Source: Acidimicrobiales bacterium
GTDB taxonomy: Bacteria > Actinomycetota > Acidimicrobiia > Acidimicrobiales > Aldehydirespiratoraceae
Direction: 5' to 3'
DNA length: 51,533 nucleotides
NCBI GenBank assembly: GCA_029263215.1
Contig: JAJCXY010000115.1
Location: 1 to 51,533, forward strand
Part shown: positions 1 through 51,533 of the stretch, piece after piece
Numbering within the stretch: position 1 is the stretch's first letter
How the letters are laid out: each line of letters starts with the position of its first letter
Position numbers and translations under genes: made by a program
Notes under the pieces: model-generated
Seen by the model: the letters and a program-made list of their open reading frames with translations, nothing else
Databases searched by the model: none
Told to the model about the DNA's origin: nothing

Positions 1-146
1 GCGGCGTCTTCCTTGGCTCGCTCCGCCTTCTTGACCCGCTTCTCGCGGCGGGTCCGCTCACGGTCGGCATCGACGTACTCGTTGTAGAGCGTGAGGGCAG
101 CGGTGGTCTCGTCATCGAGGACCGGGGCGGAATCGTTCTCGGGCAT
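1..146 (-). CDS. Hypothetical protein, N-terminal fragment (cut by window edge)
   Basis: The ATG at 146 (minus strand) opens a frame that runs off the left edge, giving about 48 residues. It begins MPENDSAPVLDDE and then becomes very basic and acidic (RERTRREKRVKKAERAKEDAA), which looks like a charged helix or coiled coil. No family is recognisable from this fragment. It lies 53 bases downstream of the dehydrogenase stop on the same strand, so it may be the last gene of the MFS-dehydrogenase operon. High GC at third codon positions supports real coding. Confidence 0.55.
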   Translation of the reverse strand, partial: MPENDSAPVLDDETTAALTLYNEYVDADRERTRREKRVKKAERAKEDA

Positions 147-199
147 GGGCACCATTCTGGCCGGTCGGACGCTGAGTCACGACACGGTCCGGGAGGGTT

Positions 200-1399
200 T
201 CAGGAATCAGACGTTGGCAGACCGCGATGGCGTTCGTCGCGGAGATCGAACGCGATCTTCACTCCGCCGCGTCGACCGGCCTCTGCGGCGTGACCGAGAG
301 CCTCGCGGTAGCGGTCGAGCGGGTAGGTGGCCGACACCAACTTGTCGAACGGAACCTTCCCTGCCAGCTCCATCGCCAGCGCAAAGCTGGTGGTGCGGCG
401 ACCATCGGCGAGAGTTTCGGTGCCGTAGGTGTAGGTGCCGACGAGTTCGGTCTCGCGATGCCACAAGGGAGTGAGGTCGAGATCGACCGCGCCGGGCATT
501 CCGAGCAGGACCACCCGCCCTCGAGGGCGACAGATCGAGATCGCGTCGGCGATGGAATCGGCGGAACCGACCGCATCGATCACCACGTCGGCGCCACCGG
601 AGAGCCGTGGCCCGATCATGAACGATCCGGTTGCGCGCCGGACCGCACGGGCGAGTTCGCCGGGCGCACACACGATGTCGGCGCCGAACTCTTCGGCCAG
701 TTCTCGCTGGACCGGATACTTGGCGCCGATCATGATCGATCCCGGATCGGTGAGATGGCGAAGCGCGGCCACGGTGACGAGTCCCATCGGTCCCGCCCCG
801 ATCACGGCCACGGTGTCGCCCTCGTTGACGCCGGCTCGCAGGGCGGCATGAACGCCGCCGGCCACCGGTTCGATGGTGACCGCGAGCTCATCGCTCATCC
901 AATCGGGCACCTCGTGGAGCTGGGACGGATGAGCAACGAACTCTGTGGCCCACCCTCCTCCCGTGCTTTCACAGAACCCGGTTTGGAGCCCCGGCTCGAG
1001 ATGTCCGCACGTGAGGTGGCGGTAGTCGTTGCCGTCGCCGGGCGAGGCACCCGGGAACGGGAGTTCGAAGCCGCGAGAAGCATGGCCGAGAACCGGCTCG
1101 AGGATGACCCGCCCGCCATCGGCGGTGTCGCCAACGACCTCGTGGCCGGGGATGAACGGGAACGACACGAAGTCGTCGAAGTAGCGAGACGCGTGACCAT
1201 CGATGGTGGAAAGGTCGGATCCGCAGATCCCGGCCAGGCGGGGCCAGACCCGAACCCAGTCGTCGGCGGGCAGAGTTGGGCCCTTGTCGTCGACCAGGGA
1301 GAGCGGCCCCACGGCACCTCCGGCGCCGGGGCGCAGCTTCGATGCAAGCATCGCCGCCGCATAGCGGCCTTCGTTACGGCTGAATCGGAGGGCCTTCAC
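200..1399 (-). CDS. Zinc-type alcohol dehydrogenase (MDR superfamily)
   Basis: A 399-residue medium-chain dehydrogenase/reductase, probably an NAD(P)-dependent alcohol or polyol dehydrogenase. The catalytic-zinc part is visible as GICGSDL followed by GHEVVGD, and the Rossmann glycine motif reads VIGAGPMGL. The usual four-cysteine structural-zinc lobe is replaced by a long segment with only two cysteines (TCGHLEPG...GFCEST). I chose the GTG at 1399 because the protein then begins VKALRFSRNEG, as family members do, and because this GTG overlaps the stop of the upstream MFS gene (GTGA at 1396-1399), implying translational coupling. The substrate cannot be read from sequence. Confidence 0.85.
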   Translation of the reverse strand: MKALRFSRNEGRYAAAMLASKLRPGAGGAVGPLSLVDDKGPTLPADDWVRVWPRLAGICGSDLSTIDGHASRYFDDFVSFPFIPGHEVVGDTADGGRVILEPVLGHASRGFELPFPGASPGDGNDYRHLTCGHLEPGLQTGFCESTGGGWATEFVAHPSQLHEVPDWMSDELAVTIEPVAGGVHAALRAGVNEGDTVAVIGAGPMGLVTVAALRHLTDPGSIMIGAKYPVQRELAEEFGADIVCAPGELARAVRRATGSFMIGPRLSGGADVVIDAVGSADSIADAISICRPRGRVVLLGMPGAVDLDLTPLWHRETELVGTYTYGTETLADGRRTTSFALAMELAGKVPFDKLVSATYPLDRYREALGHAAEAGRRGGVKIAFDLRDERHRGLPTSDS

Positions 1400-2841
1400 G
1401 GGGCGGATGGTACCGGCTCGACCCGGGTGCGCACTAGATGTACCGCGGATGGGATGGCCAGAGCCATGGCTGCGGTGCACACCAGGAGTGTCCAGCTGTA
1501 ACCCGCAGCGAGGGCATCGGCCACCGAACTATCGACCCCGGTAGCGTCGCTGCCGAGCAGATCGCGCACCGCTTCGACGTCGCCGATTCGTCGATCAACG
1601 GTCCCGAAAAGGACGACGCCGGCGAGTCCGACTCCGTAGGTGATCCCGATCGTGCGCATGAACTGGTGGGCGGCGTTGATTCGCCCCATCTCGGTGATCG
1701 GGATTCTGTGTTGAAGGGTGGCGACGCCGGTAGTAGACACCGCTCCGATCGTGCTCCCGACGCCGAACAACAAGAAGAAGATCAAGGGAAGTGGGGCATC
1801 GAACGCGACCGCGAGGGTAGTGAGGCCGAGCATCGGTGCTGCGAGCGATGCGCCGACCATGATGATCGTTTCGCTGCGGAACCGACGCTGCAGGCGGCTG
1901 GCGGCGAACGCGCTCAGCGACCAGCCAACGGAGTGAAACACGATGGAGAATGCGGCAAGGCTGGAAGACGTCCCCCGTGCGCCGCGCATGTAGACCGGAA
2001 GAAAGGCGAATGCTCCGAGTGCGGCTCCGATGACCAGCGTCGATGTGAGGTGGATGGGCCGATACCTCGAGTGCAGGAGGTGGTGGAGACGCATCACCGG
2101 TTGAGGCGCGCGGTTTGCATGCCTCACATAGGCGACCAGGCCGATTCCGCTGATGGCGAAGGCGACTGCGGCCACTTCGATCGATCCCTCGACGCTGGCC
2201 AGAGCAGCGGTACTGATCACACTGATGAGGGCAATACCGCGCATATCGATGCGGACCGACTCGGTGTCGGGCTGGCGATCGGGGAGGGCCCTCCAAGCGA
2301 GGAGAGCGGCGAACGCGGCGACCGGTACGTTGAAGGCGAAGATGCCGCGCCAACCAATGACCGTCACCAGGGAGGCGGCGATGGTGGGGCCGGCGACGCT
2401 GGTGACCCCCCACACGGTGGATGTTGCCGCGAATACCCGAGGCCGTAGGTCGCTTGCGAAGGAGAGGCCGATGGCCGACATGACGACGGTCATCAGGGTG
2501 CCGGCTGCGAGTCCCTGGAAGGCGCGGCCCAAGATGAGCCAGGCCATCGTCGGCGCCGCGGCGCACGTGATCGATGTAACCATGAATGCCGAGACAGACC
2601 AGCGGAAGACCCTCCGCGGTCCGAGTCCGTCCACCAAGGGTCCAGCAAACAAGATGGCCACACCGGACGTGAGGAGCTCAACCGAGATCGTCCACGGGAG
2701 TAGGGCCACGTTGCCCAGGTCGTTGCCAACCTCGGGCAGCGCCGCCGACACCGCGAGGTTGTTGTAGGCGATGATTCCGACGCTCGCGAGAACAGCAAAG
2801 GTGGTGGGACGGTTGGAGCGATCGAACAGTGACTCTGTCAC
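1396..2841 (-). CDS. MFS transporter, DHA2-like drug/solute exporter
   Basis: A 481-residue integral membrane protein with about 14 hydrophobic segments. It opens with a first transmembrane helix (TTFAVLASVGIIAYNNLAV), followed by a DHA-type motif A region (GPLVDGLGPRRVFRWS). Length and layout fit the 14-helix proton-driven exporters. The GTG at 2841 gives VTESLFDRSNRP just before helix 1; the frame stays open upstream, but that extension is basic, low in hydrophobicity and overlaps the divergent peptidase gene. The stop overlaps the GTG of the dehydrogenase, so the two are probably one operon. Substrate unknown. Confidence 0.82.
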   Translation of the reverse strand: MTESLFDRSNRPTTFAVLASVGIIAYNNLAVSAALPEVGNDLGNVALLPWTISVELLTSGVAILFAGPLVDGLGPRRVFRWSVSAFMVTSITCAAAPTMAWLILGRAFQGLAAGTLMTVVMSAIGLSFASDLRPRVFAATSTVWGVTSVAGPTIAASLVTVIGWRGIFAFNVPVAAFAALLAWRALPDRQPDTESVRIDMRGIALISVISTAALASVEGSIEVAAVAFAISGIGLVAYVRHANRAPQPVMRLHHLLHSRYRPIHLTSTLVIGAALGAFAFLPVYMRGARGTSSSLAAFSIVFHSVGWSLSAFAASRLQRRFRSETIIMVGASLAAPMLGLTTLAVAFDAPLPLIFFLLFGVGSTIGAVSTTGVATLQHRIPITEMGRINAAHQFMRTIGITYGVGLAGVVLFGTVDRRIGDVEAVRDLLGSDATGVDSSVADALAAGYSWTLLVCTAAMALAIPSAVHLVRTRVEPVPSAP

Positions 2842-2964
2842 TCGGCTGACGCTACCGGTGACACCCCGCGAGGGCGTATTTGTCAACCGCTGGAGGCCCC
2901 GTCGACCAAGCCCGAGACCAGCCCGTAGCATCCGGTCACACCGAAGTCCGCGAAAGGGCTGTGA

Positions 2965-5076
2965 ATGAGTTCGACTTCGTTTCCCCGCCGGCAGGCCGTC
3001 ACCCGACGGTTCACGCTGGGCGCCCCTCGCGACATTCGCGTCGGGTCTGACGGTCGACGGGTGGCATTCCTGCGCTCCAACGGCCCGGAGGATCCGGTCA
3101 ACCGACTCTGGGTCTTCGATGTCGAGTCCGGCTCGGAGCGGCTGGTGGTCGATCCCGTCGCGATGGGTGCCGCAGAGGCCGATCTTCCGGCCGAGGAACG
3201 CGCCCGCCGTGAAAGGGCGCGGGAGTCTGGCGGTGGGATCGTGGCCTTCGATGCCGACTCCGATCTCGGGCTGGCGACGTTTGCCTTGGGGGGACAAGTC
3301 GGGCGGGTTGATCTGGTCAGCGGCGAGATGGAGTTGTTGGCCACGGTCGCAGGTGCCTTCGATCCTCGCCTCTCACCCGACGGCGAGCACGTTGGATATG
3401 TCGCCGGCGCCGAGCTACGCGTGGTCGACAGCTCGGGGGATCGCGTCGTCGCCGCCGAGCACGGTGACACCGTCTCGTGGGGCTCATCGGAGTTCGTGGC
3501 GGGAGAGGAGATGGGTCGTACCCGCGGGTTCTGGTGGGCCCCGGGAAGTGACCGCCTGCTCGTGGAACGGGTCGACGTCGCCCCCGTCACCCAATGGTGG
3601 ATCTCGGCGCCGGTCAGCCCGGATCAGGCTCCGTCCGCCATCCGATACCCGGCCGCCGGCACCGCCAACGCCCATGTCGCCCTCGCCATCTTCGGAGTCG
3701 ACGGCACCGACAGGGTCGACATCGAGTGGAACGATGGTGAGTGGGAATACCTCGCGGACGTCTCCTGGGATATCGAAGGCCTGATCCTCACCGTGCAGAG
3801 TCGCGACCAGCGCACCCTCGCCGTACTCGAGGTCGACCCGGCCCGCGGTTCGGTTTCGGAGCGGTACCGGATCTCCGATGAGCACTGGGTCGAGTTGGTT
3901 CCGGGTGTGCCGCGGCTCAACGAGGGCCGATTGATCACGGTCGAGGACCGTGGTGAAGCCCGCCGCCTGTGTGTCGACGGCACCCCCCTCACCGGCGACG
4001 AGTTGCAGGTGCGCAGGGTCATCAGTGCCGACGATCGTGGCATCGTGGCGCTCGTCTCCACCGACTCGACCACGATCGATGTCGCTCTGATCGGCTGGGA
4101 CGGACCTGTCTCCATCCAGACCGCGGGAGATGGTGTTCATACCGTGGTCGAGGGTGGCGGAACGGAGGTGCGAACCAGTCGTCACCTCGAGCCGACCCTC
4201 GGCGGCCCGGAGGTGCATCGAGCCGGCCAGGTGGTGGGCACCCTGGCCGATCACGCGGAACGGCCTGCGATGAAACTCAACGTCACGCTCAGTCGGCTGG
4301 GAGACCGCTCACTCGCCAGCGCCCTGCTCCTGCCCGAGGGCCATGATGGAACCCCGCTGCCCGTGCTGGTCGACCCCTACGGAGGCCCTCATGCCCTGCG
4401 GGTCCAGAAGGCAGCAGGGCTCTACCACTCCAGCCAATGGTTCGCCGATCAGGGTTTCGCGGTGCTCGTGGTGGACGGGCGGGGAACACCGGGGCGCGGA
4501 CCCGCATTCGAGAGGGAAGTGAGAGGCGATCTCGCCGGCCCCGTGCTCGACGACCAGATCGATGCTCTTCATGTGGCGGCCGAGATGGAGCCATCCCTCG
4601 ATCTCTCGCGGGTGGCCATACGAGGCTGGTCGTTCGGTGGCTACCTGGCCGCTCTCGCGGTGATGCGTCGACCGGATGTGTTCCACGCGGCTCTGGCTGG
4701 TGCTCCGGTCACGGATTGGCGTCTCTACGACACTCATTACACGGAGCGATATCTCGGTCACCCCGAGATCGAGCCGGCCAACTATGAGCGAACCGATCTG
4801 TGTGCCGCGCCTGCCGCGATGGGCGATCGCCCGATTCGTCCCCTGATGCTCATCCACGGCTTGGCCGACGACAATGTTGTTGCCGCCCACACCCTCCAGC
4901 TGTCGCGGGCGTTACTGGAGGCAGGCCAGCCCCACACCGTGCTCCCACTTTCGGGCGTGACCCACATGACACCTCAGGAAGAGGTGGCCGAGAACCTCCT
5001 TCTCGTCCAGCTCGCGTTCCTCCGCCAGGCTCTCGGGCTGGGCGATCCGGACCGAGAAGCTGAGGCCACCCCTTGA
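2965..5076 (+). CDS. S9 family serine peptidase (prolyl oligopeptidase / DPP-IV-like)
   Basis: A 703-residue protein with an N-terminal beta-propeller-like half (roughly residues 1-430, rich in repeats such as LSPDGEHVGYVAG) and a C-terminal alpha/beta-hydrolase domain. The catalytic triad is visible: Ser556 in GWSFGGYL, Asp635 in IHGLADDNV and His667 in SGVTHMTP, in the order and spacing of the DPP-IV branch of S9. It should release dipeptides or cleave after proline in short peptides. No signal peptide is evident, so it is probably cytoplasmic. The start is supported by an AAAGGG ribosome site six bases before ATG. It is transcribed divergently from the MFS gene. Confidence 0.9.
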   Translation: MSSTSFPRRQAVTRRFTLGAPRDIRVGSDGRRVAFLRSNGPEDPVNRLWVFDVESGSERLVVDPVAMGAAEADLPAEERARRERARESGGGIVAFDADSDLGLATFALGGQVGRVDLVSGEMELLATVAGAFDPRLSPDGEHVGYVAGAELRVVDSSGDRVVAAEHGDTVSWGSSEFVAGEEMGRTRGFWWAPGSDRLLVERVDVAPVTQWWISAPVSPDQAPSAIRYPAAGTANAHVALAIFGVDGTDRVDIEWNDGEWEYLADVSWDIEGLILTVQSRDQRTLAVLEVDPARGSVSERYRISDEHWVELVPGVPRLNEGRLITVEDRGEARRLCVDGTPLTGDELQVRRVISADDRGIVALVSTDSTTIDVALIGWDGPVSIQTAGDGVHTVVEGGGTEVRTSRHLEPTLGGPEVHRAGQVVGTLADHAERPAMKLNVTLSRLGDRSLASALLLPEGHDGTPLPVLVDPYGGPHALRVQKAAGLYHSSQWFADQGFAVLVVDGRGTPGRGPAFEREVRGDLAGPVLDDQIDALHVAAEMEPSLDLSRVAIRGWSFGGYLAALAVMRRPDVFHAALAGAPVTDWRLYDTHYTERYLGHPEIEPANYERTDLCAAPAAMGDRPIRPLMLIHGLADDNVVAAHTLQLSRALLEAGQPHTVLPLSGVTHMTPQEEVAENLLLVQLAFLRQALGLGDPDREAEATP

Positions 5077-5232
5077 CGTAACCGCCCCGGCGGCGCAACA
5101 TAGGCCCCGCCTACACACTGCGGGAGACCGAGTGTGAACGTACCGAGACCCCTGTGGTCTTGGAATGCGGGGCGATGGTGCCCACCCATGGGGGAGGAGG
5201 TGCGTACCATCGCCGCCGCTCCAATCGATCGG

Positions 5233-6018
5233 TCAGATCGCGGTCCAGCCACCATCGACATAGAGCACATGACCGGTGACGAAGCTCGATGCCGAGCTGG
5301 CCAGGAACAGCATCGCTCCGTCGAGTTCGCCCTCGACCCCGGGTCGGCCCATTGGTGCCCCTCCGCGCATATAGGCCTCCCCACCCTCATGGCCGAACAT
5401 CTCGGTATTCATCTCGGTGGCGAACCAGCCGGGAGCGATCGCATTGACCCGCACGCCTCGTCGAGCCCACTGGGAAGCGAGCTCGCGGGTGAGATTGTGG
5501 AGCCCGCCCTTGGCCGCCGCATAGCCGGGTACGCGCAGCTTGCCGCCACCCACCAGACCGAGCACCGAACCGATGTTGACGATCGAAGCAGGCTGCTCGA
5601 CGGCAATCGCCGCTCGTGCGACCTCACGGGCGAGAGCAAAAGGCGCCACCAGATCGATTTCTATCTCGTGGCGGAAGGCGTCGGTGTCGAACTCGAGGGC
5701 AGGGGCCACCTGGGAGATGCCGGCATTGTTGATCAGAACATCGATCCGGCCCGTGGCCTCCAGCGCAGACTCCACACATCCTTCCGGCCCGCCGGCCGCG
5801 GTGAGGTCGACGGGCACAGCCACTGAGCCGGGTATCTCCTCGACAAGTGCATCGAGTCGTTCCAATCTGCGTGCTGCGAGCACGACAGTGGCACCCGCGG
5901 CCGCGGCAACTCTGGCGAAGCGGGCGCCGAGGCCCGAACTTGCACCGGTGATGAGCACCACCCGATCGTCGAGTCGAAACTGGGCGAGGGGGTCGATCGG
6001 GGCGGTGGTGTCGCTCAT
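5233..6018 (-). CDS. SDR family NAD(P)-dependent oxidoreductase
   Basis: A 261-residue classical short-chain dehydrogenase/reductase. The cofactor motif is TGASSGLG (residues ~25-32), followed by NNAG, the catalytic serine region NIGSVLG and the YAAAK active-site motif. It resembles FabG-like 3-oxoacyl or sugar reductases; the substrate is not deducible. Its ATG overlaps the stop of the molybdate transporter ATPase (ATGA at 6015-6018), making it the last gene of that operon, which is an unexpected partner. The 156 bases between its stop and the convergent peptidase gene contain only weak inverted repeats. Confidence 0.88.
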   Translation of the reverse strand: MSDTTAPIDPLAQFRLDDRVVLITGASSGLGARFARVAAAAGATVVLAARRLERLDALVEEIPGSVAVPVDLTAAGGPEGCVESALEATGRIDVLINNAGISQVAPALEFDTDAFRHEIEIDLVAPFALAREVARAAIAVEQPASIVNIGSVLGLVGGGKLRVPGYAAAKGGLHNLTRELASQWARRGVRVNAIAPGWFATEMNTEMFGHEGGEAYMRGGAPMGRPGVEGELDGAMLFLASSASSFVTGHVLYVDGGWTAI

Positions 6019-6659
6019 GGTCTTGGAGTTTGGCGCACGCGGTCGTCCGCGAACGAGACCAGTGATTCGGCGTCGAGCGTGTCGGCTGGATCGTGGCTCA
6101 CCCAGACGACGGTCGGTGACGGCGCGGCCATGAGGAGATGGCGGATGCCTGATCGGCTCTCGTCGTCGATGGAGGCGAGTGGCTCGTCGAGCAGGAGCAC
6201 TTCGGGTTCGGCGACGAGCGCCCGAGCGATGGCCACCCGCTGGCGCTGGCCTCCTGAGAGTTGAGAAGGCCGTCGAGCGGCGAATTCATCCATCCCTACC
6301 TCCTGGAGAGCGACGGTGGCGCGGTCGGCAGCGGTGGCGCGGTCGATGCCCTGGCGGCGAAGCGGGAAGGAGACATTGTCAATTGCTCGAAGTTGGGGAA
6401 AGAGCCGATGGTCCTGGAACACGACGGCGGTGGACCGTTCGTGGGCGGCAACGAAGACACTTCCGGCGTCGTCGACGAGTCGGTGCCCGATATGGATCGT
6501 TCCCCTCTCGAGTGCTTCCAGACCTGCGATGAGGCGGAGCAGGGTGGTTTTGCCGGCACCATTCGGGCCGATCACCGCGGTGCGGCCGACATCGATGTCG
6601 ACGTCGAGATCGAGGGTGAAGCTGTCGCGGGAGACGGTGCCGTCGATTCGGATGGTCAT
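6015..6659 (-). CDS. modC: Molybdate ABC transporter ATP-binding protein
   Basis: A 214-residue ABC ATPase that powers molybdate (or tungstate) uptake with ModA and ModB. Walker A is GPNGAGKTT, the signature is LSGGQRQR, Walker B is VLLLDEP, and the H-loop is VSHD. It is shorter than E. coli ModC (about 350 residues) because it lacks the C-terminal Mop/TOBE domain; a Mop domain instead sits on the regulator at the head of the operon. The start overlaps the modB stop by ATGA (6656-6659) and the stop overlaps the SDR gene. The assignment to molybdate rests on the ModA and Mop neighbours. Confidence 0.88.
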   Translation of the reverse strand: MTIRIDGTVSRDSFTLDLDVDIDVGRTAVIGPNGAGKTTLLRLIAGLEALERGTIHIGHRLVDDAGSVFVAAHERSTAVVFQDHRLFPQLRAIDNVSFPLRRQGIDRATAADRATVALQEVGMDEFAARRPSQLSGGQRQRVAIARALVAEPEVLLLDEPLASIDDESRSGIRHLLMAAPSPTVVWVSHDPADTLDAESLVSFADDRVRQTPRP

Positions 6660-7444
6660 CGCGGTAGCCAGCTTCCCCTGAGGGCGACGAGCACCCCGAG
6701 GCTGATGCTCAAGAGCAGCACACTGATGGCGAGGGCGGACGCAGGGTCGCTCTCGAGGGCCACGAAGGTTTGGAGGGGAAGGGTGCGCGTGCGCCCGCCG
6801 AGGTTGCCGGCAAAAGTGATTGTTGCGCCGAACTCACCGAGGGCCCGGGCCCAGGCGAGAGCGAGCCCGGCCCCGACCGACTCTCGCGCCGCGGGCACCG
6901 TGACATGGATGAATGTCGCCAGAGGAGTGGCACCGGCGGTGGCGGCCGCCTCTTCGAGGTCGGTGCCGTTCTGCCGTAGAGCTCCCTCGACGGTGGTGAC
7001 GAAGAAGGGCAGGGCGACGAAAGTTGCCGCGATGATCGCTCCAGCGGTGGTGAAGGGAAGGGTGACGTCGAACCAGCGGTCGAGCCACTGGCCCACGAGT
7101 CCCCGTCGGCCCAACGCGAACAACAAGGCCGTGCCCCCGACGACGGGTGGCAGGACCATCGGCAACATGACGACCGCGCGGACGATGCGCTGACCGGGGA
7201 GATCGACCCGGGCCAGGAGCCAGGCGAGCGGTAGCCCGAGGATGAGGCAGAGGATCGCCGCGCTCGAGCTGACGACAGCGGAAACTCTCACCGCTTCGAG
7301 CACGGTTTCGTCGGTCAGCCGGTCGATCAGACTCGACCAGGGGGCGCGCTGGAGCAGACCCACTATCGGCAGAGCAAGCAGGAGCAGGGCCAGCCCGGCG
7401 GGGGCGACCAGAGCGGCGGGGTGGCGAACCGGGGCCTTGCTCAT
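6656..7444 (-). CDS. modB: Molybdate ABC transporter permease
   Basis: A 262-residue inner-membrane permease with about five to six hydrophobic helices. The cytoplasmic EAA loop that docks on the ATPase is visible (EEAAATAGATPLATFIHV), followed by LGEFGATITFAGN, a sequence typical of ModB/CysTW permeases. It overlaps modA upstream (ATGA at 7441-7444) and modC downstream, so the three should be translated in step. Sulfate-type permeases are the closest alternative; the ModA-Mop context favours molybdate or tungstate. Confidence 0.9.
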   Translation of the reverse strand: MSKAPVRHPAALVAPAGLALLLLALPIVGLLQRAPWSSLIDRLTDETVLEAVRVSAVVSSSAAILCLILGLPLAWLLARVDLPGQRIVRAVVMLPMVLPPVVGGTALLFALGRRGLVGQWLDRWFDVTLPFTTAGAIIAATFVALPFFVTTVEGALRQNGTDLEEAAATAGATPLATFIHVTVPAARESVGAGLALAWARALGEFGATITFAGNLGGRTRTLPLQTFVALESDPASALAISVLLLSISLGVLVALRGSWLPR

Positions 7445-8178
7445 GGGAGCCCGAACCCGTCATCGGAGAGAATTCTCCGTCCCGTGGCGGTCAGGATCAG
7501 GTCGACGAGGGAGCGGGCCTGGCTGGTCGGTGATTCTCCGATGAGGGCGAGGAAGTACCGGTTGGTGTGCTCATCGAGCCGTTGGGTCGACGGGGTGTTC
7601 ACCGTCTCGAGCTCGAGGGCTGCGGCGTCGGTGCGATAGATCAGCCCGGCATCGATCTCGCCCAGCTGGATCTTGGATGCGAGCGCTCTGACACTGAGCT
7701 CCTCGGTGTCGGGCTCGAGGCTCAGCCCGGCGGCGTCCATCGCCGCGATGGCAAGGGCACCACAGGGCACGTCGACGGCGCAGGCACCGATGAGAAGGGT
7801 TGGGTCGGTGAGGTCGACGAGATCGGTGACGTCGCCGGGGTTACCGGGAGCGAGGGCGACAACGAGACTGTTGGTGGCGATGACAACGGGCGCTTCGTTT
7901 ACTCGGCCGCTGGCGACCGCCCGGTCCATTGTCGCTTCGTCTGCGGTGATCAAGACGTCGGCATCGACTCCTGATTCGAGCTGGGCGATGAGGCTGGGTG
8001 AGCCTGCGATCACGAGCTCCAGGTCGAGGCTCGGGTTTGTGGTTTCAGCGGCCTGGCTGATCTCGTCGAGCACGTCTGACGTCGACGACGCCGCCAGCAC
8101 GATCACAGAGCTCGAGTCCGCGGATCCGCACGCCGAGGCGACGAGGACCGCGGCGCCGATCAGGCCTGTCTTGATCAC
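7441..8178 (-). CDS. modA: Molybdate ABC transporter substrate-binding lipoprotein
   Basis: A 245-residue extracytoplasmic oxyanion-binding protein. It has a lipoprotein signal (hydrophobic GLIGAAVLV then ASAC, lipidated Cys17), followed by the ModA-style start of the mature domain, VIVLAASSTSDVLDEI. Other landmarks are SGVDADVLITAD and GEIDAGLIYRTDA, which line the oxyanion pocket in this family. It is anchored outside the membrane and delivers molybdate to ModBC. The start overlaps the regulator stop (ATGA at 8175-8178). Tungstate is an equally possible ligand from sequence alone. Confidence 0.9.
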   Translation of the reverse strand: MIKTGLIGAAVLVASACGSADSSSVIVLAASSTSDVLDEISQAAETTNPSLDLELVIAGSPSLIAQLESGVDADVLITADEATMDRAVASGRVNEAPVVIATNSLVVALAPGNPGDVTDLVDLTDPTLLIGACAVDVPCGALAIAAMDAAGLSLEPDTEELSVRALASKIQLGEIDAGLIYRTDAAALELETVNTPSTQRLDEHTNRYFLALIGESPTSQARSLVDLILTATGRRILSDDGFGLP

Positions 8179-8567
8179 GTGGGTTTCTCGATGACGACGT
8201 TGGTTGACTTGATGGTGGCAACCGCGGGGACTCCGGGTTCGAGCCCGAGCGCGTCGACGGCCTCTGCGGAGATGAGTGACACCACACGATGAGGGCCGGC
8301 CTGGATCTCGACCTGGGCCATGACGGTGTCGCGAACGACGCGGGTGATGAGGCCGGGGAATCGATTGCGAGCCGACACCGCTCGGCCATCGTCGAGAGGT
8401 GATTCGCCGAGTTCCAGAGCGAGGCGGGCAAGGGCCGTCCCCTCGATCTCCCTCTGTCCTCCTTCGGTACGAACCGTTTCGATCCGACCCTGGTCGGCCC
8501 AGCGGCGCACGGTGTCGGCGCTGACCCCGAGAAGTTGAGCGGCCTGGCCTAGTCGAAAGCGGTGCAT
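8175..8567 (-). CDS. MerR-type HTH protein with C-terminal Mop (molybdate-binding) domain
   Basis: A 130-residue protein joining a MerR/excisionase-like helix-turn-helix (FRLGQAAQLLGVSADTVRRW, near the N terminus) to a Mop/TOBE domain (residues ~65-130; VMAQVEIQAG...IKSTNVVI) that binds molybdate or tungstate oxyanions. It probably acts as a small one-component sensor of intracellular molybdate, doing the job of ModE for its own operon. The ATG at 8567 places the HTH at the usual position; a TTG 18 bases upstream would add six residues. It heads a chain of four ATGA overlaps through modA, modB, modC and the SDR gene. Confidence 0.85.
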   Translation of the reverse strand: MHRFRLGQAAQLLGVSADTVRRWADQGRIETVRTEGGQREIEGTALARLALELGESPLDDGRAVSARNRFPGLITRVVRDTVMAQVEIQAGPHRVVSLISAEAVDALGLEPGVPAVATIKSTNVVIEKPT

Positions 8568-8665
8568 TCGAAGAAAACTAGTCAAATCTCTTGCATTTGC
8601 CTACTTTCGACGAGAGTCACGTCACGATCCACCGTCGAAGGGCCTGACAGAAATAGCGTCGACCC
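8568..8665. promoter_or_regulatory. Divergent intergenic region between the mod operon and mscS
   Basis: These 98 bases must hold the promoters for both the molybdate operon (leftward) and the MscS gene (rightward). The stretch around 8573-8612 is clearly more AT-rich than its surroundings and contains the palindrome ACTAGT (8577-8582) close to the regulator start. A TTGACT on the minus strand also lies here. I cannot define -10/-35 boxes or a Mop-regulator operator with confidence. Confidence 0.35.
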
Positions 8666-9754
8666 ATGCCATTGCACCTAAGTCAGGAACTCGAACCCGG
8701 CCTCATCGATGCCTGCGGGGAGACCGATCGCTCCTACACCTGCGAGAAGGTTTACGAGTGGACCGACAACGAATTCCTGGCCACTGCGTCGGAGTGGGTT
8801 CTCGACCGGCCGATCCGCATCCTTTTCATCCTTCTGATCAGCTGGATTGCCTCGAAGCTCCTCCAGCGAGCGGTGGCCCGCTTCGTCAAGACGGTGGCGG
8901 CGACACCCAACGACATCAGGCTCCAGAGTCTCCGCGAGCGGGGCGCCGGAAAGCTCCTGGTTCAGGAGGGTGACTCGGTACGGGCCGAGGCGCGAGCCGA
9001 AACGATCGGACTCGTCCTACGCAGCATCGTGGTGGCGATCGTGTGGAGCATCGCGGGCCTGATGATTCTCGGCCAACTCAACATCGATCTCGCCCCCCTG
9101 ATTGCGGGTGCCGGCATCGGTGGCATCGCTCTCGGGTTCGGTGCCCAGTCGATCGTGAAGGATTTCCTGTCCGGCCTCTTCATGCTCATCGAGGATCAAT
9201 ACGGAGTGGGCGACGTGATCGACGTCGGCGACGCCACCGGCACGGTCGAGAACGTATCGCTGAGATCCACCACGATTCGCGACGTGTTCGGCACCGTGTG
9301 GCACGTCCCCAACGGTGAGATCGCCCGGGTGGGCAACTACAGCCAGCTCTGGTCGCGTGCTCTGATCGACGTCGAGGTCGCCTACGACGTCGATCTGCGT
9401 TTCGCGCAGGGCGTGATCCAGCGTGTCGCCGACGAGTTCTGGAACGACCCGGAGTGGGGCGGCGACGAACTGATGGAGCGTCCCGAGGTCTGGGGTATCC
9501 AAAACCTGGGCGCCTCCGGGATAGCGATTCGTTTGGTGGTGAAGACAGAGCCATCGATGCAATGGTCGGTGGAGCGTGAGCTGCGCCTGAGGGTGAAAGA
9601 GGCGCTCGACGTGGCCGGCATCGAGATCCCGTTCCCCCAGCAGACCGTGTGGGTGCGCAATCAGGGCGATCACCCGATTGGTGAAGCCCCCGATCCGTCC
9701 GAGATCGATGTGCACGACCTCGCCGATGTCACCGACGACGAGGCATCTGACTGA
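8666..9754 (+). CDS. Mechanosensitive ion channel, MscS family
   Basis: A 362-residue membrane channel that opens under membrane tension during hypo-osmotic shock. Hydrophobic helices are seen near residues 50-70, 112-135 and 140-165. The pore-lining TM3 is recognisable (AGAGIGGIALGFGAQSIVKDFLSG), followed by the beta domain (EDQYGVGDVIDVGDATGTVE) and the NGEI motif typical of MscS/YggB. The C terminus carries an acidic tail (DVHDLADVTDDEASD). It is transcribed divergently from the molybdate operon and convergently with the O-methyltransferase gene. Confidence 0.92.
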   Translation: MPLHLSQELEPGLIDACGETDRSYTCEKVYEWTDNEFLATASEWVLDRPIRILFILLISWIASKLLQRAVARFVKTVAATPNDIRLQSLRERGAGKLLVQEGDSVRAEARAETIGLVLRSIVVAIVWSIAGLMILGQLNIDLAPLIAGAGIGGIALGFGAQSIVKDFLSGLFMLIEDQYGVGDVIDVGDATGTVENVSLRSTTIRDVFGTVWHVPNGEIARVGNYSQLWSRALIDVEVAYDVDLRFAQGVIQRVADEFWNDPEWGGDELMERPEVWGIQNLGASGIAIRLVVKTEPSMQWSVERELRLRVKEALDVAGIEIPFPQQTVWVRNQGDHPIGEAPDPSEIDVHDLADVTDDEASD

Positions 9755-9770
9755 GCCGGCCCCGGATTGG

Positions 9771-10427
9771 TCAGCGGCGTCGGATGATGGTCACCCCGTC
9801 GCCGATGCTGAGTTGGGCCACCTCGCTGCGCGGATCGGCCAGCGCATGATCGTTGAACGAACGCAGTGCAGCGGTCGACTCCTCGGTGACCGCCGGATCG
9901 GCCACCGCCCCAGACCAGAGGGTGTTATCGACGAGGATCACGCCACGGTCGGACAAGCGGGGCAGAATCGCCTCGTAGTAGTCGACATATCCGCCCTTGT
10001 CGGCATCGATGAACGCCAGATCGATCCGAGGCTCAGCCGGCAGGGTGGAGAGGGTTTCGATTGCGGGAGCGATCACGAGATCGATGCGGTCAGATACACC
10101 CGCGATCTTCCAGTGGTGGAGAGCGATGGCGGTCCACTCCTCGCTCACGTCGCAACAGAGGAGGCGGCCATCGGCGGGAAGGGCCCGCGCCACCGCGAGC
10201 GCCGAATAGCCGGTGAAAGTGCCCACCTCGACCGCGAAGCGGGGTTGGATCACTGCGGTGAGAATCGACATGAACGCACCCTGATCGCTGCCGATCTGCA
10301 TCCCCGCGGCATCGCCGGTAGCCGCGATCGTGGCTTCGATGAGGGCCACCTGCACGCTGTCGGGTGGTTCTGAATGAGAGGAGACGTAGTCGGCGATCGT
10401 GGCGCCGAGAATGCTGCGGTTGCTCAT
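9771..10427 (-). CDS. Class I SAM-dependent O-methyltransferase (caffeoyl-CoA type)
   Basis: A 218-residue protein of the Methyltransf_3 family, which methylates catechol-like or other hydroxyl groups in a metal-dependent way. Motif I is VEVGTFTGYSALAVA, motif II is around LLCCDVSEEW, and the metal/SAM segment reads IDLAFIDADKGGYVDYY, followed by ILVDNTLWSG. Length is typical. It lies four bases after the stop of the FMN-dependent hydroxyacid oxidase on the same strand, so it is probably cotranscribed. The acceptor is not known. Confidence 0.88.
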   Translation of the reverse strand: MSNRSILGATIADYVSSHSEPPDSVQVALIEATIAATGDAAGMQIGSDQGAFMSILTAVIQPRFAVEVGTFTGYSALAVARALPADGRLLCCDVSEEWTAIALHHWKIAGVSDRIDLVIAPAIETLSTLPAEPRIDLAFIDADKGGYVDYYEAILPRLSDRGVILVDNTLWSGAVADPAVTEESTAALRSFNDHALADPRSEVAQLSIGDGVTIIRRR

Positions 10428-10431
10428 GTGA

Positions 10432-11673
10432 TCATCTCAGGGTGTCTACGAGTTCGGTACTGATCTCGTCGATCGACTCGACGCCACAGAGTGCCATGGT
10501 GCGGCGAGTGCCCTCGTCGATGAAGTCGAGCATCCAGTCGACCCCCTGCTCGCCGGCGGCCGCGAGAGCGTAGAGGTAGGCCCGTCCGGCCATCACCGCA
10601 TCGGCCCCGAGGGCCCTCGCTTTCACCACATCGGAGCCCCGCCGTACACCGCCGTCGACGATGATCTCCAGTCCATCGCCGACGGCCTCGCGGCACTCGG
10701 CGGTCATCTCGATCGGCGACGGGGCATCATCGAGTTGGCGTCCCCCGTGGTTGGACAGGGCGATGGCATCGACTCCGACCTCGGCGGCGATCTTGGAATC
10801 GGCCGCGGTCTGGATGCCCTTCACGATGACCTTGCCGTCCCAGACCGACCTCAGCCAGTCGATCTCCTCCCACGACAGCGAGGAATCGAACTGGCTCGTC
10901 ATGTAGGCCGCGAGGTTTACCGCACTGGAGCCGTCGCCCACCGTGTCGTTGCCGGCGACGTTGGCGAAAACGATCGGGGGGTTGGTGAGGAAGCGGCGGG
11001 TCCAGCCGGGATGGCGGATCCCGTCGAAAATCGTGCCGAGGCCGAGCTTCGGGGGCAACTCCATCCCGCGCCGAACATCGCGCTCTCGGCGACCCAGGAG
11101 GGCCGTGTCGACGGTGAGAACCACCGCCTCGTAGCGCTCGTGGGCGGCACGGTCGATCATCTCCTTCACCATGGCCCGGTCCTTCCAGGCGTAGATCTGG
11201 AACCAGAGTCGACGATTGCCGTCGGCTCCCCACTCGACGCTGTCGGCGGCGGCGGCAACCTCTTCGATTGTGCGCGTACCCATGGTGGACAGGGCGTAGG
11301 GAAGGCCCTTCCGGGCGGCGACACGGGCCACGGCAAGCTCACCTTGCGGGTCGGCGATTCGCGTGAAACCGGTGGGGGCAAGCACGAAGGGCAGGGGGAT
11401 GGAGCGACCGAGCAGCGAGGTCGACGGATCGATCTCACCGATACCGCGCAACACCCGTGGTCGGAAGCTGATGCTCTCGAAGTCGCCCGTATTGCGGCCC
11501 AGCGTGCGCTCGTCTTCGGCCCCACCGTCGATGTAGTCGAACACCCCCGCCGGCAGTCGCTTCTTGGCGATGAGGCGAAGATCTCCGATGTCGGCTGACC
11601 GAGCGAGCCGGCGGCGATCGGCGTTGAACTCGGGCTTGCGAAACCGGGCAACCGATCTGAGTGAGGAGAGCAT
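10432..11673 (-). CDS. FMN-dependent alpha-hydroxyacid oxidase/dehydrogenase
   Basis: A 413-residue member of the (S)-2-hydroxyacid oxidase family (lactate dehydrogenase LldD, glycolate and mandelate oxidases), which oxidises 2-hydroxyacids to 2-oxoacids with FMN. Visible landmarks are FDYIDGGAEDE near the N terminus, the substrate/FMN region FQIYAWKD, the catalytic SNHGGRQLD (His as base, Arg binding the carboxylate), and IIVDGGVRRGSDVVKA with DAVMAGRAYLY for the FMN phosphate. The start has an AAGGA ribosome site six bases upstream. It sits between a nitroreductase and an O-methyltransferase in one direction, suggesting an operon acting on a small hydroxylated substrate. Mycofactocin-linked family members are an alternative sub-group. 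Confidence 0.88.
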   Translation of the reverse strand: MLSSLRSVARFRKPEFNADRRRLARSADIGDLRLIAKKRLPAGVFDYIDGGAEDERTLGRNTGDFESISFRPRVLRGIGEIDPSTSLLGRSIPLPFVLAPTGFTRIADPQGELAVARVAARKGLPYALSTMGTRTIEEVAAAADSVEWGADGNRRLWFQIYAWKDRAMVKEMIDRAAHERYEAVVLTVDTALLGRRERDVRRGMELPPKLGLGTIFDGIRHPGWTRRFLTNPPIVFANVAGNDTVGDGSSAVNLAAYMTSQFDSSLSWEEIDWLRSVWDGKVIVKGIQTAADSKIAAEVGVDAIALSNHGGRQLDDAPSPIEMTAECREAVGDGLEIIVDGGVRRGSDVVKARALGADAVMAGRAYLYALAAAGEQGVDWMLDFIDEGTRRTMALCGVESIDEISTELVDTLR

Positions 11674-11707
11674 GTTGATCCTTGAGGGCTAGCAGCGGTT
11701 GTCTTGA

Positions 11708-12418
11708 TCAGGTGGGCGGTGTGCCGGTGTGGAGGGTGCCCGGAGGATCGACCGCCCACTCGGCAACGTCGCCCCACACCCCGTCGTACACGAAACGATC
11801 GAGGGGGCGGCGCCGAACCGGGCCGTGGGATCCCTTGGGCCTGCCGAGGGTGACCGTGGCGGCGACCAGAACGTCGTCGGGGATCTCCAGCAGATCGCGG
11901 AGTTCGTCCTCCACCAGGCGATGCCACATCGTGGTGACGCCGCCGTAGCCGAGGGCGCGTGCCGCCAGCAGGAGGTTCTGCATGGCCGGATAGACCGAGG
12001 CGCCTTCGGTGGGGGTGGGCGGGCGGTGGCGGATCAGACAAGGGAAGATCAGGGCGGGGACATCGTCGATCGAATCGACGTACTCCTCCATCGACCGGGC
12101 CATCCTTGCCTTGGGTGACGAGTCGTCGTCTCCGGTGCCGTCGTCGTAGCGGTCGTTGGCGCGCTTGTCGGCCCACATCGATCTCGCGGCACCCGCGATC
12201 AGCTTCTTGGCCTTGAATGCAACCGGCCCGTCGGTGAGCACGAAGAAACGGAAGTTCTGGCGGTTCGAGCCGGTCGGTGCCCGCGTGGCGGCGAAGCACA
12301 GGTCTCTCAGTACCGATGAGGGCACCGGGTCGTCGGTGTAACGCCGGATCGACCTGGTGGTGGCAATGCCTTCCAGCAAGCTGATCTTCTCCGCTGCGTC
12401 TGAAGGGATCGTTGCCAT
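11708..12418 (-). CDS. Nitroreductase family FMN oxidoreductase
   Basis: A 236-residue nitroreductase-fold flavoprotein, which should reduce nitro, quinone or enone groups using NAD(P)H. The FMN phosphate motif is TTRSIRRYTDDPV near the N terminus, followed by AATRAPTGSNRQNFRF; the C-terminal part shows ALGYGGVTTMWHR and VTLGRPKG. The ATG at 12418 is preferred over a GTG nine bases upstream. It leads a probable three-gene operon with the hydroxyacid oxidase and O-methyltransferase, and is divergent from another flavin-fold protein. Substrate unknown. Confidence 0.85.
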   Translation of the reverse strand: MATIPSDAAEKISLLEGIATTRSIRRYTDDPVPSSVLRDLCFAATRAPTGSNRQNFRFFVLTDGPVAFKAKKLIAGAARSMWADKRANDRYDDGTGDDDSSPKARMARSMEEYVDSIDDVPALIFPCLIRHRPPTPTEGASVYPAMQNLLLAARALGYGGVTTMWHRLVEDELRDLLEIPDDVLVAATVTLGRPKGSHGPVRRRPLDRFVYDGVWGDVAEWAVDPPGTLHTGTPPT

Positions 12419-12529
12419 GCAGCGCACTCTAGAACCTCGTTTGATCGCGGAGGAATGTCGACTGGACTGGCGAGGCGCCCCTGGGCTGGGCTAGGACCGA
12501 TATCGAGCATCGGCCCGAGAGGATCAGTG

Positions 12530-12964
12530 ATGTCCACGGCGTTACCGCCCCCAACCGACGGTGCCGGCCTCATAACCCTCGACCGCGACGAGTGCATCCG
12601 GCTGCTCTTGAGCACCCCGATCGGGCGCATGGCATTCAGAGACGTCACCGATGAGGGGAGAATCACCGTCCTGCCCGTCGCTTTCGACTGGGTCGACGAG
12701 GGAATCGTCTTTCGTACCCTCGACGGAGCGAAGCTGGCCGCCGCCGTCGGTCACGAACCGGTGGCCTTCGAGATCGACAGCTGGGACGAGGCGAGGCGCA
12801 CCGGTTGGAGCGTTCTCGTTCATGGTGTGGCCCACGCCGTCACCGAGTGGGCCGAAGTAGAACAACTCGAACGCGCCGGGGTCATGGCGTGGGCAAAGGA
12901 ACGCTGGCGGGATCGGTGGATCCGCATAGAACCCCATGAGGTGACCGGCCGCAGACTCGCCTGA
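12530..12964 (+). CDS. Pyridoxamine 5'-phosphate oxidase-fold (PPOX) flavin protein
   Basis: A 144-residue split-barrel protein. Family features are the opening LDRDECIRLLLSTPIGRMAF, then ITVLPVAFDWVDEGIVFRT and VAFEIDSWDEARRTGWSVLVHGVA. Such small actinobacterial PPOX proteins usually bind FMN or F420 and reduce or sense small molecules. I set the start at ATG 12530, which has GAGAGG about seven bases upstream; an earlier ATG at 12455 has its purine-rich box abutting the start and adds a non-family leader. The stop is followed by a 94-base gap holding a repeat TATCCG-N4-TATCCG (12969-12984) and a small hairpin (13022-13034). Confidence 0.82.
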   Translation: MSTALPPPTDGAGLITLDRDECIRLLLSTPIGRMAFRDVTDEGRITVLPVAFDWVDEGIVFRTLDGAKLAAAVGHEPVAFEIDSWDEARRTGWSVLVHGVAHAVTEWAEVEQLERAGVMAWAKERWRDRWIRIEPHEVTGRRLA

Positions 12965-13058
12965 GCTTTATCCGAAAGTATCCGCGATTGCTGCCGATGG
13001 TTTTTCGGGCCACTCGACCCCGCCTGGTTCAGGCTTGACTCACTACTCTCGGATCCAC

Positions 13059-14291
13059 ATGACCGCTTTCCCCTGTCGCTTTTGCGAGACCCCCCTAACC
13101 GATCGTGTTGTCGATCTCGGAATGCACCCTCTTTGTGAGAGCTTCCTGCCCGAGGATCAACTTGACCAGATGGAGCCGTTCTATCCCCTCAACGTGTGGG
13201 TCTGCCCATCGTGTTTCCTGGTGCAGCTCAACGAGTACGTCGAACCCGAAGACATCTTCACCGAGTACGCCTACTTCTCGTCGTTCTCCACGTCCTGGCT
13301 CCAGCATGCCGAGGACTATGTGGCGAAGATGGCCGATCGCCTCGGCCTCGGAAGCGACTCGATGGTGGTGGAGCTCGCCAGCAACGACGGCTACCTCCTC
13401 CAGTATTTTGTCGAGCGCGACATCCCATGCCTCGGCATCGAACCGGCAGCCAATGTGGCCAAGGACGCAGTCAAGAGGGGCGTACCCACCGATGTGTCGT
13501 TCTTCGGTGAACAGAAGGGTCGCTCGCTCGCGGAGCAGGGCACCATGGCAGACCTCGTGCTCGGCAACAATGTTCTCGCCCAGGTACCCGACCTCAACGA
13601 TTTTGTGGCCGGCATGCCCCTGATCCTGAAGCCGGGGGGAACAGTGACGATCGAGTTCCCTCACCTCATGAAGCTGCTCGATGAAAACCAGTTCGACACG
13701 ATCTACCACGAGCACTATTGCTACTTCTCGCTGGTCAGCGTCGAGGCGATCTTCGCCCGCCACGGGATGACGATTTTCGATGTCGACGAGATCTGGACCC
13801 ACGGTGGCTCCCTGCGTATCTACGCCCGCCACACCGCCGACGACTCCCGGCCGGTGGCCGATGCTGTTCTCGAGCTGAGAGCGCGCGAGGAAGCGGCGGG
13901 GTATCGAGATGTCGCCACCTACGCGGCCTTCGAGGAAAGGGTTCGTGAGACCAAGCGGTCCTTGCTCGAGATGCTGAGCGAACTGAAGCGTGAGGGGAAA
14001 ACCATCGTGGGTTACGGGGCGCCGGGCAAGGGCAACACCCTGCTCAACTACTGCGGGGTGCGAACCGACTTCCTCGACTTCACCGTCGACCGCAATCCGT
14101 ACAAGCACGGTCGGTATCTTCCCGGCACCCATATCCCGATCTTTCCACCCGAGAAGATCGATGAGGTCAAGCCCGATTACATCCTCATCCTCCCGTGGAA
14201 CTTCAAGGACGAGATCCTCGAGCAGATGAAGCACGCCCGTGAATGGGGCGCCCAGTTCATCGTGCCGATCCCGGTGGCGACGGTGGTCTGA
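13059..14291 (+). CDS. Zinc-binding class I SAM-dependent methyltransferase (NDP-sugar C-methyltransferase type)
   Basis: A 410-residue three-domain methyltransferase of the type that C-methylates nucleotide-linked deoxysugars (TylC3/NovU-like). The N terminus has a four-cysteine zinc site (CRFC...CPSC), followed by the SAM domain (VVELASNDGYLLQYF and VLGNNVLAQVPDLNDF) and a C-terminal domain with VGYGAPGKGNTLLNYC and ILPWNFKDEI. I chose ATG 13059 because the zinc motif then begins a few residues in; a TTG upstream at 13035 is less likely. It opens a plus-strand cassette with a PIG-L deacetylase, an epimerase and a sulfotransferase, so it probably modifies a surface or secreted glycan sugar. 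Confidence 0.88.
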   Translation: MTAFPCRFCETPLTDRVVDLGMHPLCESFLPEDQLDQMEPFYPLNVWVCPSCFLVQLNEYVEPEDIFTEYAYFSSFSTSWLQHAEDYVAKMADRLGLGSDSMVVELASNDGYLLQYFVERDIPCLGIEPAANVAKDAVKRGVPTDVSFFGEQKGRSLAEQGTMADLVLGNNVLAQVPDLNDFVAGMPLILKPGGTVTIEFPHLMKLLDENQFDTIYHEHYCYFSLVSVEAIFARHGMTIFDVDEIWTHGGSLRIYARHTADDSRPVADAVLELRAREEAAGYRDVATYAAFEERVRETKRSLLEMLSELKREGKTIVGYGAPGKGNTLLNYCGVRTDFLDFTVDRNPYKHGRYLPGTHIPIFPPEKIDEVKPDYILILPWNFKDEILEQMKHAREWGAQFIVPIPVATVV

Positions 14292-14294
14292 ACC

Positions 14295-14945
14295 ATGCTC
14301 CCCCTTGCGCTCGGCGATGGGTCGAGTCCCCTAGACATTGTGTGCCTCGGTGCTCACAGCGACGACATCGAGATCGGTGCCGGCGGCACCCTGCTGCGCC
14401 TGATGGCGGAGCGGCCGGGAAGCAGTGTTCATTGGGTGGTGCTGTCGGCCACGTCGCAACGAGAGGCGGAGGCACGAGCGAGTGCGGCGGCCTTTCTCGC
14501 CGACGCAGCCGAGGTCGATGTGAGGGTGGCCGACTTTCGTGAGAACTTCTTCCCCTACATCGCTGCCGATGTGAAGGAGTACATCTCCGCTCTCGGCCGC
14601 GAGATCGACCCCGATGTCGTGTTCGCCCACCGCAGGGCCGATGAGCACCAGGATCACCGCACGGTCGGTGAGTTGGTGTGGAACACCTGGCGCAATCACA
14701 CGATTCTCGAATATGAGATCCCGAAGTACGAAGGTGATCTCGGTCGGCCCAACCTCTTCGTGCCTCTCGACGAGTCCATCGCCGAACGCAAGGTGGCCTT
14801 GTTGGAGCAACACTTCGCCTCCCAGGCCGACAAGCCATGGTTCCGCGCCGGCACTTTCCGCGGTCTGATGGCGGTGCGCGCGGTGGAGTGCAACGCCGTG
14901 TCGGGATTTGCAGAGGCGTTCCATTGTCGAAAGATCACGATCTGA
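14295..14945 (+). CDS. PIG-L/LmbE family deacetylase
   Basis: A 216-residue zinc-dependent de-N-acetylase-like protein. The metal-binding signature is AHSDDIEIGAGG near residue 20 (in place of the common AHPDD) and the second site is DEHQDHRTVGEL. The family removes acetyl groups from N-acetylglucosamine-containing sugars or lipids. It starts four bases after the methyltransferase stop, so the two are almost certainly cotranscribed and translationally linked. Its acceptor is most likely an amino-sugar intermediate of the same cassette, but this is inference. Confidence 0.88.
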   Translation: MLPLALGDGSSPLDIVCLGAHSDDIEIGAGGTLLRLMAERPGSSVHWVVLSATSQREAEARASAAAFLADAAEVDVRVADFRENFFPYIAADVKEYISALGREIDPDVVFAHRRADEHQDHRTVGELVWNTWRNHTILEYEIPKYEGDLGRPNLFVPLDESIAERKVALLEQHFASQADKPWFRAGTFRGLMAVRAVECNAVSGFAEAFHCRKITI

Positions 14946-15011
14946 GCCAGTCGTCCGATTGGGTGGAGTTGTCGTGTTGGTGGTCGAGAAGCGAAGACGA
15001 GGAGAGTTGTC

Positions 15012-16034
15012 GTGCGAGTTCTGTTGACGGGAAACCGTGGCTATATCGGAGTGGAGATGGTGCCTGCCTTGCGGGCGGCCGGCCACGAGGTGGTCGGGAT
15101 GGACATCGGACTTTTCGAAGCCTGCGACTTCAGCTCAGCACCAGACCCGATCGAGACACTGCCCGTCGATCTACGAGACGTGACCGCCGGCGATCTGGAG
15201 GGGTTCGACGCCGTGGCTCACTTCGGTGCGCTCTCCAATGATCCTCTCGGCGACATCAACGCCGACCTCACCTACGACATCAACCTCCATGCCTCGGTGC
15301 GCCTGGCCGAGGCCGCGAAGGCGGCGGGCGTGGAACGGTTCGTGTTTGCCTCGTCGTGCTCGCTCTACGGGGCCGGCGGCGACGACTATCTCGACGAAAC
15401 GGCCGACTTCTTCCCCCAGACCCCCTACGGCGAATCGAAGGTGAGGGTGGAGCAGGAACTCTCGAAGCTGGCCGACGACTCGTTCTCGCCGTGCTACCTC
15501 CGCAACGCGACCGCCTACGGCGTGTCGCGACGCCTGAGAGCCGACATCGTGGTGAACAGTCTCGTGGGTCATGCCGTCACCACGGGCAAGGTGCTTTTGA
15601 TGAGCGACGGTTCGCCGTGGCGGCCGCTCGTTCACATCGGCGACATCATCGGCGCCACCGTGGCGTGCCTGGCCGCACCCCGTGACGCCATGCACAACGA
15701 GGCATTCAACGTGGGCCGTAACGGTGAGAACTACCAGATCAGAACGGTGGCGGAGATGGTGCGCGACACGGTGCCCGACTGCGAGCTCGCGTTCGCCGAC
15801 GGCGCCTCGTCTGACACCCGCGACTACAAGGTCGATTTCACCAAGATCGAGACCAAGCTGCCGGGCTTCGAGAGCCAATGGACTCTCCAGCAGGGCATCG
15901 AGGAGCTCTACCGCGCCTACACCGGTGCCGGTTTGAACGAGGCCGACTGGACCGGTCCGCGCTACTACCGCCTGCCCACCGTGATGGGCCTGGTCGACAC
16001 CGGTGTGCTCGACAAGGACCTCCGCCGAGTCTGA
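15012..16034 (+). CDS. NAD-dependent epimerase/dehydratase (extended SDR)
   Basis: A 340-residue nucleotide-sugar epimerase or dehydratase. The N-terminal NAD motif is TGNRGYIG, the serine site is SSCSLYG, and the catalytic YxxxK is YGESK. RPLVHIGDI and AFNVGRNGENY are typical of the sugar-binding half. The GTG start at 15012 has GGAGAG seven bases upstream. It follows the C-methyltransferase and the deacetylase in the same direction, so it presumably supplies or edits the NDP-sugar they use. The exact stereochemical reaction cannot be told. Confidence 0.88.
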   Translation: MRVLLTGNRGYIGVEMVPALRAAGHEVVGMDIGLFEACDFSSAPDPIETLPVDLRDVTAGDLEGFDAVAHFGALSNDPLGDINADLTYDINLHASVRLAEAAKAAGVERFVFASSCSLYGAGGDDYLDETADFFPQTPYGESKVRVEQELSKLADDSFSPCYLRNATAYGVSRRLRADIVVNSLVGHAVTTGKVLLMSDGSPWRPLVHIGDIIGATVACLAAPRDAMHNEAFNVGRNGENYQIRTVAEMVRDTVPDCELAFADGASSDTRDYKVDFTKIETKLPGFESQWTLQQGIEELYRAYTGAGLNEADWTGPRYYRLPTVMGLVDTGVLDKDLRRV

Positions 16035-16094
16035 GCTGGAGGTCCGCTCGGGCAGATGACTCATCGGCAACAACAAGTTGCCGACAGATGCATC

Positions 16095-16946
16095 ATGTCA
16101 AATTCGATCCTCAGTGAGGTCCGGAGCGAACCCCGACTTGTGGGCCGTTACGCCCGAAGCGCTTGGCAGAGTCGGGTGCTGGGTCCGGCAACGGCGGCTC
16201 GCCGTCCCGGTGCCGTTGCGATCTTTCACGCGGGTCGGTGCGGAAGTACGGTCCTCACCGACCAGATGGAGCAGCATTCTGCCGTCTACAGCGACGGAGA
16301 GACCTACGTTCGGGTCATCGAGGCTGCCAGAGCCGATGGGATCCATCCCGACGAGACCGGAATCGATCCTGTCCGATATGTGGCCGAGCGTCTTCGCCGT
16401 TCTGGCCGGCATTGGTTCATGTACGACCTCAAGTTCGACCACGTCACCCGGCTCGGCATGAGTCTGGCCGAGTACGTCGAACGGATAGCCGCAGTGGGGG
16501 TCGACCACTGGGTGGTTCTTCGTCGCCGCAACCTGTTGCGCAAGCTTGTGTCGGGTCTGATGGCGGGAGAGCGGGGGGCCTACCACTCCACCGACCCTGC
16601 GGCGGTCGAGCGTTTGCAGATCCATATCGACGTCGACGCGGTGTGGATGGATGGTCGGTTGGACTCCATCACCGGACACTTCCACCGGGTGAACGCGCTC
16701 TACGACGAGTTCGCGGTCTTGACGAAGGGCCGCGATGTGCTCAGCCTCGGGTACGAAGCCGATATTTCCGAGAATCCAGGAGTCGCTTACGACAAGACCC
16801 TCGCGTTTCTCGGGCTCGAGTCGACGCCGGCGGAGGTGAGGCTGCAACGGTTGAACCCCTTCGCGCTGGGCGATGTGATCGACAACTTCGGCGAGGTGGA
16901 GGCGGCGTTGAACGGAACCGAGCACGCCTGGATGATCAACGCCTAG
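16095..16946 (+). CDS. Sulfotransferase family protein
   Basis: A protein of about 283 residues with the 5'-phosphosulfate-binding loop of PAPS-dependent sulfotransferases (AIFHAGRCGSTVL, equivalent to the RSGST loop) and a 3'-phosphate site around VVLRRRNLLRKLVSGL. It probably transfers sulfate to a sugar or lipid hydroxyl. It closes the cassette with C-methyltransferase, deacetylase and epimerase, which suggests a sulfated, C-methylated surface glycan. Two ATGs are possible, at 16056 and 16095; I prefer 16095 because the intervening 13 codons have low GC at third positions, unlike the rest of the gene. Neither start has a good ribosome site. Confidence 0.75.
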   Translation: MSNSILSEVRSEPRLVGRYARSAWQSRVLGPATAARRPGAVAIFHAGRCGSTVLTDQMEQHSAVYSDGETYVRVIEAARADGIHPDETGIDPVRYVAERLRRSGRHWFMYDLKFDHVTRLGMSLAEYVERIAAVGVDHWVVLRRRNLLRKLVSGLMAGERGAYHSTDPAAVERLQIHIDVDAVWMDGRLDSITGHFHRVNALYDEFAVLTKGRDVLSLGYEADISENPGVAYDKTLAFLGLESTPAEVRLQRLNPFALGDVIDNFGEVEAALNGTEHAWMINA

Positions 16947-16972
16947 CTCGGGGTGATTGGTGAGGAAACGCC

Positions 16973-17938
16973 TCAGCTCTGTAGGTGGGCGGGTACCGCC
17001 ACACCCATTTCAGCCGCGAGAGGGTTGAGCCCTGCGCCGACAGGAGCGCCGATGGCGTCGAGGCTGCGGTTCATCATCGAGAAGTTGCCGGCCACCATCG
17101 CGATTCGGTCGGCTCCGTCTCGCCCCAGCGCCAGTTCGGCTCGCACTCGGGCGTCGGGGTACTCGTCGTGGTCGCCAAGCACGGTGGCGTCGATGAGTGC
17201 CCTTATCGCATCGCCGTTCTTCACGCCGCAGTTGCCCACTCCCTCGGTGATCGTCCGGCAGTTGAGCTCGGCGCCCTCGATGCGCTTGATGCTCGCACGG
17301 AGCATCGAAGTGTGGGCCAACATTCAATAGAAACACTCGTTGAGCCAGCTGGTGCGACCCGCGGCGAGTTCCATCTGGGTGCGGTGGATGCCGTCGCGTT
17401 CGATATCGAGATCACCCATCTGTTCGAGACTGAGGTAGAGCACGCCGTGCACGTCGAACATGGCGTCGACCTCGGGAGGAACGGCACTCATGCACGCGGG
17501 CGCGTTGGCCGGTCCCACGGTGGGGACCCAGCCCGTGGTGACCTCGGCATCGGCGGGCTTGTCGCGAGTCGGTTCACCGGGGAGGGGATCCGGGAGGGGT
17601 CGTTCATCGATCCCGAGCCCGAACGAGGCGACATCGATGGCGGTGAGTCGGCTGACGATTCCGACCAGTTCGACGTAGGCGAAGCCGTCGAGGCCGCCAT
17701 CGGCCCAACGCTCGAGGTCGACGGCTCGAATACTTGCCGCTTCCACTGCCACGCGACGGGCCGCTTCGGTGGCTGGGTCGGAGAGCACACCAGCGGTGTC
17801 GAGGTGCCGACTTGCACGGCGGGCTTCGTCGGCGATCGCTACCCGCTGGACGCCGCTCCACCAGGTGCCCGGCGAGGCGAGTCGTTGCCATTCTCGGTCG
17901 ACGAGTTGGTCGAACTCGGTGAGTAGCGCTGTCGTCAT
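16973..17938 (-). CDS. Selenocysteine-containing AhpD/CMD-family peroxidase-like protein (in-frame TGA at 17324-17326)
   Basis: Read through the TGA, this is one 321-residue protein of the alkylhydroperoxidase D/carboxymuconolactone decarboxylase family. The N-terminal half (from MTTALLTEFDQLVDREW) matches the helical repeat of the two-domain actinobacterial members. The C-terminal half carries the AhpD core E-C-x-x-C-x-x-x-H, seen here as Glu201-Cys202-Phe-Tyr-TGA205-Met-Leu-Ala-His209. The TGA falls exactly on the second, peroxidatic cysteine of AhpD. The same frame continues for 116 family-like codons, and a SECIS-type hairpin lies just downstream. The expected role is thiol/selenol-dependent reduction of organic hydroperoxides. 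It is the last gene of the minus-strand hpa arm, 55 bases after hpaI. The alternative is a nonsense mutation or a sequencing error at one base of a Cys codon. Confidence 0.8.
17288..17306 (-). promoter_or_regulatory. Predicted bacterial SECIS element (hairpin in the coding RNA)
   Basis: On the minus strand the RNA reads GAUGCUC-CGUGC-GAGCAUC: a perfect 7-bp stem closed by a 5-nt loop. The stem begins 17 nt after the UGA and the loop 24 nt after it. Bacterial SECIS elements bind SelB, sit inside the coding region immediately 3' of the UGA, and need a G near the 5' side of the apical loop. All three conditions are met here (loop positions 2-3 are G-U). No sel genes lie in the window to confirm the machinery. 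Confidence 0.7.
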
Positions 17939-17993
17939 TGCTCCATCATGGCTGCTGGGAGGGGTTGGTAGCGGGCGGTGGACCGCGAGAAGC

Positions 17994-18758
17994 TCAGTTG
18001 CCCTTCCACCGGTCGGCCAGCGACTTCGTGGCGGCCGCGAGGAGGTAGGTGTCGACGCCGACCGCCACGAACCCGGCACCGGCATCCAGATACGTCCGGA
18101 TGAGTTCGTCGCCTTGGGCAAGAACGCCTGAGGCCTTGCCTGTGGCGTTGATCCGATGGATCGCCGCGTTGACGATCTGGCGCACGTCGGCGTGGTCGGC
18201 CTGGCCCAGATAGCCGAGGGAAGCGCCGAGATCGGACGGCCCCACGAAGAGGGCGTCGACCCCGTCGACAGCGGCGATCTCTTCGATGTTGTCGAGTCCT
18301 GCCGCCGACTCGATCTGCAGCACCAGGCAGGCTTCGTCGTTGGCTCGGGCGAAGTAGTTTTCGACCCGTCCCCAGCGAGCGGCCCGTGCAGTGGAGACGC
18401 CGCGGACACCGGCGGGTGGATAGCGAACGGCTGCCACCATTTGCCGAGCCTGATCGGCTGTTTCCACCATCGGCACCACGATGGTTTGGGCACCGATATC
18501 CATGACCTGCTTGATGAGCGCCGTGTCGCCCTGGCTGACCCGGACGATGACCGAGGTGGGATAGGCCGCAGTTGCCTGGAGTTGGGCGAGCACGGTGCGC
18601 AGGTCGTTGGGGCCGTGTTCGGCATCGATGGTGAGGAAGTCGAAACCGGCGGTGGCCGCGATCTCGCTGGTGACGGGATCGGCGAGGCTGCACCAGATCC
18701 CGAATTGGGCTCCGGGATCGATGAGTCGACGTTTGAATTGGTTGAGCGGTATGTCCAC
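17994..18758 (-). CDS. hpaI: HpcH/HpaI family aldolase (4-hydroxy-2-oxo-heptanedioate aldolase-like)
   Basis: A 254-residue class II pyruvate aldolase that would split 4-hydroxy-2-oxoheptane-1,7-dioate into pyruvate and succinate semialdehyde, the last step of the homoprotocatechuate meta-pathway. Family landmarks are GIWCSLADP, FLTIDAEHGPND (base histidine), QIESAAGLDNIEEI (metal-binding Glu) and FVGPSDLGASLG (metal-binding Asp). I place the start at GTG 18758, which has AAGGA six bases upstream and gives the family-like beginning VDIPLNQFKRRL. It lies 22 bases downstream of hpaH in the same operon. Other HpaI-fold aldolases are possible, but the neighbours fit this pathway. Confidence 0.85.
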   Translation of the reverse strand: MDIPLNQFKRRLIDPGAQFGIWCSLADPVTSEIAATAGFDFLTIDAEHGPNDLRTVLAQLQATAAYPTSVIVRVSQGDTALIKQVMDIGAQTIVVPMVETADQARQMVAAVRYPPAGVRGVSTARAARWGRVENYFARANDEACLVLQIESAAGLDNIEEIAAVDGVDALFVGPSDLGASLGYLGQADHADVRQIVNAAIHRINATGKASGVLAQGDELIRTYLDAGAGFVAVGVDTYLLAAATKSLADRWKGN

Positions 18759-18780
18759 AGGCTGTCCTTGGTGTGAAGAG

Positions 18781-19587
18781 CTATACGAACGGCATCTCGA
18801 ACGAGCCGAGTGGGCCGTAGTCGGCGAGGAAGTGGTCGCCGGGTTGGACGGCCACCGGGCGGGTGAATGATCCGGCAAGGATCGTGTGGCCCGCCTCGAG
18901 CACCATCTTGTGCTCGGCGTAGCGGCGAGCCAGCCAGACAATGCCGTTGGCGGGGTGACCGAGCACGCCGCCCGCGAGTCCGGTCTCCTCCACCACCCCG
19001 TTCTTCGTCAGCATCGCCCCGACCCAGCGCAGGTCGACCTGGAGCGGGTCGATGGAAGCACCGCCGGTGATGATGCCGGCGTCGGCGGCATTGTCGGAGA
19101 TGGTGTCGATGACCGTGCGGGTTCGGCCCGTCACGGGGTCGGTGCGATACGAGCGCGCCGCGATCATCTCGATCGCGGCGATCACGTGATCGGTTGCGTC
19201 GAGAACATCGTCGATCGTGAGGTCGTGTCCGACAAGGTCATGTGCGAGCACGAACGCGAGTTCCATCTCGATCTTGAGATCAGGGAAGCGAGATGCTTCG
19301 ATCTCGGTGTCGGGCGCGAACACCATGTCGTCGGTGAGGAAACCCGAGTCGGGTGTGGTGATGTTCATCGCCTGCTGCATCGCTCGCGACGTGAGGCCGA
19401 TCTTGTGGCCGACGAGCCGTTGGCCCCTCGCCAGTTTGAGTTCACGCCAGGCCGCCTGTACCGCGTAGGCGTCGTCGATGGTCATGTCCGGATAGATCGA
19501 TGTGGCTTGGCGGATCTGAACCACGGAACGCTCGGCTTCGTCGAGCAGCTCGGCCTCGGCTCGGATCTCGTCTGCGCTGAGTGGCAT
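18781..19587 (-). CDS. hpaH: 2-oxo-hept-4-ene-1,7-dioate hydratase (HpaH-like)
   Basis: A 268-residue member of the FAH-fold hydratase family (HpaH, MhpD, XylJ), which adds water to 2-oxo-hept-4-ene-1,7-dioate before aldol cleavage. Recognisable segments are LVGHKIGLTSRAMQ, KIEMELAFVLAHDL (metal-binding glutamates), AAIEMIAARSY and GHPANGIVWLAR, ending with GSFEMPFV. It sits three bases after the quinone oxidoreductase stop and just before hpaI, in the order of pathway use. The closest alternative is a 2-oxopent-4-enoate hydratase. Confidence 0.88.
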   Translation of the reverse strand: MPLSADEIRAEAELLDEAERSVVQIRQATSIYPDMTIDDAYAVQAAWRELKLARGQRLVGHKIGLTSRAMQQAMNITTPDSGFLTDDMVFAPDTEIEASRFPDLKIEMELAFVLAHDLVGHDLTIDDVLDATDHVIAAIEMIAARSYRTDPVTGRTRTVIDTISDNAADAGIITGGASIDPLQVDLRWVGAMLTKNGVVEETGLAGGVLGHPANGIVWLARRYAEHKMVLEAGHTILAGSFTRPVAVQPGDHFLADYGPLGSFEMPFV

Positions 19588-19590
19588 GAA

Positions 19591-20559
19591 TCAGACCGTG
19601 AGGAGGATCTTGCCGGTGGTGGAGCGGCTCTCGAGGGCCCGATGGGCCTCGCCCGCGTCGGCCAACGGAAAGGTGTGACCGACCCGTACTTCGAGGAGAC
19701 CATTGCGAGCCCAGCCGGTGATCTCGTTCCAGCGCTCGTCGCGGGCCTCGGTGGTGGCTATGTAGTCGCCGAGCTTGGGCCGGGTGAGAAAGAGCGACTT
19801 TGGCATAAGGGTGAGTGGGGTGATGGCCGGGACCGGGCCGGAGGCGTTACCGAACGTGGCCATCGTGCCTCTCGGCGCCAGCAGCTCGAGTCCGGCGTCG
19901 AAGGTGGCCGCACCCACGCCGTCGTAGACGACATCGATCGCGTTCTTGCCGACGGCGTTCTCCACTCCTTCGACGAGGTCGGTGGTGGAGTAGTTGATGA
20001 CATGGTCGGCGCCGGCCGAGCGGGCGAGTTCGGCCTTTTCGTCGGTGCCGACGCTGGCGACGACTTCGGCTCCGCGAAGCTTGGCCATCTGCACCATCAG
20101 GCGACCCGTTCCTCCTGCTGCGGCGTGGATGAGACAGCGGTCGCCGTCGCCGAGCGGGTAGGTGCTGGTGGTCAGGTAGTGGGCGGTCATCCCTTGCAGG
20201 GGGGTTGCGGCCGCGTGGCTGAGGGTCATTTCCTGGGGTACGGGCATGGCAGCCGAAGCCGGAACCGACAATCGAGTGGCATAGGAGCCGGGTGCGCCCA
20301 CCCACGCGATCCGGTCGCCGATCGCGAGATTGTCGATCCCGTCGCCGATCTCGGTGACGGTGCCGCTGCCCTCGCTGCCGACTCCGAACGGAAGGGGCAG
20401 TTCGTAGAGCCCCGACCGATGGTAGGTGTCGATGAAGTTGACGCCCGCCGCGTGGACATCGACCACGACGTGGCCGGGGCCCGCTACCGGATCGTCGACC
20501 TCGACCCATTCGAGAACGTCGTAGCCGCCCGGGTTGCGAACCTGAATTGCGTGTGTCAT
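19591..20559 (-). CDS. NADPH:quinone reductase-like oxidoreductase (zinc-free MDR)
   Basis: A 322-residue quinone oxidoreductase of the QOR/zeta-crystallin type. It lacks zinc ligands, has the signature GVNFIDTYHRSGLY and the NADPH-binding AAAGGTGRLMVQMAK, and ends with GHTFPLADAGEAHRALESR. It reduces quinones or activated enones with NADPH. The ATG at 20559 overlaps the stop of the MarR regulator (ATGA at 20556-20559) and has AGGAG eight bases upstream. A QOR is not part of the standard hpa pathway; here it may deal with quinones formed when homoprotocatechuate auto-oxidises, which is inference. Confidence 0.87.
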   Translation of the reverse strand: MTHAIQVRNPGGYDVLEWVEVDDPVAGPGHVVVDVHAAGVNFIDTYHRSGLYELPLPFGVGSEGSGTVTEIGDGIDNLAIGDRIAWVGAPGSYATRLSVPASAAMPVPQEMTLSHAAATPLQGMTAHYLTTSTYPLGDGDRCLIHAAAGGTGRLMVQMAKLRGAEVVASVGTDEKAELARSAGADHVINYSTTDLVEGVENAVGKNAIDVVYDGVGAATFDAGLELLAPRGTMATFGNASGPVPAITPLTLMPKSLFLTRPKLGDYIATTEARDERWNEITGWARNGLLEVRVGHTFPLADAGEAHRALESRSTTGKILLTV

Positions 20560-21047
20560 TGCGAGTGCTCCTGGGAATGGGTCGTATCGATGGAGGCCAG
20601 TTGCTCGAGAAGTTCGTGGAGTTGGCTGAGGCGAGTATCGCCGATGGCGGCCTCGATGTCGGCATAGAGCGCTTCTGACAACGGTGCGACGCTCCGAACG
20701 AGACGGTGGCCATCGGTGGATAAGCTGATCGCCGCTCGCCGATGGTCGTGGGAGGCCGTTTGCCGTTCGATCAGTTCGCGTTGTTCGAGATTGGCGAGGA
20801 TCCGCGACAACGAAGGACCGAGCAGGAAGGTGTGTTCGATGAGATCGCCGACCTCGAGGGGATCGGTGGCGTCGGCGAGAGCCCTCAGCACCCGCCACTG
20901 CTGCTCGGTTAGGCCGTGCTCGCCGAGCAAGGGTCTGAAGCTCCTCATTGCTGCTTCCCGGGCCCGCATTAGTGCCATCGGGAGTGAACGCGAGAAAGCG
21001 CGCATGCCGATGTCGGGCTGGGTGATCGTCTCGGAACTCCCGGCCAT
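20556..21047 (-). CDS. hpaR: MarR family regulator, HpaR-like
   Basis: A 163-residue winged-helix regulator. The start MRAFSRSLPMALMRAREAAM and the recognition region HGLTEQQWRVLRALA...LGPSLSRILANLEQRELIER match HpaR, the repressor of homoprotocatechuate degradation operons that is released by aromatic pathway intermediates. It lies three bases after the FAH gene stop and overlaps the quinone reductase start, so it is autoregulated with the operon. Its likely operator is the ATGT-N3-ACAT palindrome in the divergent promoter region at 21983-21993. Confidence 0.85.
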   Translation of the reverse strand: MAGSSETITQPDIGMRAFSRSLPMALMRAREAAMRSFRPLLGEHGLTEQQWRVLRALADATDPLEVGDLIEHTFLLGPSLSRILANLEQRELIERQTASHDHRRAAISLSTDGHRLVRSVAPLSEALYADIEAAIGDTRLSQLHELLEQLASIDTTHSQEHSQ

Positions 21048-21050
21048 GGT

Positions 21051-21947
21051 TTAGACGGGCTCGGGAGGGGGGATCTCGCGGCCGTCGGTGAATTCGTCGC
21101 GGATGGTGTTTCGCAGGGTTCCGATCTCAGGCACCGCGACTTCGACCACATCGCCCGGTTGGAGCCAGATCGGAGGATCGAAGCGGGCTCCTGCGCCGGT
21201 AGGGGTGCCGGTGAAGATCAGGTCGCCCGGAGCGAGGTTGGTGAAGGTGGACAGATAGTGGATCTGATACTCGATCGAATACTTCATCGTGGCGGGCGTG
21301 TCGTCTTGTCGAAGTTCGCCGTTGACCCTGGTGGTGAGGTGCAACTCCTCGAAGTCGCCGATCTCGTCGATGGGAACGAGCCAGGGACCGATCGCGCCGG
21401 TGGACTCCCAGTTCTTGCCCTGGGTGACGTTGAACTTGGCGTGGCGCACCCAATCGCGGATGGTGCCCTCGTTGCCGAGGGTGAGTCCGGCGACGTGATT
21501 GCGGGCTTTCTCGATCGGGATGCGTCGCCCTGACTTGCCGATCACCACCACGATCTCACCTTCGTAGTCGAGTTGGGGAGATTCGGGTGGGCGGACGAGG
21601 TCGCGGTTGTGGCCGGTGAAACCATCGGGCCAGCGAGGGAAGACACTTGGGTAGGCCGCGTCGGACCTGTCGTCGTATTCGGCGGCCCGACCCCCGTAGT
21701 TGACGCCGATGCAAAAGATCTTGCGAGGCCACGGGAGCAGGCGCTCGAAGGTGATGTCGGCGACTGGGTGATCGGTCGTTGCGTTGCGAGCCAACGCCAG
21801 CGCCTCATCGATTCGGTCGGTGGAGATGATGTCGTGGAGATCGGTGATGTCGGCCATCCGCTCCGGTAGCGAGACGATGCCGGATCCATCATCGGTGAGC
21901 GCACCGACGGAGTGGATGCCATTCACGGAGTAGCTCAGCAGGCGCAT
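21051..21947 (-). CDS. hpaG: Fumarylacetoacetate hydrolase family protein (HpaG-like decarboxylase/isomerase)
   Basis: A 298-residue FAH-fold enzyme and first gene of the minus-strand hpa arm. Landmarks are KIFCIGVNYGGRAAEY, QLDYEGEIVVVIGKSGRRI (metal-binding Glu residues), LTLGNEGTIRDW, KNWESTGAIGPWLV and DLIFTGTPTGAGARFDPP. It would act as 5-oxopent-3-ene-1,2,5-tricarboxylate decarboxylase and/or 2-hydroxyhepta-2,4-diene-1,7-dioate isomerase. It is single-domain, unlike the two-domain E. coli HpaG, so a second FAH protein may be needed (one lies at 26665-27492). The ATG at 21947 faces the divergent hpaF. Confidence 0.83.
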   Translation of the reverse strand: MRLLSYSVNGIHSVGALTDDGSGIVSLPERMADITDLHDIISTDRIDEALALARNATTDHPVADITFERLLPWPRKIFCIGVNYGGRAAEYDDRSDAAYPSVFPRWPDGFTGHNRDLVRPPESPQLDYEGEIVVVIGKSGRRIPIEKARNHVAGLTLGNEGTIRDWVRHAKFNVTQGKNWESTGAIGPWLVPIDEIGDFEELHLTTRVNGELRQDDTPATMKYSIEYQIHYLSTFTNLAPGDLIFTGTPTGAGARFDPPIWLQPGDVVEVAVPEIGTLRNTIRDEFTDGREIPPPEPV

Positions 21948-22049
21948 GGCGCTGGGGTCTCTCTTTCCTCAAACTGTTTCACATGTTATACATCTACCCT
22001 ACATGCGTAAAGCCCCGAGGGGCCGAACCCAGCCAGTGCGGAGGATCCC
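21948..22049. promoter_or_regulatory. Divergent hpa promoter/operator region
   Basis: A 102-base AT-richer island between the two hpa arms. At 21983-21993 lies the perfect palindrome ATGT-TAT-ACAT. It contains a minus-strand TATAAC box (21985-21990), 57 bases past which no other gene lies on that side except hpaG, whose ATG is about 37 bases downstream of the box; a plus-strand TATACAT (21988-21993) lies about 57 bases before the hpaF start. A further ACATG occurs at 22001-22005. A MarR dimer on the palindrome would block both promoters. GGAGG at 22040-22044 is the hpaF ribosome site. Exact promoter boxes are my inference. Confidence 0.5.
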
Positions 22050-22442
22050 TTGCCCCACATCATCATCGAGCACAGCGCCAACCTCAGCGCCGCGCACGAC
22101 ATCCAGTCGCTGGTCGATGCCGTTCATGAGGCCGCCCTCGACAACGGTCTTCCCCAGCTCGACGCACTGCGCACTCGGGCCGCGGAGCGTACCCACTACC
22201 GAATCGCCGATGGCGACCCCACCCACGCGTTCGTGGCGGTGACCGCTCGGATCGGCCCCGGCCGCACCGATGAGGAGATCCAGCGCTTCCTCAACTGCCT
22301 CATCGACACCGTCGACGCCGAACTGGCGCCTGTCTCGGATCGGCACGCGGTCGCACTCAGTGCCGAGATCCAGTTCATCGATCCCGAAGTCCGTATCAAC
22401 CGAAATCACGTGCGCAGTCGTATGCAGCGAGGAGCTTCCTGA
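22050..22442 (+). CDS. hpaF: 5-carboxymethyl-2-hydroxymuconate delta-isomerase (HpaF-like)
   Basis: A 130-residue tautomerase-superfamily enzyme that isomerises 5-carboxymethyl-2-hydroxymuconate in the homoprotocatechuate pathway. The initiator methionine is followed by the catalytic proline (PHIIIEHSANL), with typical HYRIADGDPTHAFVAV and INRNHVRSRM later. The start codon is TTG at 22050, supported by GGAGG five bases upstream and by the family's conserved Met-Pro-His beginning, since Pro must be residue 2 to act as the N-terminal base. The stop overlaps the next start (TGATG at 22440-22444), coupling it to the semialdehyde dehydrogenase. Confidence 0.9.
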   Translation: MPHIIIEHSANLSAAHDIQSLVDAVHEAALDNGLPQLDALRTRAAERTHYRIADGDPTHAFVAVTARIGPGRTDEEIQRFLNCLIDTVDAELAPVSDRHAVALSAEIQFIDPEVRINRNHVRSRMQRGAS

Positions 22443-23971
22443 TGGCCGGCCCCACCCACACCTATGAAGAGAACCAGGCAGCAGCCGCCCGGCACCTCGC
22501 CCGCTTCACCGAGCAACTCATGCCCCACATCATCAACGGCGAGCAGGTGGCCAGCGTCGACGGAACGAGCTTCGCCAACCAATCGCCGATCGACGGTAGT
22601 GATCTGGGCGAAATCGCCGCAGGCGACGCGGCCGATGTCGACGCGGCTGCGAAGGCGGCTGCATCGGCCTTCGATGAGTGGGCTGACACTCCCGGCACCG
22701 AACGCAGGCGCGTGCTCAACAAGGTCGCCGATCTGATAGTCGACAACGCCCACCGGATTGCAGTGAGCGAGTGCGTCGACACCGGCCAGACCATGAGGTT
22801 CATGGGCGCAGCCGCCCTCCGGGGGGCCGACAATTTCCGCTTCTTCGCCGATCGGGCCCCGGCCGCGGCCGACGGACAGGCCCTGCCCACCACCGACCAC
22901 CTCAACTACACCTCCCGTCGTGCCATCGGCCCGGTCGGGGTGATCACACCGTGGAACACACCGTTCATGCTCTCCACCTGGAAGATTGCGCCCGCGCTCG
23001 CGGCGGGATGCACCGTGGTGCACAAGCCGGCGGAGTGGAGCCCGATCACCGCCCATCTCCTGTCGGAGATAGCGCTCGAGGCGGGCCTGCCGCCAGGCGT
23101 GCTCAACACAGTGCACGGAATGGGCGAGACCGCAGGCAAGTCGCTCACCGAACACCCCGACATCAAGGCCATTGCGTTCGTCGGCGAATCGACCACCGGC
23201 TCCATGATCCAGGCTCAGGGCGCCCCGACCCTCAAACGGGTTCATTTCGAACTCGGGGGCAAGAACCCGGTGATCGTGTTCGACGACGCCGACATCGAGA
23301 GGGCGCTCGACGCGGTGATCTTCATGATCTACAGCCTCAACGGCGAGCGCTGCACCAGTTCGAGTCGGGTGCTCATTCAGGAGTCGATCTACGACACCTT
23401 CGTCGGGCGCCTCGCCGAGAAGATGGCCGCCATCCCGGTCGGGCACCCTCTCGACCCGGCATCGGTGATCGGCCCCCTCGTTCATCCCCGTCACTGCGAG
23501 AAGGTCGAGAGCTACAGGGCCATCGCCGAACGAGACGGTGCCACCGTGATCGACGGCACTGGTTGGGTGGACGCTCCACCCGGCGGCAACTTCGTGACCC
23601 CGATGCTCTTCACCAACGCCCGTAACGACATGCGTATCGCGCAGGAGGAGATCTTCGGCCCCGCCCTCACCGCCATCCGCTTCGCCGATGAGGCCGACGC
23701 TCTCGCCATCGCCAACGACGTGGAGTATGGGCTGGCCGGCTACGTGTGGACCAACGACCTCACCCGAGCCCACCGCATGGCTGATCGCCTCGAAGTCGGA
23801 ATGGTGTGGGTCAACTCCCAAAACGTGAGACACCTCCCCACCCCGTTCGGCGGCACGAAGCGGAGCGGGATAGGCCGTGACGGCGGCGACTGGAGTTTCG
23901 ACTTCTACATGGAGACCAAGAACGTCGCGATCGCCACCGGCCGGCATCCCATCCCCCAACTCGGCGGATGA
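22442..23971 (+). CDS. hpaE: 5-carboxymethyl-2-hydroxymuconic-semialdehyde dehydrogenase-like aldehyde dehydrogenase
   Basis: A 509-residue NAD(P)-dependent aldehyde dehydrogenase. The catalytic pair is Glu270 in FELGGKNPVIVF and Cys304 in NGERCTSSSR, 34 residues apart as expected. GVITPWNTPFML and VGESTTGSMIQ form the cofactor site. It should oxidise the ring-cleavage semialdehyde to the dicarboxylate that HpaF then isomerises. The start overlaps the hpaF stop, which supports the assignment. There is a 26-residue leader before LMPHIING; an internal ATG at 22520 is possible but would break the overlap. No ring-cleaving dioxygenase or hydroxylase follows it. Confidence 0.87.
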   Translation: MAGPTHTYEENQAAAARHLARFTEQLMPHIINGEQVASVDGTSFANQSPIDGSDLGEIAAGDAADVDAAAKAAASAFDEWADTPGTERRRVLNKVADLIVDNAHRIAVSECVDTGQTMRFMGAAALRGADNFRFFADRAPAAADGQALPTTDHLNYTSRRAIGPVGVITPWNTPFMLSTWKIAPALAAGCTVVHKPAEWSPITAHLLSEIALEAGLPPGVLNTVHGMGETAGKSLTEHPDIKAIAFVGESTTGSMIQAQGAPTLKRVHFELGGKNPVIVFDDADIERALDAVIFMIYSLNGERCTSSSRVLIQESIYDTFVGRLAEKMAAIPVGHPLDPASVIGPLVHPRHCEKVESYRAIAERDGATVIDGTGWVDAPPGGNFVTPMLFTNARNDMRIAQEEIFGPALTAIRFADEADALAIANDVEYGLAGYVWTNDLTRAHRMADRLEVGMVWVNSQNVRHLPTPFGGTKRSGIGRDGGDWSFDFYMETKNVAIATGRHPIPQLGG

Positions 23972-23989
23972 CTCCGAAGTGACTGACCT

Positions 23990-25321
23990 GTGACCTCCTG
24001 GCATCGAGTTGTCGTCACCGTTGCGGTGGTCGGACTCGTCGCCCTGGGTTGCACGCCGCCGGCCGAGCCCGAGGCCGCTCCCGAGCCTCTCCCCACCACC
24101 ACCCTCACACCCACGACCACCACGACTCTCCCACCCCCGCCCGCGGTGACCGTGGGGGCAGAAGTGCTGGCCGACTCTGGGTTCGCAGCCCTCGACGGGG
24201 CAAGGGTCGGGCTCATCGCCAACCAGACATCGCTGGTTCGAGGCGAGCACCTCATCGACGTGCTCGACGAGGCCCCCAATGTGGAACTCGTCGCCGTGTT
24301 CGCTCCTGAGCACGGGGTGAGAGGCACCGCCGGCGCCGGAGCCCTGATCGACGATGAGGTCGACACCGCTACCGGCACACCCATATTCAGCCTCTACGGG
24401 TCAACCCGCAGCCCCACCGCGGAGATGCTCGTCGGGATCGATGTGCTCGTCTACGACCTCCAGGATGTGGGCGCCCGGTTCTACACGTACATCTCCACGA
24501 TGGGCCTGGCGATGCAGGCCGCGGCGGAGGCAGGTGTCCGCTTTTTGGTACTCGATCGCCCCGACCCTTCCGGCGGCGTGGTGGTGGCTGGATATGTCCT
24601 CGAACCCGAGAAGGTCTCGTTCATCGGCCAGTACCCGATTCCTGCCGCCTACGCCATGACTCCGGGGGAGCTGGCGGTGGCGATCGTGGGGGAGGGGTGG
24701 CTCGACGGGGTGGCCGGCCTCGATCTCGATGTCGTCGAGATGGACGGTTGGCTTCGCGGCATGAGCTGGCACGACACCGGCCTGGATTGGGTGCCTCCGA
24801 GCCCCGGGCTCCAGACGGCTCCGTCGGCAGTCACCTACCTCGGTACCGTGCTGTTCGAGGCCACGTCGATCAGCTATGGCGGAGGCACAGCAGAGACCTT
24901 CGAGGTCGTCGGTGCGCCATGGGCCGACGAGATCACCATGGCGGGGAGGCTCAACGCCCACGAGTTGAGAGGCGTACTGTTCGAACCGGTCACCTTCACG
25001 CCGGGCCCCATACCGGGGCGAACCAGCGAACCGCGACTCAATGGTGAGCTGATGGAGGGTGTGCGCATCCGGGTCACCGATCCCGGCCTGTTCGAGCCGG
25101 TGTCGGTGGGTATCCACATCCTCGAAGAGTTTCATCGGGCCGCGATCGAAAACGAGGTGGAAGATTACATCGACCGTCCTGAGGCAATGGGGCTCCTGGC
25201 CGGCACCGACCTTCTCGTAGAGGCACTCGAAGCCGGCACATCGGCATCAGAGATAGTGGCCGGCTGGGCCGATCCACTCCGACAATTCAACGAGGTCAGG
25301 GCCGCTTACCTGATTTACTGA
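23990..25321 (+). CDS. DUF1343 / NamZ-like exo-beta-N-acetylmuramidase lipoprotein
   Basis: A 443-residue exported protein of the DUF1343 family, whose characterised member NamZ removes terminal N-acetylmuramic acid from peptidoglycan fragments. It has a lipoprotein signal ending VALGC (Cys21), then a Pro/Thr-rich tether (residues ~22-55), then the domain with LIANQTSLV, FAPEHGVRGTA, YDLQDVGARFYTYIST, LDRPDPSGG and PSPGLQT. It is probably anchored outside the cell membrane and trims or scavenges wall fragments. The start is GTG at 23990, 19 bases after the hpaE stop. The gene may share that transcript without sharing the pathway. Confidence 0.83.
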   Translation: MTSWHRVVVTVAVVGLVALGCTPPAEPEAAPEPLPTTTLTPTTTTTLPPPPAVTVGAEVLADSGFAALDGARVGLIANQTSLVRGEHLIDVLDEAPNVELVAVFAPEHGVRGTAGAGALIDDEVDTATGTPIFSLYGSTRSPTAEMLVGIDVLVYDLQDVGARFYTYISTMGLAMQAAAEAGVRFLVLDRPDPSGGVVVAGYVLEPEKVSFIGQYPIPAAYAMTPGELAVAIVGEGWLDGVAGLDLDVVEMDGWLRGMSWHDTGLDWVPPSPGLQTAPSAVTYLGTVLFEATSISYGGGTAETFEVVGAPWADEITMAGRLNAHELRGVLFEPVTFTPGPIPGRTSEPRLNGELMEGVRIRVTDPGLFEPVSVGIHILEEFHRAAIENEVEDYIDRPEAMGLLAGTDLLVEALEAGTSASEIVAGWADPLRQFNEVRAAYLIY

Positions 25322-25326
25322 ACTGC

Positions 25327-26652
25327 ATGGCCGCCAACATCGTGCTCACCGGATTCATGGGCACGGGCAAATCCACCGTCGCCCGCCTCCTCGCGGCCGA
25401 GCTCGACCGTGAGTTCATCGACACCGATGCCCTCATAGCGGCTCGCCACGGTGATCTGGCCGACATCTTCCTCCATAGAGGTGAAGGAGCATTCCGAGAC
25501 ATCGAACGAGATCTGGCCGCCGAACTGGCCAGTCGCGATGGGCTTGTAGTGGCAAGCGGTGGTGGCATGCTGCTCGATCCCGAGGTAGCCGACGTGATCT
25601 CCGAGGGCGCCCGGGTGTTCTGTCTCACCGCGGAATCCGACACGATCCTGGCCCGCGTGATCAGCGACAAGTCGGGGACCATGAGGCCTCTTCTCGTCGG
25701 GCCCGACCCGGCGGGCCGTGTGGTCGACCTGCTTGCCCAGCGCGCCATCCGATACGGCTCGTTCGAGCAGGTGCCCACCGACGAGCGTCCGCCGGCCGAG
25801 GTGGTGGCCGACATCATCTCCAGACTCGACGCGGGCGCGGCCGACATCCGAGGGCACTACGCACAGTCGGCTCTCATCGAGCGCGTCGCGGCTGCCCTCG
25901 AAGCAGCGGGTCACGATCTCGACGGCCTGTCGCCGGCCGAGTTGGCCGGATTCGATGAATTTCATCTCGGTGGTCACGCAGCCACCACGGCCCTGGTCGA
26001 CTGCCTCGAGCTCGGCGCTGACGCCACGGTGCTCGATGTGGGTTGTGGGGTCGGCGGCGCCGCACGGGCGATCGCTCACAGCGCTGCCTGTTCGGTTGTC
26101 GGGATCGACCTGACTCCCGACTTCATCGACACCGCCCGGTGGCTCACCGAGAGGCTGAGGATGCAGGATCGGATCGACTTCAGGGTCGCGAACGCCCTCG
26201 ACCTGCCCTTCGGAGAGGGCACGTTCGACGCCATCACCATGTTGCACGTCGGCATGAACATCGACGACAAGGGCAGCCTCATGACTGAGCTTGCCCGGGT
26301 CCTCGCACGGGGCGGGCAGCTCGGGATCTACGACCTCATGCGGGTCGACGATGGCGACATCGACTACCCGATGCCTTGGGCGGCGAGCGCCTCGACCAGT
26401 TCGCTCTCCACAGCCGCCGGGTATCAGGAGGCGCTGAAGGAAGCCGGACTCACGGTGCAGAGCAGCATCGACTGTCGCCAACTCGTCGTCGAAGCGATCC
26501 AGGCCCTGGGTGGCTCCGCGCCGGCAGTGAACCTCGGTCACCTCATGGGGGCGGGCTGGCCCCGGATGCAGGAGAACATGATCAGCGCCTTCCGGCGAGG
26601 AATCGTGTCGCCGATTCGGATCGTCGCAACGAAACCCTCAGAGACGGCCTGA
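25327..26652 (+). CDS. Shikimate kinase-like domain fused to a class I SAM-dependent methyltransferase
   Basis: A 441-residue two-domain protein. Residues ~1-165 are a complete shikimate-kinase fold: Walker A GFMGTGKST, FIDTDALIA, GEGAFRDIE, the glycine triplet in VASGGGMLL and the lid RPLLVGPDP followed by RAIRYGSF. Residues ~200-441 are a methyltransferase: FHLGGHAATTALV, motif I VLDVGCGVGGAARAI, then VVGIDLTPDFIDTA and ITMLHVGMNIDDK. The join at about 165-200 is a helical linker in one uninterrupted frame. The expected chemistry is ATP-dependent phosphorylation of a small hydroxylated acid plus SAM-dependent methylation; the substrate is unknown. It begins six bases after the NamZ-like stop. 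I do not know this fusion as a standard architecture. Confidence 0.8.
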   Translation: MAANIVLTGFMGTGKSTVARLLAAELDREFIDTDALIAARHGDLADIFLHRGEGAFRDIERDLAAELASRDGLVVASGGGMLLDPEVADVISEGARVFCLTAESDTILARVISDKSGTMRPLLVGPDPAGRVVDLLAQRAIRYGSFEQVPTDERPPAEVVADIISRLDAGAADIRGHYAQSALIERVAAALEAAGHDLDGLSPAELAGFDEFHLGGHAATTALVDCLELGADATVLDVGCGVGGAARAIAHSAACSVVGIDLTPDFIDTARWLTERLRMQDRIDFRVANALDLPFGEGTFDAITMLHVGMNIDDKGSLMTELARVLARGGQLGIYDLMRVDDGDIDYPMPWAASASTSSLSTAAGYQEALKEAGLTVQSSIDCRQLVVEAIQALGGSAPAVNLGHLMGAGWPRMQENMISAFRRGIVSPIRIVATKPSETA

Positions 26653-26664
26653 GCGTAGAGCCGG

Positions 26665-27492
26665 CTAGCGACGGCAGATGTTGTGGGTCTCGCCTATCTG
26701 ATCGATAGCGCAACGCACCACAGTTCCATCGGTCATCCACTCGGGTGGAGTTCGGGCTGCGCCGACTCCTCCCGGCGTTCCCGTGGCGATGATGTCGCCC
26801 GGTTCGAGGGTGATGATTCGACTCAGGTCGGCCACGATGTCGACAGCGGTGAAGCACAGCTCTGAGGTGTTGGACGATTGCTTCACGACCCCGTCGACCT
26901 CAGTGGTGATGGCCAGGCCCGACCCGTCGCCAACCTCGTCGGTGGAGACCATCACGGGACCCAGCGGGGTCATGCCCTCGAATGTCTTGCCGGCCAGGAA
27001 CTGGGTGGTGCGGCGTTGGTAGTCGCGCACGGACACATCGTTGAGCACCGTGAATCCGGCGATGGCCGCCTCGGCCTCGCTGCGGTCGGCGTGGCGAACT
27101 TCGTTGCCGATCACGATCGCCAACTCGGCCTCCCAGTCGATGTGGGTGGAAACGTCGAGCGGGGGGAGGGCGATATCGTCGCGAGCGCCGATGAGGGCCC
27201 GCCGGTACTTGGCGAAGTAGGTGGGGGCGGACGGTCGTTCCCGACCCATCTCTGCAATGTGGTCGAGATAGTTGACCCCTACGCACACGATCTTGTCGGG
27301 GTGGGTGACGAGCGGTGCGGGGTGGGCATCGGCCCAGGCGACGGTGGGGCCGTCGGCCATGGCGACAGCGGTGCTGTCGCGTCCCGAGCGCAGTACTGCT
27401 CCGACGTCGCTCGCATCGAGCAGGACGATGTCGTCGCCCTCGACCCTGCCGGCTCGGGTGCCGTCGGCGGTGCGGATGGTGGCGAGTCGCAT
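26665..27492 (-). CDS. Fumarylacetoacetate hydrolase family protein
   Basis: A 275-residue FAH-fold enzyme. Segments typical of the family are KIVCVGVNYLDHIAEMG, HIDWEAELAIVIGNEVR (metal-binding glutamates), LNDVSVRDYQRRT, KTFEGMTPLGPVMV and DIIATGTPGGVGAAR. These enzymes hydrolyse, decarboxylate or isomerise 2-oxo or 2,4-dioxo acids. The start overlaps the stop of the aminotransferase upstream (TGATG at 27490-27494), so the two act together. It could also supply the second HpaG activity missing from the single-domain protein at 21051-21947, but its operon partner argues for a separate route. Confidence 0.85.
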   Translation of the reverse strand: MRLATIRTADGTRAGRVEGDDIVLLDASDVGAVLRSGRDSTAVAMADGPTVAWADAHPAPLVTHPDKIVCVGVNYLDHIAEMGRERPSAPTYFAKYRRALIGARDDIALPPLDVSTHIDWEAELAIVIGNEVRHADRSEAEAAIAGFTVLNDVSVRDYQRRTTQFLAGKTFEGMTPLGPVMVSTDEVGDGSGLAITTEVDGVVKQSSNTSELCFTAVDIVADLSRIITLEPGDIIATGTPGGVGAARTPPEWMTDGTVVRCAIDQIGETHNICRR

Positions 27493-28667
27493 CAGGTCGG
27501 CTCCGGATCGGGGGCTGGGTCGAAGGCATCCAACCGTACGCCCAGCTCATCGATTTCGGCCGGGATCAGGTTGGCGAAACTGAACCTCAGGAAGTGTTCG
27601 TCGTCGGGCGTGAAGGCGGTGCCGGGAATCACCAGGATGTCGGTCTCGGTGACCAGCCGCCGCAACATCGTGGCCGTGTCGGTGTCGGAGTTGAAGCGAA
27701 CCCAGCCGAAATAGGCGCCGGATGCGACGAGCTCGAACCCTCCAGGCCGGCCTTGCATGACCGACTCGAAGTGTCGCTGCAGGTCGGCGACGCGGGCCGA
27801 CTGCTCGGCTCGCCAGTCGCCGGCGTGCAACAAGCCGGCGATGCATGCCTCTTGTCCGATCCACGAGGCACTGATGGCCACACAATCGAGGATCTTGAGC
27901 GCTTCCACCTGCACCGCCGACCCCGATACGACGGCACCGATCCGGTGACCGGGGATGGCGAGGTCCTTCGAGAACGAGTGCAGACTGATCACGGTGTCAT
28001 GCCACTCGGGGTCGGAGAAGAGCTCATGGGCCGGAGCGGATGTGGGCCGGAAGGTGCGATATGTCTCATCCACGATCAGGGCGATCCCGCGGCGGCGGGC
28101 GAGTTCGGCAAAGGCGGCGAGTCGGGAGGGTGGGATCGTGACCCCGGTTGGGTTGCCGGGCGAAACGAGCACGATCGCCCTGGTGCTTTCATCGATGAGC
28201 CTTTCGGCGCGCGCTGGGTCGGGCAGGTGATCTTCTTCAGCCGGCAGGTGGCGGGCCTCAACCCCCTCGACCTGAAGCCACATGTCGTGATTGAAGTAGA
28301 AGGGCGACGCCAGAATCACCGAGTCGCCGGGGTCGGTGAGAGCACTCACGGTCACACAGAATGCCTGGTTGCAGCCCCCGGTGATGAGTACTTCATCGGC
28401 GGTCATCGGAGTTTCGTAGGCCTCGGTGAGGTCAGCCGCGAAGGCCTCGCGTAGCCCCGGCAGTCCGGGCTGGGGGGCATAACGCGAGGAGGTGGGTTCG
28501 TGGGCGGCCTCGGCGATACGGTCGGCAACCACTGGGGCTGGTGGATAGGCCGGCGCCGCCTGGGAAAGGTCGAGAAGCGGTTGGTCGTTCACCCGAAGCT
28601 CGAGCAGAGCATGGGCCGCCCCGATCGGGGAGTGGACGAGGTGGCGGATTCGGGGCGAGAGTTCCAT
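27492..28667 (-). CDS. Class I/II PLP-dependent aminotransferase
   Basis: A 391-residue fold-type I aminotransferase. The cofactor regions are visible: GGCNQAFCVT, SPGNPTGVTI, IVDETYRTF (Asp binding the pyridine nitrogen) and the Schiff-base lysine in SFSKDLAIPGHRIG. The C terminus has VTETDILVIPGTAFTPDDEHFLRFSF, with the arginine that binds the substrate carboxylate. It resembles aspartate/aromatic-type aminotransferases; the amino donor cannot be told. It is translationally coupled to the FAH-family gene downstream and divergent from the N-acetyltransferase gene. Confidence 0.88.
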   Translation of the reverse strand: MELSPRIRHLVHSPIGAAHALLELRVNDQPLLDLSQAAPAYPPAPVVADRIAEAAHEPTSSRYAPQPGLPGLREAFAADLTEAYETPMTADEVLITGGCNQAFCVTVSALTDPGDSVILASPFYFNHDMWLQVEGVEARHLPAEEDHLPDPARAERLIDESTRAIVLVSPGNPTGVTIPPSRLAAFAELARRRGIALIVDETYRTFRPTSAPAHELFSDPEWHDTVISLHSFSKDLAIPGHRIGAVVSGSAVQVEALKILDCVAISASWIGQEACIAGLLHAGDWRAEQSARVADLQRHFESVMQGRPGGFELVASGAYFGWVRFNSDTDTATMLRRLVTETDILVIPGTAFTPDDEHFLRFSFANLIPAEIDELGVRLDAFDPAPDPEPT

Positions 28668-28708
28668 GGTTGGCCACGAGTGTGGCCTGATCTGGGAGTG
28701 TCTGCACC

Positions 28709-29464
28709 GTGAGCCTCGTCGACCGCTACCTCGATCGCATCGCGTTCGGCGATCCCATCGCCCACGACCTCGCCACCCTCACTGCCCTCCAGCAGGCCCA
28801 TCTCAGCACGGTTGCGTTCGAGAACCTCGATGTGTTCGGTCAGCGCCCGGTGCGCACCGACACCGACTGGTCGGTTGCCAAGATCGTCGATGAGCGACGG
28901 GGTGGGTGGTGTTTCGAGAACAACGGAGCATTCGGTTGGCTGCTCGACCAGCTCGGCTTCCCGGTGCTGCGGATCGGTGCCGCGGTGCTGCTCGGCGGCC
29001 CGAACAGGATCATCGATCATGCCACCCTCGAGGTACAGATCGAGCAGCCCTATCTTGTCGATGTGGGGTTCGGCGACAGTTTCTCGAGCCCTCTGGCGCT
29101 GAATCGGGCCGGTCCGCAAGATGGGGGTACAGGCATCTACGAGCTGATGCCGAGCCCACAGGGGGTCACCCTCACCGAACAGGTCGACGGTCTGCCCGAA
29201 GCCCGCTACCGGTTTCGGCGGGTGGCCCACCAGATGAGCGATTTCGATGAGGCGTCGAATCGTCTGCAGGCCGACGAGAGTGCCCACTGGCGACGCCTGC
29301 CGTTCGCCACGCGCCTGATCGACGGCGGGCCCGATCGGGTGACCCTGCTAGCCGACCGGCTGAAGCTGAGACGGGCCGGTCAGGTCGTGGAAACCCCGGT
29401 TGGCGACGACGACTGGGACGATGTGCTCTGGGAGTGGTTCGAAATGCGCAGGCCCGACGACTAA
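28709..29464 (+). CDS. nat: Arylamine N-acetyltransferase
   Basis: A 251-residue NAT-family enzyme that transfers acetyl or other short acyl groups from CoA to arylamines and hydrazines. The cysteine-protease-like triad is complete: Cys68 in RGGWCFENN, His104 in IDHATLEV and Asp118 in VDVGFGDSF. AFENLDV near the N terminus is another family hallmark. The start is GTG at 28709. The last four bases overlap the convergent TfoX-like gene. In actinobacteria nat is often linked to steroid or aromatic catabolism, which would match the aromatic-pathway setting, but that link is only suggestive here. Confidence 0.9.
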   Translation: MSLVDRYLDRIAFGDPIAHDLATLTALQQAHLSTVAFENLDVFGQRPVRTDTDWSVAKIVDERRGGWCFENNGAFGWLLDQLGFPVLRIGAAVLLGGPNRIIDHATLEVQIEQPYLVDVGFGDSFSSPLALNRAGPQDGGTGIYELMPSPQGVTLTEQVDGLPEARYRFRRVAHQMSDFDEASNRLQADESAHWRRLPFATRLIDGGPDRVTLLADRLKLRRAGQVVETPVGDDDWDDVLWEWFEMRRPDD

Positions 29465-29766
29465 CGGCCGACGAACTCCACCGAGGCACGGATCAGGTCT
29501 CGCCAGCGCTCCTCATCGAACTTCTCAATGAGGACCCACTCCTTGAACACCTTGCCCGCGGGAGCGAAGGAGGCTCCTTCCCCGGCGTCGATCATGGCCA
29601 CGACAGTCTCGCGGGCCAACTTCACGACCAGTCCGGGACCCTTGTGGTGGGGCATTCCCACGAACTCGCCTCTGGCCCGGACACACGGCCCGCCCATGAT
29701 CGTGCCCTCGTCGATGAGGCCCTCGGCCAGCAGGGGCGCTACAACATCCCAGAACTCTTCGCTCAT
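29461..29766 (-). CDS. TfoX N-terminal domain-like small protein
   Basis: A 101-residue protein beginning MSEEFWDVVAPLLAEG, with the family-like core IMGGPCVRARGEFVG, GLVVKLARETVV and FAPAGKVFKEWVLI. It resembles the small actinobacterial proteins related to the N-terminal domain of TfoX/Sxy; their function is not established, although TfoX itself controls competence in gammaproteobacteria. The ATG at 29766 overlaps the stop of the MFS exporter (ATGA at 29763-29766). It is the last gene of a five-gene minus-strand run that begins with ilvD. Confidence 0.75.
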   Translation of the reverse strand: MSEEFWDVVAPLLAEGLIDEGTIMGGPCVRARGEFVGMPHHKGPGLVVKLARETVVAMIDAGEGASFAPAGKVFKEWVLIEKFDEERWRDLIRASVEFVGR

Positions 29767-30998
29767 GGATTCACCGTAGGCGATCGTCGCAGATCGGGGT
29801 CGACCGGTTCGAGCGAGCCGCCACGAGCCCACAGCAGCATTCCCGTCCCGATCACGCTGTAGACGAGTCCGCCCACCGCCATCGGCGTGACGGTGGTGTC
29901 GATCTGGCGGTCGATGACCGCGGCCAGGATCGAACCGAAGCCGAGAGTGCTGACCCCCCGCACCGCCGCGGCTGTGCCTGCGATCCTTTCCATGGGGAGA
30001 AGGGCGAGCGAGATGCAGGTGGTGGTGATGATGGTCGACAGGGTGCTCGTGACGGTGATTGCGGCGGCCCAGAACCAAAACGATGGGACCCCGTCGGCCG
30101 CGAGCGCAGCCACGGTGAGCACCGCGTAGGCGCCGACCAGGCCGAAGAATGAGGCTCGCGCCACGGCTGCGGCGCCGAACGACTTGATCAGCCTGGCACC
30201 CAACGCGACCCCGACGCCGTTGATCGCGGAGATGGCACCGAAGGTGACGGCGAACCAGTCACCCCGGCCGTAGATCTCATCGATGATCGGCTGGCTGCTG
30301 CCGAGAAATATGAAGAAGGCGGCGAAGCTGAACACCATCGCGGCGATGTAGAACGCCGATGCCCGGTTGGTGCACACCAGCCGTACGGCCGCCAGGATCG
30401 CCTGGGGTTTCACCGACCGGCGGCGCTCCATCGGTAGGGTCTCGCCGAACCGGATCGCCCAGCCCGACATGATCATGGCGAGAACGAGCGCGGCGAGAAA
30501 TACGACCTGCCAGCCACCGAGAACCAGCAGTCCGTCACCGGCTAGCGGAGCCAACGAAGGTCCGATGAGGAACACAGCCATCACCACCGAGAGCACGCGT
30601 GCCATCTGGTCGCCGGAGTAGAGGTCGCGCGCCATCGCGGCAGACAAGACATTGGGCCCCGCAGCACCGAAACCCCAGAGGAAGCGGAACGCGAGCATCA
30701 CTTCGAAGGTGGGCGCGAGGCTGCCGCCGGCCGCACCGAGGCAGTAGAGACCGATCCCCGAGAGCAACAGAGGCCGACGGCCGAACCGGTCGGACAAGGG
30801 GCCATAGAACATCTGGCCCGCGGCCATCCCGAAAAAGTAGAAGGTGACGATCAGGGATACCTCGCCCGAACCAGCCGCGAGGTCGAACTCGTCGCGTATC
30901 TCGTCGAAGGCGGGCAGCGCCGCGTCGATCCCGAAGGCGAGCAGGATGCTCATGGACGCCAAAAAGGCGATTACGCCTCGCTCACTTCGTTCGGTCAT
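29763..30998 (-). CDS. Bcr/CflA-type MFS drug efflux transporter
   Basis: A 411-residue, 12-helix major facilitator protein. The drug:H+ antiporter-1 pattern is visible: first helix FLASMSILLAFGIDAALPAF, motif A GPLSDRFGRRPLLL and the RFLWGFGAAGPNVLSAAMARD segment, typical of Bcr/CflA. It should export hydrophobic compounds using the proton gradient. It overlaps the FAD oxidase gene upstream (ATGA at 30995-30998) and the TfoX-like gene downstream. The TetR gene two positions upstream is a plausible controller. Confidence 0.88.
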   Translation of the reverse strand: MTERSERGVIAFLASMSILLAFGIDAALPAFDEIRDEFDLAAGSGEVSLIVTFYFFGMAAGQMFYGPLSDRFGRRPLLLSGIGLYCLGAAGGSLAPTFEVMLAFRFLWGFGAAGPNVLSAAMARDLYSGDQMARVLSVVMAVFLIGPSLAPLAGDGLLVLGGWQVVFLAALVLAMIMSGWAIRFGETLPMERRRSVKPQAILAAVRLVCTNRASAFYIAAMVFSFAAFFIFLGSSQPIIDEIYGRGDWFAVTFGAISAINGVGVALGARLIKSFGAAAVARASFFGLVGAYAVLTVAALAADGVPSFWFWAAAITVTSTLSTIITTTCISLALLPMERIAGTAAAVRGVSTLGFGSILAAVIDRQIDTTVTPMAVGGLVYSVIGTGMLLWARGGSLEPVDPDLRRSPTVNP

Positions 30999-32404
30999 CG
31001 CGGCGGGAGTGTCTTGCCCGGGTTGAACAACCCATCAGGATCGAGGGAGTCCTTGATTCGCCAGGCGAGCTCCACCTCGAGAGGGTCCTTCTGAGCGGTC
31101 ATCTGGTCGAGCAGAGATTGGCCCACACCGTGTTCGGCAGTGAGTGTTCCTTCGAGTTCGAGGGTGAGTGCGTCGATCGCCGCCTCGAGCGCCGCTCGGT
31201 GGGCCGGCTCGAACCCGCCGATGGGGGGCAGGACATGAAGATGAATGTTGCCGTCGCCCAGGTGGCCGAATGAGAAGGGCAGCCAGCCCGGAGCTAGGGC
31301 AGCGGTGAGCGTCTCGACTCGCTCGATGAACTCCACCACACGCCCCACAGGCACCGCCGCGTCGTACTTGATGTATCCCCCCACCCAGTCCCATAGCTCC
31401 ACAGGGCGAATCATCTCGCGGATCATCCAGAGGTTGTCCTCCTGATCTGTGGTTGCCGCCACCGCGGCATCGAGGATCAGGTTGGCCGCGGCGGCCTCCG
31501 CCAAGAAGTCGTTCATAGCGGTGGGGCCGCTTCCCAACGGAGCAGCCAACCGAGCGATGATGTACCACTTCGCAACGGTCTCCATCGGGCGCTGGAGCTC
31601 GAACTTGTCGACCGCGGTGCCAAGACCCACCTCGGGGAGAAGTTCGAAGGCGACGACCGTGCGCCCTCCGCTGCGGGCCGCGGCGAGAAGGGGAAGGGCA
31701 GCGTCGAGGGTGGGGAGGGCAAGGATTGCGGTCTGGTGGTCGGCGATGGCCGGAAGCAGCCGCACAACCGCCCGGGTGATGATCCCGAGGGTGCCTTCGG
31801 CCCCGATGAAGAGCTGGCGGAGCTGGTAGCCCGAAGAGTCCTTGCGGAGGCGGCGCAGGCCGTTCCAGATGCGGCCATCGGCGAGGACCACCTCGAGGCC
31901 GAGCACCTGGTCGCGCATCGGGCCGTACTGCAGCACGTTGACTCCACCGGCATTGGTGGAGATCGCTCCGCCGATCGACGCAGTCCCACTGGCGCCCCAG
32001 TCGGGTGCGAACATCGCTCCGGCGCGGCCGGCGGCGTTCTGGATCGACTCGATGGTTGCCCCGGCCTGCACCGTGATCGTGGAGTCGGCGATGTCGATCG
32101 ATTCGAGCTCACGCATACGGCTGAGTGAAACCAGCACCGATGCCTGTTGATCGATGGGTTGAGCGCCTCCGCTGAGGCCGGTGTTGCCGCCTTGGGTGAC
32201 GATCGGTAGATCACGATCAGCGCAGACCCGTACCACCGCGGCGACCTCTTCGGTGGAACCGGGGCGAACCGCAACCAGCACCGGGCCGGTGACCACCCCG
32301 CGTGCATCGTGGCCGTATTCGGCGGCCTCGATTCCGGTGAAAGTGTTGCCGGGACCTACAACATCTGTGAGTTCGCTGGCGAGGGCGACGACGTCAGTCG
32401 TCAT
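30995..32404 (-). CDS. FAD-linked oxidase (GlcD/D-lactate dehydrogenase family)
   Basis: A 469-residue flavoprotein of the PCMH-type FAD-binding family that oxidises D-2-hydroxyacids (D-lactate, D-2-hydroxyglutarate, glycolate). The FAD part shows AVRPGSTEEVAAVVRVC, PIVTQGGNTGLSGGAQP and FAPDWGASGTASIGGAISTNAGG. The C-terminal half has FSFGHLGDGNIHLHVLPP (metal-binding histidines) and TLTAEHGVGQSLL. I put the start at ATG 32404, which gives MTTDVVALASELTDVVG; it overlaps the end of the TetR gene by about 11 bases. The frame is open further upstream without family similarity. Confidence 0.88.
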   Translation of the reverse strand: MTTDVVALASELTDVVGPGNTFTGIEAAEYGHDARGVVTGPVLVAVRPGSTEEVAAVVRVCADRDLPIVTQGGNTGLSGGAQPIDQQASVLVSLSRMRELESIDIADSTITVQAGATIESIQNAAGRAGAMFAPDWGASGTASIGGAISTNAGGVNVLQYGPMRDQVLGLEVVLADGRIWNGLRRLRKDSSGYQLRQLFIGAEGTLGIITRAVVRLLPAIADHQTAILALPTLDAALPLLAAARSGGRTVVAFELLPEVGLGTAVDKFELQRPMETVAKWYIIARLAAPLGSGPTAMNDFLAEAAAANLILDAAVAATTDQEDNLWMIREMIRPVELWDWVGGYIKYDAAVPVGRVVEFIERVETLTAALAPGWLPFSFGHLGDGNIHLHVLPPIGGFEPAHRAALEAAIDALTLELEGTLTAEHGVGQSLLDQMTAQKDPLEVELAWRIKDSLDPDGLFNPGKTLPPR

Positions 32405-32945
32405 CTTGTAGCCGCATCGAAAGTTCGGCGACCCGCTCACGGATGTCGTCCTGATCGGCGCCGAATTGGGCGAGCCCGGCAATAATCTCCTGCTCGAACG
32501 CGCCCCAGCCAAACTGCAGAGCCGCGCAAAGGGCGACCTCGGCGAGAAGTTCGCGGTCGTTGGCGGCTCGACCGGTGACCTCGACCTGGCCGTTCACGAT
32601 GCGCCTCATCAGGGCGGTCATCGGCGAAAGGGCTTCATCGACCTCGAGCTTGGCGAACGTGCGATAGCTGGTCGCCGCGTCTGAGGTGTTGACGGGCAGG
32701 ATGCCGTCTTCATCCCATCGCTTGGCCATCTCGTCGGTGGACTCGGTGACCGCAGCCGCGAATACGGCGTCCTTGGTGCCGAAATAGTGATGGATCAGGC
32801 CGTAGTTGACACCGGCATGCTTGGCGAGCTCGCGACCCGAAATGTGGCGGGGTGAGCGCATCGCCATCAACTGGGTGGCGGACTGGATGAGACTCTGGCG
32901 TACGGCATCGGGGCCGCGGACGGGGGCAACGTCGGGATCGGCCAT
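32394..32945 (-). CDS. TetR family transcriptional regulator
   Basis: A 183-residue one-component regulator. The N-terminal helix-turn-helix is recognisable (LIQSATQLMAMRSPRHISGRELAKHAGVNYGLIHHYFGTKD), followed by a ligand-binding helical domain with no assignable effector. It sits five bases after ilvD and overlaps the FAD oxidase start, so it is carried in the middle of the operon it probably controls. Its operator could not be identified in the short region upstream of ilvD. Confidence 0.87.
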   Translation of the reverse strand: MADPDVAPVRGPDAVRQSLIQSATQLMAMRSPRHISGRELAKHAGVNYGLIHHYFGTKDAVFAAAVTESTDEMAKRWDEDGILPVNTSDAATSYRTFAKLEVDEALSPMTALMRRIVNGQVEVTGRAANDRELLAEVALCAALQFGWGAFEQEIIAGLAQFGADQDDIRERVAELSMRLQDDD

Positions 32946-32950
32946 GGAGT

Positions 32951-34807
32951 TCAGCGTCGGATCTGGCTGACGTCTCGCACCGCACCGCGGTCGGCCGACG
33001 TGGTCAGTGCCGCGTAGGCCTGCAAGGCCGCGGAAACTCTTCGCGGCCGAGCTTCACGGGGTTGCCACGCCGCGGCGCCGGCGGCGTCCATCGCCACCCG
33101 CCTGGCCGTGAGGTCGGATTCGGAGATCCGGAGATTGACGGTGCGTGACGGGATGTCGATGTCGATCACGTCGCCATCTTCGATGAGGGCGATCGCGCCT
33201 CCTTCGGCAGCCTCCGGTGAGGCATGGCCGATGGAGAGCCCCGAGGTGCCGCCGGAGAAGCGACCATCGGTTAGCAGGGCACATTCCTTGCCGAGGCCGC
33301 GGCTCTTGATGTAGCTGGTGGGGTAGAGCATCTCCTGCATGCCCGGGCCGCCCTTGGGGCCCTCATAGCGCACGATCACCACATCGCCGGCCGCGATGTC
33401 GGATTCGTCGAGGATGGCCTCGCACGCCGCTTCCTGACTCTCGAACACCCGGGCTGGACCCGAGAAGGTGAAGATCGACGGGTCGACGCCGGCGGTCTTC
33501 ACGATGCAACCGTTGCGGGCGATGTTGCCGTAGAGCACAGCGAGTCCGCCATCGGCGAAGTAGGGGTTGGCGGTACTCCTCACGCAGCCGTTTTCGCGGT
33601 CGAGATCGAGGGTGTCCCAGCGGGTGCTCTGGCTGAATGCCTCCTGGGTGGGGATACCGGCGGGCCCGGCCCGGAAGAACTCGGCCACTTCGGCGGAAGG
33701 ATCGCGCATCACGTCCCACTGGTCGAGGGCGGCGGCGAGGGTCTTGCTGTGGATGGTGGACACGGTGGTGTCGAGCAGTCCGCCCCGGTCGAGTTCGCCG
33801 AGGATGGCGAATATGCCCCCGGCTCGGTGGACGTCCTCCACGTGGTAGTCGGGAGTGGACGGTGCCACCTTGCAGATTGCGGGGGTGACCCGGCTCAAAC
33901 GATCGATGTCGGTCATCGTGAAGTCGACTTCGGCCTCTTGAGCCGCGGCGAGGATGTGGAGGACCGTGTTGGTGGACCCACCCATGGCGATGTCGAGCGT
34001 CATTGCATTTTCGAAGGCCGCCTTGGTGCAGATCGAACGAGGCAGAACCGACTCGTCGTCCTTCTCGTAGTACCGGCGGGTGATGTCGACGATGCGAATC
34101 CCTGCTTCCAGGAAGAGGCGCTCGCGGTCGGAGTGGGTGGCCAGCACCGTGCCGTTGCCGGGAAGCGACAGCCCGAGGGCTTCGGTGAGGCAGTTCATGG
34201 AGTTGGCGGTGAACATGCCCGAACAGGATCCACAGGTGGGGCAGGCCGAGCGTTCGATCGTGAGGATGTCGTCGTCGCTCACCGACTTGTCGCCGGCCTT
34301 GATCATGGCGTCGATCAGGTCGAGCTTCACCTCGACCCCGGCCAGTCGGGTCTTGCCCGCCTCCATGGGTCCGCCGGTGACGAAGATGGTGGGGATGTCG
34401 AGGCGCAGGCTGGCCATCAGCATGCCCGGAGTGATCTTGTCGCAGTTGGAGATGCACACGAGCGCGTCGGCGCAGTGGGCGTTGGCCATGTATTCGACGC
34501 TGTCGGCGATGAGATCGCGAGACGGGAGGCTGTAGAGCATCCCGTCGTGGCCCATGGCGATGCCATCGTCGACCGCGATGGTGTTGAACTCCTTGGCCAC
34601 CCCGCCCGCGGCCTCGATTTCGCGCGCAACCAGTTGGCCGAGGTCCTTGAGATGTACGTGGCCGGGTACGAACTGGGTGAATGAGTTGGCTATCGCGATG
34701 ATGGGCTTGTCGAAGTCGTCTTCGCCCATGCCCGTCGCCCTCCACAGGGCGCGGGCGCCGGCCATGTTCCGGCCGTGGGTGCTGGTTCGTGACCGATACT
34801 CAGGCAT
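32951..34807 (-). CDS. ilvD: Dihydroxy-acid dehydratase
   Basis: A 618-residue Fe-S dehydratase of branched-chain amino acid (and CoA) biosynthesis that converts 2,3-dihydroxy-isovalerate or -methylvalerate to the 2-oxoacid. Cluster cysteines are seen in [11 protein letters not shown] and [17 protein letters not shown], and other signatures are [15 protein letters not shown] and [18 protein letters not shown]. Length and motifs match IlvD rather than Edd, the 6-phosphogluconate dehydratase. It heads a minus-strand run with a TetR regulator, an FAD oxidase and an exporter, which is an uncommon setting for ilvD. Confidence 0.95.
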
Positions 34808-34890
34808 GGGCGAGAGGCTACCTGTTCGGGCGTCCCGCGCTCATCGAAGCCAGGGCTATGGAGGTCGAACGAGGTCGGTAGGCTCCACTG

Positions 34891-36024
34891 ATGCAGGCAC
34901 CGTTTCGACTCCTGGCTGCCCTGCGGGGAAGCACCGAAGCGGGCCTGATGATGGCGATGGCGGTTGCCACGGCGACCTTCGTCGCCACGCCTTTGGTGCT
35001 GGCCGGAATTGCCGACCGATTCGACGTGGGCACCGGCACTGCGGGCTTGTTCTCCGCCGCCCAACTCGGCGCCTTCGTGGTCGGCTCGTGGGTGTCTGGG
35101 CGTTTCGTGGACCCCTCCCGGCGCCTGTTCGTCCAGGCCCTTGTGGTCTTGGCCATCGCCAATGCGGTCAGCGCAGTGGCGTCTGTCTTCATCCTCTTGG
35201 TGGTGATGCGCGCCGCGGCCGGTCTGGTCCTCGGGGTGCTTGCCTGGTTGGCCTACTCCCAGGTGTTCGGCGACACCGACCGCACGGGCGACATCGCCGT
35301 GATCGGACCCCTCACCGGGGTGTTCATGGCCCCCCTCTTCGGGGTGATCCTCGCCAACGGCGATGATCGTGCCGTCTTCTGGCTACTGGCGGTGGTCGCC
35401 CTCCTGCCCCTGGTGAAGGTGCCCCAGTTCGTTGTTGGCGAAACGGTGGAAACGGACCGCACCAAACCCGTGCCCCAGGCGCTGGCACTGGTCGCGGCGC
35501 TGGGGGTGGTGACCCTCGGCGGTTCGGCGGTCTTCGTCTTCGCCGGCGCGATCGCCGCCGACCAGTACGGTATGGCTCCCTTCGTGATCTCACTGGTGTT
35601 TTCCGCCAACGCGGCGGCCAGTATCCCTTCGGCTCGATGGCGCGGAGCGCGCCCCTTGGCCGGTGCGTGGCTGTTGATTCCTGCCTTGTGTGCCGGCTTC
35701 ATCGGATTCTTCGATCAGGCTCCGATTTTCTGGGCGATTCTGGTGGCGTGGGGCTTCTGCTTCTGGATGGCGGTTCCCGGGATCTACACCCTGCTCAGCC
35801 AGCGCTCCCGTCATCCCGCCGAACGTGCCGGCGATGCTCAGGCCTCGATGGCTGCTGGTCGTGCTCTGGGTCCGCTGGTGGGCGGGTTGCTGGTGAGTTC
35901 TGGCAGCTATGAACTTCTCGGGTTAGCGGGAGGGGCAGTGATCGCGGCGGCTGTCGTAGTGATCGTGGGTGTGGAACTGATGGGTAGGGGCGAAGCCGCA
36001 TCGGGTGAGGCGACCCGGAGCTAA
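34891..36024 (+). CDS. MFS transporter
   Basis: A 377-residue, roughly 12-helix membrane protein of the major facilitator superfamily. The N-terminal half shows MMAMAVATATFVATPLVLAG, then GLFSAAQLGAFVVGSWVSGR and the RAAAGLVLGVLAWLAYSQ helix; the C-terminal half ends with GRALGPLVGGLLVSSGSYEL. The motif A loop is degenerate (SGRFVDPSRR). Substrate and direction of transport are unknown. It is divergent from ilvD and lies nine bases upstream of the LigD-like polymerase gene, with which it may be cotranscribed. Confidence 0.8.
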   Translation: MQAPFRLLAALRGSTEAGLMMAMAVATATFVATPLVLAGIADRFDVGTGTAGLFSAAQLGAFVVGSWVSGRFVDPSRRLFVQALVVLAIANAVSAVASVFILLVVMRAAAGLVLGVLAWLAYSQVFGDTDRTGDIAVIGPLTGVFMAPLFGVILANGDDRAVFWLLAVVALLPLVKVPQFVVGETVETDRTKPVPQALALVAALGVVTLGGSAVFVFAGAIAADQYGMAPFVISLVFSANAAASIPSARWRGARPLAGAWLLIPALCAGFIGFFDQAPIFWAILVAWGFCFWMAVPGIYTLLSQRSRHPAERAGDAQASMAAGRALGPLVGGLLVSSGSYELLGLAGGAVIAAAVVVIVGVELMGRGEAASGEATRS

Positions 36025-36033
36025 CGTCGCGCC

Positions 36034-37095
36034 ATGGCCGGCCCTTCCTCTGACCCCTCCGCCAGCTCTGGCGGCGATGCCGTGGTTCTCGATCTGGACG
36101 GACATGAGGTGAGGGTCAGCAGCCCCGACAAAGTTTTCTTCTCGAAGAGGGGCGAAACGAAGCTCGACCTCGTGAACTACTACCTGTCGGTCGAGGAGCC
36201 GTTCATGAGGGCGGTCGGCGGCCGGCCGCTTCTCATGGAGCGCTACCCAGACGGGGCGCGGGGAAAGTCGTTCTTCCAGAAGCGGGTGCCGAAAGGCGCA
36301 CCCGACTGGCTGCGCACGATCGTGGTGAGTACACCCAACGGCACGACGTCGAATGCTCTGGTGGCCCACGACATGGCCCACATCGTTTGGGCGGTCAACA
36401 TGGGTTGTCTGGGGTTTCACGTATGGCCCAACCGGTCGATCGATCCCGGCCACGCCGACGAACTCCGCATCGACCTCGACCCCCAGCCCGGCACCGATTT
36501 CGATGATGTTCGTGCCGCTGCGCGCGAGGTGAAGGGGGTGCTCGATGAACTCGAAATGGTCTCGTTCGCCAAGACTTCGGGCAGCAAAGGAATCCACATC
36601 TACGTGAGGCTGGTCCCGAAGTGGACTGCCATGGAGGTGCGCTACGCAGCGGTGGCTCTGGCCCGGGAGATGCAGCGTCGCCGGCCCGATCTCTTGACCT
36701 GTGAGTGGTGGAAGGAGGAGCGGGGCGAGAGGGTGTTCGTCGATTTCAATCAGAACGCGCCGCACAAGACCGTGTTCGGAGCCTGGTCGGCCCGGCCCCG
36801 TGTGGGAGCCCAGGTCTCCACGCCCATCTCGTGGGAAGAGCTTGATTCGGTGGCTCCCGAGGAGCTCACGATCGCCAACGTGGCGGCCAGGGTCGAGGCC
36901 GAAGGCGACGCCTGGGCGAGCATTGATGATCGGCTCCAGTCGTTGGAGTCCCTGCTCGCTTGGCACGAACGCGACTGGGCCAGTGGCCTGATGGATGCGC
37001 CGTGGCCGCCCGTCTATCCGAAGATGCCCAACGAACCGCCTCGAGTAAGCCCCAGTAGGGCCCGCAAGGACGCCGACCCCGACGGCGACTCCTGA
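36034..37095 (+). CDS. LigD polymerase-domain protein (NHEJ primase-polymerase)
   Basis: A 353-residue stand-alone version of the archaeo-eukaryotic-primase-like polymerase domain of bacterial LigD, which fills gaps with ribo- or deoxynucleotides during end joining. The start EVRVSSPDKVFFSKRG, the catalytic acidic pair Asp147 and Asp149 in IDLDPQPG, and KTSGSKGIHIYVRL are all present, as is FVDFNQNAPHKTVFGAWS. Neither an ATP-dependent ligase domain nor a nuclease domain is attached, and no ku or ligase gene is in the window. The C-terminal tail is Pro/Arg/Asp-rich. Confidence 0.9.
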   Translation: MAGPSSDPSASSGGDAVVLDLDGHEVRVSSPDKVFFSKRGETKLDLVNYYLSVEEPFMRAVGGRPLLMERYPDGARGKSFFQKRVPKGAPDWLRTIVVSTPNGTTSNALVAHDMAHIVWAVNMGCLGFHVWPNRSIDPGHADELRIDLDPQPGTDFDDVRAAAREVKGVLDELEMVSFAKTSGSKGIHIYVRLVPKWTAMEVRYAAVALAREMQRRRPDLLTCEWWKEERGERVFVDFNQNAPHKTVFGAWSARPRVGAQVSTPISWEELDSVAPEELTIANVAARVEAEGDAWASIDDRLQSLESLLAWHERDWASGLMDAPWPPVYPKMPNEPPRVSPSRARKDADPDGDS

Positions 37096-37116
37096 GGGGG
37101 CGGGTCAGAGCCCCTC
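37094..37116. terminator. Possible bidirectional hairpin between convergent genes
   Basis: GAGGGG (37094-37099) and CCCCTC (37111-37116) can pair across an 11-base loop, spanning the space between the ends of the polymerase-domain gene and the convergent ROK kinase gene. There is no T-run on either side, so a classical Rho-independent terminator is not shown; position and symmetry are the only support. Confidence 0.25.
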
Positions 37117-38043
37117 GTGGGCCCACAGCGCCGCGCCGAGGGCTCCGGCGTCGTCACCCAGTTGGGCCATGACGATGTCGATCGGCGGCCTGTGCGACGC
37201 TCCCAACATCAGTTCTCGGTACCCGGTCTCGACACCGGAGCGCAGCGGCTCGCCCATGGTGGTGAGCCCTCCGCCGATGACGATGCGGGCGGGGTCGAAG
37301 ATGAGCGCCAGATTGACCAGGCCCCTCGCCACATGGCGACAGAACCCGGCGAAGATCCGACGCGCTTCGTCGTCGCCCTGGGCCAGCGCGGCGGCGACGG
37401 TGAAGCCGTCGACGTCTTCTGCGCTGCCCGCGATCTCCAAGGCGGCGGGGAAGTGGCCCGACGCGGCTTGTGTCTGGCCCATCCGGCCCAGCGCGGAACC
37501 CGAGGCGTAGTACTCCCAGGGTCCCTGGTGGCCGGTGTGATGAGAGGGGCCGCTCGCGTCGACCACCATATGGCCCGCCTCTCCTGCGAAGCCGTGGGCG
37601 CCATGGATGAGTCGGCCGCCGGACACGAACCCGGTGCCGATCCCAGTGCCGAGCGCCACTAGAATGAAGTCGTCGCACCCTCGGCCCGCGCCGAGCTTGG
37701 CCTCAGCCCAGGTGCCGGCCGTGGCGTCGTTCATGACGGTCACCTCGATGCCGAGGGCCGTGCTCAGCTCGGCGCCCAGTGGATACTCGACGAGGTCCGG
37801 AAGATTCGGTGAGTAGTGGACCACGCCGGAGCGGTGGGCCAGGCCGGCGACGCCGAGACCGACGGATTCGACGGTGGTGTCGTTGCTCTCGGTCAGCTCC
37901 CCGACCATTTCGGTGAGTGTGGCCGAAAGTGCTGAACCGCTTCCGGCGCTCGACCGTCGACTCCGGCCGATCACCTCGCTGCTGTCTGGGTCGATGAGTA
38001 GGGCGCGGGCGTTGGTGCCCCCCACGTCGATTCCGATGATCAT
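37105..38043 (-). CDS. ROK family sugar kinase (glucokinase-like), zinc cysteines missing
   Basis: A 312-residue ROK (repressor, ORF, kinase) protein, probably an ATP- or polyphosphate-dependent sugar kinase. The phosphate motif is IIGIDVGGTNARALL, the catalytic Asp lies in VTVMNDATAGTWAEA, and GTGIGTGFVSGGRLIHG and IVIGGGLTTMGEPL are conserved family blocks. The ROK zinc motif CxCGxxGCxE is replaced by SHHTGHQGPWEYYASG: all cysteines are gone, while the final Gly-x-x-Glu context remains. I set the start at ATG 38043, directly before the phosphate motif. It is divergent from the hydroxyacid dehydrogenase gene. Confidence 0.85.
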   Translation of the reverse strand: MIIGIDVGGTNARALLIDPDSSEVIGRSRRSSAGSGSALSATLTEMVGELTESNDTTVESVGLGVAGLAHRSGVVHYSPNLPDLVEYPLGAELSTALGIEVTVMNDATAGTWAEAKLGAGRGCDDFILVALGTGIGTGFVSGGRLIHGAHGFAGEAGHMVVDASGPSHHTGHQGPWEYYASGSALGRMGQTQAASGHFPAALEIAGSAEDVDGFTVAAALAQGDDEARRIFAGFCRHVARGLVNLALIFDPARIVIGGGLTTMGEPLRSGVETGYRELMLGASHRPPIDIVMAQLGDDAGALGAALWAHEGL

Positions 38044-38161
38044 GGTGGCCAGGCTATGGGCATCATCGTGATTGCCCAGGCTCAGATCGGCCTCCTCGCC
38101 GCTTGTTGCGTGATCCTTGGTGCATGATGAGGCGCGTATTGAAGAAGGCTCAGGAGCTTTG

Positions 38162-39100
38162 ATGGCTGACCGCATCTACATCGACCGACCCCTTCCCCCG
38201 GGCATGGCGGCACTCTTCGATGCGGGGTGGGAGGTAGTCGGCCCCGACGGGGTGGAGTTGGCGACGTGTCGTGCCGCCATTGCCGGAGCGTCTCTTTGGC
38301 CCGCAACGAGGATCGCCTCGGCTACCCGGCTGGAGGTGATCTCCCGCAGCGGTATCGGATTCGATTCGGTGGATCTTGGCGCCGCGACCGCAGCGGGGGT
38401 AGTGGTGTGCAACACCCCCGACGCACCCTCGATCTCCACCGCCGAGCACGCGATCAGTCTTCTGATGGCGGCCACGAAGTTCACGGCTAGCAACGCCAAC
38501 CGGCTGCGCGCCGGACGCTCCGACTTCTATGCAGCCAACGAGGCGGTGGAGCTCGCCGAAGCCACGATCGGAGTGATCGGCCACGGCCGGATCGGCAGCC
38601 GGGTGGCCAGGATGGTCTCCGCGATCGGTATGCATGTTCTCGTTTGTGATCCGTATGTCGATGTTGACCTGGCCGACTCCGGTGCTGACGAGCAGGTGGA
38701 TCTTTCCGAGCTCCTGGCCCGGAGTCGGGTGGTCTCGGTTCACTGTCCGCTCACAGATGAGACGAGAGGTCTTCTTGATGCCGCGGCGTTCTCAGCCATG
38801 CCCGATGGGGTCGTGATCATCAACACCGCGCGGGGCGCGGTGGTCGACACGCGGGCCCTCATCGACGCCCTCGACTCCGGGAAGGTCTACTCGGCGGGTC
38901 TCGACGTGACCGACCCCGAACCGCTCGAGCCGCACCACACTCTCCTGCATCGAGACAATGTGGTCGTCACTCCGCACATAGCCTCGGCCACCGACAAGGG
39001 TCGGTTGCGGATGTACGCCGGCGCGATCGAGAACGCCCGCCAAGTACTGGCCGGGCAGAGACCCGTCGATGTCGTCAATCCGGAGGTCTACGAATCGTGA
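38162..39100 (+). CDS. D-2-hydroxyacid dehydrogenase (NAD-dependent)
   Basis: A 312-residue member of the D-isomer-specific 2-hydroxyacid dehydrogenases (phosphoglycerate/glyoxylate reductase type). The NAD motif is IGVIGHGRIGSRVA, and the catalytic residues lie in INTARGAVVDTRAL (Arg), DVTDPEPLEPHH (Glu) and VVTPHIASAT (His). The ATG at 38162 has AGGAG five bases upstream. Its stop overlaps the GTG of the following pseudogene (GTGA at 39097-39100). The substrate may be glyoxylate, hydroxypyruvate or a related 2-oxoacid. Confidence 0.88.
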   Translation: MADRIYIDRPLPPGMAALFDAGWEVVGPDGVELATCRAAIAGASLWPATRIASATRLEVISRSGIGFDSVDLGAATAAGVVVCNTPDAPSISTAEHAISLLMAATKFTASNANRLRAGRSDFYAANEAVELAEATIGVIGHGRIGSRVARMVSAIGMHVLVCDPYVDVDLADSGADEQVDLSELLARSRVVSVHCPLTDETRGLLDAAAFSAMPDGVVIINTARGAVVDTRALIDALDSGKVYSAGLDVTDPEPLEPHHTLLHRDNVVVTPHIASATDKGRLRMYAGAIENARQVLAGQRPVDVVNPEVYES

Positions 39101-39903
39101 CGTATTCGGAGAGGGTGACGACTGTTCGTGATTACTCCTTGACCGGGCCGGAGGCGGCCCGATCGATCGAACGAGCTGCTGTTCATAGGCCTGCCCACCT
39201 TCTACGGGACCTGGTTGGTGGTCTTCCTCGGTACCACCCAACACGTCGGGTTGAGCGAGGATGTGCTCGACCATCGGCTCAACAGCCGCACGGTTCACAT
39301 GAATCCGATCTTCTGGTTCTCCACGCCGAGATCCGAGACGATCTCCCCGAGCCGTGCTCTTCGACCTTGGCGGCCTATAGCGAGATTTTCACGGCCGCGC
39401 GGGCCCAACGGAACAACCCGCTGTTTGAACTGGAAAGGACCGCGGAAGCGACACCCGGTGGGCCGCCTCGCAACGACGTGGCGGGCGTCATCGGCGATGG
39501 CGCCGAGGTCGAGGCGAAGCACGTCGGCGATGACGGTTGGGTCACGGTTTGCCCGGCTTCAGAGCTCGGCCGTGGTGAGCTTCGCCGGCTCGACACCACC
39601 GATGGCACCTACGCGGTGTGTCGCACCCTCGATGGTGCACTGCACGCGGTAGACGGGATTTGTACTTACAGTCGGGTCGCTCATCTGGCGGGCGGGGCGG
39701 TGGTAGGAGTCGAAATCGAGTGCCCGAAGCACAACGGGCGATTCGCTCTTGTCACCGGTGAGCCGACACGATCACCGGTGACCCGAGGTGTGGGGGTGTA
39801 CCGCACTGTGGAAGAGGCGGGCGAGGTGCGGGTCTGGGTGGGTGGGGGAGATCAGTTTCGCGAACCACCACCAAATCCAGTCAGAAACCGGCAATCCGAA
39901 TAG
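39097..39903 (+). pseudogene. Decayed fatty acid desaturase-Rieske fusion gene
   Basis: Pieces of a fatty acid desaturase are strung together in two frames. 39124-39180 encodes the family N terminus (RDYSLTGPEAARSIER). After a large internal loss, 39176-39319 in the next frame encodes GLPTFYGTWLVVFLG and TQHVGLSEDVLDHRLNSRTV. From 39316, back in the first frame, comes the desaturase tail (LHAEIRDDLPEPCSSTLAAY). All the histidine boxes of the di-iron centre are missing. A Rieske-like domain follows (VDGICTYSRVAHLAGG...CPKHNGRF), but its first CxH motif is Cys-Thr-Tyr (TAC at 39667), so one iron ligand is lost. It is therefore unlikely to make a working enzyme. Misassembly is the alternative. 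Confidence 0.75.
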
Positions 39904-39916
39904 GTACGATCCCGAC

Positions 39917-41035
39917 ATGCCAAACGCCACCGCCGCCATCGACGGGTCAGCGGTGGTCCTGTCCATGCAGGGCACCGACGCTATTCGTATCCCCGGCCGC
40001 TGGTTGCGCGATCACGGCGATGATGCGGGAAGCATCGATCAGGTTTCCCGCCAGCGGGTCGTCGACACGTTTGCCATCCCGGCAGACATCGCTCCTGTGG
40101 AGCTGGTCCAGACTGCTGAGAGGCTCGTAGTCACCTGGTCCGACGGAGCCGAGACCGCTCATTCGCGGGCCGAACTCGTTGCCCTGGCCACCAGCCGGCG
40201 TAGCCCCCGCCCGGTAACCGGCCGTCCGTTCAACATCTCCGCCGATCTCGCTCTGTGGGAGTCCCCGCCAGAGCCAACGCTGCTCTCGGCAACTGCGTTC
40301 ACCGAAGACGGCCTCTGGCGTGATGCTCTCGCCGACCTCCGCAACCATGGCTGGGTCATGTTCGAAGGGGCCGCCCTCGGCCGGGAGTCGGTCGAGCAGG
40401 TCGGATCGAGGCTCGGCTACGTCCGCCACACTGTGTTCGGCGGCATCTGGACCCTGTCGCCGTCGATCCAGGACCATCTCGACAGCGCCTACACGAGCTT
40501 CGAGCTCGACGTGCACACCGACTGCACCTATACCCACGATGCCCCGGGTCTGATGGTGTTCGCTCAGCAGGAACGAGATGGCGACGGGGGCGACACAGTA
40601 TTGGTCGACGGATTCGCGGCGGCCCGTGATTTCGCGGCCATCCAACCGCAAGCGGCCGATTTGCTGACCAGATTCGCGGTCAAGGGTCACTATCTGGAAC
40701 CGGGTGTGCATCTGGTGAGCGACCGGCCGCCGCTCAGGGTCGACTCCGACGGAGTCTTGCGCCAGGTGAGCTTCAACAACTACGACCGCGCTCCGGTGTT
40801 GCCGGAGGAGGGTTGGGTCGATGAGGTGATCGATGCCTACGCCGCGTTCCGCGCTGTTCTCATGGAACCGGGTCGGTCCCTACATCTCCCCTGGGAGCCG
40901 GGTCGGGTGCTGATCTTCGACAACTGGCGGCTGCTCCACGGTCGCACCGCCTACACCGGTGCCCGTTCGTTTCTCGGCTTCTACGCGAACCACGAAGATC
41001 TGGAGAGCACGTTGAGGGTCCACGGTCTGCTCTGA
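39917..41035 (+). CDS. Gamma-butyrobetaine hydroxylase-like Fe(II)/2-oxoglutarate dioxygenase
   Basis: A 372-residue protein with an N-terminal DUF971-like domain (IRIPGRWLRDHGDD) and a TauD-type catalytic domain. The iron facial triad is His200 and Asp202 in HTDCTYTHD and distal His341 in LLHGRTAYTGARSFLGFY, where the arginine binds 2-oxoglutarate. The architecture matches gamma-butyrobetaine and trimethyllysine hydroxylases, so a quaternary-amine or related substrate is likely. The ATG at 39917 is 13 bases after the pseudogene stop. Confidence 0.88.
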   Translation: MPNATAAIDGSAVVLSMQGTDAIRIPGRWLRDHGDDAGSIDQVSRQRVVDTFAIPADIAPVELVQTAERLVVTWSDGAETAHSRAELVALATSRRSPRPVTGRPFNISADLALWESPPEPTLLSATAFTEDGLWRDALADLRNHGWVMFEGAALGRESVEQVGSRLGYVRHTVFGGIWTLSPSIQDHLDSAYTSFELDVHTDCTYTHDAPGLMVFAQQERDGDGGDTVLVDGFAAARDFAAIQPQAADLLTRFAVKGHYLEPGVHLVSDRPPLRVDSDGVLRQVSFNNYDRAPVLPEEGWVDEVIDAYAAFRAVLMEPGRSLHLPWEPGRVLIFDNWRLLHGRTAYTGARSFLGFYANHEDLESTLRVHGLL

Positions 41036-41056
41036 ATCGACCCACGGGGCCGCGGT

Positions 41057-42070
41057 TCAGGCGCCAAGCGCTCCCGTGAACGCCTTGATCGTGGTGTGGA
41101 TGTCGTCGTCGGTGACATCGAGGTGGCAGACGAGCCGGCATGTGGCCGGGCTGCCCTCGCCGACGAGAGTCTCTATGTCCTGTTCGAGAAGCTGGTACTG
41201 GAGAGTGGGCCCGTCGGTGTGGATGTCGAGCCAGACCATGTTGGTGGCCTGGCTCACGACGGTGACCGCGGGGATTTCGGCCAGCCCCTTGGCCAGTCGC
41301 TCGGCCCGCTCATGGTCGTCGGCCAGACGGTCGACGTGGTGGTCGAGAGCATGGAGGCCGGCCGCTGCGAGAACGCCGGACTGGCGCATGCCGCCCCCGA
41401 GCATCTTGCGCCAGCGGCGGGCACGGGCGATGAGGTCGGCGGGTCCGGAGAGTACCGAGCCGGCGGGAGCCCCCAGTCCCTTGGAGAGACACATCGAGAC
41501 GGTGTCGAACGCGGCGGTGAGTTCGGCTCCGCTGACACCGAGGGCGACGCTTGCGTTCCACATGCGGGCACCGTCGAGGTGTATCGACAGGCCGTGCCTG
41601 CGGCCCACCGAGACGGCCTCGTTCATGCGGTCGATGGACTGCACCTTGCCGTCCATCGTGTTTTCGATGCAGAGCAGGCGGCTGATCGGGAAATGGTTGT
41701 CGTCGGGCTTCACCGCCGATTCGATGGCGGCGGGGTCGGGGAGGCCGTCGGCCATCATCGGCACGGTCTGGGGTTGGATGCTGCCAAACACTGCCCCGCC
41801 GCCGGCCTCGTGGCCGTAGATGTGCGACAGGTCGCCGGCGATGTATTCCTCGCCTCGTTGGCAGTGGGCGAGGAGGGCGCAGAGGTTCGACTGGGTGCCG
41901 CTGGTCACGAAGATCGCAGCTTCCTTGCCGAGTCGTTCAGCCACCACCGCCTCGAGTCGGTTGACGGTGGGGTCGCTGGCGAAGACGTCGTCGCCCACCT
42001 CCGCTTCGAACATCGCCGTCTTCATGGCGGCGGTGGGGCGGGTGACGGTGTCGGAGCGGAGATCAATCAC
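41057..42070 (-). CDS. ltaE: Low-specificity L-threonine aldolase
   Basis: A 337-residue PLP enzyme of the beta-eliminating lyase/threonine aldolase family that cleaves L-threonine and allo-threonine to glycine and acetaldehyde. Landmarks are the start MIDLRSDTVTRPT, VGDDVFASDPTVNRLE, FVTSGTQSNLCALLAH, IHLDGARMWNAS and the cofactor lysine in MCLSKGLGAPAGSVL. Length is normal. It lies convergent to the gamma-butyrobetaine hydroxylase-like gene and divergent from the PhyH gene, with about 22 bases on each side. Products could feed the glycine/glyoxylate aminotransferase nearby. Confidence 0.92.
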   Translation of the reverse strand: MIDLRSDTVTRPTAAMKTAMFEAEVGDDVFASDPTVNRLEAVVAERLGKEAAIFVTSGTQSNLCALLAHCQRGEEYIAGDLSHIYGHEAGGGAVFGSIQPQTVPMMADGLPDPAAIESAVKPDDNHFPISRLLCIENTMDGKVQSIDRMNEAVSVGRRHGLSIHLDGARMWNASVALGVSGAELTAAFDTVSMCLSKGLGAPAGSVLSGPADLIARARRWRKMLGGGMRQSGVLAAAGLHALDHHVDRLADDHERAERLAKGLAEIPAVTVVSQATNMVWLDIHTDGPTLQYQLLEQDIETLVGEGSPATCRLVCHLDVTDDDIHTTIKAFTGALGA

Positions 42071-42092
42071 GGGGACAGGTTAGGTTCTCGCC

Positions 42093-42896
42093 ATGGCAAC
42101 AGACACTGCCGAACACCTTGCTCGGATCGAGACCGACGGCTACACCCTCGTCGAAGACGCCATTTCGAACGATGTGGCCGACGCCCTGATCGACGACCTG
42201 GCCCGGCTGGAACACGAGCTCGGCACCGTACCGTCGGCGAACTCTTTCGAAGGGGCGGCCACCAAGCGGACCTACAACCTGCTTGCACATGGCGACCCCT
42301 GGCTCGATGTGCCGGTTCATCCGGCGGTGCTCCCCATCGTTCGGGGAGTGCTCGGAGACGGTCCTCTCATCTCGAGCGTGTCGTCGATCGCGATCGGACC
42401 CGGCGAAACCGCTCAGCCCATCCATGCCGACGATCAGACCATGCCGATCCAGCGCCCCAGCCGGCCGGTGGTGTGCAACTCGATGTGGGCGCTCACCGAT
42501 TTCACCGAAGCCAACGGCGCAACCCGGATTGTGCCCGGGAGCCACTATCGCGACCACCGTCCGCCCTACGGCGAGCCACAGGACAGCATCCCCGCCGAGA
42601 TGGCCAAGGGCAGCATCCTGGTGTGGAACGGAAGCCTCTGGCATGGCGGCGGCGCCAACACCACCGACGGCACCCGCATCGGAATCGCGATGAACTATTG
42701 CGCGGGCTGGATCCGCCAACAGGAGAACCAGCAGCTCGGCATCCCCGCGGAGATGATGGCCGCGTTCTCGCCCGAGTTGCGTGATCTCTGCGGCCTCGGG
42801 GTCTACAAGGGCCTCATCGGCCACATCGACAAGCGCACTCCCGCCGACCGCCTCTACGGCGACAACCCCACCGACAACCTCTTCGATGTCACCTGA
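42093..42896 (+). CDS. Phytanoyl-CoA dioxygenase (PhyH) family Fe(II)/2OG oxygenase
   Basis: A 267-residue mononuclear iron oxygenase. The facial triad is His111 and Asp113 in IHADDQTM plus distal His184 in SLWHGGGANTTDGTRIG, which also carries the 2-oxoglutarate-binding Arg. The GATRIVPGSHYRDHRPP segment is typical of the bacterial PhyH-like family, which hydroxylates fatty acyls, alkaloid-like compounds or ectoine. Substrate unknown. The start lies only 22 bases from the divergent threonine aldolase start, so the promoters must overlap with the coding sequences. Confidence 0.88.
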   Translation: MATDTAEHLARIETDGYTLVEDAISNDVADALIDDLARLEHELGTVPSANSFEGAATKRTYNLLAHGDPWLDVPVHPAVLPIVRGVLGDGPLISSVSSIAIGPGETAQPIHADDQTMPIQRPSRPVVCNSMWALTDFTEANGATRIVPGSHYRDHRPPYGEPQDSIPAEMAKGSILVWNGSLWHGGGANTTDGTRIGIAMNYCAGWIRQQENQQLGIPAEMMAAFSPELRDLCGLGVYKGLIGHIDKRTPADRLYGDNPTDNLFDVT

Positions 42897-42913
42897 GTGT
42901 GGTCAGTCGGTAG

Positions 42914-44104
42914 TCAGCCTGCCTTGAGCGCCGACGCGATGTGTGCAGAGGCGGCGGCGACGCCGGATCCGCCGATCGGCACGTGCATAGCGGTGAGGGC
43001 CGACTCGACGGTTCCGATGATGCCGAGAATCATGGGCGGGTTGAGATGGCCCATGTGGCCGATACGAAAGGCCCTGCCCGCGAAGTCGCCTATGCCCTTA
43101 CCGAGGGTGAGCCCGGCCTGTTGAAGGCAGATGTCGGTGAGGCGATCGGCGTCGACATCGTTGGTGAGGATGGTGGTGACAGCCTCGGAACGGGCGGCCT
43201 CATCGGCAACGTAGAACTCGAGCCCGCCGGGACTCGACCATGCCGCCACTGCGGCTCTCACCGCGCCGGCCAGCACTTCGTGTCGGTGATAGACGTTGGC
43301 GAGGCCTTCCTCCAGGAGGATGTCGAGGGCCTCACGCAGGGCGGCGATATGGCTCACCGGCGGTGTGCCGTTGAACCGTACGTAGTGGGGGCCATCCATC
43401 ACGCGGGTGGCCCAATCCCAGTGGCTCGTGCGCAGCAGGGCGGTCTCATGGGCGGCCATGGCACGGTCGCCGGCCCAGACGAACGCGATCCCTGGTGGCG
43501 TCATCATTCCCTTCTGAGATGCGCCGATGGTGAGGTCGACGCCCCACTCGTCCATCTCGTAGGGCACACATCCGAGCGAGGCGATGCAGTCGACCATCAA
43601 GAGCGCGGGGTGACCCGCAGCATCGATCGCACGGCGGATTGCGACGATGTTGTTCTGTACCGAGGAGGCGGTGTCGATGTGGGCGACGAGTATCGCCTTC
43701 AACTCGTGGGCGGTGTCGGCCTTCAGCCGTGCTTCGAGCGCGGTTGGATCGGTGGCGTGTCCGGCGGGTGCGTGTAGGACTTCGAGCTCCACGCCCAGAG
43801 GCACAGCGCTCTCTCCCCAGGCCACGGCGAATATGCCCGATTCGAGAGCGAGCACCTTGTCGCCGGGAGACATCGTGTTGGACACCGCCATCGACCAGGC
43901 GCCGTGGCCGTTGGAGATGGTCATATAGAGGTTGGACTCGGTGCCGGCAACCATGCTCAGGTCGGCGAACACCGAATTGGAGGTCTCGAGCAGTTCGTCG
44001 CCGTAGATGTTGGGCATGGCTCTGGCCATCGCCGCGAGCACACGATCGGGCATGATCGAGGGGCCGGGTGATGCAACCACGGCCCTGCCATGTTTGAGAG
44101 TCAT
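42914..44104 (-). CDS. Class V aminotransferase (alanine/serine-glyoxylate type)
   Basis: A 396-residue PLP enzyme. The substrate-side start PGPSIMPDRVLAAMARAMPN, LYMTISNGHGAWSMAVSN, LLMVDCIASLGCVPYEMDEWG (Asp binding the cofactor ring) and the Schiff-base lysine in IGASQKGMMTPPG identify the alanine-glyoxylate/serine-glyoxylate/pyridoxamine-pyruvate group. The start is ATG 44104, with GGAGG just upstream and a four-base ATGA overlap with the methyltransferase stop (44101-44104). The frame continues open beyond the ATG without similarity. It probably transfers amino groups onto glyoxylate or pyruvate. Confidence 0.88.
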   Translation of the reverse strand: MTLKHGRAVVASPGPSIMPDRVLAAMARAMPNIYGDELLETSNSVFADLSMVAGTESNLYMTISNGHGAWSMAVSNTMSPGDKVLALESGIFAVAWGESAVPLGVELEVLHAPAGHATDPTALEARLKADTAHELKAILVAHIDTASSVQNNIVAIRRAIDAAGHPALLMVDCIASLGCVPYEMDEWGVDLTIGASQKGMMTPPGIAFVWAGDRAMAAHETALLRTSHWDWATRVMDGPHYVRFNGTPPVSHIAALREALDILLEEGLANVYHRHEVLAGAVRAAVAAWSSPGGLEFYVADEAARSEAVTTILTNDVDADRLTDICLQQAGLTLGKGIGDFAGRAFRIGHMGHLNPPMILGIIGTVESALTAMHVPIGGSGVAAASAHIASALKAG

Positions 44105-44682
44105 ATCTCCTCCGAAGGGTTGACGCGGCGAGCCACGAGGTGGGCTTCGTGGCGATTGTTGGGACGCCATTCGGCGCTGTGATGGATGATCTCGAGCCCG
44201 AGTACCAGTTGGGGTAGTTCGTCGGGATCAACCGAGAAAGGGGCACCGGGGCGCTCGTTGCGTTCGAGGTTGGTCTTGGTGGCGATGATCACGCCGAAGA
44301 TACCGCCGGGGGCCAACGCACCGAGGATCGAGCCGAACAGGTCGCGCTGGAGGTAGTTGGCGAGGGTGATCACATGCCACGGCCCTGCGGGCAGGGGCTC
44401 GGCCTTGAGATCGACCTCCACCGTGGATATCTCGAGGTCTTCGGCCAAGGCACGCTGGCGAGCCTGGATGAGCCCGACATCGCTCACATCGGCGACGGTG
44501 ACCTCGAAGCCGCGGCGGGCGAATTCGAGGCTGGTGTTCGAGCCACCGCCGGCGATGTCGAGCACTCGTCCACCCTCAGGCAACCATGGCTCGAGCAGAT
44601 CGAGCATGCGTGATCCGTGGTCGGTGCCGATCTCGGACGCGGCCCACTTGTCGTTCCAACGGTTGCGGTCGGCGTCAGCCAT
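44101..44682 (-). CDS. Class I SAM-dependent methyltransferase (small, TehB/UbiE-like)
   Basis: A 193-residue methyltransferase starting MADADRNRWNDKWAASE, a beginning shared by many small SAM enzymes of this type. Motif I is VLDIAGGGSNTSLEFARRG and motif II VTVADVSDVGLIQARQ; the post-motif strands are TLANYLQRDLF and GVIIATKTN. An upstream ATG at 44712 would add ten residues, but the one at 44682 reduces the overlap with valS to eight bases. It is coupled to valS upstream and to the class V aminotransferase downstream. Substrate unknown. Confidence 0.82.
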   Translation of the reverse strand: MADADRNRWNDKWAASEIGTDHGSRMLDLLEPWLPEGGRVLDIAGGGSNTSLEFARRGFEVTVADVSDVGLIQARQRALAEDLEISTVEVDLKAEPLPAGPWHVITLANYLQRDLFGSILGALAPGGIFGVIIATKTNLERNERPGAPFSVDPDELPQLVLGLEIIHHSAEWRPNNRHEAHLVARRVNPSEEI

Positions 44683-47281
44683 CTTGCTCGGCTTCTGGTT
44701 CCAATTCGGCACTCACCGTGATCCCCGCTTCATCACTGGAGATACCTTCGCTGACCGCGGCGATGTTTCCGGCGGCCCTCACGTCGTCGATCACCAGATC
44801 GAGCAGGGTGAGCTGATCGGCCGAAGCGGTGAACGTGGCGGACACTACCGCTGTGCGCAGCTTGCGTTTGGCTTCGGACTTCTCGCGCCGCACCACCGAC
44901 AGTGCTTCGGTGGCAACCTCGCTCGGGCCGGTGCCGATACCGTCGCCAGCGTCGCGGAGCTGGGCGGTATCGGGCCACTCGGTGACGTGGATGGAACCGG
45001 TCTGCCACCAACTCCAGACCTCTTCGCTGACGAAGGGGAGGAATGGCGCAAACAGGCGGTGGAGCGTGGAAAGAGCCATTCGTAGCGCGTGATGGGCCGA
45101 GGCGGCCCGCTCGGGACCGTATTCGCCGTAGGAACGGGCCTTGACGAGTTCCATGTGGTTGTCGGTGAACCACCAGAAGAACGTCTCGGTGCGCTCCAGC
45201 GCCCGGGCGTAGTCGAACGCCTCGAATGCGGTGGTGGCATCGTCGACGAGATCGGCCAACCGATCGAGCATCGAGCGGTCGACCGCCTCGGTGACCAGGG
45301 CAGGGTTGATGTCGGTTCCACCCTCACCGAAGCCGAGCACGAACTTGGTGGCATTGAGGAGCTTGATCGACAGCCGTCGACCGATCTTCATCTGGCCTTC
45401 GTCGAAAGTGGTGTCGGTGCCGGGACGTCCTGACGCCGCCCAGTAGCGCACCGCATCGGATCCGTACTGATCGAGCAAGGCGGTGGGCACCACCACGTTG
45501 CCCTTCGACTTCGACATCTTCTTGCGGTCGGGGTCGAGGATCCAGCCCGAAAGGGCGGCGTTGCGCCATGGAGCGGAGCCGGCGTCGAAGTGGGCTCGCA
45601 CCACACTGGAGAACAACCAGGTGCGGATGATGTCGTGGCCCTGGGGTCGCATGTCCATCGGGAAGGTGGAGGCGTAGAGGGCGGGATCGGTTCGCCAGCC
45701 ACACGCGATCTGGGGGCTGAGCGACGAGGTGGCCCAGGTGTCCATGATGTCGGGCTCACCCATGAAGCCGTCGGCTCGACCTCGCTGGCTCTCGTCGTAG
45801 CCGGCGGGTACGTCGGTGGACGGGTCCATCGGTAGCTGGTCTTCGGTTGGGGTGAGCGGGTTGTCCCAGACCGGGTCGCCGGCGGAGTCGAGCCGGTACC
45901 ACAAGGGGATGGGCACCCCGAAGAAGCGCTGCCGCGAGATCAGCCAGTCGCCGTTGAGGCCCTCGATCCATGAAGCGAATCGAGACTGCATGTAGCTGGG
46001 CACCCAGTTGATCTCGTCGCCGCGGGCTACCAGGGCATCACGCAGGACCGTGTCGCGGCCGCCGTTGCGGATGTACCACTGACGGCTACTCACGATCTCG
46101 AGCGGCTTGTCGCCCTTCTCGAAGAACTTCACCGGGTGGGTGATCTTGCGCTGCTCGCCTTCGGTCTGCTCGGCCTCGACGAAGATCTTTATGATCTCCT
46201 CCTGGGCCTGGGCCACCTTCTTGCCGGCGAGCCGCTGGTAGGCCGCCGCCGCGTCGCCATCGACGATCCACTCCGGAGTGTCCGACGCGAACCGGCCGTC
46301 GCGGCCGATAACGGTGCGGACGGGCAGGTCGAGTTCGCGCCACCAGGTGACGTCGGTGGTGTCGCCGAAGGTACAGATCATGGCGATGCCAGTGCCCTTC
46401 TCGGGGTCGGCGAGATGGTGGGGAAGAACCGGCACCTCGACTCCGAAAACGGGCGAGACGACGGTGGCCCCTTCGAACAGGGGCTGGTAGCGCTCGTCGT
46501 CGGGATGGGCCACGAGGGCCACACATGAGGGGACCAGCTCGGGGCGGGTGGTGTCGATCCAGATCGCTTCGCCGCCGCCGGGCTGCGAGAAGCGAAGCTT
46601 GTGGTAGGCGCCGGGGAGTTCCCTGTCTTCGAGCTCGGCCTGGGCGACCGCGGTCTGGAAGGTGACGTCCCACAGCGACGGTGCCTCAACCTGGTAGGCC
46701 TGGCCGTCGGCGAGGTTGTCGAGGAAGGCGAGCTGGCTGATCCGGCGGGAGTGGTCGTTGATCGTCTCGTAGGTGCGAGACCAATCGACGGAAAGACCCA
46801 GCTGGCGAAACAGTCCTTCGAATGCCTTTTCGTCTTCCACCGCGAGCTCGTGGCACAGCTCGATGAAGTTGGGGCGACTGATCGAGATCTCACGCCGCTT
46901 CTTGATCGCCTTCGGGTCGCCGGCATCCTCGGGAGCGGAGAACCCGGAGTCGTAGGGGAGTGACGGGTCGCAGCGAACGCCGAAATAGTTCTGAACCCGC
47001 CGTTCGGTGGGCAGACCATTGTCGTCCCAACCCATCGGGTAGAACACCTCCTTGCCGGCCATGCGTTGATAGCGGGCAATGAGGTCGGTTTGGGTGTAGG
47101 AGAAGACGTGGCCGACGTGAAGCGACCCGCTCACGGTGGGCGGCGGGGTGTCGATCGAGAAGACCTCATCACGGCTCTTCGACGGATCGAAGCGGTAGAT
47201 GGCGTCGGCTTCCCATACCGCGTCCCACCGCTGTTCGAGGCCGGTGAGATCGGGCTTGTCGGGTATGCGGGACGCGTCCAT
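44675..47281 (-). CDS. valS: Valyl-tRNA synthetase, archaeal-like subtype
   Basis: An 868-residue class I aminoacyl-tRNA synthetase that charges tRNA-Val and edits threonine. The HIGH motif is SGSLHVGHVFSYTQ and the KMSKS motif is KKMSKSKGNVVVP. Two subtype marks stand out: GWDDNGLPTERRVQNYFG replaces the GTDHAG block of typical bacterial ValS, and the C-terminal coiled-coil arm is missing (the protein ends with an acidic tail EAEQDG). These are features of the archaeal/rickettsial-like ValS lineage. It overlaps the small methyltransferase gene by eight bases. Confidence 0.95.
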   Translation of the reverse strand: MDASRIPDKPDLTGLEQRWDAVWEADAIYRFDPSKSRDEVFSIDTPPPTVSGSLHVGHVFSYTQTDLIARYQRMAGKEVFYPMGWDDNGLPTERRVQNYFGVRCDPSLPYDSGFSAPEDAGDPKAIKKRREISISRPNFIELCHELAVEDEKAFEGLFRQLGLSVDWSRTYETINDHSRRISQLAFLDNLADGQAYQVEAPSLWDVTFQTAVAQAELEDRELPGAYHKLRFSQPGGGEAIWIDTTRPELVPSCVALVAHPDDERYQPLFEGATVVSPVFGVEVPVLPHHLADPEKGTGIAMICTFGDTTDVTWWRELDLPVRTVIGRDGRFASDTPEWIVDGDAAAAYQRLAGKKVAQAQEEIIKIFVEAEQTEGEQRKITHPVKFFEKGDKPLEIVSSRQWYIRNGGRDTVLRDALVARGDEINWVPSYMQSRFASWIEGLNGDWLISRQRFFGVPIPLWYRLDSAGDPVWDNPLTPTEDQLPMDPSTDVPAGYDESQRGRADGFMGEPDIMDTWATSSLSPQIACGWRTDPALYASTFPMDMRPQGHDIIRTWLFSSVVRAHFDAGSAPWRNAALSGWILDPDRKKMSKSKGNVVVPTALLDQYGSDAVRYWAASGRPGTDTTFDEGQMKIGRRLSIKLLNATKFVLGFGEGGTDINPALVTEAVDRSMLDRLADLVDDATTAFEAFDYARALERTETFFWWFTDNHMELVKARSYGEYGPERAASAHHALRMALSTLHRLFAPFLPFVSEEVWSWWQTGSIHVTEWPDTAQLRDAGDGIGTGPSEVATEALSVVRREKSEAKRKLRTAVVSATFTASADQLTLLDLVIDDVRAAGNIAAVSEGISSDEAGITVSAELEPEAEQDG

Positions 47282-47373
47282 ATGAGCGACGAGGCTACCG
47301 GCGACCGAACTGACCCGGCCGGGACCAGGTGCATACTCATCGAGACATTCATAGATCGCCGTGGAGCAAGCAG

Positions 47374-47919
47374 ATGAACGAGGATCAAGCAGGTCTGACC
47401 CACGACACCGCCGAGATGCTCTTCGCTCGGTGCGGCGACCGGTTCGGGCGTGATCGGGAGCCCTACCGCAACCACGTACACAGGGTGCTCGCTCTCATCG
47501 CCCTACAGGAAGACATCCCCGCCCCATTGGCTCGGCCCCTCGGTGTGGCGGCCTTCTTCCACGACGCCGCGATCTGGCTCGACGGCACCTGGGACTATCT
47601 GCAGCCCTCGATCGATCGAGCACTGCAGGAGTTGACCCCTGAGGAGCAGGAGCATGCCCCGCTCGTGACAGCCCTCATCGAGGAGCATCATCGGGTGCGC
47701 AAGGCCCGCCATGAGCATCCCCTGGTGGAGGCGTTCCGGCGGGCCGACATGACCGACGTGTACTTCGGGCTACCCAAGTCTCCCGGCGTTTCGCGCAAGA
47801 CCTACCGGGTCATCGTGAGCGAGTACCCCGCAACCCGCTTTCGTCGTGTTCTGGCCCGTGCTTTCGTGCGTGGCCTTCGCGAGAACCCGCTCCGACCCAC
47901 ACCGATGGTGAAGTTCTAG
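47374..47919 (+). CDS. HD-domain-like hydrolase protein
   Basis: A 181-residue protein with a metal-binding pattern of the HD superfamily: YRNHVHRVL, then AAFFHDAAIWLDGTWDYL and IEEHHRVRKARHEHPLVEAFRRADMTD. HD proteins are usually phosphohydrolases acting on nucleotides or other phosphate esters. The pattern is complete enough for catalysis (H...HD...D). I set the start at ATG 47374, which has GGAG about eight bases upstream; an earlier in-frame ATG at 47329 lacks such a site. It is divergent from valS, with 92 bases between them. Confidence 0.8.
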   Translation: MNEDQAGLTHDTAEMLFARCGDRFGRDREPYRNHVHRVLALIALQEDIPAPLARPLGVAAFFHDAAIWLDGTWDYLQPSIDRALQELTPEEQEHAPLVTALIEEHHRVRKARHEHPLVEAFRRADMTDVYFGLPKSPGVSRKTYRVIVSEYPATRFRRVLARAFVRGLRENPLRPTPMVKF

Positions 47920-47937
47920 GAAGCGTTCCAGGAAGAA

Positions 47938-48243
47938 TCAGGGGCCGATGGCCCACACGATTGCCATACCCACCGAAAGACAGAGCGCCACGTTCTTGGT
48001 GCGCCAGGCCACCAGGGCCGCGGCGACCCCCGCTATGTGCCATTCGTCGAGGCCTCTGAGTTCATCGCCTTCGAGCAGAAGGCTCGATGCAGCAATGGAT
48101 GCCAACACTGCGGGCGGGATCATCGACAGGGCCAACTCCACACGTGGTGGGATCGATCGGAGCCGTCCGCCGAAGGCGATGAAAGACACCCTGATCAGGT
48201 AGGTGCCGAGGCCGGCGAGGAGGATCTGGGTGAGGGGGCTCAC
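47938..48243 (-). CDS. azlD: AzlD family branched-chain amino acid transport protein
   Basis: A 101-residue membrane protein with three to four helices that partners AzlC in exporting branched-chain amino acids or analogues. The start VSPLTQILLAGLGTYLIRVSFIAFGG and the middle ELALSMIPPAVLASIAASSLLL match AzlD. The initiation codon is GTG at 48243, overlapping the azlC stop (GTGA at 48240-48243), so the pair should be made together. Convergent with the HD-like gene; only 18 bases lie between their stops. Confidence 0.87.
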   Translation of the reverse strand: MSPLTQILLAGLGTYLIRVSFIAFGGRLRSIPPRVELALSMIPPAVLASIAASSLLLEGDELRGLDEWHIAGVAAALVAWRTKNVALCLSVGMAIVWAIGP

Positions 48244-48941
48244 GATCCCGGCTCCGGTGAGGGCGAAGCGAGGACCCCCGCGGCGATGCCGCTGAACGCG
48301 CCGGCGATGATGTTGAGGCCGTTGGGGAGGAAGCTGCCTGCGACAGCAACCGAGCCGCCAACTACGGCGGCCACGAGCATCGGCCGGTTCTTGATCGACG
48401 GTACGAGCAGGGCGATGAACGTGGCTGGCACAGCGAAGCCCAGCTGCCATCCGTCGCTGATCTCGCCGCCAACCAGCGCCCCGATCGTGGTGCCGATCAA
48501 CCAGGGTGACACGAAGAAGGCGGCGGAACCGATGAAGAACCAGAGTCGGTAGAACGGATCGCGTTGGGTCTCGAACTCCATAAGCGAGGTCACAGCGGCC
48601 TGGTCGGTGAGGACGTGAGTGAGCGGAAAGCGCCATCGCTTCGGGAACTCGGCGAAGGACGAAGCGATCGTGGCGGAGTAGAGAGCGAAGCGCAGATTGA
48701 TGATCAGGGCGGTACTGACCGCCACCCCCCATGAGGCCTCTTCCCCGATGAGCTCCACCAGGGCGATCTGGGCTGCTCCTCCCATGATCAGAAACGAGCC
48801 GAGGATCGCGTCGAAGCTGCTGATGCCGTTCTCGACAGCGGTGACGCCGTAGATCAGTCCGAACGGACCAGCGATGATCGTCAGTGGGAAGATACGGCGA
48901 ACGCCGGCCGCCACTGCGGCTCGGCGGGTTGTGGTGGGCAC
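48240..48941 (-). CDS. azlC: AzlC family branched-chain amino acid exporter subunit
   Basis: A 233-residue, about six-helix membrane protein (the YgaZ/AzlC family). The family landmarks are the GPFGLIYGVTAVENG block near the N terminus, then SFLIMGGAAQIALVELIG and LIINLRFALYSATIAS. With AzlD it exports valine-like amino acids or toxic analogues. Its start follows the GGDEF gene stop after 50 bases on the same strand, so the two may share a transcript. Confidence 0.9.
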   Translation of the reverse strand: MPTTTRRAAVAAGVRRIFPLTIIAGPFGLIYGVTAVENGISSFDAILGSFLIMGGAAQIALVELIGEEASWGVAVSTALIINLRFALYSATIASSFAEFPKRWRFPLTHVLTDQAAVTSLMEFETQRDPFYRLWFFIGSAAFFVSPWLIGTTIGALVGGEISDGWQLGFAVPATFIALLVPSIKNRPMLVAAVVGGSVAVAGSFLPNGLNIIAGAFSGIAAGVLASPSPEPGS

Positions 48942-48991
48942 GGCAGGAAGTCTGGCAGCAGGGATGCCAGACTCCGACCCGCCAGTTCAGA

Positions 48992-50233
48992 TCACGACTT
49001 GGAGTTGGTCCGCTGAGCGACGACCACCCGGTTGCCGCCCTGGCTCTTGGCGTGGTCGAGAGCACCCGCCGCGCGTTGGAGGATCTCCTCGATCGATCCT
49101 CCGGCAGTTGATCCGATCACTCCGATCGAGAGTGTGAACGGCGTACCATCGCCGGTCGAGTGCTCCAGCACGAGTTCCTCACGGAGTCGCTCGAAAGCTC
49201 GGGTGGCGTCGTCGGGTTGGGTGCGGGGAAGGATGAAGAGGAACTCGTCGCCGCCGATGCGACCCACCGCGTCCTCCGGTCTCACGGCGCGCCGGGCGAC
49301 CAGGGCGAGGGTCTTGAGGGCCGAGTCGCCTGCCGCATGGCCGTGGGTTTCGTTGAGCTGACCGAAGTGATCGATGTCGGCGACGGCGACGCTGAACGGC
49401 TGTCGATCTTTCAGGAGGTGAAGTACGCGTTCCTGCATGGCACCGCGGTCGGGAAGACCGGTAAGGCGGTCGACCGCGTCGGCACGCGAGCCTCCGACGA
49501 CGGTGCGGAGCACGGCGATGCGGGCTGCGATCACGCCGGCGACGTCCTCGAGATAGGTGATCTCGTTCTGGCTCGTCTCCTGGCCTTCGGGGGCGAGCCG
49601 ATAGAGCACTCCGAGGAGGCGGCCGGTGGCGTTGAGCGGAACGGCCACCGCCGACATCGGATTGGTGATTCGCGACCTCAGGTGGCTGCACACGTCGAGG
49701 CGGTCGGTCGTGTCGTAGACGAGGGTGGCGTTGGTGCGGGCCGCGAGTGCGTCCCACGGCGATGTTCGCTCGGGGGTCTTGACCTCGTGGTCTCCGGTTG
49801 CCACCGCGAGGGTGAGGATCGGGTCGGTCACGTCGATGAGGTGGAGTTCAAGAGGAACTCCGCTGAGACGGGTACTGAACGAGGTGCGGATGAGTTCGAT
49901 GGCATCGGCCTCGGTGGCGGCCTGGTCGAGGCCACGGTCGAGTTCTCGTAGGGCGGCCCGTTGCTCTCGTTCACTGGTGAGCTCGCGCTCGGTCTGGCCG
50001 AGCTTCTCGGCGGTGGCGAGATTGGCCAGGTGGAGAGGGACGGCGCGAAATCGGTGGGCGAGAAGGGGAGCGGCGATGCCCGCCATCAGGGTGGGTGCGG
50101 CGATCACCGCGATGTCGGTCCACTCATCGGTGATGAGCGTCGCGGCGGCCGCGGCGGCGCCGACCAACAACGCGGCCAACACGGCAATCACGATGTGGCG
50201 ACTTCGAGAGCGCTGCTCACCTGCAGAAGACAT
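48992..50233 (-). CDS. Diguanylate cyclase with transmembrane and GAF-like regions
   Basis: A 413-residue signalling protein that should make cyclic di-GMP. Two hydrophobic helices lie near residues 12-35 and 40-60, followed by a short coiled coil (TERELTSEREQRAALREL), a GAF-like sensor (residues ~100-235) and a GGDEF domain. The active site is intact, GRIGGDEF (Gly327-Phe331), and the product-inhibition I-site Arg318-Pro-Glu-Asp321 lies five residues before it. I chose ATG 50233 because the first membrane helix follows within a dozen residues. No EAL domain is attached. Confidence 0.9.
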   Translation of the reverse strand: MSSAGEQRSRSRHIVIAVLAALLVGAAAAAATLITDEWTDIAVIAAPTLMAGIAAPLLAHRFRAVPLHLANLATAEKLGQTERELTSEREQRAALRELDRGLDQAATEADAIELIRTSFSTRLSGVPLELHLIDVTDPILTLAVATGDHEVKTPERTSPWDALAARTNATLVYDTTDRLDVCSHLRSRITNPMSAVAVPLNATGRLLGVLYRLAPEGQETSQNEITYLEDVAGVIAARIAVLRTVVGGSRADAVDRLTGLPDRGAMQERVLHLLKDRQPFSVAVADIDHFGQLNETHGHAAGDSALKTLALVARRAVRPEDAVGRIGGDEFLFILPRTQPDDATRAFERLREELVLEHSTGDGTPFTLSIGVIGSTAGGSIEEILQRAAGALDHAKSQGGNRVVVAQRTNSKS

Positions 50234-50328
50234 TGCCGTTCCTATCGAACGAAGTCGCCTCAGAATCAAGGCCGGGGTGTGATCTCTCACGGTTGTGGAA
50301 GATTCTGCCGATGGATATGTTTACGATT

Positions 50329-50344
50329 GTTACCGACCAGTAAC
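50329..50344. promoter_or_regulatory. Candidate operator in the acyl-CoA dehydrogenase leader
   Basis: GTTAC (50329-50333) and GTAAC (50340-50344) form a perfect inverted repeat with a six-base spacer, directly in front of the ribosome site GGAGG that precedes the acyl-CoA dehydrogenase. The surrounding 50313-50347 stretch is AT-rich for this genome and probably contains the promoter. The size and symmetry suit a TetR- or GntR-type dimer controlling fatty acyl-CoA genes; the regulator is not known. Confidence 0.4.
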
Positions 50345-50358
50345 CAACGGAGGCAATC

Positions 50359-51533
50359 ATGCCTGAGTTCTCCATCGAGCTCAACGAAGATCAGCACCAG
50401 CTTCAGAAGTGGGTTCACGAGTTCGCCGTAGATGTGATCCGTCCTGCCGCCGAGGAATGGGACGAGCGCGAAGAGCACCCGTATCCGATAGTTCAGCAGG
50501 CCGCCGAAATCGGCCTCTACGGGTGGGAGTTCATGGCCGAAGCCATGATGAACGATCCCACCGGACTCACCTTGCCCGTGGTCATCGAGGAGTTGTTCTG
50601 GGGCGACGCCGGAATCGGTATGGCCATCATGGGCACAGGACTGGCGGCGGCCGGTATTGCTGCTTCCGGTACCACCGACCAGATGATGGAGTGGGTGCCT
50701 CAGTGTTACGGCACGCCCGAAAAGATGGCACTCGGGGCCTTTGCCGCGTCAGAGCCCGACGCCGGTTCCGATGTCAACGCTTATCGCACCAGCGCGGTCT
50801 ACGACGAGGCCACCGACGAGTGGGTCCTCAACGGCACCAAGGCCTGGATCAGCAATGGTGGAATTGCCGATGTCCATGTGGTGGTGGGAGTGGTCGATCC
50901 CAAGCTCGGATCCAAGGGGCACGCCAGCTTCGTCGTGCCTCCCGGCACCAAGGGCCTGTCGATGGGGCAGAAGTACAAGAAGCACGGCATCCGCGCCTCC
51001 CATACTGCTGAGGTCGTGCTCGACGATGTTCGCGTGCCCGGCAGCTGCCTGCTGGGCGGCAAGGAAAAGCTCGACGAGCGTCTCGCCCGGGTCCGAGAAG
51101 GGAAGAAAGGCAACTCCCAGGCCGCGATGCAGACCTTCGAGTCGACCCGTCCAGCGGTAGCCGCCCAGGCAATCGGTGTCGCTCGGGCCGCCTACGAGTA
51201 CTCCCTCGAATACGCCAAGGAACGCCATGCGTTCGGACGGCCGATCATCATGAACCAGTCGCTCGCTTTCATGCTTGCCGACATGGCCACCGAGATCGAC
51301 GCTGCTCGCCTCCTCACCTGGCGGGCCGCTTGGCTCGGCAAGAACGGGAAGTTCGAAAACGCCGAGGGCTCGATGGCCAAGCTGAAGGCCGGCCGAGTGG
51401 CGGTGTGGTCGACTGAACGGGCCATGCAGATCCTCGGCGGCTACGGCTTCACCCGTGAGTACCCGGTCGAGCGCTGGCACCGCGATGCGAAAATCTACGA
51501 CATCTTCGAAGGCACCGAACAGATCCAGCAGCT
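50359..51533 (+). CDS. Acyl-CoA dehydrogenase (C terminus cut by window edge)
   Basis: The first 391 residues of an FAD-dependent acyl-CoA dehydrogenase, which introduces the alpha-beta double bond in acyl-CoA. It begins MPEFSIELNEDQHQLQKW; the FAD/substrate region is ASEPDAGSD with WISNGGIADV, and the C-terminal half has RHAFGRPIIMNQSLAFMLADM and ILGGYGFTREYPVERWHRDAK. The catalytic glutamate is Glu384 in FEGTEQIQ, only a few residues before the edge, so nearly the whole enzyme is present. The ATG at 50359 has GGAGG five bases upstream. Chain-length preference cannot be told. Confidence 0.92.
   Translation, partial: MPEFSIELNEDQHQLQKWVHEFAVDVIRPAAEEWDEREEHPYPIVQQAAEIGLYGWEFMAEAMMNDPTGLTLPVVIEELFWGDAGIGMAIMGTGLAAAGIAASGTTDQMMEWVPQCYGTPEKMALGAFAASEPDAGSDVNAYRTSAVYDEATDEWVLNGTKAWISNGGIADVHVVVGVVDPKLGSKGHASFVVPPGTKGLSMGQKYKKHGIRASHTAEVVLDDVRVPGSCLLGGKEKLDERLARVREGKKGNSQAAMQTFESTRPAVAAQAIGVARAAYEYSLEYAKERHAFGRPIIMNQSLAFMLADMATEIDAARLLTWRAAWLGKNGKFENAEGSMAKLKAGRVAVWSTERAMQILGGYGFTREYPVERWHRDAKIYDIFEGTEQIQQ

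Follow-up and report, generated by a model that had tools for sequence, protein, structure and literature searches.

The gene on the minus strand between positions 17938 and 16973 of the window (the whole analysed stretch of 51,533 nt) is most probably a selenoprotein gene of the AhpD-related family NF041238, a reading based on comparison of sequences to which a probability of about 0.93 was assigned. That the gene belongs to this already known and curated selenoprotein family is clear. Its frame comprises 204 residues, an in-frame TGA (17326-17324), 116 further residues and a TGA stop, and the core around the in-frame codon reads NECFY-TGA-MLAH. The sequence-only reading had described a TGA at 17324-17326 of the minus strand with 204 codons before it, 116 after it and an AhpD-like core, and translation reproduced this description exactly. 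It had also predicted that a gene caller would split the gene in two, and the table-11 open reading frames show that split at the TGA: a longer upstream frame stopping there and a 116-codon frame starting from 17323. The start at 17938 was aligned with the starts of two relatives (L020 and L021). The features discussed below are listed in Table 1.

Table 1 Features of the window, with the evidence for each assignment
Feature	Position	Strand	Basis
Predicted selenoprotein gene, NF041238 family (321 aa when the TGA encodes Sec)	16973..17938	minus	translation; NF041238 235.2 bits
In-frame TGA, predicted Sec205 of the E190...C202-F-Y-U205-xxx-H209 site	17324..17326	minus	translation; alignment
Candidate SECIS hairpin (7-bp stem 17306-17300/17294-17288; 5-nt loop CGUGC 17299-17295)	17288..17306	minus	fold; alignment; pair counts; codon constraint
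N-terminal domain (residues 1-125) of AhpD-like fold, lacking the CxxC and presumably inactive	17564..17938	minus	profile match to 6k40/2oyo, E 0.004; Foldseek
Putative C-terminal catalytic AhpD (peroxidase-related) domain, residues ~149-321	16976..17494	minus	profile matches to 2pfx, 6k40, 2prr, 3c1l, 2oyo; Foldseek
HpaI-like aldolase (start approximate), directly upstream, 55 bp gap	17994..18743	minus	TIGR02311 326.5 bits, below cut-off 368.8
HpaH, 2-oxo-hept-4-ene-1,7-dioate hydratase	18781..19587	minus	TIGR02312 375 bits, above cut-off 351.5
NADPH:quinone reductase-like (QOR)	19591..20544	minus	NF008024 255 bits, below cut-off 348
HpaR, MarR-type regulator	20556..21047	minus	TIGR02337 154 bits, above cut-off 121.2
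HpaG-like FAH-family protein	21051..21947	minus	TIGR02303 162.3 bits, below cut-off 276.4
HpaF-like isomerase	22050..22442	plus	NF011605 59.2 bits, below cut-off 215
HpaE, 5-carboxymethyl-2-hydroxymuconate semialdehyde dehydrogenase	22442..23971	plus	TIGR02299 767.8 bits, above cut-off 638.35

Family assignment and distribution

The read-through protein scored 235.2 bits against the NCBIfam model NF041238 ("alkylhydroperoxidase-related (seleno)protein"; cut-off 175), and each half alone fell below the cut-off (upstream 159.5 bits, downstream 57). Residues 9-204 were aligned to positions 5-238 of the 357-position model and the downstream half to the consecutive positions 242-346. Since the two halves match one model in order, and since the equivalent codon is TGA in all relatives found in a scan of genome contigs (12/12), the open frame beyond the TGA is more than chance. 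These 12 relatives all come from Actinomycetota MAGs, nine of them with Acidimicrobiia or one of its subgroups in the title. Among 35 pattern matches from a scan of viral contigs, none was a relative. In wider searches, NF041238 exceeded its cut-off in 45 of the 296 genomes sampled from the class Acidimicrobiia and in 4 of 396 genomes of the phylum searched, all four being Acidimicrobiia.

The family alignment contains 44 rows, namely the gene itself, the 12 contig loci, 30 loci from the 296-genome search (L032-L061) and L062, which was included because it was shown without a stop. The other places over the cut-off in the 296 genomes were flagged as having one TGA irrespective of its codon position, and one of them is the second piece of a split match. 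Two reduced alignments were also used, A2 with 43 rows (without L053) and A3 with 39 rows (without five rows with short N-termini). Codon 205 is TGA in 43 of the 44 members and TGC only in L062 (G247:C4:32179-33117), whose protein is 28% identical to ours; the comparison with close relatives suggested by the sequence-only reading thus returned neither TGC nor TGT at this codon. Glu190, Cys202, position 205 (U or C) and His209 are invariant in the aligned family, and the protein carries the CxxU redox motif as C202-F-Y-U205. With the NF041238 cut-off passed and TGA nearly constant at this codon, the AhpD-like selenoprotein with a Cys-x-x-Sec site proposed from the sequence alone has held up well. 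Directly behind the TGA, 42 of the 43 TGA members have Thr, Leu, Val or Ala; Met is found only in the gene described here.

Conserved hairpin downstream of the TGA

A hairpin with stem strands GAUGCUC and GAGCAUC around the loop CGUGC starts 17 nt after the TGA, with a calculated energy of -11.7 kcal/mol. The 43 TGA rows were aligned without gaps over 69 nt in this region. The four pairs of the GCUC/GAGC core are kept in 43/43 rows, one of them with a G-U pair, and every row has G as its second loop base. The strongest evidence that the hairpin acts as a SECIS element appears to be its constraint on codon choice: all 43 of the 43 rows use CTC for the Leu at +8 and AGC or AGT for the Ser at +11, compared with 48% of the Leu and 25% of the Ser codons in the rest of these genes. 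The rows are related, and the counts are therefore not independent draws. The predicted SECIS core would thus dictate codon choice within the reading frame of NF041238 genes. Over all rows, 89.4% of the cells are paired in the hairpin structure, compared with at most 47.5% for versions slid along the alignment. Covariation was modest, with changes on both sides in two pairs and three pairs invariant; by covariation score the structure slid by +3 (0.114) came close to the hairpin itself (0.115), although it pairs only 47.5% of the cells. Folding of the single sequence was unremarkable: 62/200 shuffled sequences did as well over 48 nt (z -0.41), and over 39 nt z was -1.98.

According to the available part of a 2026 review (PMC13188914), bacterial SECIS elements have a loop of 3-9 nt, a stem of 4-16 bp, a G at loop position 1-2, a UGA-to-loop distance of 16-37 nt and a minimum free energy of at most -7.5. 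The hairpin stays within these published limits: its 7-bp stem closes a 5-nt loop with G as the second base, the loop lies 24 nt from the UGA, and the energy is -11.7 kcal/mol. These limits are permissive, and a search that asked for a loop G at a suitable distance found a fitting hairpin in the Cys form L062 too (loop AGAG, -14.3 kcal/mol), so that only the conserved GCUC/GAGC core, not the generic constraints, tells the TGA forms from L062. A constraint-based search on the gene itself preferred a larger fold with a different loop, and Rfam gave no match at E 1 in 16900-18000. The hairpin pattern occurs 68 times in the gene's own genome, fewer than in the reversed control (117), and for this reason the pattern alone is no evidence. 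Of the 68 matches, only those in the two NF041238 members are preceded by a suitably spaced TGA within a frame resembling the family; five further rows at four places were not gene-like by eye.

The conserved core is absent from L062, which has CTG at +8 and GCT at +11 instead. A Cys homologue at the Sec position, one of the marks by which bacterial selenoproteins are recognised, exists in this family as TGC. The maximum-likelihood tree places L062, whose branch is long (1.6), together with three Sec forms in a supported four-member group. Because it nests among Sec forms, its Cys looks derived from Sec, with the placement of such a long branch being unsure. In the draft genome carrying L062 (G247), selB scored 308.8 bits and no strong tRNA-Sec was found.

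Selenocysteine machinery

The genome carrying the gene is a 4.05 Mb draft of 131 contigs, 94.8% complete with 3.67% contamination. A tRNA-Sec was detected in it (64 bits; also called as tRNA-SeC by ARAGORN), and on the same contig selB (273 bits) and selA (379 bits) lie adjacent to each other, all of them over their cut-offs; selD (360 bits, over cut-off) is on another contig. The search for selA, selB, selD and tRNA-Sec proposed by the sequence-only reading thus found all four, and the selA/selB/selC/selD set by which bacterial selenoproteins are recognised is present in the genome.

Further in-frame TGA codons were seen in the same genome. The selD gene (L132) has one at the usual Sec position, and so does an fdhA-like gene (L135; 640 bits, under the cut-off of 666). 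A short AhpD-like protein of the TIGR01926 type (L150, G000:C6:18967-19533; 141 bits, over cut-off) has its TGA where expected too, reading NHCHY-TGA-VHHH, and is followed by a 6-bp hairpin with the loop GGUCU. Hairpins with the loops GGUCG and GGUCU follow the TGA codons of L132 and L135; a G in the loop was a search requirement for these three genes. There is also a second NF041238 gene with an in-frame TGA, again where expected (L048, G000:C41:105237-106208), which is 29% identical to the first, has the same GCUC/GAGC hairpin core and stands apart from it in the tree.

Among the 45 family-bearing genomes, selB was over its cut-off in 42 and a tRNA-Sec of at least 56 bits was found in 41, the 56-bit line being our own choice (42/45 pass by the tool's own cut-off). 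Only one of these genomes (G245) lacks both selB over the cut-off and a strong tRNA-Sec, yet its copy bears the TGA. When E below 1e-71 was used as a stand-in for the cut-off, selB was present in 42/45 family-bearing genomes against 119/251 other genomes of the class (Fisher 1.9e-9). This enrichment is inflated by genus g66, where tRNA-Sec is present while the selB matches stay under the curated cut-off. All 20 tested genomes of this genus have a tRNA-Sec of at least 71 bits, and so the curated selB cut-off evidently misses them. The g66 genomes are small (0.6-1.1 Mb) and contain short AhpD-like genes, which read NECEY-TGA in the three examples L154, L155 and L156.

Probable domain architecture and proposed function

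An AlphaFold2 model built from the 43-row A2 alignment is nearly all-helical (pLDDT 97.2). Residues ~150-297 match peroxidase-related AhpD structures by profile (2pfx, E 2.8e-13). In each of the five alignments to solved structures that were inspected, E190, C202, Y204, U205 and H209 stand opposite E, C, Y, C and H. The Glu...Cys-x-x-Cys/Sec-x-x-x-His relay of AhpD-like proteins is thus found in an all-helical model fold. A Foldseek search of the full model against the PDB gave no match at E 0.001 (best 0.018), and its top ranks were peroxidase-related AhpD structures. When modelled alone (pLDDT 97.4), the N-terminal 125 residues gave AhpD-like structures at all of ranks 1-15 (E 0.14 or worse, TM-scores 0.43-0.63). 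Their profile matched the C-terminal half of 6k40 and 2oyo at E 0.004; Gag proteins at chance level appear in the same list from E 0.14 onwards. With hhalign no significant similarity was seen between the two halves (probability 2.3%); the only links between them are the profiles, which match solved AhpD proteins (E 0.004), and the fold. Judged from these models and profiles, the protein probably consists of two fused AhpD-like domains, of which only the C-terminal one has an active site. The two-domain form claimed from sequence alone agrees with the profile and Foldseek matches, weakly so for the N-terminal part.

The comparative evidence suggests that SelB with Sec-tRNA reads UGA 17326-17324 and yields a protein of 321 residues; the proposed reason for this recoding is the SECIS hairpin starting 17 nt downstream. 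In the C-terminal domain, Glu190, Cys202, Tyr204, Sec205 and His209 would occupy the proton-relay positions of AhpD. By homology, Sec205 would likely reduce hydroperoxides or a protein disulfide, with Cys202 as the resolving residue and a thiol donor recycling the site; in AhpD the second Cys of the CxxC is the peroxidatic residue. The N-terminal domain, which has no CxxC, may substitute for a dimer partner. Peroxide or disulfide reduction is, by analogy with AhpD, the somewhat favoured activity of the protein.

Gene neighbourhood and alternative explanations

The region 17994-23971 holds a homoprotocatechuate-type degradation set with a quinone reductase gene inside it (Table 1). The sequence-only reading had placed the gene at the end of an aromatic-degradation operon; homoprotocatechuate-pathway genes do precede it here, but the arrangement is not kept across the family. 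In all three closest relatives (L020, L021 and L022) a QOR homologue with 68-70% identity lies directly upstream, and no HpaH, HpaI, HpaR, HpaF or HpaE match was found around them at E 1e-6 (L020 being a contig of 3.7 kb); in L022 an FAH match (32%) lies 3 kb upstream. An FAH-family gene, 32-34% identical to the HpaG-like protein, ends within ~175 bp upstream in L023-L026 and L028. L029 has an FAH match further upstream, with a DUF6159 gene in between, and in L029-L031 an HpaI-like match (33-35%) lies ~3 kb downstream on the opposite strand. The 20 upstream frames scanned from the 44 rows belong mostly to unrelated families (ketol-acid reductoisomerase, phosphoglucose isomerase, CMAS, GTPase, sigma factor); they were picked by a crude ORF chooser, and one of them (L032) is on the opposite strand. 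The aromatic-degradation neighbourhood therefore appears to be local and not a family trait, and as a link to the pathway it is no more than a lead. Because it is not conserved, a family-wide hpa-specific role was rejected.

For this gene alone, the same-strand position 55 bp behind the HpaI-like gene, with HpaH, QOR, HpaR and the HpaG-like gene further upstream, would fit a selenoprotein specific to aromatic degradation, for example one acting on quinones or peroxides that arise as by-products when homoprotocatechuate is cleaved, rather than one with a general redox role. The QOR homologues of the closest relatives, the FAH-family genes of L023-L026 and L028 and the HpaI-like matches of L029-L031 point the same way, whereas the missing Hpa matches in L020-L022 and the unrelated upstream families make such a specialised role unlikely. 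A wider proposal is only slightly less doubtful: a single-chain AhpD pseudo-dimer with one half lacking the redox motif and the other Sec-dependent, spread across Acidimicrobiia in at most two copies per sampled genome, which in the lineage of this gene was recruited beside a quinone reductase against peroxides or quinones from aromatic catabolism. It was also considered that the selenoprotein may be no peroxidase but a carboxymuconolactone-decarboxylase-like or other non-redox CMD enzyme, as the weak Pfam CMD match (19.5 bits, cut-off 23) and CMD matches at E 0.01 in 42/43 members could suggest. This is very unlikely given the invariant Glu, C-x-x-U/C and following His, and given that the closest solved structures are peroxidase-related. 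Gamma-carboxymuconolactone decarboxylase members lack CxxC according to the available part of PMC3141380; our protein has CxxU and stays below the CMD cut-off. Its score against the peroxidase-related model TIGR01926 was 25.1 bits, under the cut-off of 81.8.

Two further explanations dispense with selenocysteine. Since ATG directly follows the TGA in this gene, the TGA might be a true stop after a 204-residue product, with a separate protein starting at 17323. We consider this hardly credible: Met follows the TGA in only 1 of 43 TGA members, on which ground it was rejected, the C-x-x-U-x-x-x-H motif would be cut, and neither half alone reaches the NF041238 cut-off. The TGA could also be an artefact of sequencing or assembly, or a nonsense mutation of a Cys codon in this strain alone, which would leave an ordinary AhpD-like enzyme or a pseudogene; the draft state of the assembly and the existence of a Cys form could be taken to suggest this. 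The chance of this is negligible, and it was rejected because 42 other copies, some of them close relatives of each other, carry TGA at the same codon; the conserved hairpin core after the TGA speaks against it as well. Moreover, against the three closest relatives dN/dS (NG86) is as low after the TGA (0.095-0.183; 0.07-0.17 without the first 13 codons) as before it (0.135-0.212), and for the more distant L023 and L026 the corresponding ranges are 0.39-0.44 downstream and 0.37-0.38 upstream of the TGA. The selenoprotein reading is therefore retained.

Comparison with known systems

A new selenoprotein family with a CxxU motif was described as "hypothetical protein 1" in the Sargasso Sea selenoproteome of 2005 (available part of PMC1088965), and a table in the accessible text of the 2026 review equates it with NF041238 (PMC13188914). 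In our literature search the string CFYUT was not found, NF041238 was named only in that review, and the combination of "selenoprotein" and "Acidimicrobi" gave only papers which, by title and abstract start, are apparently unrelated. The literature on NF041238, as far as its text was available, holds little beyond name and motif, and neither the two-domain reading nor the Acidimicrobiia distribution was found in it. What is added here for the family is its class-wide distribution (45/296), the predicted SECIS core, a natural Cys form without this core and the two-domain model. The gene leaves the understanding of selenocysteine use unchanged, and it provides a clean example of a gene cut in two by table-11 ORF calling in mostly uncultured actinobacteria.

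Like AhpD_rel_CFYUT, as NF041238 or "hypothetical protein 1" is also named, the protein matches the model over its whole length above the cut-off and has CxxU and a predicted SECIS element after the UGA. It differs in having Met after Sec (CFYUM), and its setting is an Acidimicrobiia genome in which the Sec machinery is complete, a paralogue is present and hpa genes are the neighbours. The AhpD of M. tuberculosis (1gu9, 1knc) was matched by profile at E 0.0006, with positions 176-228 on residues 109-164 of the chain. Its site residues Glu118, Cys130, Cys133 and His137, as given in the available part of PMC3141380, would fall on E190, C202, U205 and H209 when counted without gaps from the start of the match. 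The M. tuberculosis enzyme has Cys at the second site, has a different topology and works with AhpC. The profile of residues ~144-296 aligned to most of each chain of the TIGR01926-type structures 2pfx, 6k40, 2prr, 3c1l and 2oyo (E 2.8e-13 to 5.9e-11). These are single-domain proteins of 188-197 aa with Cys-x-x-Cys, whereas the protein described here would have an extra N-terminal AhpD-like part and Sec. Sestrin2 also consists of two AhpD-like halves, one of which is active, and its structures 5dj4 and 5t0n gave weak, non-significant whole-length Foldseek matches to our model (TMq 0.29 and 0.41, E 0.16 and 0.5). The redox site of Sestrin2 is in its N-terminal half, whereas that of the present protein would be in the C-terminal half.
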